The notes under the pieces: generated by a model
Seen by the model: only the letters and a program-made list of their open reading frames with translations
Database searches by the model: none
Told to the model about the DNA's origin: nothing
Translations under genes and position numbers: made by a program
Shown: positions 1-64,000 of the stretch, piece after piece
Position numbering within the stretch: the first letter of the stretch is position 1
How the letters are laid out: each line of letters starts with the position of its first letter
NCBI RefSeq assembly: GCF_030846775.1
Contig: NZ_CP132910.1
Coordinates: 530,001 to 594,000 of the forward strand
Reading direction: 5' to 3'
Length of the DNA stretch: 64,000 bases
DNA from: Geothrix sp. 21YS21S-2
Lineage (GTDB): Bacteria > Acidobacteriota > Holophagae > Holophagales > Holophagaceae

Positions 1-159
1 GATCGCCATCGTCCGCCGGTGTCCGGCACCACCGTCCCCGAGCACATTCTCCGGCGCGATCTCCCAGAAGGGCACGGAGTGTTCCGGCCCATCCAGGACC
101 TCCTGGATGTGGGGGCCCCGGAGGCCGAGGCCGACCCCGGTGAAGCCACGGTTCAGCAT
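1..159 (-). CDS. MNIO (DUF692/BufB-HvfB family) enzyme, N-terminal fragment cut by window edge
   Basis: Reading the minus strand from the ATG at 159 gives 53 residues running off the window. The start (GVGLGLRGPH, then FWEIAPENVLGDGG) is the typical N-terminus of MNIO enzymes, iron-dependent TIM-barrel oxygenases that modify cysteines in precursor peptides (methanobactin MbnB, bufferin BufB, HvfB); this family match is from memory. The His in GLRGPH and Glu/Asn in the EIAPEN segment are at positions conserved in the family. The ATG lies inside the last codons of the radical SAM gene (stop 155-153), and a strong AGGAGGTG ribosome site sits just upstream at about 166-173, so the two genes are translationally coupled. 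The active-site region is outside the window. Confidence 0.75.
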   Translation of the reverse strand, partial: MLNRGFTGVGLGLRGPHIQEVLDGPEHSVPFWEIAPENVLGDGGAGHRRTMAI

Positions 160-1184
160 GTGCCCACCTCCTGCGGCCTGAGCATTCCGGTCTCGGCGGC
201 GAAACAGCGGGGGTCCTCTCCGAACAGGTCCCCGGCCAGCAGGGCATGAACCCGGCAACCTCCGCAGTTCTGGGTCAGTTCGCAGTGCCCGCACTGCCCT
301 CCGAAGGCTCGCTTCCGGATCCGGACCATGTCCGGCGAATACCAGGCGGCCCGCAGGTAGTTCACGTGACCGACCCGATGGGCGAGGGGCCTGCAGGGAT
401 AGATGGACCCGTCCACATCCACGGAGAAGTGGTTGCGCCCGGCGACACAGCCCGCCCGGTTTTTCGCGAAGCCTGCGTCCGCGGAACAGTGGACGGGGTC
501 CTCGACGCCCACGGTGGACGCCCCCTCATGGGCGATGGCCCAGCGGTGGAACTCCCTGCGTTGCTCCCGGGTGATCTGGAGGAGTGCGGAACCCGCGCCC
601 ACCGGGAAGACTTCCCGCAGGTGGAAATGGAGCCCCAGGTCGTCCAGCTCCTCCACGAAACGTTGGAGATACGGATAGTTGGAGGCCGTCACGGTGGTGC
701 TCACCGTCAGGCGGAAGCCCATGCCCTTCAACATCCTCAAGGTCGCCATCGCGGTGTCGAAGACGCCCTGACCCCGGATGCCGTCGGTGTGCGGCTTCGG
801 GCCCTCCAGGCTCACCTGGATGAACCTCAGGCCCACCAGGTAGAGATCCCGGGCCAAGGCGCGGTTCATGCGTGTGCCGTTGGTGAAGAGAAGGGCGTCC
901 CCGCCCTTCGTCCCGATGATGTACTCCACGATCTCCACCAGATCTTTCCGGAGGGTGGGTTCTCCCCCAGAGAGATGGATATCGGGGAGGAACCCCTCGC
1001 TGGCCCCGAACGCGAAGATCGCGTCCAGGCGCCGCTTGATTTCCGGCAGTGCAGGCATCTCGCCACCGCTGTGGTTCGCGTCATAGCAGTGCGCGCAGGA
1101 GAGATTGCACGCGTGGAGAAGATGGAGTTGGACGGAAAAATAGGCATGGCCGCCATAGGAGGCTGCTTGTGCGGGGGTGGTCAT
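153..1184 (-). CDS. Radical SAM/SPASM peptide-modifying enzyme (ACGX-system type)
   Basis: A 343-residue protein. The radical SAM cluster motif CNLSCAHC (C26, C30, C33) lies in the first 35 residues, followed by the SAM-binding SGGEPTLR motif. The C-terminus has a SPASM-type cysteine array (CRPLAHRVG, then CGHCELTQNCGGC and a final C about 17 residues on) that would hold auxiliary Fe-S clusters. SPASM enzymes typically modify ribosomal peptides. The neighbouring upstream gene encodes a small exported protein with (A/S)CG motifs, matching the described pairing of a radical SAM/SPASM protein with ACGX-repeat peptides. ATG 1184 is chosen because a GGAGG site precedes it and homology begins there; an open frame continues to 1322 but is Pro/Arg-rich and unlikely coding. 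The stop overlaps the MNIO start. Confidence 0.85.
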   Translation of the reverse strand: MTTPAQAASYGGHAYFSVQLHLLHACNLSCAHCYDANHSGGEMPALPEIKRRLDAIFAFGASEGFLPDIHLSGGEPTLRKDLVEIVEYIIGTKGGDALLFTNGTRMNRALARDLYLVGLRFIQVSLEGPKPHTDGIRGQGVFDTAMATLRMLKGMGFRLTVSTTVTASNYPYLQRFVEELDDLGLHFHLREVFPVGAGSALLQITREQRREFHRWAIAHEGASTVGVEDPVHCSADAGFAKNRAGCVAGRNHFSVDVDGSIYPCRPLAHRVGHVNYLRAAWYSPDMVRIRKRAFGGQCGHCELTQNCGGCRVHALLAGDLFGEDPRCFAAETGMLRPQEVGTC

Positions 1185-1242
1185 GATGCGCCTCCATGGG
1201 CGGCGGGGCGGGGGGGGGCCGAGGGCCCACCCCCAACCGGGT

Positions 1243-1548
1243 CTACTTGGTGGCTTCAGGCTTCTTCTCGGCCTTCTTGGGCTTCTTGGGCTTGGTGTCC
1301 TTGCTGCCGCAGGAACCCGCACCGCAGGCGCCCTCCTTGCCGCCCTTCTTCACTTCGCCGGCGTCCTTCTTCTCGTCGCCCTTCTTGTCCTCCTTGGACT
1401 CCTTGGCACCACAGGAACCGGACATGTCGTGGGCTTCAATGGAAGCCGAGGACTTGGCCACCTGGGCTGCCCCCAGAGTGGGGGCCGCGCCGGTCAGGAG
1501 GACCGTGGCGGCGAAGAGGCCGCTGAGGTGTATCAGTTGATTGGTCAT
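1243..1548 (-). CDS. Small exported Cys-containing peptide with (A/S)CG motifs, probable modification substrate
   Basis: A 101-residue protein with an N-terminal hydrophobic signal segment (residues about 7-27, ending LGAAQ). The mature part is almost entirely Lys, Glu, Asp, Gly and Ala. Its only cysteines are in three motifs: GSCGA, GACGA and GSCGS. The C-terminal 20 residues are mostly Lys and Pro. A GGAGAT ribosome site precedes the ATG. This is the architecture of ACGX-repeat target peptides and is also similar to HvfA-type metallophore precursors with EGxCG motifs. With the downstream radical SAM/SPASM and MNIO genes it is the likely substrate; modified cysteines could bind metal such as copper. 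The function is inferred from context. Confidence 0.75.
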   Translation of the reverse strand: MTNQLIHLSGLFAATVLLTGAAPTLGAAQVAKSSASIEAHDMSGSCGAKESKEDKKGDEKKDAGEVKKGGKEGACGAGSCGSKDTKPKKPKKAEKKPEATK

Positions 1549-1814
1549 AAAATCTCCATGCGGAAGTACCGCGAATGGGCCAGCGGCCCAGGGTGAAAAA
1601 AATCATAGAAACAGAGGCACTGGAGCGCAGCCCACCCAGGCCCCCCCGGAAGGGGACGGGCCTTCCAATTCCATGGCCATATGATGAATTGGCCATGCCG
1701 TTTCGAAGGGTCAAGCCCTAGATCAAAGTGCCACATTCCTTGCGTGGAAAGTTGACCTGGAATCCGGGAATGCAGACCTGGAATCCAGGTTTCGTTGGGA
1801 GGCCCGGGTCCGGA
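1549..1814. promoter_or_regulatory. Upstream region of the peptide cassette with inverted and direct repeats
   Basis: No gene is seen here. A perfect 8-bp inverted repeat, CATGGCCA at 1672-1679 and TGGCCATG at 1690-1697 with a 10-nt spacer, lies about 125 nt upstream of the peptide start and could be an operator. A possible minus-strand -10 box TATGAT is at 1607-1602 without a recognisable -35. Further up, GACCTGGAATCC occurs twice as a direct repeat (1754-1765, 1775-1786), and the second copy sits in a perfect short palindrome ACCTGGAATCCAGGT (1776-1790). The latter may instead serve as the 3' end of the AhpD-like gene. The regulatory role is inference. Confidence 0.4.
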
Positions 1815-2372
1815 CTAGTTGGAACCTTCGGTGAACACACCGGCCTTGACCGGGGGGAAGTCCAGGACAGTCTTCGCGACCCTGTTGAGGTAGTTGGTGA
1901 GGATATTGAGCGCGACGTTCGCAACCGTCTCCACGATCTCCGAATCGGTGAGGCCGGCGGCGCGGGCCGCAGCCAGGTCCTCGTCGTTCAGTTCACCGCG
2001 CTTCACCACGATGGTCCGGGCCAACTGCAAAATACTGGTGCTGCGCTCGTCGGCCGACTGGACCCGCCGCGCGTTGTCGATTTCGGTCCCGGTGAGACCG
2101 GACATCCTGCCCAGAAGCGTGTGGGCACTGAGGCAGTAGTCGCAGTCGTTGATTTCGGCCACGGCCAGGGCGATCTGTTCGCGGACCCTGGCGTTGAGCA
2201 CGCCTGCGACAAGGGCGCCGCTGAAAGCCAGATAGCCTTTGAGGGCGGAAGGCGAATTGCCGAAGATCCGGAACATGTTGGGGACGGAGCCCAGCTTCGC
2301 CTGCACGTCCGCGAACATCATCTTGGTATCGCCCGAGGCCTTGGCTGGATCAAGTTGGTTGAGTCGGTTCAT
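1815..2372 (-). CDS. Carboxymuconolactone decarboxylase/AhpD-family protein
   Basis: A 185-residue protein with the AhpD-core signature: C77, C80 and H84 in the stretch EINDCDYCLSAH, preceded by a helical segment and followed by a second helical repeat. AhpD-like proteins use the CxxC pair for thiol-disulfide or peroxidase chemistry, often with peroxiredoxins. The protein lies 178 bp downstream of an ECF sigma factor gene on the same strand; AhpD-like genes are frequent targets of ECF41-type sigma factors. No signal peptide is visible, so it should be cytoplasmic. The substrate is unknown. Length fits the uncharacterised peroxidase-related subgroup. Confidence 0.85.
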   Translation of the reverse strand: MNRLNQLDPAKASGDTKMMFADVQAKLGSVPNMFRIFGNSPSALKGYLAFSGALVAGVLNARVREQIALAVAEINDCDYCLSAHTLLGRMSGLTGTEIDNARRVQSADERSTSILQLARTIVVKRGELNDEDLAAARAAGLTDSEIVETVANVALNILTNYLNRVAKTVLDFPPVKAGVFTEGSN

Positions 2373-2550
2373 GGGATTCTTCCTTCATGAGTTGAATCGA
2401 TGCGGTGTGCCTCGATACCGCCTTGATCGCATTTCGCGTGCCAACTCCTAAACAAGGAAGAAACCCACGCGTACATTGGCTGTGGCGGGATTGCGTGGGG
2501 GGGGAGGGCCAGCGGTGCGGTGGAGGATTACGAAAAGTCATGGCGGACCT

Positions 2551-3369
2551 CTACGATCTTTCGTCAACGCAACTCACTGCCTGGGCCATCCCCAGGGGAA
2601 GGAAGGCGTGAGTTCCGTAGGTGCCGAGGTGCTCCCGCATGCCCAACCGGGCACGGTGCAGGCGCTGTCGGACGACGTCCAGGGACACGCCGATATGGAC
2701 GGCCAGCTCCCTGGCTTTCCAACCTCTCATGTCCTTGAGCAGAAAGACCTCCAACTGCTTGGGGGTGAGCTTCCGAAGACCCTTCTGGACCTCCGTCCGG
2801 ACATGGAGCTGTTCCAGCCGGGCGAAGGCTACCGGGGCCTCCTGGAGGGTTTCCTCCGGCGCCCCCATCTGCCTCGAGCCATAGCGGTCATGGCAGGGTA
2901 GGAGGACCTCCATGGCCTCCTCGCGCCGGCGCTTCCTGGAGCGGAGCACCATCAGAGCCCGGTTGACGCAGATTCGGTAGGCCCAGGTGCTGAATTTGCA
3001 AGTGCCGTTGAAGCGGTGCAGATCCAGGTAGATGCGCAGCAGCGCTTCCTGGAAGGCATCCTGGGCATCCTCCTCGTTGCGGAGGATGCCCAAGGCCACC
3101 TGGCGCAGCATGCCTGTGCAAGGTCCAACAAGCGCCGCGAAGGCATCCGCGTCCCCCGCCCTGGCGGCCACCAGGAGACCCTCTTCCCGGTCGCGCACCG
3201 CCAAAGGCACCACCGGGTGTCGACCCCCCTCGGCGAGAAAGAGAGGCGGCTTCGCGGGCCTGCCCATGGCACCGGTGCGAACACGTTTTGGGATCAGCGT
3301 GGTGGACGCGGGCCAAGGCGCTTCCTCGCTCTGGATGGGGTGGGACGCGAATTGAAAATCCTGGTCCAT
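2551..3369 (-). CDS. ECF-type RNA polymerase sigma factor
   Basis: A 272-residue protein from ATG 3369. Region 2 is visible as DAFAALVGPCTGMLRQVALG..NEEDAQDAFQEALLR..FSTWAYRICVNRAL, and region 4 as LRKLTPKQLEVFLLKDM..ELAVHIGVSLDVVRQRLHRAR. The roughly 60-residue N-terminal extension is not conserved-looking, and no anti-sigma gene is adjacent. The frame is open to 3519, but that upstream start would place coding sequence over an inverted repeat in the divergent promoter, so 3369 (or the later Met in the extension) is preferred. The gene diverges from an NTF2-like protein and precedes an AhpD-like gene. That content recalls ECF41 loci, except that the NTF2-like domain is separate rather than fused to the sigma factor. 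Confidence 0.85.
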   Translation of the reverse strand: MDQDFQFASHPIQSEEAPWPASTTLIPKRVRTGAMGRPAKPPLFLAEGGRHPVVPLAVRDREEGLLVAARAGDADAFAALVGPCTGMLRQVALGILRNEEDAQDAFQEALLRIYLDLHRFNGTCKFSTWAYRICVNRALMVLRSRKRRREEAMEVLLPCHDRYGSRQMGAPEETLQEAPVAFARLEQLHVRTEVQKGLRKLTPKQLEVFLLKDMRGWKARELAVHIGVSLDVVRQRLHRARLGMREHLGTYGTHAFLPLGMAQAVSCVDERS

Positions 3370-3508
3370 GGTTAGGTCCGCTTTCAGAAGACAGCGCTGC
3401 ACCTCGCAGCCATGCGGTTCCAGATGCATGGCGCGTGCCACAGGGCGGGGCGGCCGGAGATAAATTCCGTAGCGCAACCCTGCCTTGGAGCACCCCAGAC
3501 CTGGAGAA

Positions 3509-3528
3509 GGAATCCGCATGAGGATTCC
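3509..3528. promoter_or_regulatory. Perfect inverted repeat in the sigma factor/NTF2 divergent promoter region
   Basis: GGAATCC (3509-3515) and GGATTCC (3522-3528) form a 7-bp inverted repeat with a 6-nt spacer in the 254-bp gap between the ECF sigma gene and the NTF2-like gene. It may be a regulator site or an overlap of ECF-type promoter elements; the sequence alone does not decide. Confidence 0.35.
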
Positions 3529-3623
3529 CTAGCGACGAAAGGCGGGGCCATGACCATGAACTCACGAAATTTCCACTTGCGGCAAGCTTCGACCAGTCAT
3601 CGACCTTGCATGAAAGGACTGCC

Positions 3624-4100
3624 ATGAACATGGATCAGGCTCGCCCCCCCCTGCCTCCTTTCACCCGTGCCTCCGCCCTCCAGAAGGTGAGGGTAGCGGA
3701 AGACGCCTGGAACGGGAGGGACCCCCAGCGGGTCGCGCTGGCCTACACCCCCGATTCCCTCTGGCGCAACCGTTCCGCGTTTCCAAGGGGGCGCGAGGAG
3801 ATCGTAGCCCTGCTGGAACAGAAATGGGAGCGGGAACTGGAATACCGTCTGATCAAGGAACTATGGGCGTTTGACGGCAACCGCATCGCGGTGCGCTTCG
3901 CCTACGAATGGCACGATGCCACAGGAGCCTGGTTCCGGTCCTACGGCAATGAGAACTGGGAGTTCGCCGGGAATGGGCTCATGGCGGTACGCCATGCCAG
4001 CATCAACGATCTGGCGATCCAGGAGGAGGGCCGGAAGTTTCGCTGGCCCCTGGGGCGGCGCCCCGACGACCACCCGGGACTCAGCGACCTCGGCCTCTGA
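3624..4100 (+). CDS. NTF2-like (DUF1348/SnoaL-like) protein
   Basis: A 158-residue protein matching DUF1348 of the nuclear transport factor 2 fold: an N-terminal helix ([25 protein letters not shown]), a central strand set ([26 protein letters not shown]) and the ending [23 protein letters not shown] typical of the family. No catalytic role is established for DUF1348; the fold forms a hydrophobic pocket. AAGGA precedes ATG 3624. It is transcribed divergently from the ECF sigma factor. In ECF41 sigma factors a related SnoaL-like domain is fused at the C-terminus and controls activity, so a partnership with the neighbouring sigma factor is possible but unproven. Confidence 0.85.
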
Positions 4101-4169
4101 AACGAACCGAGCCCAAGCCGGCCTCGCTTGTCGAGGACGGCCTGGGCTTCCTGCATGCCAGCGGGGGTT

Positions 4170-4595
4170 TCAACTGGCGTGGGCGCATGCTCCCCTGGCG
4201 TTCGCCAGGGGCCTGCGCGCAGGGTCCGATCCGGTGGCGATTCTGCCACCAGGTGAACAAAGTGGGGCTCCCCCGGTGCGGAGGAGGACCTCGTTGATCT
4301 GGACCAGGGGTTTGAGGTCCGTGTAGTTGGTGAGGTCCTCGTACAGGGAGGCGGCATGGGGAGTGTAGGCCTCGACGAAGTGCTCCATGGAATCGAACAG
4401 GAAGTGGCAGGCGGCGATGAAGGTGGGCCTGGTTCCCGGTTCCCCGCCGCCAAGCCCCTGCTCTACGGAGACCCCCCGGAACCCGGGATGGGCCCCGATG
4501 CGGTCGATCGACATGGGCATGTGCGTCTGCAAGTAATAGGGAAGGTCGAACCGGCCGCCTTCGCGCGCGGGGTAGAAGATCGAGATCTTGACCAT
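4170..4595 (-). CDS. EthD-family protein with unusual C-terminal extension
   Basis: A 141-residue protein. Residues 1-103 match EthD proteins: MVKISIFYPAREGGRFDLPYY, then HMPMSIDRIG, and the close LYEDLTNYTDLKPLVQINEV. EthD proteins are small ferredoxin-like-fold dimers linked to oxidation or monooxygenase clusters. The usual family ends at about residue 103; the remaining 38 residues (Pro, Arg and Ala rich) look like read-through of former 3' non-coding sequence, perhaps after loss of a stop. A GGAGGACTCC-like site precedes the ATG. It is the last gene of a run that begins with the YHS protein at 7749. Confidence 0.8.
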   Translation of the reverse strand: MVKISIFYPAREGGRFDLPYYLQTHMPMSIDRIGAHPGFRGVSVEQGLGGGEPGTRPTFIAACHFLFDSMEHFVEAYTPHAASLYEDLTNYTDLKPLVQINEVLLRTGGAPLCSPGGRIATGSDPARRPLANARGACAHAS

Positions 4596-4706
4596 GGAGT
4601 CCTCCTGGAGGCTTGGGCGACCTGCCGGGTCATTCCCTGAACGACGGTGCGGCCAGGCACCCTAGGGTGCCAGGCCGCATGTAGGTACAGCCTAGGTGTG
4701 AAAGGT

Positions 4707-5816
4707 TCAGTTCGCGGCGAGCCCGACCGCGCTGGTCGGAAGTCCGCTGGTGAGGATGCCTGCGCTGAGGCTTCCGTCCTTGTGGATATCGAAGGACGAG
4801 AGCGTGAACGAACGGCCGTTGCGCACGAACAGGTGGTGCCCGTCCGAGGAAATGGCGGCATCGGCGGGGGCCGAACCGGTTCCGGTAGCGCCGGCCACCA
4901 TGGCCATCAGGTCGATCTGGCCGTCGAAGGCGATGTGGTAGCTGCTGACGGAGCTGCTGCCGGTGTTGGCGACATAGCCGAACCGGCCGTTGGGGGTGAT
5001 GGCGATCCAGCAGGCGGCCGTCTGGTCATCAGGGACGGCAGGGCTGACGATTTGCAGGCTGGCAGGGCTGGCATGGGCGATACGGTAGGAGGAGACTGTG
5101 CTCGCGCCGGGGGTGCCGCCGACCGCCTCGGTGACAAGGAGGCGGTTATGGCGGTTGAAGGCGAAACCGAAGGGGGTCTGGCCGGGGGACAGGGTGGAGA
5201 GGGGACCGGTGATGCCGCCTCCGTGGATGACTTGGTAGCTGGTCAGCAGGTTGGTGCCCTTCTCGGTGACCACCAGGGTGGCACCGTCCGCGCTGAAACC
5301 GATCTGCGCAGGGGCGGCGCCGCTGGGCTTGGAGAGCCCCAGGGTGGAGCCGGGGACCGCCTTCAGGATGCCGTGGCTGTTCCGGAAACCGGTGACGTTG
5401 CTGATGCCGCCGTCATTGACCACGTACACCAGGCCGTCATGTTCCGTGACGCTGATCGGGTGGGTCCCGCCGGAGGCGAGGACGGAAGTGAGCTTGGGCG
5501 CGTTGCCATGGAGTGCGAAGGTCGAGACGGAATTGCTCTGGGCGTTGACGACGAACAGATACTCTCCGTCGAGGCTCAAGGTCACCGCGCCCTGGGAACC
5601 CAACCCCGCGCCCGAGCCCTGGCCACCGGTGGGAAGGTGGCTCTTGAAGGTCAGGGTGCCGTCATGGTTGCGGGAATAGACGAGCAACTCGTTGCCGGCC
5701 TGGGCATTGCTGCTGGTGAAGACCTGGCCCGAAGCGCAGTCGGACGGGGTCTCGGCGGCGAGGCCGAGGGTCATCAACCCGAGTACGAGGACGGACGTGG
5801 ACTTGAGGAGGTTCAT
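4707..5816 (-). CDS. Exported beta-propeller (lactonase-like) protein
   Basis: A 369-residue protein with a signal peptide (residues 1-21, MNLLKSTSVLVLGLMTLGLA). The mature part is a seven-bladed-type propeller with repeated blade motifs such as GEYLFVVNAQSNSVSTFAL, GRFGYVANTGSSSVSSYHI and GHHLFVRNGRSFTLSSFDI. This is the 6-phosphogluconolactonase (Pgl/YbhE) fold, but the export signal argues against the cytosolic pentose-phosphate role; many exported members are of unknown function. ATG 5816 has GGAG upstream and begins the signal peptide; the longer open frame is rejected. It lies 68 bp downstream of the peroxiredoxin-like gene on the same strand. Confidence 0.85.
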   Translation of the reverse strand: MNLLKSTSVLVLGLMTLGLAAETPSDCASGQVFTSSNAQAGNELLVYSRNHDGTLTFKSHLPTGGQGSGAGLGSQGAVTLSLDGEYLFVVNAQSNSVSTFALHGNAPKLTSVLASGGTHPISVTEHDGLVYVVNDGGISNVTGFRNSHGILKAVPGSTLGLSKPSGAAPAQIGFSADGATLVVTEKGTNLLTSYQVIHGGGITGPLSTLSPGQTPFGFAFNRHNRLLVTEAVGGTPGASTVSSYRIAHASPASLQIVSPAVPDDQTAACWIAITPNGRFGYVANTGSSSVSSYHIAFDGQIDLMAMVAGATGTGSAPADAAISSDGHHLFVRNGRSFTLSSFDIHKDGSLSAGILTSGLPTSAVGLAAN

Positions 5817-5884
5817 GTGGACTCCGAGGTTCTGCCTTCCGGGGAAGGCGGTTGGATGGGCGCCGGTACGCAATGCACAGTGCG

Positions 5885-6547
5885 CTAGACACACGCTTGC
5901 TGGAGGTCCCGCAGCGTGGAGAGGATGAGGGCGGGATCGACGCGGTTGCGGAACTCCGGGTCGAAGAAGACGAGTCTGGCCTTACCGTTCCGCTCCAGGA
6001 CAAAGGTGGCGGGCACCGGGAGCTCCCAGGAGTCGTCTCCGTTGAACTTTGGGAGATCGGTACCGAAGGTGTCCAGGGAGATACGCCTGGCCTCGCCTTC
6101 CAGGGTGTACACCAGACCGAAGCTCCGGGCGACCTTGTTGCCTAGGTCGGATAGAACTGGAAAGGCAAGGCTTTCCCGTTCGATCAAGGGCATGGCATAG
6201 TCGGGCTTCTCCGGGGAGATGGCGATCAGGGTCGCGCCCAGCGCGAGGATCTCCGGGAGGGCCGTCTGGAGCGCCCTGAGCTCGAGGTTGCAGAATGGGC
6301 ACCAGGCTCCCCGGTAGAAGGAGATCACCAGGGGCCCTTTGGCCAGGAGGGCTTCGGTGCTGACGATCTTGCCAGTGGCGTCGGGGAGCGTGAACATGGG
6401 GGCCCGCTCTCCGATATGGAGCAGGTAGGGGAAGCGATCAGGCTTGTCGAGTTCAGCGTAGAACCGCTCCACGGGAGCCAGGACTTCGGCCGGAAGCTGG
6501 GTCCGGACTCCGGCCATGAACGTGTTCAAGTCTTCTTGAAGGGCCAT
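5885..6547 (-). CDS. AhpC/TSA-type peroxiredoxin-like protein
   Basis: A 220-residue thioredoxin-fold protein. The active-site segment is SFYRGAWCPFCNLEL with a CxxC pair (C83, C86), the arrangement of the peroxiredoxin-like (PRX-like2/AhpC-TSA) group rather than of 2-Cys AhpC. An N-terminal helical extension of about 40 residues precedes the fold, as in that group. It should reduce peroxides or act as a thiol-disulfide reductase using low-molecular-weight thiols, possibly bacillithiol, since bshA is nearby. AGGAGA precedes the ATG. No signal peptide is seen. It sits in a same-strand run with YceI and YHS proteins. Confidence 0.88.
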   Translation of the reverse strand: MALQEDLNTFMAGVRTQLPAEVLAPVERFYAELDKPDRFPYLLHIGERAPMFTLPDATGKIVSTEALLAKGPLVISFYRGAWCPFCNLELRALQTALPEILALGATLIAISPEKPDYAMPLIERESLAFPVLSDLGNKVARSFGLVYTLEGEARRISLDTFGTDLPKFNGDDSWELPVPATFVLERNGKARLVFFDPEFRNRVDPALILSTLRDLQQACV

Positions 6548-6584
6548 TGAGGGTCTCCTGGAGGAAAGGTGGGGTGTGCCTAGT

Positions 6585-7166
6585 TCACTGCTTGATGACT
6601 TCCAGGGCGAGGGTGATGTCCACCTCGTCGCCCAGGACCGTTCCGCCCAGGCCGAGGGGCAGGTTCCAGGTCATGCCGTAGTCCTTGCGGCTCACCTTGA
6701 GCTGGCCCTCGAAGCCGGCCCGGGTGTCCTTGAAGGGGGTCTGCACCGTCCCGAGGCTGACGGCCATGATAGTGACCCGCTTCGTGATGCCCCGGATGGT
6801 GAGGTCCCCAGTGACGTCCAGACGCCCTTGGCCGCGATCGAGGACTTGGGCACTCTGGAAGGTGATCTGGCCGAAGTGGTCCACATCAAAGAAGTCCGGG
6901 CCTTTGAGGTGCTTGTCGCGGGCCTCCAAAGCGGTGTCCAGCGTGGCGGCCTGGATGGTAAAGGTGACGGAGGACTGGGCAAGGTCCTTCTCGTCCAGGA
7001 GGATCCTGCCGTCGAAGCCGTGGAAGCGCCCGGAGACCCGGGTCACGAGATGGCGGACCCGGAAGCCCACCTCAGAGTGGGCCTGATCGACCTTGTAAGT
7101 AATCTGGGCACCTAGGGGCAGGAAGGAGATGGCGAGGACAGCCAGTTGGACAAGATGGAAACGCAT
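6585..7166 (-). CDS. YceI-family exported lipid-binding protein
   Basis: A 193-residue protein with a cleavable signal peptide (residues 1-20) and a single YceI lipocalin-like domain. Recognisable motifs are YKVDQAHSEVGFRVRHL near the mature start, HLKGPDFFDVDHFGQITF in the middle and LTIRGITKRVTI later. YceI proteins bind polyisoprenoids or other amphiphiles in the periplasm and are often induced by stress. Length is normal. It lies between the YHS-domain gene and the peroxiredoxin-like gene, with gaps of 94 and 37 bp, so co-transcription is likely. Confidence 0.92.
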   Translation of the reverse strand: MRFHLVQLAVLAISFLPLGAQITYKVDQAHSEVGFRVRHLVTRVSGRFHGFDGRILLDEKDLAQSSVTFTIQAATLDTALEARDKHLKGPDFFDVDHFGQITFQSAQVLDRGQGRLDVTGDLTIRGITKRVTIMAVSLGTVQTPFKDTRAGFEGQLKVSRKDYGMTWNLPLGLGGTVLGDEVDITLALEVIKQ

Positions 7167-7260
7167 GGGACACCTTCAGGTAGGGCGGCGCCTTGTCACG
7201 GTGAACGTGAAAGCCTGTCCCCTGTGACCAGGGCGCCGATCGGCAATGGGAGGGAGAGTA

Positions 7261-7749
7261 CTATTCGGCGAGCAGCTTTCCGTAGGCGGCATCACCCTTT
7301 TCGATCAGGGCGACGGTATCCTTCTTCCAGAAATCGTGGGTGACGATGTTGGCGTCCGAAAAGAAGAGGTAGAGCTTCCCGTCGCGGATCACATAGTGGT
7401 TGGGGTTCACGTCGACGCGCTGATTGATGGCGCCGATGGCCCAGGCGCAGTAGCCGCCGTACTGGGGCAGGAAGCGCTCGGGGCTCATCTTGAAGGTCTC
7501 GAGGTTCTTCTCGTTGACGAAGCGGTAGTTGACCCCCGCGTGGTTGTAGGTGAGCTTGATGGTCCCCTGCATGGGCTTGCTGCCGCCCTCGGACCAGTAG
7601 GAGACGGGGTCGTAACCCTCGACGCCGACGTTGGGACCCAGGAGGTTCATGGTCCTGGCTGAGGGGGTCATCGCGGTGGCCGTGTGGGCCAGGAGACCCG
7701 TGGTGATCAGGCCAAGGGCGAAGAGGATGGTGGGGATCTTGCGGCTCAT
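7261..7749 (-). CDS. Exported YHS-domain protein
   Basis: A 162-residue protein with a signal peptide (MSRKIPTILFALGLITTGLL). The mature part matches the exported YHS-domain family: GVEGYDPVSYW near the start, then NHAGVNYRFVNEKNLETF and YGGYCAWAIG. In these proteins the YHS-like fold is thought to sense or bind metal, though the ligands are not established. ATG 7749 is preferred over an upstream frame to 7953 because it starts the signal peptide and has GGAGC upstream. It is the first gene of the minus-strand run ending with the EthD-like gene. Confidence 0.88.
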   Translation of the reverse strand: MSRKIPTILFALGLITTGLLAHTATAMTPSARTMNLLGPNVGVEGYDPVSYWSEGGSKPMQGTIKLTYNHAGVNYRFVNEKNLETFKMSPERFLPQYGGYCAWAIGAINQRVDVNPNHYVIRDGKLYLFFSDANIVTHDFWKKDTVALIEKGDAAYGKLLAE

Positions 7750-8149
7750 GGGAGCTCCTAGAGAGGCCTTCGGCTGAAGGCGAGGGGGAAGGGAAGCGCG
7801 GGAAGCGCCCGTCTTTGAACGGCGCCCTGAACAGCAGGGCCGGGCCCGCATCGGTGAGGCCAAGGAAGCAGGCTCCGTGCCAGAGTGAAAAATGACGGCT
7901 AAAATCAGATTCAACATGGGGTTGTCAACACCCGACGGGCAGGGGGCGAGCACGAGGCTTCTCCGGACTACGAGATTTCACAGACGCCGCGACTCACTTT
8001 CGTAGTCGTCCCCTGGGAGGGCACGGTCCCCCGGCGGACGTGGACGATTGAGCTCTCGGACACGACGTGATGTAGGGGTCCGTTTTTCGCAATCCATCCG
8101 TCAGTTAGGCGCCGCCCGCTTCCGGATTCCATATAGGAGGCCCCCGCCC
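7750..8149. other. 400-bp intergenic region between divergent genes
   Basis: This region separates the YHS-led minus-strand operon from a small plus-strand gene and should hold both promoters. A minus-strand TTGACA-like -35 is present in GTTGTCAACACC around 7922-7933, followed by only a weak AT-rich -10, so the operon promoter is tentative. No RNA gene or conserved riboswitch is recognised. Confidence 0.3.
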
Positions 8150-8392
8150 ATGAAAAGCACCGTTCTAGACATGACCACCCCCGCGCCTGCCCCTCTCCAT
8201 GACCAGGACCTCCCGCCCGAGGTCCTGGCCATCCTCTTGCACAAGGAGCTGACCCGGCTTGCAGCCCTCCTGGATGGCATCCCCGACCTCAATGATGCCG
8301 AGGTCGTCCAGATACCAGCAGGGGTCCCTTTCCGGGTCCTGGCCCTGGCCACGGCGGCCCTGAAGGCCATTTCCACCACTCGGTCCATCTGA
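8150..8392 (+). CDS. Hypothetical 80-residue protein
   Basis: An open frame from ATG 8150 with a good TAGGAGG ribosome site 9 nt upstream, encoding 80 residues. The N-terminal third is Pro/Ala rich (MTTPAPAPL), followed by an amphipathic helical part (LPPEVLAILLHKELTRLAALL). No signal peptide, metal motif or known domain is recognised. It ends 37 bp before the convergent AbiJ-like gene. The frame is open further upstream to 8048 but the ribosome site supports 8150. It is not recognised as an antitoxin, although its place beside a defence gene leaves that open. Confidence 0.5.
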   Translation: MKSTVLDMTTPAPAPLHDQDLPPEVLAILLHKELTRLAALLDGIPDLNDAEVVQIPAGVPFRVLALATAALKAISTTRSI

Positions 8393-8429
8393 CCGCGTTG
8401 GACCTGTACAGCGTGGCCTTCCCGACCAC

Positions 8430-9332
8430 CTACTTCCCGAGCATCTCCTCAGACGTCTCCTGCATGAATACTGCAAGAGTCGCGGCTGCTCCCACCGCCA
8501 GTCGGGCATGGCGGGCGCGAAGCCCACGGGTTCGGGCATCTTTCCCGTGGCCAGTCCCATATCCATTTCGGAGTTCTGCCAAACCGTTCGAGATAGTGGC
8601 GAGATTCTGAAGCAACTTGCGGATGATATCGGCGGCATAGGCTTTGTCTGGGATATCGTCTGGGACCAGCTTGAGCTGCTTCAACGCAGCCCGAACCAAC
8701 TTTGGGAAGTCATCTTCCACCGGGACCCTCAGACCATGGTCGAGGAAGATGGTCTTGGCCACAGTCTCCACAAGTTCTTTGGCAGTGCCGATGGCCTGTT
8801 CAGGGTCCTTTTCCACGGCCTGTTCGATTCGCTGGATCTGCTGATGAATGTAAGCGGCGTCGACCCGCACTGCCATCCCCTTGGCGGCGTTCAACGCGGG
8901 GCTGATCTTGCCGGTAAGGGTTCTCGCAGAATAAACGGGGAGCCCGGCGATGGTGCTGGCAACCGCCAGTTCCCACCCCTCCCGGTTGAGGAGCGGGTTC
9001 AGTAGCTCAACAATTTGATCGACCTCAGCCGGGTTGGACCGCACCGCTGGGTGGATCATCATGGCCAGGAAATCCAGGAAGCTCTTCTCAGGACCATGGA
9101 GGAGGTTGAACCGGCTGTCGGAGAACACCCAGCCATCCTCCCAATCGTGGTTATTCCAGCGATGCTGGTTGATGTCCCCGGCCGCATCTGCGAACCGTCC
9201 ATCGCCGGAAGGCAGCTTCTGCAGGTCGTACAGACGCATCAGGAACTCGACCTCCCCCAGTCGACCGTTGTACTCGATCCCGGACAAGGTGAGGACATCG
9301 ACGATGTCGCGCCTGGTGATTTCAGAAAGCAC
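8430..9332 (-). CDS. AbiJ-like abortive infection protein (AbiJ_NTD3 + Abi_C)
   Basis: A 300-residue protein from GTG 9332. The N-terminal half fits the AbiJ N-terminal domain 3 pattern (EITRRDIVDVL, GEVEFLMRLYDL, DINQHRWNNHDWEDGWVF, MMIHPAVRS). The C-terminal half is the Abi_C domain: AIGTAKELVETVAKTIFLDHG, and LRNGYGTGHGK followed by ARHARLAVGAAATLAVFM. The conserved RNGYGTGHG motif resembles HEPN-like ribonuclease motifs of abortive infection proteins. It probably halts growth on phage infection. GTG is preferred because GGAG lies 9 nt upstream; the frame extends to a TTG at 9359. It lies in an accessory region with transposase remnants next to tRNA-Met. Confidence 0.8.
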   Translation of the reverse strand: MLSEITRRDIVDVLTLSGIEYNGRLGEVEFLMRLYDLQKLPSGDGRFADAAGDINQHRWNNHDWEDGWVFSDSRFNLLHGPEKSFLDFLAMMIHPAVRSNPAEVDQIVELLNPLLNREGWELAVASTIAGLPVYSARTLTGKISPALNAAKGMAVRVDAAYIHQQIQRIEQAVEKDPEQAIGTAKELVETVAKTIFLDHGLRVPVEDDFPKLVRAALKQLKLVPDDIPDKAYAADIIRKLLQNLATISNGLAELRNGYGTGHGKDARTRGLRARHARLAVGAAATLAVFMQETSEEMLGK

Positions 9333-9370
9333 GAGCAATATCTCCAATTTTAACAACACCGAGGAATGGC

Positions 9371-9418
9371 AATCACCAATGGAGGAACAAAATATTCAAA
9401 CGCAATCCCTTGGTGATT
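9371..9418. promoter_or_regulatory. Inverted repeat upstream of the abi gene
   Basis: AATCACCAA (9371-9379) and TTGGTGATT (9410-9418) form a perfect 9-bp inverted repeat around a 30-nt AT-rich centre containing AATATTTTG on the minus strand. It lies 38-86 nt upstream of the AbiJ-like start. The arms could be operator half-sites bracketing the promoter, or a hairpin leader. Confidence 0.45.
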
Positions 9419-9484
9419 CATTATGCTAACCCGCCTCGCGACTACCCAGTCCGAGTGGATCCTAACATTTCAAGCTGTCCAAGG

Positions 9485-9718
9485 GGGTGGGGGCAGGCCA
9501 AAATCAGAATATGGACGTGATCGGCCATGAGGTGCCCCTCCTCGATCCGGCATTCCTTCTGCGCGGCCAGTTGCCGGAACACCTCACCCAGATGTGGTCG
9601 TAACTTCTCGTAGAGCGTCTTTCTTCGACATTATGGGATAAACACCACGTGGTACTTACACTCCCACCGGAAGGGCTTAGACTTTCCGACGAGTCCATCT
9701 TGGACCTCCTTTCGTGTG
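9485..9718 (-). pseudogene. IS200/IS605-family transposase (TnpA) remnant
   Basis: On the minus strand one frame reads KPFRWECKYHVVFIP, then a TAA stop, then CRRKTLYEKLRPHLGEVF and GHLMADHVHILI. This is the Y1 HUH transposase N-terminal half, with the HVH of the HUH motif, but it has an in-frame stop where a Lys is usual (IPK.RRK), no in-frame ATG, and it ends without the catalytic Tyr region. It is therefore inactive. The flanking accessory content and the hairpin at 9782-9798 suggest a decayed insertion element. Confidence 0.8.
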
Positions 9719-9781
9719 CTTGGCGGCTCACAATCGGAGATTCCAGGATGGACTCCCTGAAATGTCAAACTTCTACTGCCA

Positions 9782-9798
9782 CCCCGGCAGAGCCGGGG
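9782..9798. repeat. Short GC hairpin near the transposase remnant
   Basis: CCCCGGC (9782-9788), AGA, GCCGGGG (9792-9798) form a perfect 7-bp stem with a 3-nt loop, about 65 nt upstream of the TnpA remnant. IS200/IS605 elements carry such subterminal hairpins recognised by TnpA, so this may be the left-end hairpin. It could equally be a terminator-like structure. Confidence 0.4.
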
Positions 9799-9849
9799 GG
9801 TCTCCTGGTTTTGCTAGAATAGCGGGTTTACGCTTGTACGGTCGGTCCC

Positions 9850-9999
9850 TTTGCCCTTGCCCCGGTTGTGAGTCCTGTGGCGTCCACCACGATCGGGATA
9901 ACCGCCCGGGACGGGGCACGGATTCGGATCAACCTCGAGGCAGGCCATGGCACGGAAGCCACCAGCATCGTGGCGGCCTTCCTGGGGAGCCGTGGTTGA
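9850..9999 (+). pseudogene. Possible C-terminal fragment of an IS66-type accessory protein
   Basis: A 49-residue frame ending in TGA at 9997-9999 reads FALAPVVSPV, then ITARDGARIRINLEAGHG and a closing IVAAFLG. The pattern (F-x-PV, an nG-x-R/I-x-I strand, then a short helix ending in a Leu-rich tail) resembles the end of IS66-family TnpA accessory proteins. No start codon or N-terminal half is seen and no TnpB follows. The assignment is weak. Confidence 0.25.
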
Positions 10000-10228
10000 C
10001 TTGGGTGAAAGGGGTAGCAAGTCGAATTCTGCCCTCCTCGAGACGGCCCCCAGGTGGCTCACCCTTGGCGGCGGTATGGAAGGGCTATGGAGCACGTGAT
10101 TCAGACACGGAACCCCTTTCCCAGAAAGGGGAAACGAAGAACCCCTGCTCAAACTGTACCCCTAGACTGTACCCCGGCCAGAAATTGACGAATTCTATCT
10201 TCGTAAGTGTTGCACGCGGGTACAAAGG
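10000..10228. other. Non-coding accessory remnant
   Basis: No supportable gene. A perfect hairpin CCCCTTTC-CCA-GAAAGGGG lies at 10113-10131. The stretch is less GC-rich than its surroundings and lies between the transposon debris and tRNA-Met, as expected for decayed mobile DNA. Confidence 0.35.
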
Positions 10229-10263
10229 AAAAGCCCCGAGAACTCAATGTTCACGGGGCTTTT
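10229..10263 (-). terminator. Intrinsic terminator downstream of tRNA-Met
   Basis: AAAAGCCCCG and CGGGGCTTTT form a symmetrical stem about 10 bp long with A/T runs on both sides, so it can work in both directions. It begins six bases after the encoded CCA of the tRNA. Confidence 0.85.
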
Positions 10264-10268
10264 CTTGG

Positions 10269-10345
10269 TGGTGGCTGGGCGCGGACTCGAACCGCGGACC
10301 TAGGGATTATGAGACCCTCGCTCTAACCACCTGAGCTACCCAGCC
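10269..10345 (-). tRNA. tRNA-Met (anticodon CAT), elongator type, CCA encoded
   Basis: The minus strand from 10345 folds as a tRNA: acceptor GGCTGGG/CCCAGCC, D arm GCTC...GAGC, anticodon loop CTCATAA giving CAT, T arm with the TTCGAGT loop closed by CGCGG/CCGCG, discriminator A and genomic CCA. The G1:C72 pair and the sequence resemble elongator tRNA-Met rather than initiator tRNA; tRNA-Ile(CAU) is also a formal alternative because the lysidine modification cannot be seen. The 3' end points to the accessory region at 8-10.2 kb. Confidence 0.92.
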
Positions 10346-10357
10346 GAAGAAGCTAGT

Positions 10358-11503
10358 CTACCGGGTCCGGGCACCAAAATCCACGATGGATTTCGGGATC
10401 GCGAGCACCCGCTCGTAGACCTCCTCGTACTGGTCCACGATGGGCTTCTCCTCGAAGGTCTCCAGGGCGCGGGTCTGGGCGGAGAGGCCCATCTTCCTGC
10501 GCAGGACGGGGTCGCGCAGGAGGGTGAGGGCGTCCTCGGCCATGGCGTCCACGTCGCCCAGGGGCTCCAGGAAGCCGTCCACGCCGTGGCGGACCACCTC
10601 GGGGAGGCCGCCCACGCGGCTGGCGATGACGGGGACCCTGTGGGCCATGGCCTCCAGGGCGGCCAGGCCGAAGCTCTCGGTGGCGCTGGGGAGGAGGAAG
10701 ACGTCCGAGCAAGCAAGCACGGTGTCGATGTCCAGCTGCTTGCCGGTGAAGCGGACGTGGTCGGCGAAGCCGTGGTCGCGGGCGTAGATTTCGGCCTCGG
10801 CCCGGTCGGGGCCGTCGCCCACCATGACCAGGAAGCTCGGCTGCTCCCGCAGCACCCGCTCGAAGGTCTTCATGACGTCCATGACGCGCTTGACGGGGCG
10901 GAAGTTGGAGATGTGGGTGAGGATGGAGGTGCCGGCGGGGGCCAGCCACTTGCGGCAGCCGGGGTTGGGGTCCTGGGGGGCGGTGACGAAGTTGGGGATC
11001 ACGTCGATGGGACGGTCCACCTTGAAGGTGCGGTAGGTCTCGTCCCGCAGGTACTCCGACACCGAGGTGACGGCGTCGCTCTCCCGGATTGCCAGCTTCA
11101 CCATGGACAGGTAGCTGGGGTCCGAGCCCACCACCGTGATGTCGGTGCCGTGGAGGGTGGTGACGACCTTGAGCCGGCCCTCGAGGGCCATGCGCGCCAG
11201 GAGGGCGGCGGAGGCGTGGGGGATGGCGTAGTGGGCGTGCATGATCTGCAGGTCATGGTGCTCGGCCACGTCGGCCATCTTGGAGGCCAGGGCGATGGAG
11301 TAGGGAGCCGCCTCGAAGAGGGGGTAGGGGCTGGCCGTCACCTCGTGGAAGAAGATCTTGTCCTCGAAGCCCAGCAGCCGGGGTGGAAGGGAGGGGCTGA
11401 GGAGGTGGATCTCATGGCCCCGGGCGGCCAGGGCCTTCCCCACCTCCGTGGCCACCACGCCGGAACCGCCGAAAGTTGAGTAGCAGGAGATCCCGATTCG
11501 CAT
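10358..11503 (-). CDS. bshA: N-acetyl-alpha-D-glucosaminyl L-malate synthase (bacillithiol synthesis)
   Basis: A 381-residue GT4-family glycosyltransferase. The N-terminus [20 protein letters not shown] is the BshA signature, with the GGSG nucleotide-sugar loop. Other family marks are [21 protein letters not shown] and the C-terminal E-x7-E region [15 protein letters not shown]. BshA joins GlcNAc from UDP-GlcNAc to L-malate, the first step of bacillithiol. ATG 11503 starts the conserved fold; an upstream open frame to 11569 is not conserved-looking. bshB and bshC are not in the window. The thiol would serve the peroxide and thiol enzymes found nearby. Confidence 0.92.
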
Positions 11504-11592
11504 CTCACGGTTGTACTGCAGTTCTCCCCAATTGTCCAAGGGGACGCCGGGGCCGGTTGCGACTATCATGGCAAGGAAAGGTCCCCCTCCCT

Positions 11593-11847
11593 ATGTTCCT
11601 TGTGCTCGTGGCCGACAAACTCATTCTTCTCCTCATCATGCTCATCTTCATCACGAGCATCCTGTCCTGGATCCAGCCGGACCCCCGGAACCCGATCGTC
11701 CGGTTGCTTCACGCCATCGTGGACCCGGTGCTGCACCCCATCCGGACCCTGCTGCCGTCCTCCATGGGCATGGACTTCAGCCCCATGGTGGCCATCCTGA
11801 TCCTGTACGCCCTTCAGGCCCTCTTGCAGAAGAGCGTCCTCTCCTAG
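11593..11847 (+). CDS. YggT-family membrane protein
   Basis: An 84-residue protein with two hydrophobic segments (about residues 5-24 and 62-80) separated by the conserved YggT loop SWIQPDPRNPIVRLLHAIVDPVLHPIR. YggT proteins are small inner-membrane proteins often encoded next to yggS or division genes such as divIVA. Here divIVA follows after 8 bp, so the pair is probably co-transcribed and linked to cell division or envelope growth. Bacterial YggT has been tied to osmotic tolerance, but the mechanism is not clear. Confidence 0.9.
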   Translation: MFLVLVADKLILLLIMLIFITSILSWIQPDPRNPIVRLLHAIVDPVLHPIRTLLPSSMGMDFSPMVAILILYALQALLQKSVLS

Positions 11848-11855
11848 GAGCGCCC

Positions 11856-12425
11856 ATGAAATACACGCCCTTGGACATCCAACGCCGGGAATTCGAGAAG
11901 GGGTTCCGCGGCCTGGACGAAGGGGAGGTGCGGGCCTTCCTGCTGGAGGTGGCCGCGGAATGGGAGGAGCTCCAGATGGAGAACTCCCGCCTGCGCACCG
12001 AGATCCTGGACCTGCGCGAACACCTGAAGCAGTACCAGGACCAGGACCGGATCTTCCGGGAGACGCTGCTCAACGCCCAGCGCACCAAGGAGGAGATCCT
12101 GGACGCCGTGAACCGGGAGAAGGCGCTCATCCTGCGCGAGGCCGACTTCAAGGCCGACGAGCTGCTGCGGGAAGCCAGCGCCAAGAGCCAGGAGCTGGAA
12201 GCCTCCCTGCGGGGCCTGAAGCTGGAGCGGGTGCGCTTCCTGCAGGACATGGATTCGCTCCTGGCCCGCACGCGGCGGTACCTCCAGGAGGAGGCCCCGG
12301 AGATCTTCCCGCCCGCGGAGGCCACCCGCAGGCTCGACGACCGGGACGCGGCCCGCATCGACCAGCTCACGGGGCAGAACCCCGCCCGCACAGGGAAGAC
12401 AGGCTTCGGTTCCGACGGGGTCTGA
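11856..12425 (+). CDS. divIVA: DivIVA-domain protein
   Basis: A 189-residue protein. The first 60 residues match the DivIVA lipid-binding N-terminus (MKYTPLDIQRREFEKGFRG, then VRAFLLEVAAEWEEL). Residues about 45-150 form long heptad coiled coils (LQMENSRLRTEILDLREHL and onward). The C-terminal 40 residues are polar and disordered. DivIVA binds curved membrane and recruits partners at poles or septa. A TAGGAGC ribosome site precedes ATG 11856, 8 bp after yggT. The role in this organism is inferred from the family. Confidence 0.9.
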   Translation: MKYTPLDIQRREFEKGFRGLDEGEVRAFLLEVAAEWEELQMENSRLRTEILDLREHLKQYQDQDRIFRETLLNAQRTKEEILDAVNREKALILREADFKADELLREASAKSQELEASLRGLKLERVRFLQDMDSLLARTRRYLQEEAPEIFPPAEATRRLDDRDAARIDQLTGQNPARTGKTGFGSDGV

Positions 12426-12602
12426 ACCCGCCGCATCGGGACGGCGGCGCCTTCGGGGGTACGGCCCGCGGGCCGTGGAACCTTGGCGCCGCGGTTGGCA
12501 TTGGAGGGTGACGCTGACCCGGACGGCAGGGGGTCGCCGGCCGCGGGCGGGGTGCCCGGGGCGGGCCCCGGCGTGCGAGGTCGCGAAGCGCGGAAAGGCA
12601 CC

Positions 12603-13964
12603 ATGACCCCTCTTTCGAAAGCCCTGACCTGTTCCGGAGCGATCCTCCTCGCGGCCGGTTCCGCCCCCTTGCGGTCCCAGGCCTGGGCGGCGCCGACGGC
12701 GACCCAGACGTCCACCCCGACCCACGCCCTGAGGCAGGACGGCAAGGATTCCATCCTGATCGGACACACCTGGTCCAACTGGACCTGGGTGGACCCCGAG
12801 GGTACTCGCCACGTTTTCCCCGGGACCAGTTCCGCCAACCGGAGGATGATCGCGATCAACGGCGTCGGCATGATCCCCCAGGCCGGCGGCGCCCTGGAAT
12901 ACACGAACCTGAACCTCGTCCAGGCCCTGGACGGCGCGCCCATCTACCTGAGCACCGAGAACGGCGGCAAGGGAAAGATCGTCATCCGGAGCCAGGCCTT
13001 TCCCAAATAAAAGGTCCTGTCCGTCATCTATGCGCCTCCCGGAATCGGGGGAACGGTCAGCTACGGGAAAGGGTCCGGGGTGGGAACCACGTCTTCCATC
13101 AGCCAAACTTTTTCGGGCGCCTTCAACCTGTCCGCCAGTCTCGGCGGGGAGGACGTCAAGAATTTCGCAACCTTGGGCGCGGGCTGGTCCACGAGCACGA
13201 CAGACTCCCGGTCCATCACGATGAGCAACAACCTCTCGACCTTGAACCGATGGACCGGCACGTCCGAGGGCATCAACCACGACCAGGACGTCCTGGAGGT
13301 GTGGCTGAACCCCGCCGTTGAGCTGTCTTTTACCTCCTCCAACGAAGCTTCGTGGAGGCTCATGAACCATCCGGGCGATCCCCTTTCCGCCACCGTCGGC
13401 GCCAATGTTGTCCACCTGACCGTCGCCCAGCTCCTTGGAAAGGAACCGATCACGAACGAACACCTGCTGGCCCGGTTGAAGCGGGAATGGCCCGGAGGCG
13501 GAGCCTTGACGGGGCCAGGAACCGATTCGGACTTCCATGCCATCGCCAAGCAGAATCCCTACCATGCGATCGGCTCTGACTTCATGGGCAACACGTTCGT
13601 GCCCGACCCGAACAGGTTCAGCCTGACGAACCTTCGCTCGGTGGACTACAGCCCCGCGTCAGGCGTGGTACACACGTCTTCGCTCATGGTCCAGAACGAG
13701 GGGATTGAAACAAAAGGCAACTCCATCGTCAGCAGCTACTCGGTTTCCGCTGCCATGGGCGCCGGGTTGACGAAATTTTTCGGCATCACGGCAAACAAGT
13801 CCTGGACGTGGACCGATGAAATCACGACCTCCCGGACGGTGACGAATTCTTCCCACGCGGAGCTCTCGGTGCCTCAGCCGGGCAACGACTGGCGGGGGCC
13901 AACCCACATCGCTGTCTACACGGATACCCTGTACGGCAGCTTCCTCTTCACCTACCTGCGATAG
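12603..13964 (+). pseudogene. Exported protein gene interrupted by an in-frame TAA
   Basis: Two blocks lie in the same frame. The first (12603-13010) encodes 135 residues with a signal peptide (residues 1-28) and ends QAFPK-stop at 13008-13010. Directly after the stop the frame continues open to 13964 (KVLSVIYAPPGIGGTVSYGK, and on), giving about 318 more residues. The continuity of frame and content shows one ancestral gene of about 453 codons, with the TAA probably replacing a Tyr codon. It is either a nonsense mutation, a sequencing error or read-through. A separate downstream product from ATG 13080 is possible but has only a weak ribosome site. The domain is not recognised; it is Ser/Thr-rich and secreted-looking. 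Confidence 0.75.
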
Positions 13965-13975
13965 GGAGGGGCCCG

Positions 13976-14497
13976 ATGAAGCCGCTGCACGCCATTCTGC
14001 CCTGTCTTGCCATGGCAGGCTGCGGGTCCCTTCCCGTGGTTGAAATCCATTCCGCGCCTGTCCTCCCCCGGGAGGAAGTCAGCCGGCTCGCCGCCCACCG
14101 CACCCGAACCGTGGCCGTCGATGCGGAAGCCGTCTTCCCGAAGGTCCTGGAGATCCTTCTGGACCAGGGACATCTGATCCTATGTGCGGATAGGAGCCTC
14201 GGGATGGTTGCCTTCCGGCAACAGTGGCAGGACCGTGAGCAGCGGAAGGCCAGCATCATCCAGGACGGCAGCCTCCTGGTGACGCCCCTGGAACCGGGCC
14301 GGAGTCGACTCAGGCTCCTCCTCGCTGGCCGTTCTTCTGAAGTTTTTCATTATGGGATGAAGGAATCGGCGGGGCTGGCGACTCTCGCCGGCGTCCAGCA
14401 CGACCTTGCGCCGGAGGAATACGCCAAGCTCCTGGATCTCCTGGAGAAAGGCTTGGTTGCGCAGGGCGCGCCACCGCAGGGGGCCGGTGGCGGCTAG
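13976..14497 (+). CDS. Hypothetical lipoprotein
   Basis: A 173-residue protein with a lipoprotein signal (LPCLAMAGCGS, lipid Cys at residue 16). The mature part contains a compact alpha/beta segment (TRTVAVDAEAVFPKVLEILLDQGHLILCADRSLGMVAFRQQW) that resembles domains found in lipoproteins of unknown function with a DUF-type start. It lies 11 bp after the interrupted exported gene with an AGGGAGGGG ribosome site, so the two were probably co-transcribed. No enzyme motif is visible. An envelope location is the only firm inference. Confidence 0.75.
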   Translation: MKPLHAILPCLAMAGCGSLPVVEIHSAPVLPREEVSRLAAHRTRTVAVDAEAVFPKVLEILLDQGHLILCADRSLGMVAFRQQWQDREQRKASIIQDGSLLVTPLEPGRSRLRLLLAGRSSEVFHYGMKESAGLATLAGVQHDLAPEEYAKLLDLLEKGLVAQGAPPQGAGGG

Positions 14498-14588
14498 GGT
14501 GCCTGAGTGCGGCCGGCCGGGAACCCATCCGGCAGGGGCGGCACCTTGGATCTGGCCGGCCTTTCGGCGGCTTTTTCTTGGGGAATCC

Positions 14589-15170
14589 ATGCTGCCGTTC
14601 CGTTTCGCCCTTCTGATTCTTGGCACCCTGCCCGCGCTGGCCGAGGTGACCCTCACCAACGCCACGACCCATCGGGTGAGGTTGAAGATCACCTCCATCG
14701 CGGCCCAGGGGCGCGATCTGACGGTGGCCTCCTACGCGTCCGCGGCCCCTCCCAAGGCCCGCCCGGCCTGGGGCGCCGAGGACAAGGGGGCGGTCCACGA
14801 GCCCACCTTCCATGGCACCTACCAGGATTTGGCGCCAAGGCCCATAAACACGCTGATCCTGTATCTCACGCCCGGCGGTCAGGCCGTCTTTACCCCATCG
14901 CCGTGCGCCCCGGGCGCGGTGGGCATCCAGCAGGTGGATCTACTCCTGTCGCTCCACGGCCTGGACGAGGGGGCCGGGGTGGACCTTCCGGTACGCTACC
15001 GGGCCTTGGCCCTTGGCGGCGATGTGGCCAGTGAATCCCTGCACCTGGAAACCACCCAGGAGAACAAGGCCGACGGCAACCCGGTCCCCCTCGAACTGGT
15101 GGCTCCCGACGACAAGCATCCGGACTACCGGATCAAGGTGCCGAAGAGCGCCCCCTGCGTGATTCTCTGA
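14589..15170 (+). CDS. Hypothetical exported protein
   Basis: A 193-residue protein with a signal peptide (residues 1-18, MLPFRFALLILGTLPALA). The mature protein begins EVTLTNATTHRVRLKIT, like a beta-sandwich, and ends in a conserved-looking polar tail with one Cys near the C-terminus (SAPCVIL). Residue use is rich in Leu, Ala, Pro and charged groups. No known domain is recognised. It follows the lipoprotein by 91 bp and converges on the phosphohexomutase gene 6 bp later. The frame is open upstream, but ATG 14589 starts the signal peptide. Confidence 0.7.
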   Translation: MLPFRFALLILGTLPALAEVTLTNATTHRVRLKITSIAAQGRDLTVASYASAAPPKARPAWGAEDKGAVHEPTFHGTYQDLAPRPINTLILYLTPGGQAVFTPSPCAPGAVGIQQVDLLLSLHGLDEGAGVDLPVRYRALALGGDVASESLHLETTQENKADGNPVPLELVAPDDKHPDYRIKVPKSAPCVIL

Positions 15171-15176
15171 ACGGGG

Positions 15177-16880
15177 CTAGAGCCCCAGCAGCGCCCTCGC
15201 CTCGGTCTCCATGCGGTCCAGCAGGGCGGCATCCGTGCGGCTCTGGAGGTAGACCTTCAGCTTCGGCTCCGTGCCGCTGGGACGGAACGCGGCGAAGGCG
15301 CCGGATTCCAGGCGGAACTTGAGGACGTTGGAGAGGTCCATGGGCCGGGCCTTGGCGCGGTTGTCGGGACGGTCCAGGATGGGTTCGACCTGGTCGCCGG
15401 CGTGCCACTGGCAGGCCTGGAAATCCTCCCAGGAGACCACCTTTTCGCCGCCGAAGGCCTTCAGGCCGGCCTCGCGGATGCGGGTCATGGCCTCGGCGAA
15501 GCGCACGGCGCCGCCGGGACGCGGGTCCTCCAGGTTCACCAGGCGGTTGTGGAACATGCCCACGCGGGCCTTGAGGGCGTCGACGGCCTCGTAGGGGCCC
15601 AGGCCCTGGGTCTTGTAGTGGCCCACCATCTCGGCCACCACCAGGGCGGCCAGGACGCCGTCCTTGTCGCGCATCTGGTCGCTGAGCTGCATGCCGAAGG
15701 ACTCCTCGGCGCTGTAGGCGTAGGTCTCGCCGTTCCTCCCGAGGATGTCCATGCAGAGCGCGATGTTCTTGAAGCCGGTGAGGGTCCACATGACCTCGAG
15801 GCCGTGGCGGCGGGCCACCTCGGCCAGCAGGTCGGAGGTGACGACCGTGGTGACCATGACGCCCTTGAGGCCCTTCTGGGTGCAGAGGTAGTCCAGGGTG
15901 AGGGCCGCGAGGTCGTTGCCGCTCATGAGCTCCCAGGCGCCGTCATGGGGCGCCACGAGGCCGATGCGGTCGGCGTCGGGGTCGTTGGAGAGGACCACGT
16001 CGGCCCCGGCCTTCGCGGCGTCGGCCAGGGGGGCCTTGTAGGCGGCGATCTCCTCGGGGTTGGGCCGGGGGGCGGTGGGGAAGGTGCCGTCCTGCACCGC
16101 CTGGGAGGCGCAGATCTCCAGCGGGAGGCCGGCGCGCTTGAAGAGCTCGGGCACGAAGGCGATGCCGGTGCCGTGGAAGGGGGTGTAGAGGACCTTGGCG
16201 GGCTTGAACCCGGCGGGACGGGTCATGAGGCTCAGGCCCAGGGCCAGGTAGCCCTCCTCCAGCTCGGCGGGGATGGGCACGATGCGGGCGTCGCCCTCGG
16301 CCGGGGGCGGCTCGGGCACCAGGGGGAAGGAGGCCATGGCGGCTTCGACCTCGGTGTCCCAGGGGCTCACCACCTGGGCGCCCTTCTCGTCATAGGCCTT
16401 GTAGCCGTTGTATTCCTTGGGGTTGTGCGAAGCGGTGATGATGATGCCGCAGGCGGTGCCCAGCTTGCGCATGGCATAGCAGAGGAAGGGGGTCGGCAGG
16501 GGGCGGTTGCCCAGGAACACCTGGTAGCCGGCGGCGGCCAGCACCCGCGCGGCCTCCCGCGCGAAGACGTCCGACTGCAGGCGGGTGTCGAAGCCCACCA
16601 GGGCGGTCTTCGCCTGGGGGGCCCTCGCCTTGGCCACCTGGGCCAGGGCCAGGGTGGTGCGGCGGACGTTGGGCTTGTTCATGCGGCGCAGGCCCGCGGC
16701 CATGATGCCCCGCAGGCCGCCGGTGCCGAAGGCCAGGGGCTCGAAGAACCGGTCGTTGACCTCCACCAGGGCGGCGGCGTCGCCCTTCTCGGCGGCCTGG
16801 ACCAGGGGTTCCAGTTCGGCCCTCAGTTCGGGCTCGAGGTGGGGAAATGCGAGATATTGGCGGGCTGCTGCTGTGGACAT
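15177..16880 (-). CDS. Phospho-sugar mutase (phosphoglucomutase/phosphomannomutase family)
   Basis: A 567-residue alpha-D-phosphohexomutase with all four domains. Visible motifs are the N-terminal GTGGLRGIMAAG, the phosphoserine loop TASHNPKEYNGYK, the Mg-binding SNDPDADRIGL, the sugar-binding segment GFKNIALCMD followed by EESFGMQ, and the phosphate-binding FRPSGTEPKLKVY. The length and the FGTGGLRG start match the PgcA-like group, which interconverts glucose-1- and glucose-6-phosphate. It would feed glycogen or nucleotide-sugar synthesis. It stands alone on its strand, converging with the exported protein gene. Confidence 0.92.
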   Translation of the reverse strand: MSTAAARQYLAFPHLEPELRAELEPLVQAAEKGDAAALVEVNDRFFEPLAFGTGGLRGIMAAGLRRMNKPNVRRTTLALAQVAKARAPQAKTALVGFDTRLQSDVFAREAARVLAAAGYQVFLGNRPLPTPFLCYAMRKLGTACGIIITASHNPKEYNGYKAYDEKGAQVVSPWDTEVEAAMASFPLVPEPPPAEGDARIVPIPAELEEGYLALGLSLMTRPAGFKPAKVLYTPFHGTGIAFVPELFKRAGLPLEICASQAVQDGTFPTAPRPNPEEIAAYKAPLADAAKAGADVVLSNDPDADRIGLVAPHDGAWELMSGNDLAALTLDYLCTQKGLKGVMVTTVVTSDLLAEVARRHGLEVMWTLTGFKNIALCMDILGRNGETYAYSAEESFGMQLSDQMRDKDGVLAALVVAEMVGHYKTQGLGPYEAVDALKARVGMFHNRLVNLEDPRPGGAVRFAEAMTRIREAGLKAFGGEKVVSWEDFQACQWHAGDQVEPILDRPDNRAKARPMDLSNVLKFRLESGAFAAFRPSGTEPKLKVYLQSRTDAALLDRMETEARALLGL

Positions 16881-16913
16881 CGAATCCTCTTGATTTAGGC
16901 TTCGACTACCTTA

Positions 16914-18296
16914 TCACGCCCCGCCAAGGCTCATGTCGGAGAGCAGGAGGGACACCCCGCCGCTGCTGCCGTACCAGTGGAGATCGTTGCCCACCGCGGC
17001 GATGCGGGTGAGGAAGTCCCGCAGGTTGCCCGCGAAGGTCATGCGGTCCACGCTCTCGGCCAGCTGCCCTCCCCGGATGCGGATGCCCGACGCGCCCACG
17101 CTGAGGTCGCCCGAAACCGGGTCCACGGTGTGCAGGCCCATGAGCTCGGTGATGAGCACGCCCTCCCCGGCCATGCGGTAGAGCTCCAGGGGGGTGGTGT
17201 CGCCGGTTTCCGGGAACAGGTTGAAGGTGGAGACGCCGGGGTTGCTGCCCGTGCCCCGGCCGGCGGTGCCGGTGGGGGCCACGCCCATCTCGGCGGCGGT
17301 CTTGAGGGTGTGGAGGTAGGTGCCCAGGACGCCCTTGTCGATGAGGACGTTGCGCCGGGTGGGCAGGCCCTCCCCGTCCCAGGGCTCCGAGCCCAGGCCG
17401 GTGGCCAGCCGGCCGTCGTCCACCAGGGTGAGCAGGGGGGAGGCGATGGTCTCCCCGAGCCTGCCCGCGAACAGGCTGCGGCCCTTGAGCACGGCCTCGG
17501 CCGAGAGCATCCCCGAGACGATGCCCAGGATGTCCACGGTCACTTCGGGGTGGAGGATGACGTTGAAGCGCCCGGCGTCCATCTGCGCCGGGTTGAGCTT
17601 GCGCTCCCCCTTGCGGGCGGCTTCGGCGCCGATGGCGGCCAGGTCCACGGCGCCGGGGTGCCGGCCCATGTCCCAGTGCCACGAGGCCTGGCGGTCGCCG
17701 CGCTCCTCCACGGCCAGCTCGATGGCGGCGGAGCAGGACGAGCCCAGGTCGTAGGCCCGCACCCCGCGCTGGGTGATGAGCAGCGAGGCGCCGTCGCCGT
17801 CGGCCCAGGAGGCGTCCCGCACGGCGACGACCTTCGGGGAGGCCTTGCGGGCGTGGGCCTCCAGCTCCAGGGCGCGGTTGATGCGGTCCTCGGGGGTCAG
17901 CGCCGAGCCGCGGGGGTCGTGGCGGGGGGGCAGGTCGTCCACGCCCGAGGGGGAGGCCTGGCGGATCCAGGGGTCCTCGTCGCCCAGGGCGGAGAGCTCC
18001 CAGGCCTGGGCGAACAGCTCGGTGAAGTCGGCCCGTCCCAGGTCGGTGGTGGTGGCGATGCCAGTGCGCAGGCCCTTGGCCCCGGGCCGCAGCACGCGCA
18101 CCCCCAGGCCGCCGCGCTTGCTGGTGGTGAGGTCCTCCAGGGCGCCGTTCTGGACCTTGGCGCGCCGGGAGCGGGAGACGCTCACGAAGGCCTCGGCGCC
18201 CTCGGCCCCCAGGGCCAGGGCCGAGCGGATGCCGGCCTGGAGCCGCTCCTCGAGGGAATCGGAGATGAAGGTCTGGAACAGGGCTGGGTCGGACAT
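16914..18296 (-). CDS. TldD/PmbA-family protein, TldE-like subunit
   Basis: A 460-residue protein of the TldD/TldE (PmbA) family lacking the zinc-binding HExxxH motif, so it is the TldE-like partner. Family regions are AEAFVSVSRSRRAKVQNGALEDL, NVILHPEVTVDILGIVSGMLSAEAVLKGRS and NPGVSTFNLFPETGD. TldD/TldE forms a heterodimeric metalloprotease that degrades unfolded peptides and processes modified peptides such as microcin B17. The start overlaps the macro-domain stop by one base (TGATG) and the TldD-containing gene lies one gene upstream, so subunits are made from one operon. A link to the ACG-peptide cassette is speculative. Confidence 0.88.
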   Translation of the reverse strand: MSDPALFQTFISDSLEERLQAGIRSALALGAEGAEAFVSVSRSRRAKVQNGALEDLTTSKRGGLGVRVLRPGAKGLRTGIATTTDLGRADFTELFAQAWELSALGDEDPWIRQASPSGVDDLPPRHDPRGSALTPEDRINRALELEAHARKASPKVVAVRDASWADGDGASLLITQRGVRAYDLGSSCSAAIELAVEERGDRQASWHWDMGRHPGAVDLAAIGAEAARKGERKLNPAQMDAGRFNVILHPEVTVDILGIVSGMLSAEAVLKGRSLFAGRLGETIASPLLTLVDDGRLATGLGSEPWDGEGLPTRRNVLIDKGVLGTYLHTLKTAAEMGVAPTGTAGRGTGSNPGVSTFNLFPETGDTTPLELYRMAGEGVLITELMGLHTVDPVSGDLSVGASGIRIRGGQLAESVDRMTFAGNLRDFLTRIAAVGNDLHWYGSSGGVSLLLSDMSLGGA

Positions 18297-18817
18297 CAGG
18301 GTAGGGCCTCTTTGAGGGCTTTCTGGTGGGCCTGGTACGTCTGGGCGTTGAAGCAGACCAGGAAGACCTGCTCCGGGAGCTCGTTGGCCTCCAGGAAGTC
18401 CAGGATGGTCTTCACGGCCACCGGGGCGGCCACGTCCAGGGGGATCTGGGGCTCGATGCCCGAGCCGATGCTGGGGAAGGCCACGGAGCGGATGCCCCGC
18501 ACCCTGGCGAGCCTGAGGGTGTTCACATAGCACGAGGCGAGGACGCCGGCCTCGGCGCCGCTGCCGTCCAGCCACGTGGGTGCGACGGTGTGGATGACGA
18601 AGGGGGACGCCAGGTTGTGGCCCCCCGTGAGGCGCGCCTCGCCCGGGGGGCAGTCGCCCACGCCCAGGCACTCCTCCTCCAGGCCGGGGCCCGCGGCACG
18701 GTGGATGGCCACGTGCACGGGGCCCCCCGCCGCGAGCGTCTCGTCGGTGGAATTCACCACCGCCTCGGTGCCCATGGCGGTGATGTCGCCCAGCTGGAGC
18801 TTGAGACGCGAGACCAT
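18296..18817 (-). CDS. Macro-domain protein (ADP-ribose binding/hydrolysing)
   Basis: A 173-residue protein consisting of one macro domain: LQLGDITAMGTEAVVNSTDETLAAGGPVH gives the N-terminal ADP-ribose pocket with the Gly-rich AAGGPV, and SIGSGIEPQIPLDVAAPVA the second loop. The usual Asn-Ala-Asn motif reads VNSTDETL here, so catalysis may be altered. Macro domains bind or hydrolyse ADP-ribose, O-acetyl-ADP-ribose or protein ADP-ribosylation. It sits between the TldD and TldE parts, with AGGAG before ATG 18817 and a one-base overlap with the next gene. The joint role is unknown. Confidence 0.88.
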   Translation of the reverse strand: MVSRLKLQLGDITAMGTEAVVNSTDETLAAGGPVHVAIHRAAGPGLEEECLGVGDCPPGEARLTGGHNLASPFVIHTVAPTWLDGSGAEAGVLASCYVNTLRLARVRGIRSVAFPSIGSGIEPQIPLDVAAPVAVKTILDFLEANELPEQVFLVCFNAQTYQAHQKALKEALP

Positions 18818-18825
18818 GGGGACTC

Positions 18826-20931
18826 CTAGATGACGCTGGGGAGGGGTTCCGCCGTCCCGCCCACCACGAGGGCGGGGCAGAGGATGGTGGGCAGGGCGTC
18901 CGAAACGGGAACCCCCTGGCCGTCCTTGCCGCAGGTGCCGATGTCGAAGTGGTCCAGGTCCCGTCCGATGCGGGTGATCTCCTTGAGCACCGTGGGCCCG
19001 CATCCCGTGAGGGTGGCGTTGCGCACCGGGTGCTTGACGACGCCCCCCTCCACCCAGTAGCCCTCGGTGACCTGGAAGACGAAGTTGCCGGTGACGGTGT
19101 CCACCTGGCCCCCGCCCATGTGCTTGACGAGGAGGCCCCGGTCCAGGTCCTTGAGGATCGCCGCCGGGTCCTCCTGGCCAGGAGCCAGGAAGGTGTTGCG
19201 CATGCGGGGGATGGGGATGTGGCGGTAGCTCTCGCGCCGGCCGTTGCCCGTGGGCTCCACGCCCATCCTGCGGGCGGTCTTGCGGGACTGGAGGTAGGAC
19301 TTGAGCACGCCGTTCTCGATGAGCACGACCCGCTGGGCGGCGCGGCCCTCGTCGTCGCAGGCCGAGGACCCGCGCTTGTGGGGCAGGGTGCCGTCGTCGA
19401 TGATCGTGACGAAGTCGGCGGCCACCTTCTGCCCCAGCTTGCCGGAGAACGCGCTAACCCCGGCCAGGGCCAGGTCGGCCTCGAGCCCGTGGCCGCAGGC
19501 CTCGTGGATCATGGTGCCGCCGGCGCTGGAGGAGAGGATCACGGGGAAGGTGCCCGCCGGGGCGGGCAGGGCGTCCAGGGCCTGGATGGCCAGGCGCACC
19601 GCCTCGTGCACCGTGCGCTCCACCTCCTGGGAATGGAACAGCTCGAAGCCCCGGGTCTGGCCCAGGGCCTGGTACCCGGTCTGGAGCAGCTCGCCCGCGC
19701 CCGCGGTGACGTTCACGCGCAGCACGCTCTGGATGCGGCGGTCCTCGGTGAGGGTGGCGGTCCAGGCGCCGTCCACGCGCTCGGCGGAGGCGATCCAGAC
19801 GCTCTGGGTGCTGTCGCCGTAGCCCACGGCCACCTGGCGCAGGGCGCCGGGCCGGAGGGTCTCCGCGCGCCGCCGGGCGAGGTACTCGGCCCGGCGCACC
19901 AGGTCGACCTTCTCGGGCAGCGGCACCGCGGCGGGTTCGCGCTCGATGGGGCTGGGCTTGGGAAGGAGCTGGGGCGCGAGCTCGGGGATGGAGGCCGCCA
20001 CCCCGGCGCCGGGGGCGGCCAGGGTGCGGGCCGCGTCCAGGAGCTCCGCGGCGGTGGGGGCGATGAGGTCGGCGAACCGGGTGGTCTCCCCGTCCATGAG
20101 CCGAAGGCCCACGCCGAAGGTCTCCCCGGCGGCCACGTCCTCCATGCGGCCGTCGTCCATGCCCAGGCCGCAGGCGCGGCGGTGCTCCACGAAGACCTCG
20201 CCGTAGTCGCCGCCCCGGCTGAGCAGGGTCTCGAGGGTGGCGCGGAGCTGCTCGGCGTCGAAGGGGGCGGTCATGGGCGGGCGCCACTTCCGGCTCCGGG
20301 AGGTCTTCCAGTGGGCCAGGAGGTTCTCCTCGGCCTTGTGCAGGGACTCGTCCAGGTCGCGGCCGTCGTTGTGGAAGACCTGGTCGGCGTGCAGCAGCTT
20401 CTCGGCGCCCGCGCTCTGGGCGTAGATGCGGTCCATGGCCCTCGCGGTGTCCAGGCCGTCGCGCTCCATGAGGCGCTTGAGGCGGATCTCCTCGGGGGCG
20501 TCCACCACCCACAGGGCGTCGAAGATGTGGGCCTGGCCGCGCTCGACCCAGAGGGCCGCGTCCAGGACCACGCCCTTGATCGTGGTGGGCAGCGCGCGGA
20601 GCTTGTCGGCGAGACGCGTCTCGATGAGCGGGTGGAGGATGGCCTCCAGGCGCTCCCGGTTGGCGGGGTCGGAGAACACCAGGGTGGCCATCCGCTCCCG
20701 GTCCAGGGTGCCGGCTTCGCCGAGGATGCCGGAGCCGAACGCCTGCACCAGGGCGGCCAGGCCCGGGGTGCCCGGTTCCACCACCTCGCGGGCCACCTGG
20801 TCGGCGTTGATGATCTCCCAGCCCAGGACCTTCAGGCGCTTGGAGGCGTAGGTCTTGCCGGCGGCGATGCCCCCCGTGAGGCCCACGACGGGGTAGGGGG
20901 CCTCCACCAGGCGCTTGTTCAGGGTTGTCAT
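18826..20931 (-). CDS. coaE: Dephospho-CoA kinase fused to TldD-type metalloprotease
   Basis: A single 701-residue frame. Residues about 12-205 are CoaE: P-loop GGIAAGKT at 20-27, then INADQVAREVV and the lid segment; this adds the 3' phosphate in the last step of CoA synthesis. Residues about 220-701 are TldD: the zinc motif HEACGH at 476-481 within TMIHEACGHGLEAD, GSSACDDEGRAAQ and the C-terminal GNFVFQVTEGYWVEGG region. No stop separates the halves. An internal ATG at 20274 could start TldD alone but has no clear ribosome site. CoaE and TldD are normally separate; a real fusion or a bicistron without a stop are the options. It leads the macro-TldE operon. Confidence 0.85.
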   Translation of the reverse strand: MTTLNKRLVEAPYPVVGLTGGIAAGKTYASKRLKVLGWEIINADQVAREVVEPGTPGLAALVQAFGSGILGEAGTLDRERMATLVFSDPANRERLEAILHPLIETRLADKLRALPTTIKGVVLDAALWVERGQAHIFDALWVVDAPEEIRLKRLMERDGLDTARAMDRIYAQSAGAEKLLHADQVFHNDGRDLDESLHKAEENLLAHWKTSRSRKWRPPMTAPFDAEQLRATLETLLSRGGDYGEVFVEHRRACGLGMDDGRMEDVAAGETFGVGLRLMDGETTRFADLIAPTAAELLDAARTLAAPGAGVAASIPELAPQLLPKPSPIEREPAAVPLPEKVDLVRRAEYLARRRAETLRPGALRQVAVGYGDSTQSVWIASAERVDGAWTATLTEDRRIQSVLRVNVTAGAGELLQTGYQALGQTRGFELFHSQEVERTVHEAVRLAIQALDALPAPAGTFPVILSSSAGGTMIHEACGHGLEADLALAGVSAFSGKLGQKVAADFVTIIDDGTLPHKRGSSACDDEGRAAQRVVLIENGVLKSYLQSRKTARRMGVEPTGNGRRESYRHIPIPRMRNTFLAPGQEDPAAILKDLDRGLLVKHMGGGQVDTVTGNFVFQVTEGYWVEGGVVKHPVRNATLTGCGPTVLKEITRIGRDLDHFDIGTCGKDGQGVPVSDALPTILCPALVVGGTAEPLPSVI

Positions 20932-20967
20932 GGGCTTGCTCCGGGCAGTTCGGGCTCCCCGGACGGA

Positions 20968-22494
20968 CTACGCCCTGGGGGTGCCTGCCATTATGCCCAT
21001 TTCCTGCCGCCTTGCGTATCTCCAGGCGTTGAGAATGATGCAGCCCGCGTAGAAGGCGGTGAACAGGTGCAGGGCGCGCTGGGGCGTGCCCGCGTCCACC
21101 TGGATCTTGAAAATGGCAGGAACCAGGAAGCTGCCGTAGGCCGCCACCGCCGAGATCCACCCCACCGTGGGGGCCGCCATGCCCGGGGCCGTGACCTGGG
21201 GCGCCATCTGGAAGACGGCCCCGTTGCCCAGTCCCGTGGCCACGAAGAGGAGGAGGAACAGCCCCAGGAAGGGGGGGAAGAAGGCCTCGGGCGCCGGCGC
21301 CCCCTGGGCCCGCACGACGAAGTGCGCCACGCCCAGGGCGCCGACGCCCATGAGCGCGAAGGAGAGCTGGGCCACGTGGCTGCCCTTCCATCTGTCGGCG
21401 AGCCAGCCCCCCACGGGCCGGAAGAGGCTGCCCACCAGGGGGCCCAGCCAGGCGTAGGCCATGGCGCGGGGCGCGTGGGTGTTCACCATGCCGCCCGGAA
21501 GGCGCCCGAAGACCACGTTGATGAGCAGGGGCAGGGCGCCGCTGAACCCGATGAAGCTGCCGAACGTGCCCAGGTAGAGGACCGTGAGCCCCCAGGTGTC
21601 GGGCTTGCGGAACATCAGGAACTGGGAGGCGAGCCGTTCGCTGACGCGCCCGGGGATGAGCTTGAGCAGCCCCAGGGAGGCCAGGATGGTCCCCAGCAGC
21701 ACGCCCACCTGGGCCGCCAGGCCCAGCCTGAACGACAGCAGCAGCGCCACGCCCGCGGCCGAGACCGCCAGCCCCAGCGCGTGGAGGCCCAGGATCTTGA
21801 GGACCGCGGGCCCGAGGGGCTCGGCGTCCTGTCCCGGCAGGTTGTCCATGAACACCCACGCCAGCACGGAGAGCAGGGCCAGCACGGGCACCCACACCAG
21901 GGCGCCGTTGGCCAGGTAGAGGGGCGCCTTGCCGCCCAGGGAACCGAAGAGCCCCACGCCGATGACCGCGGGGATCGCCACCTGCATGACGCTGACCCCC
22001 AGGTTCCCCAGCCCGCCGTTGAGCCCCAGGGCCGTTCCCGCCAGGCGCTTGGGGAAGAATCCCGGGATGTTGGCCATGCTGGAGGCGAAGTTCCCCCCGC
22101 CGATGCCCGAGAGGGTGGCCAGGACGGCGAAGGTCGAGAAGGGCGTGTGGGTGTCCCGCAGCGCCAGCCCGGCTCCCAGGGCCGGAACGATCAGGAGGGC
22201 CGTGGTGATGGCGACGGTGTTCCGGCCCCCCGCCAGCGGCACCAGGAACGCGCTGGGAATGCGCAGCGTGGCACCCGCCAGCCCCGCGATGCTGATGAGC
22301 GTGAAGAGCTGCGCGGGCGGGAACGGGAACCCCGCGTCCCGCATGCGCACCGCGAGGATGGACCAGAACATCCACACGGAGAAGGCCACGAGGAGGGCCG
22401 GGATGGAGACCGCGAGGTTCCGCCAGGCGACGGCCTTCTGCCCGGACTCCCAGGCGGCGGGGTCCTCGGGGTTCCACGAGGTGATCTTGGGCAT
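20968..22494 (-). CDS. narK: NarK-type nitrate/nitrite transporter (MFS)
   Basis: A 508-residue protein with about 12 hydrophobic segments. The nitrate signature is GNFASSMANIPGFFPKR followed by GLNGGLGNLGVS, matching the two Gly-rich signature motifs of NarK transporters; helix 10-11 contains TGLGNGAVFQMAP. It imports nitrate and/or exchanges nitrite across the inner membrane. It is the last gene of the minus-strand nitrate reductase operon. NarK presence implies that the nitrate-reducing site faces the cytoplasm. Confidence 0.92.
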   Translation of the reverse strand: MPKITSWNPEDPAAWESGQKAVAWRNLAVSIPALLVAFSVWMFWSILAVRMRDAGFPFPPAQLFTLISIAGLAGATLRIPSAFLVPLAGGRNTVAITTALLIVPALGAGLALRDTHTPFSTFAVLATLSGIGGGNFASSMANIPGFFPKRLAGTALGLNGGLGNLGVSVMQVAIPAVIGVGLFGSLGGKAPLYLANGALVWVPVLALLSVLAWVFMDNLPGQDAEPLGPAVLKILGLHALGLAVSAAGVALLLSFRLGLAAQVGVLLGTILASLGLLKLIPGRVSERLASQFLMFRKPDTWGLTVLYLGTFGSFIGFSGALPLLINVVFGRLPGGMVNTHAPRAMAYAWLGPLVGSLFRPVGGWLADRWKGSHVAQLSFALMGVGALGVAHFVVRAQGAPAPEAFFPPFLGLFLLLFVATGLGNGAVFQMAPQVTAPGMAAPTVGWISAVAAYGSFLVPAIFKIQVDAGTPQRALHLFTAFYAGCIILNAWRYARRQEMGIMAGTPRA

Positions 22495-22549
22495 GAAGAC
22501 TCCTTGAATGAATTCCTTTTTTCCCCTCGCCGAGGAGGCCGGGAAAAGA

Positions 22550-22756
22550 TCAATTCCTGTTGTCCAGGTCTTTCGCCTTGAAGGCCAACACGAGCGCCAC
22601 GGCGGTCAACAGGAGGGACACGATGAAGGCCCCGGCCAGCATCCCCCGCTGGCCGTCCAGGACGGCGCCCAGGACGGTCTCGAAAAGATAGGTCTGGATC
22701 AGCACGATCAGCAGCACCACGGCCAGCGCGGCGCCCGTGAAGACGGAGCGGTTCAT
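22550..22756 (-). CDS. Small membrane protein of the nitrate reductase operon
   Basis: A 68-residue protein with two hydrophobic segments (about residues 7-28 and 38-60) and a short charged end (KAKDLDNRN). Its ATG overlaps the Rieske stop by four bases (ATGA), so translation is coupled and the protein probably belongs to the enzyme complex. No domain is recognised. It may serve as an anchor or assembly subunit for the Rieske or membrane subunit. The gap to narK is 55 bp. Confidence 0.8.
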   Translation of the reverse strand: MNRSVFTGAALAVVLLIVLIQTYLFETVLGAVLDGQRGMLAGAFIVSLLLTAVALVLAFKAKDLDNRN

Positions 22757-23265
22757 GCGGGGCTCCCTTCTCCGGGCTTGGGCAGGTCCCCCACGACCCA
22801 GATGTCGCCGTCGCGCAGTTCCACGTGCAGGCGGGACAGAGGTCGGGTCGGAGGGCCCGCGGTGGGGAAGCCCTGTACAACCTCGAAGCGGCCGTTGTGG
22901 CAGGGGCACTCCAGGCCCTTGCCGTCCCAGCGCACGGCGCAGCCCAGGTGGGTGCAGGTCTGGCGGTAGGCGCGCCACTGGTCCCCGGGGGTGCGCACGA
23001 GGATGCAGCGGTCCTGGGGGTCGCGGTAGGTGAACAGGTAGCTGTTGCCGGGGGCCACGTCGTCGGCGCGGCAGAGGCGGAGCTCCCGGGGGGCGTCGGC
23101 GGGGGCGGCGGGGGCGCCGTCCAAAGGCTTCTTCCGGAGGCCCAGGTAGCCGATGCCGCCGGTGAAGCCGGCGCTCACCAGGGCCAGGAACCGCGCGAAC
23201 TCCCGCCGGGAGAGCCGTCCCTCCTCGGCCAGATCCACGGGGAAAAGCGATTTCCAGCCGGCCAT
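22753..23265 (-). CDS. Rieske [2Fe-2S] protein with twin-arginine anchor
   Basis: A 170-residue protein. The twin-arginine motif SRREFARF (residues 19-26) precedes a hydrophobic helix (27-43). The Rieske domain carries ligands C104 and H106 in CTHLGC and C120 and H123 in CPCHNG, with C109 and C122 able to form the usual disulfide. This is the layout of quinol-oxidising Rieske subunits, held by an uncleaved N-terminal helix with the cluster outside. Start overlaps the Fe-S gene stop by one base (TGATG). It could pass electrons between quinol and the membrane subunit of the nitrate reductase. Confidence 0.92.
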   Translation of the reverse strand: MAGWKSLFPVDLAEEGRLSRREFARFLALVSAGFTGGIGYLGLRKKPLDGAPAAPADAPRELRLCRADDVAPGNSYLFTYRDPQDRCILVRTPGDQWRAYRQTCTHLGCAVRWDGKGLECPCHNGRFEVVQGFPTAGPPTRPLSRLHVELRDGDIWVVGDLPKPGEGSPA

Positions 23266-23845
23266 CAGAGGTCTCCTTCGATGAGGATCGAGGCATCCAG
23301 GTTCAGGGGGATCTCCGGGTCGGGCACCATGATCGCGTTGCGGGTGCGGATCGTCAGGGCGCCGATCCGGAACTCCCGCAGGGGCTTCGAGCCGCGCAGG
23401 GCGGCCACCTCGTGCTTCGGCACGAAGAGCAGGGCCTGGCTGGGACACACGGTGGCGCACATGGGTTTCAGGCCGACGGAGCTCCGGTCGTAGCACAGGT
23501 CGCACTTGAGCATCTGCTCCAGGCCGGGCAGCACGATGGGCACGCCGAAGGGGCAGCTCAGCTCGCAGTTCTGGCACGCGACGCACCGGGGCTTCTGGCT
23601 GGCGTGCACCACGCCGTCCTCGGTGCGCTTGATGGCGTCGGCGGGGCAGCTCATGGCGCAGATGGGGTCCTCGCAGTGCATGCACACGGTGGGCCCGGTC
23701 TGGGTGGAGGCCAGGCGGTCCAGCTCGTCCAGGTGGATCATGGAGACGCCGCGGTGGGTGCCGCACTCCGCGCAGGCCGCCACGCAGGACCGGCAGCCGA
23801 TGCAGCGCTGGGGGTCGATGAAGAAGCCGAACTCCTCGCTGACCA

Positions 23846-23846
<1 letters not shown>
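23265..23846 (-). CDS. 4Fe-4S ferredoxin-type electron-transfer subunit
   Basis: A 193-residue protein with four cysteine clusters of the DmsB/NrfC/PsrB type: RCIGCRSCVAACAECG (residues 14-29), VCMHCEDPICAMSCP, RCVACQNCELSCP and KCDLCYDR with a later CATVCPS. It carries electrons from the membrane part to the molybdenum subunit. No signal peptide is seen, so it is cytoplasmic like the catalytic subunit. ATG 23846 overlaps the catalytic gene stop (TGATG). Confidence 0.92.
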
Positions 23847-26071
<2,225 letters not shown>

Positions 26072-26073
26072 GG

Positions 26074-27138
26074 TCAGCTCTCCAGGGGTTCCACGGGCAC
26101 CGGCGTGTCCGCGAAGGGATCGAAGGCGCCGCCCAGGCGCAGGCTCTGGGCCTTCATCACCAGGCGCCGCCTGCAGCGGGGGCACAGGTCGAGGTGGTGC
26201 GCGCCGGCTTCCAGGCCCAGCTCCTTCCATAGCACGCGCAGGTCCCGGTGCTGGTTGGGGCGGATGAAGGGCGTGGCGCAGGCCCTGCAGGGCAGGAGGC
26301 CGAGGGCGTCCCCTTCGGCCTTGTAGAGCTTCACGCCGGCCTGGGCGGGGCGCTGGACGATGTGGAAGAGCTTGCCGAAGGGCAGGCTCAGGAGCATGAG
26401 GATGACGGTCATCTCATGCAGGTACGCCAGGGTCCCGAAGTTGCGGCCCTGGAGCCAGGTCTCGGAGGCGGTGAGCAGGAGCCCGGTGACGGAGACGGCG
26501 ATGAGCAGGAGCAGGGGCAGGATGTCCAGGTCGAAGCGCTGGGTGGCCGTGTCGCCCTCGTCCCGGCTGCGGCGCACGAAGGCCAGGACGCAGCCGGTGA
26601 TGACCATGACGGCGGCCAGGTCCAGGATGTGGAAGGCGGCGAAGGCGGCGAACCCCCCCAGGGGGAAGCTCCCCGCCGGCAGGCCCAGGACCCAGGCCTG
26701 GTAGCGGTCCGCATTGGGCCCGTCGCTGGTGAAGCGCACCCACCCGAAGACCAGGGGGAAGGTGACGGAGAAGGCCAGGAGGCATCCCCAGGCCAGCAGG
26801 GCGTGGGCGCCCCAGCGCCTGATGGAGCGCTTGCCGATGAAACGCTGCAGGAACAGCTGGTCCAGCAGGATCAAGGGCAGGCGCAGCAGCACGCGGGGCG
26901 TCAGGAGGGTGCGCAGGGTCCAGCGCCAGTACATGCCCGTGGCGGGCCGCTCCAGCCAGGTGAAGTACCGGTAGGCCACGCCGAAGCACGCGAAGAGCGA
27001 GGCGATGAGGTAGCCCAGGAGGGCCGGATCCAGCCAGCGGCCTCCGCCGTTGCCCAGGGCGACCAGGCCGGCCAGGGCCACGGTGGCCAGGGTCGCCCGC
27101 GCCAGGGGCCGAAGTTCCAACTCCAACAGGGCGAGCAT
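26074..27138 (-). CDS. Membrane subunit, NarI/cytochrome b-like, with C-terminal zinc-ribbon-like tail
   Basis: A 354-residue membrane protein with about six hydrophobic segments. Histidines near the membrane face ([33 protein letters not shown]) could ligate b hemes, as in NarI/DsrM proteins. The last 80 residues carry CRAC and CPRC pairs, a likely zinc or Fe-S ribbon. ATG 27138 is chosen because GAGGTGG precedes it; a GTG six bases up is possible. It is the first gene of the nitrate reductase operon and would connect the quinone pool to the Fe-S subunits. Assignment to a named family is tentative. Confidence 0.75.
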
Positions 27139-27199
27139 CTCCACCTCGGGTTCCGGGGATCCGGTCGCCCAAGCATGAGGTGGTTCCTAGGGCCGGACC

Positions 27200-27213
27200 T
27201 TGACGCAGATCAA
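27200..27213 (-). promoter_or_regulatory. FNR/CRP-type site upstream of the nitrate reductase operon
   Basis: The minus strand reads TTGATCTGCGTCAA, matching TTGAT-N4-ATCAA with one mismatch. It lies 62 nt upstream of the first operon start and overlaps the cbiO stop region. The position fits a class II activator site for FNR-like (anaerobic) or NNR/DNR-like (NO) regulators. No close FNR gene is in the window. Confidence 0.6.
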
Positions 27214-27962
27214 GACGCTCCGCAAATCGGGCAGCCCTGCATGGAAAGGGGCTTCTCCAGCCGGCAGGTGGCCAGGAGCCGCTCGTCCCGGAAGATCTCC
27301 CGGGTGGGCCCGTCGGCCATGAGGGTCCCCTCGTGGATCACCAGGGTGCGCGGGCAGAGGTCCATGACCAGGTCCAGGTCGTGGGTGGCGATGACCATGG
27401 TGTGGCCGAAGACCTTCAGGAGCTCGGCCAGGTGGCGCCGGCTGCGGGGGTCCAGGCCCGAGGTGGGCTCGTCCATGACGAGGATCTCGGGCTCCATGGC
27501 CAGGGCGGTGGCGATGGCCACGCGGCGCTTCTCGCCCGACGACAGACGGTAGGGGGGCTTCTTCGCAAGCGCCAGGGCGTCCACGGTCTCCAGGGCCGCA
27601 CGCACCCGCGCCTCCACCTCGGCGGGCGCCAGGCCCAGGTTCTGGGGGCCGAAGGCCACGTCCTGGGCCACGGTGGGCATGAAGAGCTGGTCGTCGGGAT
27701 CGTGGAAGACCATGCCCACGCGCCGGCGCAGCTCCGGGAGATGGGCCGGATCGACGGGGTGGCCTCCCACCTCGAGCGCGCCGCTCGAGGGGAACACCGT
27801 GCCGATGAGGTGCTGGAGCAGGGTGGACTTGCCCGCGCCGTTGGCGCCCACCAGGGCCACCGACTCGCCCGGCAGGACCCGGAACGTGACGCCGCGCAGG
27901 GCCTCGGTGCCGTCGGGGTAGCGGTAGCGGAGGTCCGCCGCCTCGATGATGGGCCGCGTCAT
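27210..27962 (-). CDS. cbiO: Nickel/cobalt ECF transporter ATP-binding protein
   Basis: A 250-residue ABC ATPase of the energy-coupling-factor type: Walker A VGANGAGKSTLL, Q-loop DPDDQLF with the CbiO-like FMPTVAQDVAFGPQNLG, signature LSSGEKRRVAIA, Walker B ILVMDEPTSGLD and the H-loop THD. The C-terminus has CPIC. It powers uptake through CbiQ and CbiM. The start overlaps the cbiQ stop by four bases (ATGA). The downstream gap to the nitrate operon is 71 bp on the same strand. The metal may be nickel or cobalt. Confidence 0.92.
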   Translation of the reverse strand: MTRPIIEAADLRYRYPDGTEALRGVTFRVLPGESVALVGANGAGKSTLLQHLIGTVFPSSGALEVGGHPVDPAHLPELRRRVGMVFHDPDDQLFMPTVAQDVAFGPQNLGLAPAEVEARVRAALETVDALALAKKPPYRLSSGEKRRVAIATALAMEPEILVMDEPTSGLDPRSRRHLAELLKVFGHTMVIATHDLDLVMDLCPRTLVIHEGTLMADGPTREIFRDERLLATCRLEKPLSMQGCPICGAS

Positions 27963-28765
27963 GCCGCGCCTCCGGTGAGCAGGTCGCCGAGGATCCGCGG
28001 CAGGTTCCAGAACCTCAGCGCGGCGAAGGACGCGGCGCACAGGACGGTGAACAGGAGGTCGCGCGCCTTCCAGGCCAGGGGCCGGGGTTCCGGGAAGTGG
28101 CCGGTGAAGCCCCGGCTGAGCATGGCCATGTGGATGCGCCGGGCCCGGTCCCAGGCCCGCAGCAGGAGGTGCCCGGCCAGGGTGGCGAACTCGCCCGGGG
28201 CGAGCTTCCTCCCGAAGGCCCGCAGGGTCCTGGCGCGGTGGATGCGCAATGTCTCCGAGCCCAGGACGAAGGCGTAGCGGTGGAGGAAGGCCACCTGCTG
28301 CGCGAAGGCCCGCGGCGCCCCCAGGCGCTCCAGGCCCAGGCATACGCCGTCCATGCTGGTGGTGGCCACCAGCACCAGCGCCGCGCCCACGGTGAGGGCG
28401 AAGCGCAGGAGGATCGAGGCGAAGGACACCCAGCCCCCCGACACCGCCACGGGACCCAGGGTGATCAGGGGCGCGCGGTCCAGCACGGGGTTGAGGGCCC
28501 CCAGGAGCAGCACGAAGGGCAGGGCCGCCAGCATCCGCCTCCCGATGAAGCCGGCCGGGATGCCGCCCAGGGCCATGAGCGCGGCGGGAAAGAGGGCGAA
28601 GGGCACCAGGGCCGCCACCTCGTACCGCCCGAAGGAGGCCACCGTGACGATGAACAGGCCCGTGGCCAAGAGCTTGGCCCGGGGGTCCAGGCGGTGCACG
28701 GCACTGTCGCCCTGGGCGAGGTCGTCGAGGGTGCCGAAGTGGAGGAGGGACGCGAGGCCGGTCAC
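27959..28765 (-). CDS. cbiQ: Nickel/cobalt ECF transporter membrane protein
   Basis: A 268-residue CbiQ/NikQ protein with 5-6 hydrophobic segments. Family motifs visible are the N-terminal SAVHRLDPRAKL and the cytoplasmic coupling helix RAWDRARRIHMAMLSRGFTG, close to the Ala-Arg-Gly motifs used by this group to bind the ATPase. GTG 28765 is taken as the start: its GTGA overlaps the cbiM stop, indicating translational coupling. Function is transfer of energy to the substrate-binding CbiM. Confidence 0.9.
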   Translation of the reverse strand: MTGLASLLHFGTLDDLAQGDSAVHRLDPRAKLLATGLFIVTVASFGRYEVAALVPFALFPAALMALGGIPAGFIGRRMLAALPFVLLLGALNPVLDRAPLITLGPVAVSGGWVSFASILLRFALTVGAALVLVATTSMDGVCLGLERLGAPRAFAQQVAFLHRYAFVLGSETLRIHRARTLRAFGRKLAPGEFATLAGHLLLRAWDRARRIHMAMLSRGFTGHFPEPRPLAWKARDLLFTVLCAASFAALRFWNLPRILGDLLTGGAA

Positions 28766-29715
28766 GCGGGCTTCCGCAGGGCCTTGAGGCCCAGGGCGGC
28801 CAGCGCCACCAGCGCGAGGGTCGCCGCGCCGCCCAGGAGCCCCGCCAGGGACGTCTGGGCCCGGGAGGGCTCCCCCCGTCCCTTGAGGGCGTAGTCGGGC
28901 ATGGGGGCCGCTTCCCGGGCCCGGGCGGAGGCCCGGTGCAGAGGATCCTGCGCGGCGCGGGGCTCGCCCCCGGCCACCCGGGCCACGGCCCGCTCCAGGC
29001 CGTCGGGGTAGCGCGAGGCGGCCCAGGAGAGGCAACCGCCCGTGAACAGGGCCAGGAGGCCCACCAGGGCCGCGGCCTTCCAGCCTCCCCCAGGCTCGCC
29101 TTCCACCAGTTCCGGCCGCGCGTGGCGGAGGAACCGCACCACCGCCACCGTGGCGGCGCCCTCCACCAGGCCGATGACCAGGTGGATGGGCACCAAGGCC
29201 GCCAGGAAGGTACGGAAGGGAAGGGACGAGATGCCGGAGAGGCGCGTCTCCAGCGCCACCGCCCCGGCGCCCAGCCCCAGGGCCGCCAGGGCCGCCAGGA
29301 AGGTGGCGGCCCCACGGGCCCGACCCGCGAGCGGACGGTAGAGCAGGGGGTAGGCGATGAAGGCCGGGATGAAACCCATGTTGAACAGGTTGCACCCCAG
29401 CGCCAGGAGGCCGCCGTCCGCGAAGAAGAGCGCCTGGACCAGGAGCACCGAGGCGAGCGTCAGGAAGGCGGCCTGGGGCCCCAGGAGGATGGCCAGCAGG
29501 AGTCCCCCGCCCAGGTGCCCGCTGGAGCCGGTGCCCGGGATGGAGAAGTTGACCATCTGGATGGCGAAGGTGAAGGCGCCCAGCACCCCGGTGAGGGGGA
29601 CCGAGACGGCCGTCCCCCGGGACGTCCCCTGGCCGCTGCGATAGAGGGCCGTACCCGATACCGCCCAGAACGCCGCGCCCACGAACGGGGAGACGAGGGC
29701 ATCGGACATGTGCAT
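28762..29715 (-). CDS. cbiM: Nickel/cobalt ECF transporter substrate-specificity protein, CbiM with PDGLE domain
   Basis: A 317-residue protein. The N-terminus MHMSDALVSPFVG carries the His2 metal-binding feature of CbiM/NikM (M-H-x-x-D). Seven or more hydrophobic segments follow, with NFSIPGTGSSGHLGGG as the substrate loop. The C-terminal part contains the PDGLE motif (SRYPDGLERAV) and a final helix, a CbiN-like piece fused in, so a separate cbiN is not needed. It binds nickel or cobalt and hands it through the membrane. It starts a three-gene operon with coupled ends. No cobalamin riboswitch is seen in the short upstream gap. Confidence 0.92.
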   Translation of the reverse strand: MHMSDALVSPFVGAAFWAVSGTALYRSGQGTSRGTAVSVPLTGVLGAFTFAIQMVNFSIPGTGSSGHLGGGLLLAILLGPQAAFLTLASVLLVQALFFADGGLLALGCNLFNMGFIPAFIAYPLLYRPLAGRARGAATFLAALAALGLGAGAVALETRLSGISSLPFRTFLAALVPIHLVIGLVEGAATVAVVRFLRHARPELVEGEPGGGWKAAALVGLLALFTGGCLSWAASRYPDGLERAVARVAGGEPRAAQDPLHRASARAREAAPMPDYALKGRGEPSRAQTSLAGLLGGAATLALVALAALGLKALRKPA

Positions 29716-29794
29716 CGGGACTCCAACCAGGCCGGCGGCGACGCGAACCGGAGTCCTTCATTCTGCCTCAACCGCGGGCGGCCGTGTTGGGTGG

Positions 29795-30469
29795 TCAGGC
29801 CAGGGCCGCGTTCACGATCTTCGCCCGGATGGAGGGGCTCTTGAGGTGGTCCGTGAGGGTGCACTCGAAGGCGAGCCATTCGCCGTTTCTGTGCCGCAGC
29901 CGGAAGTTCCGGGAGGTCGCCGACCCGGGGCCCTCGCCCAGCAGGGCAGCCTGGAAGCGGAGGCGGTCGTCGGCGTGGATGATGTCGAGCACCGACAGGC
30001 CCAGCACCTCGGCGCGCTTGTGCCCCAGGAGGTTCTCCCCGCCGGGGGAAAGGTAGATGATCCGGCCCTGGGAGTCCAGGACGAGCACCAGTTCGCTGCT
30101 GTGGGCGAGGAGCGCCTCGAAGCGCTCCACCACATCCACGAGGCTCTGCCACATGGCCTTGGGCACGGGCCAGTAGAGGTCGGCCTCCGGGTTGGAGGTC
30201 TCGGCGCCCGCCCGGAAGTCCCGGACGGGTCCCGCCTGGGGTGCGGCGTCCGGGGCGCCCGTCCACAGGTCCCCGTGGCCGAAGAATTCCGGCAGGGTGG
30301 TGTTCATGGCCCTGCAGAGGCAGTCGATGGTGTCGATGCGTGGGGACACATGGCCCAGTTCGATCCGGCTGATGGTGCCCCGGTCGATTCCGCTCCTGCC
30401 TGCAAGCTGATCCAGCGTCAGGTTGTATTTTTTCCTGACTTTCCTTAGGTGTGCACCCGTATCGAACAT
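29795..30469 (-). CDS. HTH (XRE-type)-PAS regulator
   Basis: A 224-residue protein. Residues 5-60 are an XRE helix-turn-helix (LRKVRKKYNLTLDQLAGRSGIDRGTISRIELG), and residues about 115-215 are a PAS domain (LVLVLDSQGRIIYLSPGGENLLGHKRAEVLG, then HADDRLRF and FRLRHRNGEWLAFECTL). It is therefore a one-component DNA-binding sensor; the ligand is unknown. It lies upstream of cbiM on the same strand with 79 bp between, so it could regulate metal uptake or the nitrate genes. No second domain is seen. Confidence 0.88.
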   Translation of the reverse strand: MFDTGAHLRKVRKKYNLTLDQLAGRSGIDRGTISRIELGHVSPRIDTIDCLCRAMNTTLPEFFGHGDLWTGAPDAAPQAGPVRDFRAGAETSNPEADLYWPVPKAMWQSLVDVVERFEALLAHSSELVLVLDSQGRIIYLSPGGENLLGHKRAEVLGLSVLDIIHADDRLRFQAALLGEGPGSATSRNFRLRHRNGEWLAFECTLTDHLKSPSIRAKIVNAALA

Positions 30470-30640
30470 GCGTTCAGCCTACTGGGCCTTCCTGGGTACT
30501 AGCCATCGGCAAATAGTATCAAGAGTCGCTTCACCCATAAGGCATGGATGCCTACCCTCGCCGCGCCTGACCACACCAAAGCATAGGTCTTTATCTGTCC
30601 GATCTTGGATTATTTCAATATTTTTAAGAGATTTATCAAA
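30470..30640. other. AT-rich gap between rpe and the HTH-PAS gene
   Basis: This 171-bp stretch is much richer in A/T than its neighbours, with a run TTTCAATATTTTTAAG near 30613-30628. It should contain the promoter of the HTH-PAS gene and the end of rpe. No repeat, RNA gene or terminator with a clear stem is seen. Confidence 0.3.
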
Positions 30641-31303
30641 TTAGATATCCATAGCACTCAGGAGGCTGGAGATAGCCGCCCGGGGGTCGGCAGCCTTGAA
30701 AACGGCGTTGCCGGCCACCAGGACATCCGCGCCCGCGGCCACCAGGGCGCCGGCGTTGCCGGGGCCCACGCCCCCGTCCACCTGGATGAAGAAGGACGCG
30801 TCGCGTTCCTTCCTGAGCGCATCGAGGCGCCGCACCTTGTCCAGCACCCGGGGGATGAACGACTGCCCCCCGAATCCGGGATTCACGCTCATGAGGAGCA
30901 CGAAATCGAAGACCCCCACCAGGTCCGTGAGCGTCTCCACGGGCGTGCCGGGGTTGAGGACGATGCCGGCCTTGGCGCCGGCCTCGCGGATGGCGGTGAG
31001 GGTGCGATGGGCGTGGGGGTCCGCCTCCTGGTGGATGGAGACCCAGTCCGCGCCGGCCTTCACGAACTCCAGGGCGTACTTCGCGGGTTCCACGATCATC
31101 AGGTGGCAGTCCAGGGGCAGCCTCGTCTCCCTGCGCAGCGCGGCCACCACGGGCATGCCCAGCGTGATGTTCGGCACGAAGCGGCCGTCCATGACGTCCA
31201 CGTGCACGACGCACCGGTCGCCGAGCACCTGGAGGCTCTCCGCCAGCCGGGCGAAATCCGCCGACAGGATGGAAGGGGCGAGGAGGGGGAGGGGTCGCTT
31301 CAT
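30641..31303 (-). CDS. rpe: Ribulose-phosphate 3-epimerase
   Basis: A 220-residue TIM-barrel enzyme. The family signatures are present: LAPSILSADFARL, HVDVMDGRFVPNITLG with the catalytic Asp, DCHLMIVEP, MSVNPGFGGQSFIP and QVDGGV. It interconverts ribulose-5-phosphate and xylulose-5-phosphate in the pentose phosphate pathway and needs a divalent metal. Its ATGA start overlaps the amidohydrolase stop, so both are translated from one message. It is slightly longer in the last helix but otherwise normal. Confidence 0.95.
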   Translation of the reverse strand: MKRPLPLLAPSILSADFARLAESLQVLGDRCVVHVDVMDGRFVPNITLGMPVVAALRRETRLPLDCHLMIVEPAKYALEFVKAGADWVSIHQEADPHAHRTLTAIREAGAKAGIVLNPGTPVETLTDLVGVFDFVLLMSVNPGFGGQSFIPRVLDKVRRLDALRKERDASFFIQVDGGVGPGNAGALVAAGADVLVAGNAVFKAADPRAAISSLLSAMDI

Positions 31304-32895
31304 GGCTTCTCCGTCAGCTCGGTTCCGTTCACCCAGAGGCGGCCGGGTTTCAGCTTGCGCACCTCGGCGGGCGTGAGGGTCATCAGCGGCGCCTGCACCC
31401 AGATCAGGTCCGCGGTGGCCCCCGCCTGGATGACGCCCAGGTCGGCGTGCCCCAGGGCGCGGGCGTTGCCGCTGGTGTAGCCCCGCACCGCCTCCGCCCG
31501 GGTGAGGCGCTGGGCGGGGAGGAAGCCTCCGGGCGGATCCAGGGCCGCGTCCTGCCGGGTTTCCGCGGAAACGATGCCCACGAAAGGATTGGCGTCGGCC
31601 ACGGGCGCGTCGCTGCCCAGGGCCAGGAGCGCGCCGCCTTGCAGGAAGGTGCGCCAGGGGAAGGCCTCGTCCACCCGGGCGGGACCCAGGCGTGCGGGGG
31701 TCCAGGCGTGGTCGTCGGTGCAGTGGACGGGCTGGATGCTCGCCACCACGCCCAGGGGACCGAAGCGGGCCGCGTCCTCGGCGGTGACGATCTGGGCGTG
31801 CTCGATGCGCGGGGGCAGGGCCGGCCGGCGGGGAAGCTTCGCGAAAATGTCCAGGGCCTTGCGGTTGGCGGCGTCGCCGATGGCGTGGATGGCGGGCTGG
31901 TAACCGGCGCGCACGGTGGCCTTCACGTCCGCGGCCACCCTCACGGGATCGGTGGTCCAGATGCCCGTGGTGGGCGCGTCGGCGTAGGGCTCCAGGAGCC
32001 GGGCGCCGCGGCTGCCCAGGGCCCCGTCGAGGTAGAACTTGACGCCCTGCACCTGCAGGAAGGCGGTCTTGGGGCTCCGCGCCCGGCGCAGTTCCTGGAG
32101 CATGAGCTTCATGTCGTGGGAGAGGTACGCGAAGACGCGGATGGGGAGCTTGCCGGCCTTGGCCAGGCGGCGGTAGGCCTCCAGGGTCGCGCGGTCCACG
32201 CCCATGTCCGCGACGGAGGTGAAGCCCAGCCTGCGCAGGCGGTCCAGGCCCACGGCCAGCGCGGCCTCCACGGCCGCGGGGGAGGGGGCGGGGCGGACCT
32301 TGGCGATCAGGTCCGCGGCGCCGTCCACGAGGATGCCGGTGGGTTCGCCCGCGGCGTCCCGGAGGATGCTGCCGCCCTGGGGATCCGGCGTGGCGCGGGT
32401 GATGCCGGCGGCCTTCAGCGCCGCGGAATTGACCCAGAGGGCGTGGCCGTCCACCCGCTCCAGGGCCGCGGGCCGGTCGCCCGTGACGGCGTCCAGGTCC
32501 TTCGCGGTGGGGAAGGTCCTGGTGGGCCAAAGGTTCTGGTCCCAGCCCCGGCCCTCGACCCAGCCCTTGCGCTGGGCGGCCCAGGCGCGCACCCGCTCCA
32601 GCGCGGCCGCCAGGCTCGGCACGGAGGCGAGGTCCGCCTGCTGATCCATGAGACCCAGCCCCAGCACGTGGGCGTGGCCTTCGATGAAGCCCGGCAGGAG
32701 GGTGCCTCCGGGCAGCTCGATCCTGCGGGCCGCGGGGTATTTCTGGAGCACCTCGGCGCTGGGACCGGCGGCCAGGATCCGGCCTCCGCGAAGGGCCACG
32801 GCCTGACCGGGGCGGGACGCCCCGTCGCCGGACCACACCTCCGCCCCCAGCAGGACCTGGATGGCGGGAGGAGGGGGGAGGGCGTGGATGGGCAT
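31300..32895 (-). CDS. YtcJ-like metal-dependent amidohydrolase
   Basis: A 531-residue amidohydrolase-superfamily protein. The PGFIEGHAHVLGLG segment gives the first HxH metal motif, and later metal and catalytic residues are in AIHAIGDAANRKAL, RIEHAQIVTAED and LGSDAPVADANPF. These are features of the YtcJ-type (Amidohydro_3) subgroup, whose substrates are mostly unknown; some hydrolyse N-substituted amides. No signal peptide is visible. It overlaps rpe by four bases (ATGA). The upstream gap to the divergent methylmalonyl-CoA mutase is 85 bp. Confidence 0.88.
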   Translation of the reverse strand: MPIHALPPPPAIQVLLGAEVWSGDGASRPGQAVALRGGRILAAGPSAEVLQKYPAARRIELPGGTLLPGFIEGHAHVLGLGLMDQQADLASVPSLAAALERVRAWAAQRKGWVEGRGWDQNLWPTRTFPTAKDLDAVTGDRPAALERVDGHALWVNSAALKAAGITRATPDPQGGSILRDAAGEPTGILVDGAADLIAKVRPAPSPAAVEAALAVGLDRLRRLGFTSVADMGVDRATLEAYRRLAKAGKLPIRVFAYLSHDMKLMLQELRRARSPKTAFLQVQGVKFYLDGALGSRGARLLEPYADAPTTGIWTTDPVRVAADVKATVRAGYQPAIHAIGDAANRKALDIFAKLPRRPALPPRIEHAQIVTAEDAARFGPLGVVASIQPVHCTDDHAWTPARLGPARVDEAFPWRTFLQGGALLALGSDAPVADANPFVGIVSAETRQDAALDPPGGFLPAQRLTRAEAVRGYTSGNARALGHADLGVIQAGATADLIWVQAPLMTLTPAEVRKLKPGRLWVNGTELTEKP

Positions 32896-32980
32896 GGCTT
32901 CACCTTTCCACCCAGTCTAGAGCACTGTGACCCAAACACGCAGCGTCCTCTGGTACCCTGGGCCAAACCTTGGAGGCCGC

Positions 32981-34636
<1,656 letters not shown>

Positions 34637-34645
34637 AAAAGCCGG

Positions 34646-34679
34646 TTCCCGGCGGCCCTTCGCGGAGGGCCGCCGGAAA
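34646..34679. terminator. Strong hairpin between convergent genes
   Basis: CCGGCGGCCCT (34649-34659) and AGGGCCGCCGG (34666-34676) form an 11-bp GC stem, extended by TTC/GAA. It lies between the convergent mutase and YHS-like genes and can stop transcription from both sides. The U-run is weak on the plus strand. Confidence 0.7.
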
Positions 34680-34687
34680 TCGAGGCT

Positions 34688-34954
34688 CTACTTCTTGGCG
34701 TTCTTCGGCGTTCCGTCGGGTTCCAGGAACTTGTCCGGATCCGTCATCAGCTGATCGCTGCAGGCCGTGTCGTCCACGATGTATTCACGCCCGCGGAGGG
34801 AAATCTTCGTCCCCTGGCCGGGTTCGATGGACTTGCCGCAGACCGGGCAGATCGTGGCGGTGGGGGAGGGTTCCACGACGGCCGTTGCCTCGCCCGGCAC
34901 GGCCGGGATCGGAGACAGGACGGAAGCCATAAGGAACATAGCTGAAATCAACAT
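34688..34954 (-). CDS. Small exported protein with YHS/TRASH-like Cys motif
   Basis: An 88-residue protein starting at ATG 34954, which has AGGAGGT upstream. The first 20 residues are hydrophobic (MLISAMFLMASVLSPIPAVP), probably a signal. The rest carries CPVCGKSI, then YIVDDTACSDQLM, a CxxC plus late Cys arrangement like YHS/TRASH metal-binding domains. It may bind metal in the envelope. Frames open further upstream are not favoured since the ribosome site fixes the start. It converges on the mutase gene across the hairpin. Confidence 0.7.
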   Translation of the reverse strand: MLISAMFLMASVLSPIPAVPGEATAVVEPSPTATICPVCGKSIEPGQGTKISLRGREYIVDDTACSDQLMTDPDKFLEPDGTPKNAKK

Positions 34955-35366
34955 TGCGGACCTCCTGGATCGTGCGAAGCATAGCTCCGCTTGGGGTTGG
35001 GAAGGTCTCGCCGACCGGCGAGGTCCTAAACTTAGGGTCGCCGGGCCCTCCGTCAACGCCCCATTTGAAAAATTCACATGGATGCGACAGTTGTGCCTTT
35101 TTTTTACACCTTGCCCCATGGGCCGACGGGTCTCGCCGGGTGCGCACAACGTTCCTGTTTGCTTATAATTTGATGCAACGTCAGGTCGTGGTCGCCGTCA
35201 CAATCCGGATGGCGGGCGTGCGAGCGCATGGAATCAAAAAGCCGAATCATTTAACAATTTGGATCGAGCGGACAGACGTCATAAAGTGAGCGGCCGAAGG
35301 AACGGAAGTCCCCTCCTGTCATCGACATGGAGCTGAAAAGCCCTAGGTTTGACCCATGGAGGTTCG
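34955..35366. other. 412-bp intergenic region
   Basis: Between the divergent YHS-like gene and the zinc metalloprotease. It is less GC-rich than genes around it. A perfect short palindrome CTCGCCGACCGGCGAG lies at 35007-35022, and a T-run (TTTTTTTT) near 35098-35106. No open frame here has a convincing start or family. Confidence 0.4.
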
Positions 35367-37946
35367 ATGAAGCACGTTGTCCTGGCCCTGGTCTCAGCCT
35401 CGGCCTTCCTCTTTTCCGCCGAGCCGCCTCCGCCCCCGACCCCGCTTCCCCAGGCCCCCATCTCGGTCGTCATGGCGAAGGAGGCCCCCGTCCCTCTCAA
35501 GCCCTACGCCGACGTGGTGCAGGGCGCCCGGGAGCAGCACGGCCTGTTCACGCTCTGGCGCAAGGACGAGAAGGTCTGGATCGATCTGAAGCCCGATCAG
35601 CTGGGCCCCCTCTTCTTCCTGTCCTGGACCTTCCCCAGCGGCCTGGGCGAGCGGGGCATCTACGGCGGCATGATGGGCGACAGCCACCTGGTCTATTTCA
35701 AGCGCATCGGCAACACCCTCCAGCTGCTCGCGCGCAATGCCGCCTTCACCGCCCGGGCCGGCACGCCCATGGCGCACGCCGTGGCTGATGGCTTCTCCGA
35801 CAGCCTGCTGGCCTCGGCCCCCGTGGTGTCGCTGCCCGATCCGCGGGGCAAGGGCTTCCTGGTGGAGGCCAACCTCCTTTTCCTGAAAGACCTTCCCATG
35901 GCCACCCTGGACCTGGAGGCCGCCTTCCGCCAGCCCTACGCCATGGACCTGCCCAACAGCTCCTTCGCCAGCGCCTCGGCTTCCCCCGACTATGCCTCCT
36001 TCCAGGTCAGCGCGCACTTCGCCATGGCCAGGCCGGTGATTTCCGCCGCGCCCCTGCCGGGCACCCTGGAGGACCTGCGCAGCCTGTTCCTGGGGTTCCG
36101 GTACACCCTCGCCAGGCTGCCCGGGGAACCCATGAAGGTCCGGGAGGCCGATGACCGGCTGGGGCATTTCGTGGCCACCGTCTGGGACTTCTCCCAGGAC
36201 GACCGTCCGGATCCCCGGACCCGCCTGATCAACCGCTGGCGGCTGGAAAAGGCGGACCCGTCGAGTCCGCTCAGCCGCCCGAAGCAGCCCATCGTCTTCT
36301 GGCTGGACCGCAACATCCCCGAGAAGTACCGGGACACCATGCGGGCCGGGATCCTGGAATGGAACAAGGCCTTCGAGCGCATCGGCTTCCAGGACGCCCT
36401 GGAAGTCCGCCAGCAGCCCGCGGACGCCGACCCGGACGCCCACGGCCTCCGGCACGCCTCCATCCGCTGGTTCCTGGGCGTGGACGCGGGCTTCGCCATC
36501 GGGCCCAGCCTCGTGGACCCGCGAACGGGCGAGATCCTCGAGGCCGACATCGCCGTGGGCGACGGCTTCGCCCGCAGCATCCGGGAGAGCTCGCGGGAGG
36601 AGGTGCCCCAGGGCGGCAGGGCCGCGTGCCGCTACCTGGCCGAGGGCCGGGACGAGCTGGCCTTCGGGGCCGACCTCCTGGAGGCGCGGGGCGGCATGGA
36701 GCCCGGGTCGCCCGGGGCGGACGCCTTCGTGCAGGCCTACCTCAAGAGCGTGGTCATGCACGAGGTGGGCCACACCCTGGGGCTCCGGCACAACTTCAGG
36801 GCCTCCATCGCCTACACGGAGGCGCAGCTGGCGGACAAGGCCTTCACCTCCGCCCACGGCATCGCGGGCTCGGTCATGGACTACACCCCCGTCAACCTGG
36901 CCCTGGACGGCCACCCCCAGGCCGACTACACGATGCCCACCCTGGGGCCCTACGACTTCTGGGCCATCGAATACGCCTACGCGGTCCTGCCCCCCGCCGA
37001 GGAGAAGGCGGACCTGGCCCGCATCGCGGCCCGGGGCGAGACCGACCCGCTCCTGGCCTACGCCACGGACGAGGAGGCCGGCTCGGGCAGCGCCGCCATG
37101 GACCCCGAGGTCAACCGCTTCGACCTGGGCCAGGACCCCCTGGCGTACCTCGGCAAGCGCATCGCCCTCAGCCACGAGCTCCTGGGCCGGCTCCAGGAGC
37201 GCACCTTCCAGCCCGGCGACAACTACAAGCAGCTCCGCCGCACCACCAGCCTTGCCCTGAACCAGATGGCCTCGGCCACCTTCAACGCCGCCAAGTATCT
37301 GGGCGGGGTGGTGTACCTGCGCGACCACGCGGGCTCCCCCCGGACGCCCCTGACGCCCGTGAGCGGCGCCCGGCAGCGGGCCGCGCTCAAGCTGATCACC
37401 GATTCCGTATTCACCATGGACGCGCTGCGGCTGAGGCCGGACTTCGTCTCCCGGCTCACCCTGGACCCCTTCGACCGGGGCTACGGCCCCACCGGGAGCG
37501 TCCCGGACTTCTCGGTGTCGGCCCGGGCCCTCTCCATCCAGAAGGCGGTCCTCGCGCGGGTCCTCAACCCCTGGGCCATGGCCCGCATCCTGGACGCCCC
37601 CGAGAAGACCGCCGACAAGGACGTCTTCCGCCTTTCGGAACTCTTCGACGGCCTCCACGCCGCCATCTGGGAGGAGCTCCGCAAGGGCGTCGAGCCCACC
37701 GCCACCCGCCGGGGCCTCCAGAAGGAGCACCTGCGCCAGCTCATCACCCTGGTCCTGAAATCCGGCCCGGTCACCCCCGACGACGCCCGCGCCCTGGCGC
37801 GGGAGGAGCTCGCGGCCCTGCGCACGCAGCTTGCGGCCGCGGCCCGCAGGCAGGGCTTCTCGAGGGAGACCCGGGCGCACATCGCCGAATGCCGGGCCAC
37901 CATCGACGAGACCCTCAAGGCCTCCATGGTGCGGGCCAGCACCTAG
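35367..37946 (+). CDS. Large exported zinc-dependent metalloprotease
   Basis: An 859-residue protein with a signal peptide (MKHVVLALVSASAFLFSA). The zinc motif HEVGHTLGLRH (H465, E466, H469, H475) defines a metzincin-like site, followed by GSVMDYTPVNLAL with the Met turn typical of metzincins. The N-terminal half has the DUF5117/5118-type regions seen in acidobacterial and bacteroidetal secreted metalloproteases, and the C-terminal third is helical. It would act outside or in the periplasm; substrates are unknown. TGGAGG precedes ATG 35367. Length is normal for the group. Confidence 0.88.
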   Translation: MKHVVLALVSASAFLFSAEPPPPPTPLPQAPISVVMAKEAPVPLKPYADVVQGAREQHGLFTLWRKDEKVWIDLKPDQLGPLFFLSWTFPSGLGERGIYGGMMGDSHLVYFKRIGNTLQLLARNAAFTARAGTPMAHAVADGFSDSLLASAPVVSLPDPRGKGFLVEANLLFLKDLPMATLDLEAAFRQPYAMDLPNSSFASASASPDYASFQVSAHFAMARPVISAAPLPGTLEDLRSLFLGFRYTLARLPGEPMKVREADDRLGHFVATVWDFSQDDRPDPRTRLINRWRLEKADPSSPLSRPKQPIVFWLDRNIPEKYRDTMRAGILEWNKAFERIGFQDALEVRQQPADADPDAHGLRHASIRWFLGVDAGFAIGPSLVDPRTGEILEADIAVGDGFARSIRESSREEVPQGGRAACRYLAEGRDELAFGADLLEARGGMEPGSPGADAFVQAYLKSVVMHEVGHTLGLRHNFRASIAYTEAQLADKAFTSAHGIAGSVMDYTPVNLALDGHPQADYTMPTLGPYDFWAIEYAYAVLPPAEEKADLARIAARGETDPLLAYATDEEAGSGSAAMDPEVNRFDLGQDPLAYLGKRIALSHELLGRLQERTFQPGDNYKQLRRTTSLALNQMASATFNAAKYLGGVVYLRDHAGSPRTPLTPVSGARQRAALKLITDSVFTMDALRLRPDFVSRLTLDPFDRGYGPTGSVPDFSVSARALSIQKAVLARVLNPWAMARILDAPEKTADKDVFRLSELFDGLHAAIWEELRKGVEPTATRRGLQKEHLRQLITLVLKSGPVTPDDARALAREELAALRTQLAAAARRQGFSRETRAHIAECRATIDETLKASMVRAST

Positions 37947-38032
37947 CTCCCCCCCCCGGGACCTTTTTCCGGCAGGGCGCCGGCGGCGTGGAATGGCTAG
38001 AATGGTCTTTTCACCTTGCCACCGAGCCCGCC

Positions 38033-39139
38033 TTGAGCCCCGACGTCCGCCGCCCCATCGATCGCCTGCTTCTCTTCTTCGCCCTGGCCCTCATGGCCGT
38101 GGGGATGGTCTGGGTCTTCTCCGCCTCCGCCTTCAAGAACCACAGCGCCGCCACCACCTTCCTGGTGAACCAGATGGTGGGCGGGTTCGTGGGCGTGGCC
38201 ATCATGCTGGCCCTCACCCAGACCGACCTGGTCATGCTGCGGGACAACCCCCGGACGCTCCAGGTCCTCTACGTGGTGTTCCTGCTGCTGCTGGGGGCGG
38301 TGTTCTTCTTCCCGGCCATCAACCACGCCCACCGGTGGATCCGGTTCGGCCGGCTGAGCCTGCAGCCCTCGGAGCTGTTCAAGCCCATCTCCGTGCTCAT
38401 CACCGCCTGGTGGATGATCCGGCACCGGGACCTGTGGGGCAGGGGGAGCCGGGAGTCCATCCCCAAGCTGGTGACCCTCTTCGCCATCCTCCTTGCGCCC
38501 CTGGCCCTGATCCTTCGCGAACCGGACTTCGGCACCACGTTCCTGATCCTCTTCGTGGCCCTCCTGGTGACCTTCCTGGGCGGGGCGCAGCGGTGGATCT
38601 TCGCGGTGGCGGCCCCCGCGCTGGGCGCCGTGGGCTTCGCCTTCGTGTGGTTCGAGCCGTACCGGCGGGCCCGGGTGCTCAGCTTCCTCAACCCCGAGGC
38701 CGACCCGCTGGGCAAGGGCCACCAGGCCCTGCAGAGCCTGATCGCCGTGGGCAACGGCGGCATCACGGGCGTGGGACTGGGCGCCTCCATGCAGAAGCTG
38801 AACTACCTCCCCGAGGCGCACACGGACTTCATCTACGCCGTCATCGCCGAGGAGGCCGGGCTCATCGGCAGCATCCTCGTCCTGGCCCTGTTCGTGGGCA
38901 TCCTCTGGCGCGGCTACCGGATCGCCCACCGGGTGCGGGACAGCTTCCTGAAGCTCTGCGCCATGGGTTTCACCCTCCTGCTGGTGGTGCAGGCCCTCAT
39001 GAACCTCAGCGTGGTCCTCAGCCTCGCCCCCAACAAGGGGATCCCCCTGCCGTTCATCAGCTACGGCAGCTCGAGCCTCATCGCGAGCCTCGCGTCCCTG
39101 GGGCTGCTGCTGGCCATTTCCAAGGAAGCCAGCGAATGA
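38033..39139 (+). CDS. ftsW: FtsW/RodA/SpoVE-type lipid II polymerase
   Basis: A 368-residue SEDS protein with about 9-10 hydrophobic segments. SEDS marks are WIRFGRLSLQPSELFKP with the conserved Glu, REPDFGTTFLI with the catalytic Asp position, GLGASMQKLNYLPEAHTDFIYAVIAEE and the C-terminal ISYGSSSLI. The PNKGIPLPF loop resembles FtsW more than RodA. It polymerises peptidoglycan strands from lipid II, with a partner PBP. The start is a TTG at 38033; a GTG a little upstream is possible. The stop overlaps the next start (ATGA). It is not in a dcw cluster, so the FtsW call is provisional. Confidence 0.85.
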   Translation: MSPDVRRPIDRLLLFFALALMAVGMVWVFSASAFKNHSAATTFLVNQMVGGFVGVAIMLALTQTDLVMLRDNPRTLQVLYVVFLLLLGAVFFFPAINHAHRWIRFGRLSLQPSELFKPISVLITAWWMIRHRDLWGRGSRESIPKLVTLFAILLAPLALILREPDFGTTFLILFVALLVTFLGGAQRWIFAVAAPALGAVGFAFVWFEPYRRARVLSFLNPEADPLGKGHQALQSLIAVGNGGITGVGLGASMQKLNYLPEAHTDFIYAVIAEEAGLIGSILVLALFVGILWRGYRIAHRVRDSFLKLCAMGFTLLLVVQALMNLSVVLSLAPNKGIPLPFISYGSSSLIASLASLGLLLAISKEASE

Positions 39140-39834
39140 GAAACGTGGTGATCGCCGGGGCCACGGGCCTCGTGGGGCGCGAGCTGGTGAGGCAGCTGGA
39201 AGCGCGCAGGGACGTGGACTTCACCGCCCTGGTGCGCCGCGCGGGCACCCTCAGGTCCCTGTCGGGCCGGGTGAAGGAGGTGGTCTTCGACTACCGCTCC
39301 CCGGCCGACCTGGAGCGCCTGGGAACCGAGATCCCCTGCGACCTCCTCCTCTGCGCCCTGGGAACCACGTTGAAGAAGGCGGGTTCCCCCGAGGCCTTCC
39401 GGGAAGTGGACCTGGGCTACCCCGCCGCCCTCATCACCCGCCTCGCCGCCCTGCAGCCCCGCCCCGCCTTCGCGCTGGTCTCCAGCGCCGGGGCCGGCCA
39501 TCCCCGGGGCCTCTACCTGGAGACCAAGGCCGAGGCGGAGAAGGTGCTGGTGGCCAGCGGCCTCCCCTACCTCATCGTGCGTCCCTCCCTGCTCCTGGGC
39601 GAACGGGAGGAGTTCCGCCTGGCCGAGCGCCTGGGCGCATTCCTGCTGGCCAAACCCTACCTGGCGGCCGCCCGCTATCTGGCCCCCCGCTCAGCCCTCC
39701 TATGGCGTTACGCCCCCATCGAGGCCTCCCAGGTGGCCAAGGCCCTGCTCTGGATGAGCCTGGACAACCCTCACGCCACCGGCAGCCGCGTCCTGAGCGG
39801 CCTGGCCCTGCATCACCCCATCCTGGCCCCGTGA
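39136..39834 (+). CDS. NAD(P)-binding Rossmann-fold oxidoreductase (atypical SDR)
   Basis: A 232-residue protein. MRNVVIAGATGLVGRELVRQL is the GxxGxxG nucleotide site of the atypical SDR/NAD(P)H-binding family (like HTATIP2 or YwnB). A later segment YLETKAEAEKVLVASGLPYLIVRPSLLLG carries the conserved Lys. Such proteins bind NADP but their substrates are often unknown. It overlaps ftsW by four bases (ATGA), so it is translated from the same message; the functional link is unclear. Confidence 0.85.
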   Translation: MRNVVIAGATGLVGRELVRQLEARRDVDFTALVRRAGTLRSLSGRVKEVVFDYRSPADLERLGTEIPCDLLLCALGTTLKKAGSPEAFREVDLGYPAALITRLAALQPRPAFALVSSAGAGHPRGLYLETKAEAEKVLVASGLPYLIVRPSLLLGEREEFRLAERLGAFLLAKPYLAAARYLAPRSALLWRYAPIEASQVAKALLWMSLDNPHATGSRVLSGLALHHPILAP

Positions 39835-39871
39835 GATAGAGATAATTATTTCTGTCTTTACCCTTTTCGTT

Positions 39872-39921
39872 CCCGTTCATGCCCGGCAAATTCAGCGTTT
39901 AATTTGCCGGGGCTGAACGGG
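39872..39921. repeat. Two-part hairpin element, copy 1
   Basis: CCCGGCAAATT (39882-39892) pairs with AATTTGCCGGG (39901-39911), and CCCGTTCA (39872-39879) with TGAACGGG (39914-39921), giving a long imperfect hairpin in the gap between the convergent oxidoreductase and exported protein genes. A similar start, CCGTCCATCCCCGGCAAA, recurs at 45761. It may act as a transcription terminator or be a REP-like mobile repeat. Confidence 0.6.
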
Positions 39922-39953
39922 GATGAAAAAGGATAAAAACCCCCCCGGTAATC

Positions 39954-40373
39954 CTAGTTGAGCTTCTTGCCGATCTTGAGCACCGCGTCCGACAGGGTGA
40001 TGCCCGACGCCGCGATGTTGCCCATGCTCAGGATGATCTGCGGCTTCCCCCCCTCTTCCACGATGGCGATGCCCCCGCCCGCAGCCAGCCACTCCAGCCT
40101 GCCGCAGATGACCAGCTTGCCGGCGGCCTTGAGGCTCTTCACCTCGGCTTCCGAGGATGCCCAGGCGACCTTGGACCCGGCGTCGTTGGCCATGCCCATC
40201 TTGGCCAGTTCGCCGGCCAGGGCGGCGTCCTTGCACGCCACCTTGCCGGCGGAACCCGCGCTGCTGGCGAGGATCTTGATGAACTTGGCCTGCTGGTCCG
40301 GGGCGAGGTCGCCCGCGGACAGGACCGCGAAGGCAAGCGCCATCGCAGCGAACGCCTTGATCCGGAAACCCAT
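39954..40373 (-). CDS. Hypothetical exported protein, YfiR-like tail
   Basis: A 139-residue protein with a signal peptide (ends SAGDLAPD). The mature part has one pair of Cys (KVACKDAA, LVICGRLEW), and the C-terminal GGGIAIVEEGGKPQIILSMGNIAASGITLSDAVLKIGKKL resembles the end of DUF4154/YfiR-type periplasmic proteins, which inhibit diguanylate cyclases. The match is weak and the role uncertain. It converges on the oxidoreductase gene across the hairpin repeat, and the chemoreceptor gene lies just upstream on the same strand. Confidence 0.65.
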   Translation of the reverse strand: MGFRIKAFAAMALAFAVLSAGDLAPDQQAKFIKILASSAGSAGKVACKDAALAGELAKMGMANDAGSKVAWASSEAEVKSLKAAGKLVICGRLEWLAAGGGIAIVEEGGKPQIILSMGNIAASGITLSDAVLKIGKKLN

Positions 40374-40437
40374 GGGCTGCCTCCTCGGAATTGGCCGAAC
40401 CCAAGACTTATCGGCAGCCGGGGAGGAAAGGTAAGCT

Positions 40438-41985
40438 TCAGACTTTGAACCTCGAAACGAGGTTGTTGAGGTTCTCGGCCAGGTTGCTCAGTTCGTTGAC
40501 GGTGCGGGTGGTCTCCCGGATCGTTGCGGCCATCTGCTCGGTGGCTGCGGCGTTCCCCTCGGCGATGCTGGACAGGCTGCCCATGGCGTTCACCACGGTG
40601 GAGCTGTCCTGGCTCTGGGTCTGGCTCTGGCTGCCGATGGTCTTCATGCGCTCGGCGCTGGCCTTGATGGACTCCTCGATGCTGCGCAGGGCGGAGCCGG
40701 CGGTGTTCACCATGGACGTGCCGTCGTCGATGCTCTTGCTGGAGGTCTGGATGAGGGCGGTGATCTCCTTGGCGGCCTGGGCGCTGCGCTCGGCCAGCTT
40801 GCGGACCTCCTCGGCCACCACGGCGAATCCCTTGCCGTGCTCGCCGGCCTTGGCGGCCTCGATGGCGGCGTTCAGGCTCAGCAGGTTGGTCTGGTTGGCG
40901 ATCTCGGTGATGACGTTGAGGATGTTGCCGATCTGCTTGGAGTTCTGGTTGATGACCTGCATGCCGCTGACGGCGGCGCCCACGGCAGTCCCGCCCTTGC
41001 CGGCGGCCTCCTGGGCCTGGTCGAACACGTTCAGGGCGTCCGAGACCGTGGAGAAGATGACCTTGGAGGAGTTGGCGATGGTGCCCACGCTGTCGTTGGC
41101 CTGGCGCACGCTGGACTTCTGGTTCTCGGCGGTGTGGGCGATGGCGTCGGCGGTGGAGGCCATCTCGGACATGCCGGCGGTCATCTGCAGCGAGCCCGAG
41201 GCGATGTTGGTGGAGATGGTGATCACCTGGTGGACGATGCCCTGGATGTTCTCCACGAACCGGTTGAAGTGCAGGGAAAGCTGGGCGATCTCGTCGGTGC
41301 CGACCACGTCGAGGCGGGCCGTGAGGTCCCCCTCGCCTTCGGAGATGTCGCGCATGCGGCTCTGGATGGTCTCAAGCGGCTTGACGATGGCGTTGCCCAG
41401 CACCTGGGACGCCACGTAGCCCAGGGCCACCATGAGCAGGCCCAGGACGAACATCATCCCCATGCTCTTCAGGTTCTCCTTGGAGATGTTGGTGTCGTTC
41501 ATGACCAGCACCTGGTAGACCTTCTTGGCGGGGTCCTGGGCTTCGGCCCCGAGGGGGGAGGCGGTGATCATGAAGCCCCCCTTCTCGTATTTGAGGCCGC
41601 CCTTGCCCAGGGGCTCGCAGAGGACGGCCGTGTCGACCTTGGCGTCGGCGCGGTAGCGCTTCTGGAACTTCACGGCGACGGCCTTGGTGGCGGTGTCCAC
41701 GGCCACCACGGCGGCGATGCTCACGTCCTGGTCGTCCTTGACGAACTCCAGGGCGCGCTCGGTGGCGCCCGTGGTGGTGCCCAGATCGTCGGAGAGGTAG
41801 GAGGAGGTGGTCGCCTCGGCCAGCACGGCGGAAAGGCTGTGGCCCTTGGACCAGATCCCCTCGGTCTGCGTCGAGGTGAGCTTCCATCCCGAAACGATTC
41901 CCGCGAAGATGCCGAGAAGCAGGGTGAGCGCGAGGATGGAATAGCTCAGCTTCTTCCTGATGCTCAGTGATTTCCAGAATTCCAT
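40438..41985 (-). CDS. Methyl-accepting chemotaxis protein
   Basis: A 515-residue receptor. TM1 is at about residues 12-33, a small periplasmic domain (about 34-170) follows, then TM2 (about 172-192), a HAMP segment ([26 protein letters not shown]) and a long helical signalling domain with the conserved hairpin tip [21 protein letters not shown] and [16 protein letters not shown]. The periplasmic part has no recognised ligand motif. It signals via CheW/CheA, which are not in the window. TAGGAGTCTG precedes ATG 41985. Confidence 0.93.
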
Positions 41986-42074
41986 CTCAGACTCCTAGCC
42001 AGGCGGGTTGGGAATGTGCAAAAGGTGTACTGAATCATAAATGGTCGAACGTAAATTATGACAACAAAGTTGGC

Positions 42075-42737
42075 TCAGCGTGTCCCAAAGAAGGCCGTCC
42101 CGATGCGGATCTGGTCGCTGCCGGCCCGGATGGCCTCTTCCAGGTCGCCGCTCATGCCCATGGAGAGCCTCAGCCTGCGGCCCACCTTCTCCTGCCAGCG
42201 GGCCCTCAGCTCGTCCAGGGCCCGGAAGGAGCCGGGGTCCTCGGGCGGAGGGATGGCCATGAAGCCCTGCACGGGCAGCCGGGGATCGTCCTCCAGCGCG
42301 GCGAATAGGGCTTCCAGGTCGCCCGCGCCGGCGCCGCCCACCTTGGTCGTCTCCCCCCAGAGATCCACCTGGAGCCAGATTCCGCGCACGACGTCCAGTT
42401 CCGCCGCCAGGTGGCGCAGGCGCAGGGCCAGGTCCGGGCGGTCCACGGTCATGATCTGCCGGAAATGCGCCAGCGCCGCCTTGGCCTTGTTGCGCTGCAG
42501 GGGGCCGATGAGGACGAAGTCCAGGTCCGGGGCCTCCGCGATCTTGGCCAGGGCCTCCTGGACGTAGTTCTCCCCGAAGCTCCCGAAGCCCAGGTCCGCG
42601 GCCTCCCGCACCAGGGCCATGGGCTGGCGCTTGGAGACCGGCAGAAGCTCGACGCCGCCGGGATCCCTGCCGCAGTCCTCGCACGCCCGCTGGATGCGGG
42701 ATCGCAACCGGGCAACGCGGGCACCGAGTAGGCTCAT
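42075..42737 (-). CDS. YggS/PROSC-family PLP-binding protein
   Basis: A 220-residue alanine racemase-fold protein without a second domain. The PLP lysine is in LLPVSKRQP, and the phosphate cup in SMGMSGDLEEAIRAGSDQIRIGTAFFG. YggS proteins maintain PLP homeostasis. Here the N-terminus extends by a Cys-containing stretch (RACEDCGRD) that fits the family. It follows a zinc-ribbon protein by 10 bp on the same strand, suggesting a two-gene unit. Confidence 0.92.
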   Translation of the reverse strand: MSLLGARVARLRSRIQRACEDCGRDPGGVELLPVSKRQPMALVREAADLGFGSFGENYVQEALAKIAEAPDLDFVLIGPLQRNKAKAALAHFRQIMTVDRPDLALRLRHLAAELDVVRGIWLQVDLWGETTKVGGAGAGDLEALFAALEDDPRLPVQGFMAIPPPEDPGSFRALDELRARWQEKVGRRLRLSMGMSGDLEEAIRAGSDQIRIGTAFFGTR

Positions 42738-42747
42738 CCCTTGAAGC

Positions 42748-43455
42748 TCACTGGAGTTGTGCGGGATCGTAGATGATTCGCTGGCAGGACTCGCAATAGA
42801 GGTTCTTCTCTTCCCGGAGCTGGGCCAGGAACGGGGTTCTCAGGCGGGTGCGGCAGCCGCCGCAGGAACCCTTGTCGATGGGGACCACGGCGCGGCCCTG
42901 GCGCTGCTGGAGGAGCCGGTCGAACTTGACCAGCACGGCGGGGTCCACGGCCTCGGAGATCTCCGCCCGGCGCTTCTGGAGGCGGCGTTCACCCTCCACC
43001 TGGTTCTCGTGCTCGGAGAGGAAGACCGCCCGGAGCTCGTCGAACTGCTTCTGCGCCTCGGCCTGCCGGGTGCGCATCTCGCCCTCGGCCCGTTCCAGGG
43101 CCTCGATGCGGGTCTCCACGTCCTTCAGGGGGCGGGCGATGGCGGTCTTCTGCCGCTGGCGGTCGTCCAGCTCGCGGATGGCCAGGGTGAACTGCGCCTT
43201 CTGCTTCGTCTCCTTGACGGCGGCCTTGGACAGGTCCTCCTGCTTCTGGGCGGCGGCGAGGTTCGTGGTGAGGGTGGCCTGCTGGGTCCGGGAGGACGCC
43301 AGGGCCCTGCCGGTCTCCTCGAGCTTTTTCGCCAGCATCTTGAGTTCGGAATCCAGGGCGGCCAGGTCGGGCGGGAATGCGCTCAGGTCCCTTTGGATGA
43401 CGTGCAGATTGTCATGCACGGTCTGGAGTTCGATCAGGAGGGAAAGCTGACTCAT
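42748..43455 (-). CDS. Coiled-coil zinc-ribbon protein (C4-type)
   Basis: A 235-residue protein. Residues about 15-175 are coiled coil with heptads, and the C-terminus is a C4 zinc ribbon: GSCGGCRTRL, then NLYCESCQRI. This matches the DUF164/zf-RING_7 family, for which roles in nucleic-acid or protein handling have been suggested. ATG 43455 begins the family N-terminus MSQLSLLIELQTVHDNL. It precedes yggS by 10 bp; the pair is separated from the groES promoter by about 110 bp. Confidence 0.88.
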   Translation of the reverse strand: MSQLSLLIELQTVHDNLHVIQRDLSAFPPDLAALDSELKMLAKKLEETGRALASSRTQQATLTTNLAAAQKQEDLSKAAVKETKQKAQFTLAIRELDDRQRQKTAIARPLKDVETRIEALERAEGEMRTRQAEAQKQFDELRAVFLSEHENQVEGERRLQKRRAEISEAVDPAVLVKFDRLLQQRQGRAVVPIDKGSCGGCRTRLRTPFLAQLREEKNLYCESCQRIIYDPAQLQ

Positions 43456-43568
43456 TCCTCTAGCCTACCCCCAAGCGGACCGTGGAGGCGGGGCAATCTC
43501 CTCCAAAGATCGAAATAAAATGATTAATAAAATGTGAGCCAATTAGGCTCAAGCATGGAATGCCCCCC

Positions 43569-43597
43569 TTGACATCCATTTGGGGGCGGGCTAGATT
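43569..43597 (+). promoter_or_regulatory. groESL sigma-70 promoter
   Basis: TTGACA (43569-43574) and TAGATT (43592-43597) are separated by 17 bp, a near-consensus housekeeping promoter. The -10 touches the CIRCE operator, so HrcA binding would block initiation. Confidence 0.85.
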
Positions 43598-43622
43598 AGC
43601 ACTCGCTGATAGTAAGTGCTAA
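43596..43622 (+). promoter_or_regulatory. CIRCE operator (HrcA site)
   Basis: TTAGCACTC (43596-43604), a 9-nt spacer and AAGTGCTAA (43614-43622) match the CIRCE inverted repeat, with one change in the right arm (A for G at its first base). It overlaps the -10 of the groES promoter. HrcA repressor would control groESL by heat shock. hrcA itself is not in this window. Confidence 0.95.
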
Positions 43623-43671
43623 CAGCCACCCCGGGGGACGCTCCCGGGTCCCTTTTCACACGGAGGCCATC

Positions 43672-43959
43672 ATGGCAATCAAGCCCCTATACGATCGTGT
43701 CCTGCTCAAGCGCAGCGAGCCTGCCGAAACGGTCAAGGGAGGGATCATCATCCCCGACACCGCCAAGGAGAAGCCCATGGAAGCCGAGGTCGTGGCGGTG
43801 GGCGACGGCAAGTTCGCCGAGGACGGCAAGCGCATCCCCATGTCCGTCAAGGCCGGCAACAAGGTCCTGATCGGCAAGTACACCGGCACCGAAGTGAAGA
43901 TCGAAGGCATCGACCACGTCATCGTTCGCGAAGACGAGATCCTCGCCATCGTCGGCTAG
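43672..43959 (+). CDS. groES: Co-chaperonin GroES
   Basis: A 95-residue GroES: MAIKPLYDRVLLKRSEPAETVKGGIIIPDTAKEKP, with the mobile loop around the ETVKGGIII stretch and the close HVIVREDEILAIV. It caps GroEL in protein folding. The gene is 49 bp after the CIRCE repeat, with ACGGAGG before the ATG. groEL follows after 34 bp. Confidence 0.98.
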   Translation: MAIKPLYDRVLLKRSEPAETVKGGIIIPDTAKEKPMEAEVVAVGDGKFAEDGKRIPMSVKAGNKVLIGKYTGTEVKIEGIDHVIVREDEILAIVG

Positions 43960-43990
43960 AAACGAATTCCGGAAACCCTTCAGGAGATAA

Positions 43991-45631
<1,641 letters not shown>

Positions 45632-45655
45632 CCACGGCCTTAAGGGCAAAAGGGG

Positions 45656-45685
45656 AAGGGGCCTTTCGGGGCCCCTTTCTTTTTG
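45656..45685 (+). terminator. groESL terminator
   Basis: AAGGGGCC (45656-45663), a 6-nt loop and GGCCCCTT (45670-45677), then TCTTTTT. It is 25 bp after the groEL stop. Confidence 0.88.
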
Positions 45686-45760
45686 CCGGGGAGCGAACCT
45701 GTCCGCCCTTGCGCGCATCCTCTCGGCATGGCGTTAGGCCGTCCTTATCCCTGTCCACCC

Positions 45761-45818
45761 CCGTCCATCCCCGGCAAAACCAAACGAAAAATTAGCCGGG
45801 AAAGAGGATGAAAAAAGG
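45761..45818. repeat. Repeat element, copy 2
   Basis: CCGTCCATCCCCGGCAAA (45761-45778) is identical at 16 of 18 positions to the start of the hairpin at 39873-39890; GCCGGG (45795-45800) and GGATGAAAAAAGG (45806-45818) also parallel copy 1. Here the stem is weaker. It lies between the groEL terminator and the lectin-like gene. Confidence 0.5.
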
Positions 45819-45841
45819 TTTCCCTGTCCCCAAGGTGGAGC

Positions 45842-46330
45842 GTGCGAATTTCAAGATCCTGGATCCTTCCTTCCCTGCTGATCGGAGCGGGCGCCGTCGC
45901 GGGTGCGCAGGACACGCTGGCCAGCGGTGCGAGCCTCGCCAAGGGGCAGTCTCTCACCTCCCGCAACGGGGCGTATCGCCTGGACGTGCGGGACGACGGC
46001 AAGGTGGCGGTGTACCGCCTGGCTCCGGCCGCGGTCCTGCAGTGGGAGTCGCCCGGGGAGGGCTTCGAGGGCGCGGGCGCCCTAACGATGCGGGAGGACG
46101 GCAATCTGGTGCTCACGGACGCCGACGGCGCCACCCGTTGGCACACCGCTACGGCGGGGCCCCTTGCACGCCTGGTTCTGGAGGACGATGGCGCCCTTTG
46201 CGTCCGGAGCGGCACCGGCAGCCTCTGGATGGCCGGCGCCGTGACGGTGCGGATCGTCCTGCCCTTGGCTGAGCTGCGCAAGGCCATCCAGGATGAGGAC
46301 GCCGTCCGGGGGACCTGCGTCATCCTATGA
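45842..46330 (+). CDS. Exported bulb-type lectin-domain protein
   Basis: A 162-residue protein starting at GTG 45842, with a signal peptide (residues 1-22, ending AGA). The mature part has two or three beta-prism repeats of the bulb (D-mannose-binding) lectin type: SLTSRNGAYRLDVRDDGKVAVYR and ALTMREDGNLVLTDADGATRWHT, with a QxDxNxVxY-like pattern (xxDGNLVLT). Such domains bind sugars. Its GGAG lies only about two nt before GTG, so another start could be used. It stands alone after groESL. Confidence 0.75.
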   Translation: MRISRSWILPSLLIGAGAVAGAQDTLASGASLAKGQSLTSRNGAYRLDVRDDGKVAVYRLAPAAVLQWESPGEGFEGAGALTMREDGNLVLTDADGATRWHTATAGPLARLVLEDDGALCVRSGTGSLWMAGAVTVRIVLPLAELRKAIQDEDAVRGTCVIL

Positions 46331-46806
46331 CAGGCAGAAGCGGCCTCCTTCCTCCTTGAGTCGACAGACCCAAGATGTCCGAAGTCCACTGCTGCCGACC
46401 TGTTGCCCGATGAACCCGGCAAACGCCATCGAAGGGTCCCTCGCCGAGGAATAGAAGAAGATCTTTTCTCGGCGGACCTCGGCCCCTCGGCGCCTCGGCG
46501 AGAGGCTTTTCGTCTCAACCTGCCTGGATGATGGGGGTCAGGACGGCCTCCCACGACCAGCCCCAGCCTCCCTTCCAGACAAAAGCCAAAGCATGGATGG
46601 GTCTGCGCCTCCCCCAGTCCCGTTAAGAACCAATTTCGAGGCAATTGCCGGATTCTGCCAGGACCCAGGGCTGGAGTTCAACCGGCGAAGGTTTCCCTCA
46701 CATGGTGATACCCTCTTGGGTAATCGATCCAGCTCAAGGCGAATCATCCCTTCCAACGGCCAGCCATACGGATGGCCTCCTTCTCCCGGTCTTCGTGGGG
46801 CGAATC
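46331..46806. other. 476-bp intergenic region without a convincing gene
   Basis: It contains short GC-rich repeats: CTCGGCG recurs several times between 46468 and 46500, and TCGCCGAGG (46441-46449) can pair with CCTCGGCGA (46493-46501). No conserved open frame is recognised. The upstream part of the small membrane protein frame (from 46645) lies here but is not supported. Confidence 0.35.
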
Positions 46807-47586
46807 ATGGACAACGATATTACCCGCTGGGTGGTCATCGCTCTCCTCAACATTCCTTTGTACCTCGGACTTGGATGGGTGATCTTTCGAAGCTGGAGCG
46901 GCTTTTGGGAATGTGTCCGTTTCTACTTCACGCCAGATTGGTTCTCCATGATTCGAGGCGAGCTCATGGAAGACTGGTGGGGAACGCTGAAGATCTTTGT
47001 CTTCGTGGCGCTATGCGTCGGCGCTGTGTGCGGCGAGCACGAATTCTTCTTCGGTGCCAGGCCCAAGCCCCCCCAGCCATCCCTAGCGATAAGCGCCTTG
47101 AATTTCAGCTCCATCATTCAATGTCCGTCTGAGAGGGTGTCTGCTGATCAGCCGGGGTCAAGCTCCGCCGAACCGCCTCGCGAGTTCCTCCACCGCCTCC
47201 GGATCGGCCTCCGCCTTGAAGTTGAAGAACACCTCCGAGGTGACCTGGGGCGCCGGAACCCCGCACAGCGCCAGGGCGGCCTTCACCTCCGCGAGCATGG
47301 CCCCGTTGCCCACCAGGTGGAAATGGCAGGCCCGGGGGTCCCTTACCAGGGCCGCCGCGCTTGTGCCGACGCGGCCCCGCAGGCCGGTCCACCCGGGTCC
47401 GGGCTGCGTGAGCGTAGGGTGCCAGGCGAACCCGGGGTGCGCGGCCTGGAGCGCGTCGAGCTCCGGCGCCAGGCAGATGTCCTCCTCCTCCCGGTAGCCG
47501 GCGACGAGCGTGATGGGGCGGTCGAACCCCGCGGCCAGGGCGCGTTCGGCGAAACCCCACAGGGGGCCGATGCCCGAGCCGGTTGA
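46807..47586 (+). CDS. Small membrane protein with doubtful C-terminal end
   Basis: From ATG 46807 the frame encodes two hydrophobic segments (about residues 8-26 and 61-79) with the aromatic middle FWECVRFYFTPDWFSMIRGELMEDWWGTLK. This looks like a genuine short membrane protein of unknown function. After about residue 100 the frame runs on to 47586 and over 429 nt of the convergent flavin-reductase gene; that tail (Arg/Pro rich) is probably not part of the original protein, and a stop may have been lost. It is not recognised in any family. Confidence 0.5.
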   Translation: MDNDITRWVVIALLNIPLYLGLGWVIFRSWSGFWECVRFYFTPDWFSMIRGELMEDWWGTLKIFVFVALCVGAVCGEHEFFFGARPKPPQPSLAISALNFSSIIQCPSERVSADQPGSSSAEPPREFLHRLRIGLRLEVEEHLRGDLGRRNPAQRQGGLHLREHGPVAHQVEMAGPGVPYQGRRACADAAPQAGPPGSGLRERRVPGEPGVRGLERVELRRQADVLLLPVAGDERDGAVEPRGQGAFGETPQGADARAG

Positions 47587-47937
47587 AAGGCCGACCAGGG
47601 CCAGGGCCTCCGGGGCGATCATGTCCGCGATGGGCTCGTGGTGCAGGCCGCTGATCTCGACTTCCGTGCCGGGGGCCGCCGTGCCCAGGGACGGGGTCAG
47701 GCGTCCACCCTTGACCACCCGGAACAGCAGGCCCACCCTGCGCGCGGCGGGGTCCGTCCGGGAGAGGGTATAGGGGTGGCGGTGGCCCTCGTGGCGCAGG
47801 ACCACCACATGGCCGGGCTCGAAGGGGAAGGGCAGGGCGTCGGCCACCTCCAGGTGGAGCAGGTGGAAGCCCCGGCCCACCTCCCTGTTGTCCGTGACCG
47901 TCGCGGTCCGCCAGGCCTGGGTCCAGTCATCCGTCAT
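47158..47937 (-). CDS. Ferredoxin-NADP(+) reductase-type flavoprotein
   Basis: A 259-residue FAD/NAD(P)-binding oxidoreductase. RHPYTLSRTD is the FAD-binding RxYS/T-type motif, LVGLSTGSGIGPLWGFAERAL the NADP Gly-rich loop, and GNGAMLAEVKAALALCGVP the C-terminal motif, with VFFNFKAEADPEAVEE after. This matches the Fpr-like FNR family, which moves electrons between NADPH and ferredoxin or flavodoxin. The natural partner is not in the window. A possible FNR/CRP-like half site pair lies upstream at 47983-47996. Confidence 0.9.
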   Translation of the reverse strand: MTDDWTQAWRTATVTDNREVGRGFHLLHLEVADALPFPFEPGHVVVLRHEGHRHPYTLSRTDPAARRVGLLFRVVKGGRLTPSLGTAAPGTEVEISGLHHEPIADMIAPEALALVGLSTGSGIGPLWGFAERALAAGFDRPITLVAGYREEEDICLAPELDALQAAHPGFAWHPTLTQPGPGWTGLRGRVGTSAAALVRDPRACHFHLVGNGAMLAEVKAALALCGVPAPQVTSEVFFNFKAEADPEAVEELARRFGGA

Positions 47938-47982
47938 CGCGAAATCTCCACCCCGAGCCTACCGGGAACCTGTCGGTGGGCA

Positions 47983-47996
47983 ATGACATAAATCAA
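47983..47996. promoter_or_regulatory. Possible FNR/CRP-type site
   Basis: ATGACATAAATCAA resembles TTGAT-N4-ATCAA at 8 of 10 defined positions. It is 46 nt upstream of the flavin-reductase start and next to the divergent metallophosphoesterase start. The match is moderate and may be chance. Confidence 0.3.
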
Positions 47997-47998
47997 TC

Positions 47999-49669
47999 AT
48001 GAACTCTCCGCGCCCCGCCGGAACCCTTGTCCTGACCTGCGTTCTCCTGGTCCTGGCCGCCTGCCGGGGAGGGGGGTCCAAGGCCCCCGCCGACCCGCCC
48101 GCGGCCCCGGTCATCCTCCGGTTCGAGGCCGATCCCAATCCGGTGGAAGCCGGCAGCCCGGTGACGTTGCGGGCCGAGTTCACCGGGGGAAAGGGCGCCC
48201 TGGACCCGGGCCTGGGGGCCATCGCCAGCGGCCAGGCCCTGGCCTTCGTGCCCTTGGGCGACACCTCCGTCGTCCTCACGGTCACGTCACCTTCGGGCCA
48301 GGTCCGCTCCGAGGCCGTGAAGGTCCAGGTGAAACCGTCTCCGGACTTCGAGGATCCGGCCAGCTTCACCGTCCCGCCCTGCCTCCAACTGGGGGAGGCC
48401 CCGGACCGCCCGGACCGGCTCGGCCTCATGTGGCACGCGCCGGCGTACGACACCGGGACCTGGGCCGTGGAGGTGCGCACCACCGGGACGTGGGTCCGCA
48501 TGGCCGACCCGGCCTCCACCTTGGTGGACATCCCGGGCACCCAGGTGCCCGCCCAGCGGGCGTGGACCGCCGTCCTGAAGCCCCTCGAGCCGGGGGGGAC
48601 CTTCGACTACCGGGTCCTCCGGGACGGTCGCCGGGTCTTCCAGGTGAACGGGGCCCGGGCCCGGATGGCCCCGGGCCAGCGCCAGCGGGTGGTGATCGCC
48701 GGCGACCTGGTGGAACCCGGCAACCCCGCGTCCCGCTCCATCGCCGAGGGGATCGCGGCCCAGAAGCCCGACCTCATGCTGGCGGTGGGGGATCTCTCCT
48801 ACCCGCACGGCACCTACCAGGAGTACCGGGCGCACTTCTACCCCACCTACAACGGAGGCCCGGCCCCCTTCATGCGCTCCCGGCTCATGGTGGGCATCCT
48901 GGGCAACCACGACGTGGCCCACGTGGACCGCGGAGCGCCCCCGCCGCTGGGGAGCCTGGCCTACTACTACTGCTGGGACCAGCCCCTCAACGGCCCCGGC
49001 CTCCTGCAGGGGGGCCACGTGGCCAACCTCAGCCCGGCCCAGGCCTGGGCCCCGTTCCGGCAGGCCGCCGGCGCCCGCTACCCGGCCATGGGCAACTTCT
49101 GGTTCGATTCCGGCGATGCGCGCTTCGTGGTGCTGGACTCCAACCGCTACATGCACAGGGACGACCCGGCCCTGCGGCACTGGGTGGAAACGGCCCTGGA
49201 CGGCGCCCCCGCGGGCTTCTGGCGCATCGTCCTCTACCACCACCCCGGGTTCAACCAATCCAGCTTCAAACATACTAATGATTGGCATATGGCCCAGCTG
49301 TGGCCGGTCCTCCAGCGGCACCGGGTGGACCTGGTCGTCAACGGCCACCTCCACGCCTACGCCCGCACCCGCCCCTTCACCCTCGCCCCGGGCGGCGTCG
49401 ATGAGGCCCACATCCTCCCGGACCTGGCCTACGACGGCGCCGCCACCACGAAGGCCGCCGGCCCCATCCAGATCATCACGGGCGCCGGGGGCGGAATCAG
49501 CCACAAAAACCGCTTCCGGGTCCCCGCGAAGGGGCCCAAACCCTTCCACCAGGCCCTGATCGCCGACCGGCACTCCTTTTCGGTCCTGGACCTCGACCGG
49601 GACCGGCTCCGATTCAGGCAGATGGACGGGGCCGGGGCCGTCCTCGACCAGTTCACCCTCACGCGCTGA
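47999..49669 (+). CDS. Exported metallophosphoesterase lipoprotein (purple acid phosphatase-like)
   Basis: A 556-residue protein with a lipoprotein signal (LLVLAACRGG, lipid Cys at residue 22). Residues about 38-105 are an Ig/PKD-like domain. A fibronectin-like part follows to about 215, and then the calcineurin-like metallophosphoesterase domain: VGDLSYPHG, GILGNHDVAH, YHHPGFNQ and VVNGHLHAYAR, covering the metal-ligand motifs. It resembles purple acid phosphatases with their N-terminal FN3 domain. It would hydrolyse phosphate esters at the cell surface. A typical Tyr/His variation from the classical PAP set is possible. It is followed by miaB after 31 bp. Confidence 0.88.
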   Translation: MNSPRPAGTLVLTCVLLVLAACRGGGSKAPADPPAAPVILRFEADPNPVEAGSPVTLRAEFTGGKGALDPGLGAIASGQALAFVPLGDTSVVLTVTSPSGQVRSEAVKVQVKPSPDFEDPASFTVPPCLQLGEAPDRPDRLGLMWHAPAYDTGTWAVEVRTTGTWVRMADPASTLVDIPGTQVPAQRAWTAVLKPLEPGGTFDYRVLRDGRRVFQVNGARARMAPGQRQRVVIAGDLVEPGNPASRSIAEGIAAQKPDLMLAVGDLSYPHGTYQEYRAHFYPTYNGGPAPFMRSRLMVGILGNHDVAHVDRGAPPPLGSLAYYYCWDQPLNGPGLLQGGHVANLSPAQAWAPFRQAAGARYPAMGNFWFDSGDARFVVLDSNRYMHRDDPALRHWVETALDGAPAGFWRIVLYHHPGFNQSSFKHTNDWHMAQLWPVLQRHRVDLVVNGHLHAYARTRPFTLAPGGVDEAHILPDLAYDGAATTKAAGPIQIITGAGGGISHKNRFRVPAKGPKPFHQALIADRHSFSVLDLDRDRLRFRQMDGAGAVLDQFTLTR

Positions 49670-49700
49670 CACCCGGTAGAATGTCCATTTGCGGTGGGCG

Positions 49701-51005
49701 ATGAAGTACCTGATCCAGACCTGGGGATGCCAGATGAACGACCACGACAGCGAGAAGCTGGCGGGTCTGATGGAAAAAGAAGGTTTCGAGGCCGCCGCGG
49801 GGGTGGAGGACGCCGATGTGGTGCTCCTCAACACCTGCTCCATCCGGGAAAAGGCCGTGAACAAGGTCTACACGGAGCTGGGGCGCCTGCGGGACGAGAA
49901 GAGGCGCAGGCCCCTCCTGGTGGGGGTCACGGGCTGCCTGGCCCAGCAGGAGAAGGCCGGGCTCTTCCGGAGGGCCCCCCAGATCGACTTCGTGCTGGGC
50001 ACCATGGCCATCCAGCAGCTGCCGCGGCTGGTGGAGGAGGCCCGGGCCGGCAGGGCCCGCGTCATCGACACCGGGGACTACCCCGACAACCACCTGTTCC
50101 CCCCGGAGACCACCCTGCGCCACAGCACCGCCAAGGCCCTGGTGACCATCATCGAGGGCTGCAACCACGCCTGCACCTACTGCATCGTTCCCACCACCCG
50201 CGGCGTGGAGCGCCACCGGCCCTGGAAGGACGTCGTCGCCGAGGTGGAGGACCTGGCGGCCATGGGCTTCCGGGAAGTGGAGCTGCTGGGGCAGAACGTG
50301 AACAGCTACATGGGCGGCTGCACCTTCGCGCAGCTCCTGGACCGCGTGGCGGAGGTGGACGGGCTGGAGTGGATCCGGTTCACCACCAGCCATCCCATGA
50401 ACTTCACCGAGGAACTGGCCCGCACCCTGGTGTCCAACCCCAAGGTCGCGCCCTTCCTGCACCTGCCGGTGCAGAGCGGCAGCGACGCGGTGCTCCGGCG
50501 CATGCGCCGGGAGTACACGGTGGACCAGTACCTCGAGCGCCTGGCCTATCTGGGGAATGCCCGGGAGCGCATCAACCTCTCCACGGACTTCATCGTCGGC
50601 TTCCCCGGGGAGACCGAGGAGGACTTCGAGGGCACCCTGGCCCTGCTGGAGCGGGTCCGGTACGACATGTCCTTCAGCTTCGTGTACTCCCCCCGCCCCG
50701 GAACCCCGGCCCTCAAGCTCGCGGACGACCTGCCCCACGCCGAGAAGTCCCGGCGCCTCACGCGCCTCCAGGCTCGCCAGACCGAACTGACCCTGGAGAG
50801 CAACCGGAGGATGGTGGGGCGTTCCCTCAAGGCCCGGGTGGAGAGCAAGGGCGCCCTGGACGGAGGCCACTGGCTGGCCCGCACCGGGGAATGGAAGAAC
50901 GTCCACCTGGCCGTACCGGAAGGCCGCCGGCTCCCCTTCGGGGAACTGGTGGACATCCGCGTCACCGGGGCCGGCCCCCATTTTCTTCGTGCTGAGCTAC
51001 CCTAG
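49701..51005 (+). CDS. miaB: tRNA-2-methylthio-N6-dimethylallyladenosine synthase MiaB
   Basis: A 434-residue methylthiotransferase. The N-terminal auxiliary cluster cysteines are C10, C46 and C79; the radical SAM motif is CNHACTYC at C154, C158 and C161. A TRAM domain closes the protein (VGRSLKARVESK to the end). It methylthiolates i6A37 in tRNAs reading U-starting codons. ATG 49701 is chosen since MKYLIQTWGC is the family start; the frame is open slightly upstream. rex follows after 33 bp. Confidence 0.95.
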   Translation: MKYLIQTWGCQMNDHDSEKLAGLMEKEGFEAAAGVEDADVVLLNTCSIREKAVNKVYTELGRLRDEKRRRPLLVGVTGCLAQQEKAGLFRRAPQIDFVLGTMAIQQLPRLVEEARAGRARVIDTGDYPDNHLFPPETTLRHSTAKALVTIIEGCNHACTYCIVPTTRGVERHRPWKDVVAEVEDLAAMGFREVELLGQNVNSYMGGCTFAQLLDRVAEVDGLEWIRFTTSHPMNFTEELARTLVSNPKVAPFLHLPVQSGSDAVLRRMRREYTVDQYLERLAYLGNARERINLSTDFIVGFPGETEEDFEGTLALLERVRYDMSFSFVYSPRPGTPALKLADDLPHAEKSRRLTRLQARQTELTLESNRRMVGRSLKARVESKGALDGGHWLARTGEWKNVHLAVPEGRRLPFGELVDIRVTGAGPHFLRAELP

Positions 51006-51038
51006 CGTTACTGGGTATACTCGGATCGGAGAAAATCC

Positions 51039-51680
51039 ATGGCAGCCTCGGCGGTACCCACTCCTACCTTGCGTCGGTTACCGAAGTATTACCATTATTT
51101 GAAGCGCATCCACGGCGAGGGCCAGGAGATCATCTCCGCCACGCAGATGGCCGAGGATCTGGGCATCCACCACACCCAGGTGCGCAAGGACCTGGCCGCC
51201 ACCGGCAGCCAGGGCAAGCCCAAGGTCGGCCACCGCGTCGCCGATCTGCTGGCCTCCATCGAGACCTTCCTGAACTGGAACTCGGCCTCCGACGCCTGCC
51301 TCGTGGGGGCGGGCAACCTCGGCTCGGCCCTGCTGGGCTATCCCGGCTTCGACAAGGCCGGCATCCGCATCACCGCCGCCTTCGACGCCCACCCCTCCAA
51401 GATCGGCAAGAAGATCCACGGCGTGCCCGTGTACCCCGTGGACAAGCTGGAGGAGGTGATCCGGCGCCTCCACATCACCATCGGCATCCTCACCATCCCC
51501 GCCGACCGCGCCCAGCACCTGGCCGAGGTGATGGTGCAGAGCGGCATCCGGGCCATGTGGAACTTCGCCCCCATCACCCTGGACGTGCCCGACGACATCA
51601 TCGTGGAGAACGTGGAGCTGTACGCCAGCCTCGCGATCTTCAGCAGGAAGCTGTCGGAGCGGAGCCGGACCAAACCCTAG
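51039..51680 (+). CDS. rex: Redox-sensing transcriptional repressor Rex
   Basis: A 213-residue Rex. Residues 10-85 are the winged helix (RRLPKYYHYLKRI, ISATQMAEDLGIHHTQVRKDLAATG), and the rest the NAD(H)-binding Rossmann domain with LVGAGNLGSALLGY and DAHPSKIGKKIHG. Rex senses the NADH/NAD+ ratio and represses fermentation and respiratory genes. Its presence with nitrate reductase genes fits a facultatively anaerobic lifestyle. It ends over the convergent epimerase gene, stops overlapping by four bases. Confidence 0.95.
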   Translation: MAASAVPTPTLRRLPKYYHYLKRIHGEGQEIISATQMAEDLGIHHTQVRKDLAATGSQGKPKVGHRVADLLASIETFLNWNSASDACLVGAGNLGSALLGYPGFDKAGIRITAAFDAHPSKIGKKIHGVPVYPVDKLEEVIRRLHITIGILTIPADRAQHLAEVMVQSGIRAMWNFAPITLDVPDDIIVENVELYASLAIFSRKLSERSRTKP

Positions 51681-52564
51681 AGTAGGTCCGCCAAGGCCTC
51701 CTCCACCTTTTCGAACCTGAACGTGAACCCGAGTTCCAGGGCCTTCCTGGGATAGACGAAGGATCCTTCCAGGAGCATCTCGCGCCCCATCTCCCCGAAC
51801 AGGAGGTCCAGGGCCGTGCGGGTCACGAAGCCGGGGATGGGCAGCATGGGCCGGCGGAGGCGGCGGGCCAGGGCGCGGGTGAAGGTCTCGTTGGTGACGG
51901 GGCGGGGGGAGGTTGCGTTCAGGGCCCCGGAGAAGGCGGGGTTCTCCGCGGCCTCCCGGACCAGGCGCACCAGGTCGTCGATGTGGATCCAGCTCAGGCC
52001 CTGCTGGCCGTGGCCGAGCCTGGCGCCCTGGAACATGCGGACGGGAAAGGCCATCTTCGGCAGGGCGCCGCCGTCCCGGGCCAGGACGACGCCCAGCCTC
52101 AGCTTCACCACCCGGATGCCCAGCGGAGTGGCCGCGTCCGCCGCGGCCTCCCATTGGCGGCAGACCTTGGCCAGGAAGCCCTTCCCGGGTCCGCGCCCCT
52201 CCTCCACGGGGCGCCCGTCCATGGGGCCGTAGAACCCAACCGCGCTGGCGTTCACCAAGGCCCGGGGCGGGGAGGGCAGGGCGCCCATGGCCGCCACGAG
52301 GCGGTTCGTGGACTCCACCCGGCTGCGGAGGATGGCGTCCTTGCGGGAGGGGGTCCAACGCTTGTCGGCGATGCCCTCCCCAGCGAGATTCACGACGGCG
52401 TCGGCCCCCTCCAGGGCCCGGGGCAGGTCGTCCCACGAGAAAGGAGAGCCCGGCCTCCGGCTCAGCACCCGCACCTCCACCCCGTCCCGGGAGAGGGAAT
52501 CCGCCAGGTGCCTGCCCACCAGTCCCGTGCCGCCGGCCAGGACCACGATCTTCAGCTCCGCCAT
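51677..52564 (-). CDS. SDR-family epimerase (YfcH/TIGR01777 type)
   Basis: A 295-residue NAD(P)-binding protein. The start IVVLAGGTGLVGRHLADSL gives the GxxGxxG loop. Family traits are DAVVNLAGEGIADKRWTPSRKDAILRSRV, SAVGFYG (Tyr) and the WIHIDDLVRLV segment, with LRRPMLPIPGFVTR and the C-terminal MLEGSFVYPRKALELGFTF. The substrate of this family is unknown. Its four-base stop overlap with rex is convergent. ATG 52564 lies 52 bp downstream of the guaA stop on the same strand. Confidence 0.9.
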   Translation of the reverse strand: MAELKIVVLAGGTGLVGRHLADSLSRDGVEVRVLSRRPGSPFSWDDLPRALEGADAVVNLAGEGIADKRWTPSRKDAILRSRVESTNRLVAAMGALPSPPRALVNASAVGFYGPMDGRPVEEGRGPGKGFLAKVCRQWEAAADAATPLGIRVVKLRLGVVLARDGGALPKMAFPVRMFQGARLGHGQQGLSWIHIDDLVRLVREAAENPAFSGALNATSPRPVTNETFTRALARRLRRPMLPIPGFVTRTALDLLFGEMGREMLLEGSFVYPRKALELGFTFRFEKVEEALADLL

Positions 52565-52616
52565 CGCTGTTCCTCCATCAAGGATGTGATGCCGGAGGCG
52601 GGCCTTCCGCTCCCGT

Positions 52617-54146
52617 TTATTCGTACTCGATGGTCGCGGGGGGCTTGCTCGTGATGTCGAAGACCACCCGGTTGATGCCCTTGACCTCGTTGACGATGCG
52701 CTGGGCCACCTTCTCCAGGAGATCGTGGGGCAGGCGCGCCCAGTCGGCGGTCATGAAGTCCTCGCTGGTCACGGCACGCAGGGCGCACATGTTCTCGTAG
52801 GTGCGCTCGTCGCCCATGATGCCCACGGTCTGCACCGGCAGCAGCACGGCGAAGCACTGGGAGGTGTTGCGGTACCACCCGGAGGCCTTGAGCTCCTCGA
52901 TGAAGATGGCGTCGGCGTTCTGGAGGATCGCCACGCGCTCGGCCGTGACGCAGCCGGGGATGCGCACCGCGAGGCCGGGGCCCGGGAAGGGGTGGCGCCA
53001 GACCATGTCCTCGGGCAGGCCCAGGGCCAGGCCCGCGCGGCGCACCTCGTCCTTGAAGAGCTCCCGCAGGGGCTCCACGAGCTTGAGCTTCATGACGTCG
53101 GGAAGGCCGCCCACGTTGTGGTGGGACTTGACAAGCACCGCCCCGCCCACGCCGGAGCTCTCGATGACGTCCGGGTAGAGCGTGCCCTGGGCCAGGAAGT
53201 CCGCCTGCACGGTCCCGGCCTCCTTGTCGAAGACCTCGATGAAGGTCCGGCCGATGATCTTGCGCTTCTGCTCGGGGTCGCTCACGCCCTCCAGGGCCCC
53301 CAGGAAGGCGGCGCGGGCATCCACCCACTTCACGGTCATGTCGAAGGGCGCGAAGGCCTCCTGCACCTGGGTCATCTCGTCCTTGCGCATGACGCCGGTG
53401 TCCACGAACACGCAGGTGAGCTGCTTGCCGATGGCCTTGTGCAGCAGCACCGCGGCCACGCTGGAGTCCACGCCGCCCGAGAGGCCCAGGACGACGCGGC
53501 CTTCGCCGACCTGCCTGCGGATGGCCCGGGTCTTCTCCTCGATGAACTGGCCCGTGTTCCAGTCCAGCTTCATGCCGCAGACGTGGAGGAAGTTCATCAG
53601 GACCTTGGAACCGTGCTGGGTGTGGGTGACTTCCGGGTGGAACTGGATGCAGTAGATGCGCCGGGCCCGGTCCTCCATGGCCGCCACCGGGACGCCCCGG
53701 GTGTGGCTGGTGATCCCGAAGCCCGCGGGGGCCTTCTCCACGTGGTCCCCGTGGCTCATCCACACCTGCAGCTCGTCCTCCAGCCCCCGGAAGAGGAGGC
53801 TCTCGGGGTCCTGGATGCGGATCATGGCCTTGCCGTACTCCCTGCGGCTGGAGCGGTGGATGACCCCGCCCAGATTGCGCGCCAGGAGCTGCTGGCCGTA
53901 GCAGATGCCCAGGATGGGCACCCCCAGGGCCAGGATGGCCGGATCCAGGTCCGGCGCGCCGGCCTCCATGACGGAGTTGGGGCCGCCGGAGAGGATCACG
54001 CCCTTGAGGTCGGGCCCGCCGATCTCCTGGGCCGTGGCGCCCGGGCCGTAGACCAGCCCGAAGGCCCCGAGGTCGCGCAGCCGCCGGGTTATCAGGCGCG
54101 TGTACTGGGACCCGAAATCGAGGATGGCGACGCGTTCATGATGCAT
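52617..54146 (-). CDS. guaA: GMP synthase (glutamine-hydrolysing)
   Basis: A 509-residue GuaA. The class I amidotransferase domain covers residues 1-190, with the catalytic Cys in GICYGQQ (C82) and the His/Glu pair in FHPEVTHT. The ATP pyrophosphatase domain follows with the P-loop SGGVDSS, and the C-terminal dimerisation domain holds RHPFPGPGL and TSKPPATIEYE, the universal end. It aminates XMP to GMP. Length is normal. Confidence 0.98.
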   Translation of the reverse strand: MHHERVAILDFGSQYTRLITRRLRDLGAFGLVYGPGATAQEIGGPDLKGVILSGGPNSVMEAGAPDLDPAILALGVPILGICYGQQLLARNLGGVIHRSSRREYGKAMIRIQDPESLLFRGLEDELQVWMSHGDHVEKAPAGFGITSHTRGVPVAAMEDRARRIYCIQFHPEVTHTQHGSKVLMNFLHVCGMKLDWNTGQFIEEKTRAIRRQVGEGRVVLGLSGGVDSSVAAVLLHKAIGKQLTCVFVDTGVMRKDEMTQVQEAFAPFDMTVKWVDARAAFLGALEGVSDPEQKRKIIGRTFIEVFDKEAGTVQADFLAQGTLYPDVIESSGVGGAVLVKSHHNVGGLPDVMKLKLVEPLRELFKDEVRRAGLALGLPEDMVWRHPFPGPGLAVRIPGCVTAERVAILQNADAIFIEELKASGWYRNTSQCFAVLLPVQTVGIMGDERTYENMCALRAVTSEDFMTADWARLPHDLLEKVAQRIVNEVKGINRVVFDITSKPPATIEYE

Positions 54147-54177
54147 GGGGGCCCCTAAAACTTGATGATACCAGAGG

Positions 54178-54723
54178 CTAACGCGCCTTCTTCAGGGTCT
54201 CGTCGGTGCCCTGCAGGACCCAGCTGCGGCCCTCCTTCCGGTAGGAGGCGTGGCGTTCCTTGGTCTCCCCGGCGCGCACGCCCGGGTGGAGGGTCTGGAA
54301 GAGGCCGAACCAGGCCGTGGGCCTGCCCAGCCGGATCTGGTAGGTGACCCGGGCGGAATCCCGCATGTACTCGATCCTCAGGGCCCGGACGAACTCCGCC
54401 TCGGCCGCGGGGAGCTCGTAGCCCTTGGGCGAAAGCCGGACCTCCTTGGGGGACGACGCGCCCGGCTTGAAGGAGAAGGTCTCGCGATCCCCTTCGACCT
54501 TCCGGGTCACGGCGAAGGCGCCCTTGCCGGCGGCCTCCTGGAGGGCCACGAGCCTGGCGTGTTCCGCGGAACCCTTGATGGCCGAGGCGGACTCGGGAAT
54601 GGTCACCACGATCTGGACCGGGTAGTCCTTCTTGATGTCGCCTTCGGCCTCCCTCCGGGAGAGCTTGGACGAACCGCAGGCGAGAAAGGTGACCAGGAAG
54701 GGTACTGCGAGCAGCATGCGCAT
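54178..54723 (-). CDS. Hypothetical lipoprotein
   Basis: A 181-residue protein from ATG 54723. The signal MRMLLAVPFLVTFLACGSS has a lipobox-like end (FLAC), with lipid Cys at residue 16. The mature part is charged (KLSRREAEGDIKKDYPVQIVVT, then GYELPAAEAEFVRALRIEYMR) and has no recognised domain. It lies 31 bp upstream of guaA on the same strand and diverges from kbl. An extended open frame further upstream runs antisense to kbl and is not credited. Confidence 0.75.
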   Translation of the reverse strand: MRMLLAVPFLVTFLACGSSKLSRREAEGDIKKDYPVQIVVTIPESASAIKGSAEHARLVALQEAAGKGAFAVTRKVEGDRETFSFKPGASSPKEVRLSPKGYELPAAEAEFVRALRIEYMRDSARVTYQIRLGRPTAWFGLFQTLHPGVRAGETKERHASYRKEGRSWVLQGTDETLKKAR

Positions 54724-54822
54724 GGGGGTGGCCCTCTGGCCCAATTCTAGTGGCCCCAGGAGTACGTGACTAGTCTCACGAATTCCCCGTCCTATAATGG
54801 CCGAGCCGAAAAGGGGTCCAAC

Positions 54823-56010
54823 GTGAACAAGCTCTTCCTCGACCATCTCGCCCAGGAAACCCGCGCCCTCCGGGAGCAGGGGCTCTACAAGAACGAGCGG
54901 GTGATGACCAGCCCCCAGGGCCCCTGGGTCGAGGCCAACGGGAAGAAGGTCATCAACCTCTGCGCCAACAATTACCTGGGCCTGGCCAACCACCCCGCCC
55001 TGGTCGAGGCGGCCCAGGAGGCCCTGGCCCGCCGCGGGTTCGGCCTGTCCAGCGTGCGCTTCATCTGCGGGACCCAGGACATCCACAAGGAGCTGGAGGC
55101 CCGGATCAGCACCTTCCTGGGCATGGAGGACACCCAGCTCTACTCCAGCTGCTTCGACGCCAACGGCGGGGTCTTCGAGCCGCTGCTGGGCGAGGAGGAC
55201 GCCATCATCTCGGACGCCCTCAACCACGCGTCGCTGATCGACGGCATCCGGCTTTGCAAGGCCCAGCGCTACCGCTACGCCAACAGCGACATGGCCGACC
55301 TGGAAGCCCGGCTCCAGGAGGCCTCGGGAGCCCGGTTCAAGCTGGTGGTCACCGACGGCGTGTTCAGCATGGACGGCTACCTGGCCAACCTTCCCGCCAT
55401 CTGCGACCTGGCGGAGAAGTACGGCGCCATGGTGATGGTGGACGACAGCCACGCGGTGGGCTTCATCGGCGCCAAGGGCCGGGGCACCCACGAGCACCAC
55501 GGGGTCATGGGCCGGGTGGACATCATCACGGGCACCCTGGGCAAGGCCCTGGGCGGCGCCTCGGGCGGCTACGTCTCCTCCTCGAAGGAGGTCATCGACT
55601 GGCTGCGGCAGAAGTCCAGGCCCTACCTCTTCTCCAACACGCTGGCCCCCTCCATCACCGCCACCAGCATCAAGGTCCTGGAGATGCTCGAGCAGGGCGA
55701 CGGCCTGCGCAACCAGCTCCGGGCCAACGCGCTGCACTTCCGCACGGAGATGGGCAGGCTGGGCTTCAAGCTCCTGCCCGGGGAGCATCCCATCATCCCG
55801 GTGATGTTCTACGACGCGCCCCTGGCGCAGGAATTCGCGTCCCGGCTGCTGGAGGAGGGCGTCTACGTCACGGGGTTCTTCTTCCCCGTCGTGCCCAAGG
55901 GCCAGGCCCGCATCCGCACCCAGATGTCGGCCGGCCACAGCCGGGAGGACCTGGACGTGGCCATCGCCGCCTTCGCCAAGGTCGGACGCGCCCTGGGCGT
56001 CATCAAGTAG
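54823..56010 (+). CDS. kbl: Glycine C-acetyltransferase (2-amino-3-ketobutyrate CoA ligase)
   Basis: A 395-residue PLP-dependent alpha-oxoamine synthase from GTG 54823. Marks are [47 protein letters not shown] and the PLP lysine in [13 protein letters not shown]. It splits 2-amino-3-ketobutyrate with CoA to glycine and acetyl-CoA. AAAAGGGG precedes the GTG. tdh follows after 16 bp, giving the classical threonine-degradation pair. The length matches the E. coli enzyme (398). Confidence 0.95.
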
Positions 56011-56026
56011 CATACGGAGGCACCCC

Positions 56027-57055
56027 ATGAAGGCATTGGTCAAGAGCAGGCGGGAACCCGGGCTTTGGATGGAGGACGTCCCGATGCCGGAGACGGGCCC
56101 CAACGACGTGCTGATCCGCATCCACAAGTCCGCCATCTGCGGCACGGACATGCACATCTGGAACTGGGACGCCTGGAGCCAGAAGACGATCCCCGTGCCG
56201 ATGCACGTCGGCCACGAGTACGTGGGCATCATCGAGCAGGTGGGCGCGGAGGTCGAGGGCTACAAGGTGGGCGACCGGGTCTCGGGCGAGGGCCACATCG
56301 TCTGCGGCCACTGCCGCAACTGCCGCGCCGGCAAGCGCCATCTCTGCCCCAACACCCGGGGCGTGGGCGTGAACCGCCCGGGCTCGTTCGCCGAGTACCT
56401 GTCGCTGCCGGCCTCGAACCTCTTCAAGGTGCCCGACGGCATCTCCGACGACCTGGCCTCCATCTTCGACCCGTACGGCAACGCGGCCCACACGGCCCTC
56501 TCCTTCGACATGGTGGGCGAGGACGTCCTCATCACCGGCGCCGGCCCCATCGGGATCATGGCCGTGGCCATCGCCAAGCACGTGGGCGCCCGCAACGTCG
56601 TCATCACCGACGTGAACCCCTACCGCCTGGACCTCGCCCGCAGGATGGGCGCCACCCGCGCCGTGGACGTCAGCAGGGAGAAGCTGGCCGACGTGGAGAA
56701 GGAGCTGGGCATGACCGAGGGCTTCGACATCGGCATGGAGATGAGCGGCAACGGCGGCGCCTTCCGGGGCATGATCGACTCCATGGCCAACGGCGGCCGC
56801 ATCGCCATGCTCGGGATCCTCGGCGAGGACGTGGCCGTGGACTGGGGCAAGGTGATCTTCAAGGGCCTGTTCCTGAAGGGGATCTACGGGCGGGAGATGT
56901 TCGAGACCTGGTACAAGATGGCCGCCATGATCCAGGGCGGGCTGGACATCAGTCCCATCATCACGCACCACTTCCCCATCGACGAATTCCGGAAGGGGTT
57001 CGAGGTCATGGGCAGCGGGAAGTCAGGGAAGGTCATCCTGGACTGGGGCGTCTAG
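56027..57055 (+). CDS. tdh: L-threonine 3-dehydrogenase
   Basis: A 342-residue zinc-dependent medium-chain dehydrogenase. The catalytic zinc site is C38 (ICGTDMH), H63-E64 (GHEY); the structural zinc lobe is [15 protein letters not shown]. The NAD-binding loop is [17 protein letters not shown]. It oxidises threonine to 2-amino-3-ketobutyrate, the substrate of the Kbl enzyme encoded just upstream. The ribosome site ACGGAGG precedes the ATG. Confidence 0.97.
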
Positions 57056-57063
57056 CCTGACTG

Positions 57064-57100
57064 GGTGGGTCGGCTCAATAATCTGAGGGGCCGGCCCACC
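57064..57100 (+). terminator. kbl-tdh terminator
   Basis: GGTGGGTCGGC (57064-57074) and GCCGGCCCACC (57090-57100) form a stem of 11 pairs (one wobble) with a 15-nt loop, nine bases after the tdh stop. It lies between convergent genes and lacks a long T-run, so efficiency is uncertain. Confidence 0.65.
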
Positions 57101-57118
57101 TCGTCAAATCCGAGGGAC

Positions 57119-59056
57119 TCAGTAGTCAAGGCCCATCTTGAGCAGGTGCAGGCCGAGGGAGAGGAGCGAAGCGAGAATGCACGCCACCGCAAGGGCGGCG
57201 CTGTTCAGCTTGCGCCACCAGCCACTGGATTCGGTCCAGGCGAGGACGGCATTGCCGATGGCCGCGACCGTCCCGGCCAGGGAGATCAGCCCAAGGATCT
57301 GGAACAGCCGCTGGAGAGCATCCGCGAAGACCAGATGGTGCTCACCCATGGATTGGAGCCAATAGGCGAACCCGCCCGCACAAGCCAGGTTCGTCAGGGC
57401 CGCGAGCCGGCTGGCCCGGTACCACCCCTGGGCCCGGGGGGAGAGCCCGGACGGCTTCCCGCACCGGCAGCGGACCAGGGCCGCGAGGGGCCAAAGTGCC
57501 AGGGCGGCGAGGAGAACGGTCAACGCATAGCCCAGCACCACCTTGCTGCCGAGAAAGGACTGCCATGCGGTCGCTGGGAAGAAGACCATGATCGGCGAGT
57601 AGGGTTCGATGGCCATATGCTGGACCTTGCCGCCCTCCACCACGAAGACCAGCTGGTCCTGGCCTTGGAGGTCCTGCCAGACGAAGGGCGCCACCTCGCG
57701 GAAATGCCTGGGTTTGCCGGTCAGCAGGTCCTTCCACACCAGGTCGCCCTGGCCGTCCTGCCTGAATTCCTGCATCCCCAGGAACCGCAGGGCATAGAGG
57801 AAACTGCTTTTCGGATTCCGGCTGCACCAGTAGTTCCCCGCGACCTGCGCGCCATGCTCGCGCGCGGTGGGCAGCGCCCGGGGCGCGGCGGCTGCCGGCA
57901 TGGGGAAATAGCGGTCGAGGAAGCCGTCCTCGATGGCCTGCCGGAGCCGGTAGGCGGCCTTGTCCTGGCCGACCCCGTCGATGGACAGGTAGAGCCCCAC
58001 TTTCGCCCGGGTAAGCAGCATCAGGTCGCTGTGGAAGAACATCGTGTCCCCGCCGTGGGCGATGATGGTCTGTCCGTTGCGGTCCTGGCGGTAGAAGCCC
58101 AGGGCCATGGGGTGGGCCCCCGGGGTGCAGGTCAGCTCGAATTCGTGCATCATCCGCGCCGTGGACGGCTTGAGGATCTGGGCGTCGTTGTAGCGGCCTT
58201 CATTGAGATGGGCGATCATGAAGCGGCCCATGTCGTCTGCGGATGCGGACAAGCTGCCAGCCGGGGCCATGGAGATGAGCTCGAAGTACTTAGGGGGCTC
58301 CGAGGCCAGCTGGTAGGTGGTGGCCATGTGCCCCTTGAAACGGTCCGGAAGGGGCTGGACGAAGGTGCTGTGCTCCATGCCGAGGGGGCGGAAGATGTTC
58401 TGCTCGACGTACGCCTCGAAGGGCATGCCGCTGACCCGCTCCACCAGGTATCCGGCGACGGACGCGCCATAGTTCGAATAGGCGGGCACCTGGCCGGGCG
58501 CGTATGCCCGTTCGGGGACCCAGCGCTTCAAGGTCGCGCCGTTGCTCATGAAATCGGCCTGGTCCGGGATGATGAGGCCCCGGATGCACTCCTCGAAACC
58601 CGCCGTGTGGGTCATGAGGTTGCGGAGCGTGACGGGGCGCCCTCCCCGGTCCGGGATGCGGTAGTCGAGGTAGGTGTTGACGTCCTTGTCCAGATCCAGC
58701 TTGCCCTGCTCGACCAGTTGCATCACCGCCGTCCAGGTGAGCAGTTTGGATACCGATCCAGGCCGGAACATGGTGGTGGCGGGATCCACCGGCTTCCCGG
58801 AGGCGATGTCCGCGGAGCCGTAGCCGCGGCTCACCAGGATCCTGCCATCCTTGACGACCGTGACCACGGCGCTGGCCACGTCCGCGGACGGAATCCCATA
58901 GCCGAGGAGCCCGTCCAGCCACGCCTGGGCATCCTGTGCCGTCAGGGCGGGCGGGGCGGCCGGCGCGGCCCGGGGCGATTCCGCCTGCCCAAGCAGGGCG
59001 GCGAACCCCAGCAGGAGCAGGCTGGGAAGTCTGGACAGGCGGGAAGGAATCGGCAT
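57119..59056 (-). CDS. Exported serine hydrolase (class C beta-lactamase-like) with C-terminal membrane domain
   Basis: A 645-residue protein. The signal peptide is followed by a beta-lactamase/D-aminopeptidase domain: SxxK at S101-K104 in RPGSVSKLL, the Y-x-N motif in PAYSNYG and a His/Gly triad stretch IAHGGDTMFF. A beta-rich middle part follows, and the last 150 residues contain about four hydrophobic segments (LGYALTVLLAALALWPLAAL and later). It resembles penicillin-binding/peptidase-like membrane hydrolases that cleave D-amino-acid peptides. It diverges from an exported dipeptide epimerase. Role in cell-wall peptide use is inferred. Confidence 0.85.
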   Translation of the reverse strand: MPIPSRLSRLPSLLLLGFAALLGQAESPRAAPAAPPALTAQDAQAWLDGLLGYGIPSADVASAVVTVVKDGRILVSRGYGSADIASGKPVDPATTMFRPGSVSKLLTWTAVMQLVEQGKLDLDKDVNTYLDYRIPDRGGRPVTLRNLMTHTAGFEECIRGLIIPDQADFMSNGATLKRWVPERAYAPGQVPAYSNYGASVAGYLVERVSGMPFEAYVEQNIFRPLGMEHSTFVQPLPDRFKGHMATTYQLASEPPKYFELISMAPAGSLSASADDMGRFMIAHLNEGRYNDAQILKPSTARMMHEFELTCTPGAHPMALGFYRQDRNGQTIIAHGGDTMFFHSDLMLLTRAKVGLYLSIDGVGQDKAAYRLRQAIEDGFLDRYFPMPAAAAPRALPTAREHGAQVAGNYWCSRNPKSSFLYALRFLGMQEFRQDGQGDLVWKDLLTGKPRHFREVAPFVWQDLQGQDQLVFVVEGGKVQHMAIEPYSPIMVFFPATAWQSFLGSKVVLGYALTVLLAALALWPLAALVRCRCGKPSGLSPRAQGWYRASRLAALTNLACAGGFAYWLQSMGEHHLVFADALQRLFQILGLISLAGTVAAIGNAVLAWTESSGWWRKLNSAALAVACILASLLSLGLHLLKMGLDY

Positions 59057-59289
59057 GGGACGTTCTCCCTGAGGGTCAGGCCAGTCCCCGGTTCACGGGG
59101 TTCGCGGTGGAGTTCATGGCTGGAATTGTCCTGACATTATGGCGCGGCAGCTTGGTGCCGATCGCGCCGCCCTCTGCCAAATCCGACCAATCCACCGCAC
59201 TAGGCGGGATTTCGCAGGTTCCGCACGGCTTCCAGCCAAGCGCCGCCCCTGGGCCATCACGGAACATGAAGCCTCGGGGAGGGCTGGAT

Positions 59290-60519
59290 ATGACCTGTTC
59301 CAGGTTGGATTTTCTGAAGACGCTCGGCATGGGAAGCCTGGCCTGGGCGGTGGCCAAGCCGCCCTTGCCCGCGCTGGCCGGGGGCGGCGGCGTCCTGCCG
59401 GAAGCCAGGGCCCTGGCGGCCAGGATGCGGATCCGGGACGTGGAGATCTACCCCTTCGAGTTGAGAATGAAGGAACCCTTCACGGTTGCCTTCGAAACGT
59501 TCGACCATTCCAAGGGCGTCCTGATCCGCATCCGCACCGACGCCGGCCTCACGGGCCTGGGCGAAGCCAGCCCGCTGCTCCGGGTGACAGGCGACACCCA
59601 GGCTACGGCGGTCCACGCCGCCCGGCAGATCCGGTATCTCCTGATCGGCAAGGACCCCCTGGCCATCGAGCGCACCCTCGGACTCATCGGCGTCCATCTC
59701 CACTCGAATCCCGCCATCGTCGCCGCCTTCGACATGGCCCTCTGGGATCTCCTCGGCAAGGCGGCGGGACTCCCCGTCTTTCGCCTCCTGGGCGGCGACA
59801 CGACCACCTTCGAGACGGACCTGACCATCGGCCTGGAAACGCCCGAGGCGATGGCCGCGAGCGCCCGGGCGTCCCTGGCCCAGGGGTTCAGGACCCTGAA
59901 GATCAAGCTCGGCCAGGAACCCGCGGCGGACCTCGCGCGGCTCCAGGCGATCCGGGAGGCCGTGGGCGGCGCGGTGACGCTGCGCATTGACGCCAACCAG
60001 GGCTACACGGTGCCCCAGGCCCGGTATGCCCTCCAGCACATGGAGCGGTTCAACCTTCAATGTTGTGAACAACCGTTGGACCACAAGGATCTGGAGGGCA
60101 TGCGGTACCTGCGCACCGTCAGCCCGATCCCGCTGATGGCGGACGAGTCCCTCTTCTCGCCCTCCGACGCGCTCCGGCTCCTGAGGGAGGAGGCCTGCGA
60201 CTTCTTCAACATCAAGCTCATGAAGTGCGGAGGCATCACCAGCGCCCTGAAGATCGCCTGGATCGCCGAGGCCGGAGGCGTGCCCTGCATGGTGGGGTGC
60301 ATGCTTGAGAGCCGCCTGGGCCTGACGGCGGCAGCTCATGTCCACGGGGCCGGGCGGGCCATCACCATGGCCGACCTCGACAGCCATTATGACTTTACCG
60401 TGGACCCCATCCTCGGCGGCATCCGGGTCGCGGGGGGCCTGGTGACACTGCCCGAGCAGCCCGGCCTGGGGGCCGACATCGACCCCGCCTTCCTCCGGAA
60501 ACTCGAACGGGTTCGCTGA
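59290..60519 (+). CDS. Exported dipeptide epimerase (enolase superfamily)
   Basis: A 409-residue protein. An N-terminal Arg-x-x-Phe-Leu-Lys signal (SRLDFLKTLG) resembles a twin-arginine signal with only one arginine and is followed by a hydrophobic stretch, so export is likely. The enolase-superfamily residues are K204 and K206 (KIK), D234 in IDAN, E260 (CEQPL), D285 in ADES and K309 in NIK, with the dipeptide-binding pair D362/D364 (ADLDSH). This fits L-Ala-D/L-Glu-type dipeptide epimerases. GGGAGGG precedes ATG 59290. A TonB receptor and a second paralogue follow. The exact dipeptide is not shown. Confidence 0.85.
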   Translation: MTCSRLDFLKTLGMGSLAWAVAKPPLPALAGGGGVLPEARALAARMRIRDVEIYPFELRMKEPFTVAFETFDHSKGVLIRIRTDAGLTGLGEASPLLRVTGDTQATAVHAARQIRYLLIGKDPLAIERTLGLIGVHLHSNPAIVAAFDMALWDLLGKAAGLPVFRLLGGDTTTFETDLTIGLETPEAMAASARASLAQGFRTLKIKLGQEPAADLARLQAIREAVGGAVTLRIDANQGYTVPQARYALQHMERFNLQCCEQPLDHKDLEGMRYLRTVSPIPLMADESLFSPSDALRLLREEACDFFNIKLMKCGGITSALKIAWIAEAGGVPCMVGCMLESRLGLTAAAHVHGAGRAITMADLDSHYDFTVDPILGGIRVAGGLVTLPEQPGLGADIDPAFLRKLERVR

Positions 60520-60687
60520 CCTTGAAGGGGCAAGGTTGTATCAAATTCACAGGAAAACCCGGGCAGCGGACCAAGCGGCAGACCCCGATTTCTCTGATGA
60601 TTGGTAAAACCCGAGCCCTTGTTTTGATTTGAAGTTCCCCACCTTGCTCGCCGTCCCTGCGGCGAACGCTTTCCAGGAGCCTCGATC

Positions 60688-63636
60688 ATGAGCCGATCCA
60701 TCCTTAGGCTAGGCCTCCTAACGCTGGTCCTCGCCGCCTCCGGTCCAGCAGCCTATTCCCAGAGCATGACCACCGGAGCCATTTCGGGGATCCTGCGCGC
60801 CCCTGACGGTTCGCCTGTGGCCGGGGCGGCCGTGACGGTTTCCAGCAGCCAGGTGCGGCGATCCACCGTGTCCCAGGCGAACGGGACCTACCACTTCGGC
60901 CTTCTGAACCCGGGCGAATGGCTGCTGGAGGTTGCCAAGCCAGGCTTCGTGCGGTTCCAGACACGGTTGTCCGTGGCCACCAACAATGACCAGACGGTCA
61001 ATGTGAAACTCGGCTTGATGAAGGAAATGATCGTCGAGGTGGTCGAGACCGCCGGCACCGTGGACTTCACCAGCACGACCCAGGGCCTGAACCTGGACCG
61101 CAAGGCCATCGATTCCCTTCCCAAGACCCGCAATTTCAATTCGCTCGCGCTCCTGGCTCCGGGCTCCTCCGCCGACTACAACCCGGGGGTGATGGGCGTG
61201 TCGGGGGTGAACATCAGCGGAGCTTCCGCCGCCGAGAACCAGTTCGTCATCGACGGAATGAACACCAACGACTACCGGTTCGGCACCCAGAGCTCGGGCC
61301 TCAAGACCGATTTCATCGAACAGATCGAGGTCCAGACGGGCGGTTTCCGGCCGGAATACTCCGCCCTGGGCGGCGTGGTCAATGTGGTGACGAAGTCGGG
61401 GACGAACACGACCCGGGGCAGCGCCTGGATGACCTGGGACCCGGGCGGCTGCCAGGCGGTTGCCAAGGGCAACGAATTCGCGAAGCAGGACCCGCCAAGG
61501 TCGCGCACCGACTTCGGCTTCGAACTGGGCGGGCCGGTCATCAAGGAGAAGCTCTTCTACTTTGCCGGGGTGGATTCGGAATCCTCCAAGGGCCAGCGGC
61601 CCCTTCCCAATGACGACCCGGGACTCGTGGGCGGCAGGCCCACCCTGGACCGGCTGCAGGCCCTGGGCAAGATCAACTGGTTTGCCACCCAGGACGTCCA
61701 GTTCACCTTCGCGGCTTCCACCGACGTCACCAAGAACAACCAGGATCCCATCTACCAGGGGGGCGGCACCCTGAACCAGGGCCTGGACCAGCGGGACACC
61801 GTAACCAACCTGAGCCTCAGCTTCGATTGGACCATCGCCTCGAACCTCCTCCTCTCCGCCAAGGTGGGCTCAGTCAAGGTCGCTACCGACTACACCTATT
61901 CGGCCGAGTCCGTCCAGCGCACCCAGGCGGTCTGGGACTACTACTATTACATCGGCGGACCGGGCGCGGCGACCCACCCCGAACTGGCGGGCAAGGTCGC
62001 GCATTACAGCGGCGGCCGGGGGGTGGTGAACACCGCCCCCACCGACAGCGCCAGCAACCAGGCCCGCATCGATCTGTCCTGGCTCTGGAACCAGCATGCC
62101 TTCAAATTCGGGTTCAGCCAGATCGACGCCACGGTGCACAACGGCCAGACCACCACCGGACCTCTCAGTCCCATGAGCGAGAATGGCCAGTATCCGCTCC
62201 TGTACTACGTCCTCGCCAATGAATGGCCCATGCTCGACGTGGTGGAACTGCACAGCAAGACCACCGGTAAATCCAGATACTCGGCCTTCTACGCCCAGGA
62301 CATCTGGGAGGCGTTGCCCGGCCTGCGGTTGATGTACGGCGCCCGGATGGAATCCCAGAGCGTCCGGCAGGTGGGTGGGCAGACCATCCTCTCGTTCAAG
62401 GGGAAGGACTACCTCCAGCCGAGGCTCGGCCTCACCTGGGATCCGGCCAATGATGGCAGGACCAAGTTCTCGGCGAGCTATGCCGTGTACTACGAGGCCA
62501 TGCCGAATTTCATCGCCGTCGCCCTTGCGGGGGACCAGACCTTCACACAGCGAATATTCGGCTACTTCGGCCCCAGTACCGCCTTCACCTACAACAACGG
62601 CCAGCCGATCATCCTCGACCCCAATGGCTATGACCTGATGCAGGACTCCAGCGGCCAGACGAAGTCGGCCCCCGTCGCGGATGGGATCAAGCTCCCCAAG
62701 CGCACGGAATGGATATTCGGCTTCGACAAGGACCTGTCCCGCGGCTGGTGGCTGGGCCTGCATGCGAAATACCGCAAGCTCACGGATCCCATCGAGATCT
62801 CCGCCCTCGCCGACACGGAGGGCAACTACTACGATTCCGGGGTCGCGAGCGCCTTCATCGGCGGCAGTCCCGTCCAGTGGCCCGGCCAGGGCATTCTTTG
62901 GAATCCCGGACCGACGGCATCCTGGACCGCCCGCACGGATCCCAGCAGCCAGAACAGCGGCCAGAAGATCACGGTCAACGATACCCACTACCCGAAAATG
63001 TACAACGAATACAAATCCATCGACATTTCCCTGGCGAAGCGCTCGGACCGCGATGCCTTGCAGTTCAGCTATACCTGGTCCCGCCTGAGCGGCAACTACC
63101 AGGGGGTGAGCTACAGCGCCAGCCCCAGCACAACCTCCGCGGGCTTTGCCAACATAGGCCAAGCCTACAACAACGCCTTCATGGTCGGCTCGGGCCTCCT
63201 CATCGGGGACCGGACCCACGCCATCAAGCTCCAGGCCTCCCACCGCTTCACGGTGGCCGGCAACGACCTCAACGCCGGCCTCAGCGGCGACTCCACCAGT
63301 GGCGTGCCCATCAGCCACTTCGACAACCACGGCGATTTCACCGGGGCCGGCGCCGCTTCACCGGCGGGTGGGCGCCTGGGCCAGTTCGGCCGCACCCCCT
63401 GGATCACGAATTTCGATCTGCACCTGGACTACCAGGTAAGCCTGCCCATGGGCCTCAAGGCGACCCCCTTCGTGGATTGCTTCAACCTTTTCAACACCCG
63501 AAAGACCACCTACGTCTATGAGACGGCCACCCAGCCCTTCACCGGCGATCCGGGCGACCGGGACCCGAAGCTCGAGCAGTCAAGGGCCTGGGTCCAGGGC
63601 CGGCGCTACACCCTGGGCGTCAAGATCCAGTTCTGA
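60688..63636 (+). CDS. TonB-dependent receptor with carboxypeptidase-like N-terminal domain (Oar-type)
   Basis: A 982-residue outer-membrane protein. After the signal peptide (residues 1-24), residues about 30-105 form a carboxypeptidase-regulatory-like beta domain (TGAISGILRAPDGSPVAGAAVTV, then NGTYHFGLLNPGEW). The plug follows (GVNISGASAAENQFVIDGMN, EIQ-like FIEQIEVQTGGFRPEYSALGGVVNVVTKSGTN), and then a 22-strand-type barrel ending in KIQF with the terminal Phe. It imports a large or bound substrate with TonB energy. Flanking dipeptide epimerases suggest a peptide substrate. Confidence 0.92.
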   Translation: MSRSILRLGLLTLVLAASGPAAYSQSMTTGAISGILRAPDGSPVAGAAVTVSSSQVRRSTVSQANGTYHFGLLNPGEWLLEVAKPGFVRFQTRLSVATNNDQTVNVKLGLMKEMIVEVVETAGTVDFTSTTQGLNLDRKAIDSLPKTRNFNSLALLAPGSSADYNPGVMGVSGVNISGASAAENQFVIDGMNTNDYRFGTQSSGLKTDFIEQIEVQTGGFRPEYSALGGVVNVVTKSGTNTTRGSAWMTWDPGGCQAVAKGNEFAKQDPPRSRTDFGFELGGPVIKEKLFYFAGVDSESSKGQRPLPNDDPGLVGGRPTLDRLQALGKINWFATQDVQFTFAASTDVTKNNQDPIYQGGGTLNQGLDQRDTVTNLSLSFDWTIASNLLLSAKVGSVKVATDYTYSAESVQRTQAVWDYYYYIGGPGAATHPELAGKVAHYSGGRGVVNTAPTDSASNQARIDLSWLWNQHAFKFGFSQIDATVHNGQTTTGPLSPMSENGQYPLLYYVLANEWPMLDVVELHSKTTGKSRYSAFYAQDIWEALPGLRLMYGARMESQSVRQVGGQTILSFKGKDYLQPRLGLTWDPANDGRTKFSASYAVYYEAMPNFIAVALAGDQTFTQRIFGYFGPSTAFTYNNGQPIILDPNGYDLMQDSSGQTKSAPVADGIKLPKRTEWIFGFDKDLSRGWWLGLHAKYRKLTDPIEISALADTEGNYYDSGVASAFIGGSPVQWPGQGILWNPGPTASWTARTDPSSQNSGQKITVNDTHYPKMYNEYKSIDISLAKRSDRDALQFSYTWSRLSGNYQGVSYSASPSTTSAGFANIGQAYNNAFMVGSGLLIGDRTHAIKLQASHRFTVAGNDLNAGLSGDSTSGVPISHFDNHGDFTGAGAASPAGGRLGQFGRTPWITNFDLHLDYQVSLPMGLKATPFVDCFNLFNTRKTTYVYETATQPFTGDPGDRDPKLEQSRAWVQGRRYTLGVKIQF

Positions 63637-63657
63637 GTCTCCTTTCCGAGGTATGAC

Positions 63658-64000
63658 ATGCCCTTCACGCGCAACGAGTTCCTGAAGACCCTGGGCGCAG
63701 GGGCCCTGGCAGTGGCCAGCGGCGGCCTTGCCCTCCCTGCCGCCTCCGCCTCCCGCGCGCTCACGGAAGCCCGGAAGGTCACGGGGCGGATGAAGATCAA
63801 GGACGTGGAAGTCTACTGCTTCGATCTGAAGTTCAACCAGCCATTCAAGATCGCCTTTGATGTCATCGAGGGCACCCAGGGGGTCCTGATCCGGATCCTC
63901 ACGGATTCCGGGCTGGTGGGCCTGGGCGAGTCCAGCCCCCTCCAGTCGGTCACGGGCGACAACCAGGCCACCAACCTTGATGTGGCCCGCCACCTGCGCG
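63658..64000 (+). CDS. Second exported dipeptide epimerase, cut by window edge
   Basis: The first 114 residues are present. The start MPFTRNEFLKTLGAG is a TAT-like signal with a single arginine, followed by a hydrophobic segment and an Ala-rich cut region. KIKDVEVYCFDLKFNQPFKIAFDVIEGTQGVLIRI and GLGESSPLQSVTGDNQAT align closely with the first epimerase at 59290 (MRIRDVEIYPFEL, GLGEASPLLRVTGDTQAT). It is a paralogue. The catalytic core is beyond the window. It follows the TonB receptor by 21 bp and is probably in the same operon. Confidence 0.85.
   Translation, partial: MPFTRNEFLKTLGAGALAVASGGLALPAASASRALTEARKVTGRMKIKDVEVYCFDLKFNQPFKIAFDVIEGTQGVLIRILTDSGLVGLGESSPLQSVTGDNQATNLDVARHLR

Follow-up and report, generated by a model that had tools for sequence, protein, structure and literature searches.

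Geothrix sp. 21YS21S-2 carries, at the left edge of the window analysed here (64,000 nucleotides, G000:C1:530001-594000; the genome is a single contig of 5.25 Mb), an operon that encodes a peptide with Cys-Gly motifs together with both an MNIO-family oxygenase and a radical SAM/SPASM enzyme (rSAM), and we consider it probable that the two enzymes mature this one peptide into a hybrid captophorin-like RiPP. The ordinary Holophagaceae operon consists of peptide, MNIO, HvfC-type and, optionally, YceI genes; the window cassette is that operon with an rSAM gene behind the peptide gene and with a changed core. Judged by its sequence, the base system is of a known kind, the oxazolin/captophorin (HvfABC) type of copper-binding thiooxazole RiPP, and what appears to be new is MNIO plus rSAM on an HvfA-type peptide. 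Joint action is supported by a gene order kept between the window genome and Geothrix fermentans, by an independent peptide-rSAM pair in the myxococcote genome G475 and by a core motif that tracks the rSAM.

The genes lie on the minus strand in the order peptide, rSAM/SPASM, MNIO, HvfC-type partner, thioredoxin-like protein and YceI, followed by two spondin-domain proteins (Table 1). The original prediction had described the first three genes as being in coupled order, which holds for the rSAM-MNIO junction, where the MNIO ATG at 159 and the rSAM stop at 153 share a 7-nt overlap (ATGCTGA), but not for the peptide-rSAM junction, the sole non-overlapping one in the peptide-to-thioredoxin run; the MNIO-HvfC and HvfC-thioredoxin junctions overlap by 8 and 4 nt. 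The hairpin in the peptide-rSAM spacer is possibly an attenuator or a processing site. Left of the window, where a DoxX-like partner might have been expected, we found the remainder of the MNIO gene (L004:6308-7159) and the HvfC/DUF2063, thioredoxin-like and YceI genes, but no DoxX among ten proteins scanned from 11 kb around the cassette. The tandem spondin-domain genes occupy L004:2734-4273, also left of the window.

Table 1. Cassette features and their positions in the window.
Feature	Length	Position	Strand	Details
Precursor peptide	101 aa	1243..1548	-	Based on sequence and on a homologue that Geothrix fermentans has in the corresponding position
Peptide-rSAM spacer	58 nt	1185..1242	-	Stable GC-rich hairpin, -34 kcal/mol
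Radical SAM/SPASM enzyme	343 aa	153..1184	-	ATG at 1184, stop at 153
MNIO gene, 5' part	283 aa (whole gene)	1..159	-	Runs on left of the window to G000:C1:529308

The peptide has a signal-peptide-like, leader-like N-terminus free of Lys and Arg, and, as predicted, its only three Cys residues sit in (A/S)CG motifs (SGSCG, EGACG and GSCGS), with EGACGAGSCGSK as the core element. The motif CGAG[ST]CG is found in all three rSAM-linked peptides (EGACGAGSCGSK; SGSCGAGSCGGK with DGSCGAGSCGGK; EGSCGAGTCGSK) and in none of the 30 readable peptides from rSAM-less Holophagaceae HvfA/HvfB-type loci, which instead contain CGKG[ST]CG (21/30) or CGGGGGCG (7/30). A DNA scan for CGAG[ST]CG across nine rSAM-bearing genomes returned CG-peptide matches solely in the three peptides adjoining rSAM; elsewhere the motif was read in the wrong frame, belonged to a short frame of doubtful status or fell within an unrelated protein. 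DGSCGK repeats were found in peptides of related loci. A core change from CGKG to CGAG accompanies the presence of the rSAM, and shared ancestry accounts for part of this contrast. Since many rSAM-less Holophagaceae loci carry YceI and CGKG-type peptides, we read the window cassette as the ordinary operon with an rSAM gene inserted; YceI itself was for the same reason set aside as a mark of rSAM cassettes.

The predicted radical SAM/SPASM identity of the second gene product was borne out by matches above cut-off to PF04055 (63 bits) and to the SPASM domain PF13186 (28 bits). It has the two features of radical SAM/SPASM peptide maturases, a CxxxCxxC motif (residues 26-33) and a seven-Cys SPASM domain (Cys 246, 264, 298, 301, 307, 310 and 327, invariant in eight homologues), which includes a CxxCx5CxxC block. 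In NCBIfam, the SbtM model TIGR04082 matched all eight homologues with the best E-value over the set (1.2e-35), followed by ACGX (1.5e-35), with NirJ2, MftC and AhbD close behind. Membership was rejected for SbtM (111.1 bits against a cut-off of 350), for the sacti- and ranthipeptide maturase models StsB (64.3 of 625) and PapB (73.1 of 340), for the mycofactocin and NirJ/AhbD families (far under cut-off) and for the ACGX system (TIGR04340, 110.5 of 400). The last result qualifies the original prediction, which had pointed to ACGX systems as a precedent and to family searches of all three proteins: these recovered the enzyme domains, but the peptide had no match in NCBIfam or Pfam. Two true SbtM proteins occur in the phylum, and both branch far from the window rSAM in the tree. 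The AlphaFold model (mean pLDDT 67, low in the SPASM region) is closest in fold to SkfB, a sactipeptide maturase (Foldseek E 3.5e-13), with SuiB next, a ranking to be read with the weakness of that region; SkfB is also the top PDB match by sequence profile, and its model, TIGR04403, is matched by one of the eight homologues below E 1e-15.

Completed from the DNA left of the window, the third gene proved to encode an MNIO, as the original prediction had held (PF05114 MbnB_TglH_ChrH, 284.8 bits, E 7.5e-85, cut-off 25), which scores under the equivalog cut-offs for HvfB (246.6 of 360) and BufB (252.4 of 310). Its partner matches DUF2063 (PF09836, 43.3 bits) and NGO1945_C (PF22106, 41.4 bits), both above cut-off, and stays under the HvfC equivalog cut-off (110.4 of 142). 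Neither of the two MNIOs that accompany an rSAM belongs to the main Holophagaceae MNIO clade (support 96/96); their mutual grouping is weak (71/36) and involves long branches. Both have His after the ERD motif, a position occupied by Asn in 26 of 29 others, and based on an alignment with 3BWW we infer that this residue is probably the counterpart of the FonB specificity residue Phe250. In FonB, the residue following the catalytic Asp helps to set selectivity around Cys (PMC13097082).

The peptide and the enzymes were also found together in a related genome, as expected for a functional unit: Geothrix fermentans has peptide, rSAM, MNIO, HvfC and YceI genes in the order seen in the window, with protein identities of 72-75% for the rSAM, 65-66% for the MNIO and 65% for YceI, and a nearby AraC-type regulator is 61% identical to its counterpart there. 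The rSAM occurs in 2 of 77 Holophagaceae genomes and, among sampled genomes of the two phyla, in 2 of 396 from Acidobacteriota and 7 of 379 from Myxococcota; the wider Acidobacteriota sample (n=396) contained no further full cassette, leaving two genomes in all. MNIOs similar to that of the window are present in 46 of the 77 Holophagaceae genomes. In G475, a lipoprotein-like (S/A)CG peptide ending in EGSCGAGTCGSKKLL is encoded 4 bp upstream of the rSAM; no MNIO adjoins this pair and the sole MNIO match in the genome is a remnant, so the two enzymes need not act together. Nor is the rSAM family tied to such a peptide everywhere, since six of the seven Myxococcota homologues sit by other genes with no such peptide adjoining, four of them by a DEAD-box helicase. 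Genome-wide co-occurrence of MNIO and rSAM was set aside as evidence because 60% of Myxococcota (114/189) carry an MNIO anyway. Plasmid relatives are weak (~29-32% identical), and the one whose neighbours were read had no adjoining MNIO.

Several further loci came to light in these genomes. The window's genome has a second MNIO locus at L027:1200-2316 (G000:C1, about 2,424,100-2,425,200), with a peptide that has RRCG/RRCA repeats and an HvfC-type gene after it, and a third at L028:1468-2650 (G000:C1, about 4,518,200-4,519,400), with a tandem DGSCGK peptide; neither has an rSAM. G475 also has a reading frame (L094:8268-9005) in which an internal deletion has apparently joined a leader like that of an exported peptide to part of an MNIO core; a gene for a copper-type P-type ATPase (L094:9161-11395) runs divergently from it, and the fusion may be an assembly artefact. 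Also on the contig with the G475 peptide-rSAM pair, ~3 kb from the pair, are an arsenite-methyltransferase-like gene and, as judged by eye, an ArsR-like regulator (L093:9603-10859). In Myxococcota MAGs that bear the rSAM, a protein of 470 aa that matches nothing in NCBIfam precedes an MNIO-DUF2063 fusion (~548 aa, scoring just above the BufB cut-off), and no Cys peptide lies nearby (L021:34-3102); no CG peptides were found near such fusions in two Myxococcota MAGs.

We propose that the peptide is made with what would be a Sec leader, and that the HvfC-type partner and the MNIO would then use O2 to turn Cys residues of the CG motifs into 5-thiooxazoles, by analogy with HvfBC and FonBC. HvfB and FonB install thiooxazole on Cys, and thiooxazole peptides bind copper (PMC13097082, PMC13419390). 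The rSAM/SPASM enzyme would make a second, O2-independent change at CGAG[ST]CG, most likely at Cys, as genetic linkage and motif suggest, with a thioether and a thiooxazole as candidate products. The product would be exported and, like its relatives, might bind copper or a different soft metal once in the periplasm; a role with copper is plausible, given that the thiooxazole peptides produced by relatives of MNIO and HvfC bind this metal.

Two variants of joint action differ in what the rSAM makes. In one, possible but on the doubtful side, the rSAM would close a sactionine- or ranthionine-type thioether inside CGAG[ST]CG and the MNIO would act on the remaining Cys only: SkfB is the closest solved structure by profile and by fold, and the motif places Ala, Ser and Thr, all known kinds of thioether acceptor, together with Cys, but the low scores against the sacti- and ranthipeptide models (64-73 bits against cut-offs of at least 340) argue against it, as does a core of three to four Cys, which leaves few for two reactions. 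We regard it as unlikely that the rSAM itself makes 5-thiooxazole like SbtM, with loss of four H per Cys, so that the operon would hold one O2-dependent and one O2-independent enzyme for a single heterocycle, their work divided by Cys residue or by O2 supply. Geothrix are anaerobes, which favours this variant, as does the match of all eight homologues to TIGR04082, and in vitro formation of thiooxazole from Cys is documented for SbtM (PMC11002830), whose product has a ~305 nm band in common with captophorins (PMC13097082); the score is nevertheless far from the SbtM cut-off, about equal to those of ACGX, NirJ2, MftC and AhbD, and the true SbtM sequences are distant in the tree. In its full form, this idea has two unrelated enzymes arriving at one 5-thiooxazole, the MNIO by a route that uses O2 and the SPASM rSAM by one that does not, which would secure a copper-binding peptide for an organism whose oxygen supply changes; it strikes us as quite unlikely.

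Two other explanations separate the enzymes. On the first, the rSAM gene would be a passenger that inserted into an ordinary HvfABC operon, with its product acting elsewhere and the peptide left to the MNIO. This would fit the patchy distribution of the rSAM and the six Myxococcota homologues with no adjoining peptide, but sits poorly with the independent pairing of peptide and rSAM in a different phylum, with the rSAM-specific motif and with an order kept at 65-75% protein identity; we think it improbable. A division of labour in which this peptide is the substrate of the rSAM, while the MNIO, or those of the other two loci, would chiefly serve other CG peptides in trans, seems equally improbable to us: the two further loci with CG peptides and the MNIO-free pair in G475 speak for it, but the rSAM-MNIO gene overlap, the order common to Geothrix fermentans and the difference of the cassette MNIO from others at the presumed specificity position speak against it. 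We conclude that action of both enzymes on one peptide, as originally predicted, is probably correct, but the claim of a new kind of hybrid holds in a narrower sense, since MNIO and rSAM on one RiPP are already known from aminopyruvatide and biphenomycin-like clusters (PMC10635010, PMC12257519).

Among known systems, the closest is captophorin/oxazolin (HvfA-HvfB-HvfC-HvfX, FonABC, gonophorin; also Buf_EGKCG/oxazolin), in which a repeated Cys-Gly peptide with a Sec leader, an MNIO and a DUF2063/PME1 partner come in that order; the window cassette shares the MNIO and partner and, putatively, a peptide of this type. The window cassette differs from it in the SPASM rSAM between peptide and MNIO, in YceI and thioredoxin-like genes where no DoxX was found (DoxX being frequent, not universal, in these clusters), in an MNIO and partner under the HvfB, BufB and HvfC equivalog cut-offs, and in the core, EGKCG in captophorins versus (E/D)G(A/S)CGAG(S/T)CG(S/G)K in rSAM-linked peptides. 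In a large MNIO survey, Buf_EGKCG/oxazolin clusters are described as differing combinations of precursor, MNIO, DUF2063 and DoxX genes, and no mention of an rSAM with them was found in its text (PMC12452194); in the papers searched, we found no account of rSAM and MNIO with an HvfA-type peptide. The SbtM system likewise has a SPASM rSAM acting on peptide Cys, to give the heterocycle that MNIOs otherwise make, but its enzyme belongs to another clade, and the window peptide has Cys only, with no in-frame UGA. The ACGX system pairs a SPASM rSAM with an ACGX-repeat peptide, whereas the window peptide, for all its SCG/ACG motifs, has a single ACG and no tandem ACGX array. In the Pbs (biphenomycin-like) and Apy (aminopyruvatide) systems one precursor is served by an MNIO and a radical SAM enzyme, as proposed here, but the Pbs rSAM depends on B12, the targeted residues of the precursors are Phe or Asp rather than Cys, and the MNIO is of another type. 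If our reading is true, two separate chemistries, those of MNIO and SPASM rSAM, meet on an HvfA-type copper-binding peptide, and the cassette offers a small, well-defined test case for a Cys-Gly core shared by two Cys-modifying enzymes, whether or not they form the same heterocycle.

What the first reader, a model, noticed from the sequence alone, without database searches (positions are those of the whole stretch)
20968..27138. Nitrate reductase operon with a Rieske subunit and NarI-like anchor
The order membrane protein, Mo catalytic subunit, Fe-S protein, Rieske protein, small membrane protein and narK differs from NarGHJI and NapAB. It may be a quinol-linked enzyme combining a NasA-like catalytic unit with a bc1-type Rieske protein.
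Basis: partly seen in the sequence, partly recalled or inferred. Interest (0 to 1): 0.6.

Follow-up and report, generated by a model that had tools for sequence, protein, structure and literature searches.

The report
Membrane nitrate reductase with Rieske subunit
A five-gene set, found in at least six bacterial phyla, looks like a respiratory enzyme that turns nitrate into nitrite but is built from a different mix of parts than the textbook nitrate reductases, and it may explain how many soil bacteria that seem to lack such an enzyme breathe nitrate.

Summary
The operon is real and at the stated coordinates. Six abutting minus-strand genes encode a NarI-fold cytochrome b, a molybdopterin catalytic subunit, a four-cluster Fe-S protein, a Tat/TM-tethered Rieske protein, a two-helix DUF6755 protein and NarK. 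The catalytic subunit is a nitrate reductase by phylogeny (own clade, sister to NasC, formate dehydrogenases rejected) and by its invariant Cys-Met active-site pair (95 of 95). It fails the NarG, NapA, NasC and formate dehydrogenase cut-offs. Anchor, catalytic, Fe-S and Rieske genes stay together on one strand in 61 of 62 distinct loci with enough flank (57 with DUF6755), in Acidobacteriota, Planctomycetota, Armatimonadota, Myxococcota, Binatota and Deinococcota. In 8 of 100 anchors NarK is fused to the anchor. Of 59 sampled Acidobacteriota that carry it, 39 have neither NarG nor NapA, 2 have NirB, 33 have NrfA. Best reading: a cytoplasm-facing, membrane-bound, quinol-linked respiratory nitrate reductase, often feeding nitrite ammonification. 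The substrate is well supported; the Rieske wiring and sidedness are inferred. I found no description in the papers searched.

The parts
26074..27138 (-). NarI-fold integral membrane anchor (putative di-heme cytochrome b, 354 aa) with a C-terminal CxxC...CxxC segment
   Evidence: ORF; weak QmoC/TmcC/NarI hits; fold: NarI Z 10.7, EtfD Z 11.7; H112 100/101, H241 101/101, H259 101/101, H170 81/101
26173..26289 (-). C-terminal Cys4 motif C284xxC287 ... C319xxC322 of the anchor, predicted cytoplasmic
   Evidence: C284 and C287 101/101, C319 100/101, C322 99/101; charge pattern
23846..26071 (-). Mo-bis-MGD-type catalytic subunit, NasC-sister clade (741 aa), no Tat signal
25568..25573 (-). codons of active-site pair Cys167-Met168 (nitrate-reductase-type; His follows in formate dehydrogenases)
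   Evidence: alignment with references; 95/95 C and 95/95 M
23265..23846 (-). ferredoxin-type subunit with 16 conserved cluster cysteines (four [4Fe-4S]-type motifs, 193 aa)
   Evidence: Fer4_11; each of the 16 cysteines in at least 91 of 92; nearest PDB FdnH-type beta subunits
22753..23265 (-). Rieske [2Fe-2S] protein with an N-terminal SRREF Tat-like motif and one weakly hydrophobic helix (170 aa)
   Evidence: PF00355; RRx[hydrophobic] in 85 of 86; helix 20-48; nearest AioB
22939..22956 (-). Rieske ligand motif 1, CTHLGC (C104, H106)
   Evidence: C104, H106, C109 87/87
22897..22908 (-). Rieske ligand motif 2, CPCH (C122, H123 among them), followed by G125 and F127
   Evidence: 87/87 at C120, C122, H123, G125, F127
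22550..22756 (-). DUF6755 small membrane protein (68 aa, two hydrophobic helices), start overlaps the Rieske stop
   Evidence: PF20540 32 bits (cut-off 27); TM 11-29, 39-57; present in 57 of 62 loci
20968..22494 (-). NarK/NarU-family nitrate/nitrite transporter (508 aa)
   Evidence: NarU subfamily 278 bits and NarK TIGR00886 259 bits, both below cut-off; MFS_1 36.4 bits

Best explanation
The five genes encode one membrane-bound respiratory nitrate reductase. Shown from sequence: the catalytic subunit belongs to the nitrate-reductase branch next to NasC; it is nearly always co-encoded with a 16-Cys Fe-S protein, a NarI-fold membrane protein with four His that could pair up as two heme sites, a Tat/TM-tethered Rieske protein and DUF6755. 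Inferred: quinol is oxidised at the outer face of the membrane, electrons cross through the b hemes (outer H170/H241, inner H112/H259) to the Fe-S protein and then to the cytoplasmic Mo site, where nitrate becomes nitrite, so that charge is separated as in NarGHI. The Rieske domain sits outside next to the outer heme as a one-electron partner of quinol oxidation or as a second entry point for electrons. DUF6755 helps to hold Rieske and anchor together. NarK exchanges nitrate and nitrite, and nitrite often goes on to the periplasmic ammonifying reductase NrfA.
For: Phylogeny: 25 module rows form one clade (100/100), sister to 5 NasC-type rows (100/98), formate dehydrogenases apart, AU p 2.9e-137 against module+FDH. 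Active site Cys-Met 95/95 and GGREHG/GREQG-type loop (R369, E370 95/95), against Cys/Sec-His and CDMG/SDAG/GDMG in FDH references. The nearest non-module relatives sit beside nirB and nitrate transporters. Synteny 61 of 62 distinct loci. NarK on the same strand within 9 kb in 30 of 62, fused to the anchor in 8 of 100. Fold: NarI Z 10.7 and EtfD Z 11.7, against 6.4 or less for all unrelated rows. Cytoplasmic face: no Tat signal on the catalytic subunit (3 of 81 pattern hits, all three upstream of the likely start Met); positively charged loop 2 and C-terminus. Respiratory not assimilatory: NirB 2 of 59, NrfA 33 of 59 against 65 of 337. NarG itself lies within 30 kb on the same contig in 9 of the 10 Holophagaceae that have both. 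Neighbours include NrfA, Ric/ScdA, CRP-type regulators, Rrf2, SLAC1.
Against: No biochemistry. H170, the supposed outer heme ligand, is Asn in 20 of 101 anchors, so a two-heme path is not universal. The Rieske has no obvious electron partner. Its nearest relative AioB works in the periplasm beside its Mo subunit (relatedness; location recalled), which leaves an all-periplasmic complex open. Many carriers also have NarG (17 of 59), so it is not simply a NarG replacement. 18 of 59 carriers have none of NarG, NapA, NrfA, NirB. NarK was found near only 30 of 62 loci at my search depth. Within Holophagaceae NrfA does not track the module (16 of 22 against 13 of 17).
Confidence: 0.68

Rival explanations
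1. Same enzyme, but periplasmic: the catalytic and Fe-S subunits, which lack signals of their own, are carried out by Tat together with the Rieske protein (hitch-hiking, as recalled for arsenite oxidase AioAB), and the complex takes electrons from the quinol pool outside.
For: Rieske bears a Tat-like RRx[hydrophobic] motif in 85 of 86; it is nearest to AioB by profile and fold; the Fe-S, Rieske and DUF6755 genes form their own block ahead of the anchor and catalytic genes in 4 of 62 loci (order FRDKIC in 3, FRDICK in 1).
Against: NarK is adjacent in 30 of 62 loci and fused to the anchor in 8 of 100, which fits a cytoplasmic site much better; the Cys4 tail and charge pattern of the anchor point inward; a WRxDFPID-like stretch precedes the RR motif in many Rieske rows, so the signal is unlikely to be cleaved (read by eye).
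Confidence: 0.15
2. An assimilatory nitrate reductase that happens to be quinol-linked and serves nitrogen supply.
For: Sister clade is assimilatory NasC; Eichorst et al. 2018 annotate nasA in several Acidobacteria (PMC5900883, passages).
Against: NirB in only 2 of 59 carriers; NrfA enriched outside Holophagaceae, 17 of 37 against 52 of 320; NarG islands alongside; a membrane cytochrome, DUF6755 and a tethered Rieske are not parts of NasC-NirBD systems. NirA-type nitrite reductases were not tested.
Confidence: 0.12
3. The Rieske is the electron entry, not a helper of quinol oxidation: periplasmic cytochrome c (for example from Fe(II) or from another complex) reduces the Rieske, which passes electrons through the b hemes to nitrate, making a cytochrome c:nitrate oxidoreductase.
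For: H170 is Asn in 20 of 101 anchors, so the outer heme may be altered; AioB meets a cytochrome c (8ed4 is listed as the arsenite oxidase-cytochrome c552 complex); Streptomyces Nar1 is proposed to take electrons from the bcc complex at heme bD (PMC7931247, passages).
Against: No cytochrome c gene is a regular neighbour in the clusters I annotated; 11 of 26 carriers tested have no bc-type cytochrome b, so no bc complex would feed it in them.
Confidence: 0.15
4. A formate dehydrogenase or other non-nitrate molybdoenzyme.
For: TIGR01591 Fdh-alpha scores 587 bits.
Against: Below the Fdh cut-off of 666; NasC scores 804; Cys-Met instead of Cys/Sec-His; FDH grouping rejected; NarK neighbours.
Confidence: 0.02

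Closest known systems
NasC-type assimilatory nitrate reductase (NF047855; Paenibacillus and Mycobacterium NasC with nirB)
   Same: Closest catalytic subunit (43-47% identity in the nearest records, sister clade 100/98); same Cys-Met and [12 protein letters not shown] loop.
   Different: Module catalytic subunits score 788-804 bits against a cut-off of 1100 (Paenibacillus NasC 1165, Mycobacterium NasC 790); anchored by NarI-fold, Fe-S, Rieske and DUF6755 subunits; almost never with NirB (2 of 59).
NarGHI respiratory nitrate reductase
   Same: Three-part logic: Mo subunit, four-cluster Fe-S subunit, NarI-fold di-heme anchor; NarK alongside.
   Different: Mo subunit is not NarG (65 bits against 1084); the anchor is 354 aa with an extra N-terminal helix and Cys4 tail and without a Pfam-level NarI match; extra Rieske and DUF6755; no narJ in the operon.
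NapA periplasmic nitrate reductase
   Same: Cys-Met active site.
   Different: No Tat signal; TIGR01706 248 bits against 931; no NapB, C or D in the operon.
Arsenite oxidase AioAB (and iodate reductase IdrAB, recalled)
   Same: A molybdoenzyme whose partner is a Tat-exported Rieske (recalled); AioB is the best PDB match of the Rieske.
   Different: Catalytic subunit is not AioA (160 bits against 359); extra Fe-S protein and membrane cytochrome.
Haloarchaeal pNar with narB Rieske and narC cytochrome b; Methanoperedens and Caldithrix nitrate reductases with Rieske/cytochrome b
   Same: A Rieske and a cytochrome b encoded with or proposed to feed a nitrate reductase (PMC2483277, PMC4683180, PMC5317091: passages).
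   Different: Those use NarG- or NapA-type enzymes outside the membrane and a bc1-type cytochrome b; here a NasC-type enzyme and a NarI-fold anchor.

Membership tests
NarGHI | NarG-type catalytic subunit (TIGR01580) | tested here: not met
   65.3 bits against cut-off 1084
NarGHI | NarI-fold di-heme cytochrome b anchor | tested here: inconclusive
   Fold match Z 10.7 to NarI, 182 residues, rmsd 5.1, standing above unrelated rows but below the 13 advised for helical bundles; PF02665 19 bits against 22.9; four His, one of them Asn in 20 of 101
NarGHI | narJ chaperone gene in the operon | tested here: not met
   No narJ among the six genes
NapA | NapA equivalog score and Tat signal | tested here: not met
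   247.7 bits against 930.55; no Tat signal
NasC assimilatory nitrate reductase | NF047855 equivalog score | tested here: not met
   804 bits against 1100; sister clade in the tree. The cut-off is strict: a Mycobacterium NasC beside nirB also falls short (790 bits)
NasC assimilatory nitrate reductase | NirB partner for nitrite assimilation | tested here: not met
   NirB in 2 of 59 carriers, and not in the window's genome
Nitrate reductase of the Nas/Nap branch (broad) | Phylogenetic place and Cys-Met active site | tested here: met
Nitrate reductase of the Nas/Nap branch (broad) | Nitrate reduction activity | not testable with these tools
   No biochemistry available
Formate dehydrogenase | TIGR01591 score; Cys/Sec followed by His | tested here: not met
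   586.7 bits against 666.25; Met follows in 95 of 95
Arsenite oxidase AioAB | AioA and AioB equivalog scores | tested here: not met
   AioA 160.2 against 359.05; AioB 20.8 against 95.65
Cytochrome bc1/b6f complex | bc-type cytochrome b with the Rieske protein | tested here: not met
   No cytochrome b domain in the operon; Rieske equivalogs TIGR01416 30.1 against 97.4, NF045928 37.4 against 250; 11 of 26 carriers have no PF00033 at E 1e-8

The most novel reading that the evidence does not exclude
A separate class of respiratory nitrate reductase in which a Rieske cluster and the outer heme of a NarI-fold cytochrome form a bc1-like quinol-oxidising site: a convergent, Rieske-assisted (possibly bifurcating) quinol:nitrate oxidoreductase that is neither Nar nor Nap and is a main nitrate-respiring enzyme of Acidobacteriota, Planctomycetota (Phycisphaerales) and Armatimonadota.
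Probability: 0.2. Interest if true: 0.85.

Novelty: new variant of a known kind. Interest (0 to 1): 0.64.

Why it matters
Nitrate respiration is usually scored from narG and napA. Eichorst et al. [quoted passage not shown] If this module is respiratory, such annotations are misread: 59 of 396 sampled Acidobacteriota carry it and 39 of these have neither narG nor napA, so nitrate-respiring and ammonifying capacity in soils is undercounted. It also gives a second structural solution for joining a Rieske cluster to a quinol enzyme, without cytochrome bc1. Whether G. mallensis and KBS 96 themselves carry it I did not test.

Tried and rejected
Formate dehydrogenase reading: rejected by tree, active site and scores. 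Assimilatory NasC-NirBD reading: weakened by NirB in 2 of 59. Idea that the Deinococcus module lacks the anchor (its product is labelled 'MFS transporter' in the record): wrong, the 370-aa product is the NarI-like anchor (42% identity). Idea that the module stands in for NarG: rejected, NarG is commoner in carriers (17 of 59) than in others (25 of 337), p 1.4e-5 without correction for shared ancestry. Sequence search of the anchor profile against PDB found nothing at E 1; plain Foldseek gave no hit under 0.001 and ranked receptors first, so the NarI fold rests on VIA-align. Promoter and terminator scans found nothing above shuffles. The literature searches (ten in all) listed no paper describing this gene set; DUF6755 gave 0 papers; I read only search listings and passages, never a whole paper. 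That some known family is not in the fold lists excludes nothing.
Full report
WHAT IS THERE. The first five overlap or abut within 2 bases, so they read as one transcription unit. The window is bases 530001-594000 of a 5.25 Mb single-contig genome whose relatives are Holophagaceae, Acidobacteriota.

CATALYTIC SUBUNIT. Pfam finds the three usual molybdopterin domains. Among NCBIfam models the best is assimilatory NasC (804 bits, cut-off 1100), then formate dehydrogenase alpha (587, cut-off 666); NarG gives 65 of 1084 and NapA 248 of 931. In a tree of 48 rows the 25 module rows form one clade (100/100) that is sister to five NasC-type rows (100/98); six formate dehydrogenases and nine other nitrate reductases form their own clades; holding module and FDH together is rejected (p-AU 2.9e-137). 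The NasC rows sit beside nirB in Paenibacillus, Mycobacterium and Deinococcus gobiensis; the Arthrobacter and Streptantibioticus stretches carry no annotation. The active-site Cys is followed by Met in 95 of 95 module proteins, as in the NapA, NasA and NasC references; two NarB-type rows have Thr; all six FDH references have His there. Tree caveats: three own-genome molybdoenzymes used as outgroup have long branches, and the NasC clade itself is only 85/70.

PARTNERS. The Fe-S protein keeps 16 cysteines in four motifs (each in at least 91 of 92). The anchor has no PDB relative by sequence. Its model (pLDDT 86) matches mycobacterial EtfD (Z 11.7) and E. coli NarI (Z 10.7), with all unrelated rows at 6.4 or less; this is suggestive, not proof, since helical bundles can reach such scores. 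H112, H241 and H259 are conserved in at least 100 of 101 anchors; H170 is Asn in 20 of 101, mostly Acidobacteriaceae-type loci and one Binatia. Charge counts put loop 2 and the C-terminus inside, so H170/H241 would lie near the outer and H112/H259 near the inner face. H241 and H259 are 18 residues apart, as I recall for the NarI ligands H187 and H205. A Cys4 tail is almost invariant. The Rieske keeps both ligand motifs in 87 of 87 and an RRx[hydrophobic] motif in 85 of 86. Its nearest PDB sequences are AioB, then Thermus bc1 Rieske, and its top-ranked fold match is AioB (Z 15.4, with Rieske ferredoxins tied within 1). Gly and Phe stand where, as I recall, the high-potential bc1 Rieske has Ser and Tyr, which hints at a lower potential. 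DUF6755 has two hydrophobic helices.

CONSERVATION AND SPREAD. The anchor was found in 74 of 396 Acidobacteriota genomes at E 0.001, 59 of them at E 1e-50 or better. Among plasmids, 4 of 187 records with a match at E 1e-100 hold a catalytic subunit at 60-80% identity, all Deinococcus; the three that I read carry catalytic, Fe-S, Rieske and DUF6755 genes, an upstream gene labelled 'MFS transporter', which one search shows to be the anchor in the first, and a further transporter. In 62 distinct loci with at least 5.5 kb on either side, anchor, catalytic, Fe-S and Rieske are on one strand in 61, with DUF6755 in 57 and NarK in 30. The one exception is a NarK-anchor fusion without the rest (L049). 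The order is anchor-catalytic-FeS-Rieske-(DUF6755) in 57, and the Fe-S-Rieske-DUF6755 block comes first in 4. NarK is fused to the anchor in 8 of 100. Other neighbours: NrfA, Ric/ScdA, CRP-type and Rrf2 regulators, SLAC1, YwiC, HPP.

PHYSIOLOGY FROM CO-OCCURRENCE. Of the 59 carriers, 17 have NarG (25 of 337 others), 5 NapA, 2 NirB and 33 strong NrfA (65 of 337 others; strong means E 1e-40 or better); 39 have neither NarG nor NapA, and 20 of those have NrfA. Outside Holophagaceae the NrfA link is 17 of 37 against 52 of 320; inside it there is none (16 of 22 against 13 of 17). These tests ignore shared ancestry. In 9 of 10 Holophagaceae with both, NarG lies within 30 kb of the module on the same contig. 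The window's own genome has a NapA next to NrfA elsewhere, no NarG and no NirB, so here the module would be a second nitrate reductase. A bc-type cytochrome b is missing at E 1e-8 in 11 of 26 carriers tested, among them 7 of 8 in genus g2 (Geothrix by contig match), so the Rieske does not depend on a bc complex.

READING. The simplest account is a cytoplasm-facing, quinol-linked respiratory nitrate reductase: NasC-type Mo subunit, four-cluster wire, NarI-fold transmembrane cytochrome, with a Rieske added outside. Nitrate as substrate is strongly supported by phylogeny, active site, NarK fusion and islands. Sidedness is moderately supported. The Rieske's role is open: helper of quinol oxidation, entry from cytochrome c, or, if the complex is periplasmic, a link as in AioAB.

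AGAINST WHAT IS KNOWN. Rieske proteins have been linked to nitrate reductases in haloarchaea, Methanoperedens and Caldithrix (passages), and Streptomyces Nar1 depends on the bcc-aa3 supercomplex (passages); all of these use NarG or NapA. NasC with NirD-type Rieske is the assimilatory case (PMC3475470, passages). None of the passages I saw describes this gene set, and ten searches listed nothing on it; subscription papers and preprints are not held, so this is not proof of absence. I file it as a new variant of a known kind: nitrate reductase chemistry in an apparently undescribed, widespread subunit architecture.

Noticed in passing
L144:6889-8001; also L164 and L165: The NarI-like anchor of a Deinococcus plasmid is annotated 'MFS transporter' (same label on the matching gene in two more plasmids), probably because homologues elsewhere are fused to NarK.
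   Followed up: partly
A1/A3 column of window anchor residue H170: The supposed outer heme ligand is Asn in 20 of 101 anchors (Acidobacteriaceae-type loci and one Binatia), while H241 stays.
   Followed up: partly
L049:9211-11835: A NarK-anchor fusion ORF of 874 aa without catalytic, Fe-S or Rieske genes nearby.
   Followed up: no
window 18826-20931 (-): One 701-aa ORF matches dephospho-CoA kinase (residues 15-195) and metalloprotease TldD (225-694); a fusion or a lost stop.
   Followed up: no
L001; own genome C1:1546211-1549865 (-): The window's genome has a Tat-signal NapA directly downstream of NrfA, with a heme c protein after it: a second, periplasmic route from nitrate to ammonium.
   Followed up: partly
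G065, G106, G115, G133, G142, G150, G174, G220, G384: In these Holophagaceae genomes narG lies within 30 kb of the module on the same contig, forming nitrate islands.
   Followed up: partly
window 27210-30469 (-): Upstream of the operon lie a CbiM/CbiQ/ATPase cobalt- or nickel-type transporter and an HTH-PAS regulator.
   Followed up: no
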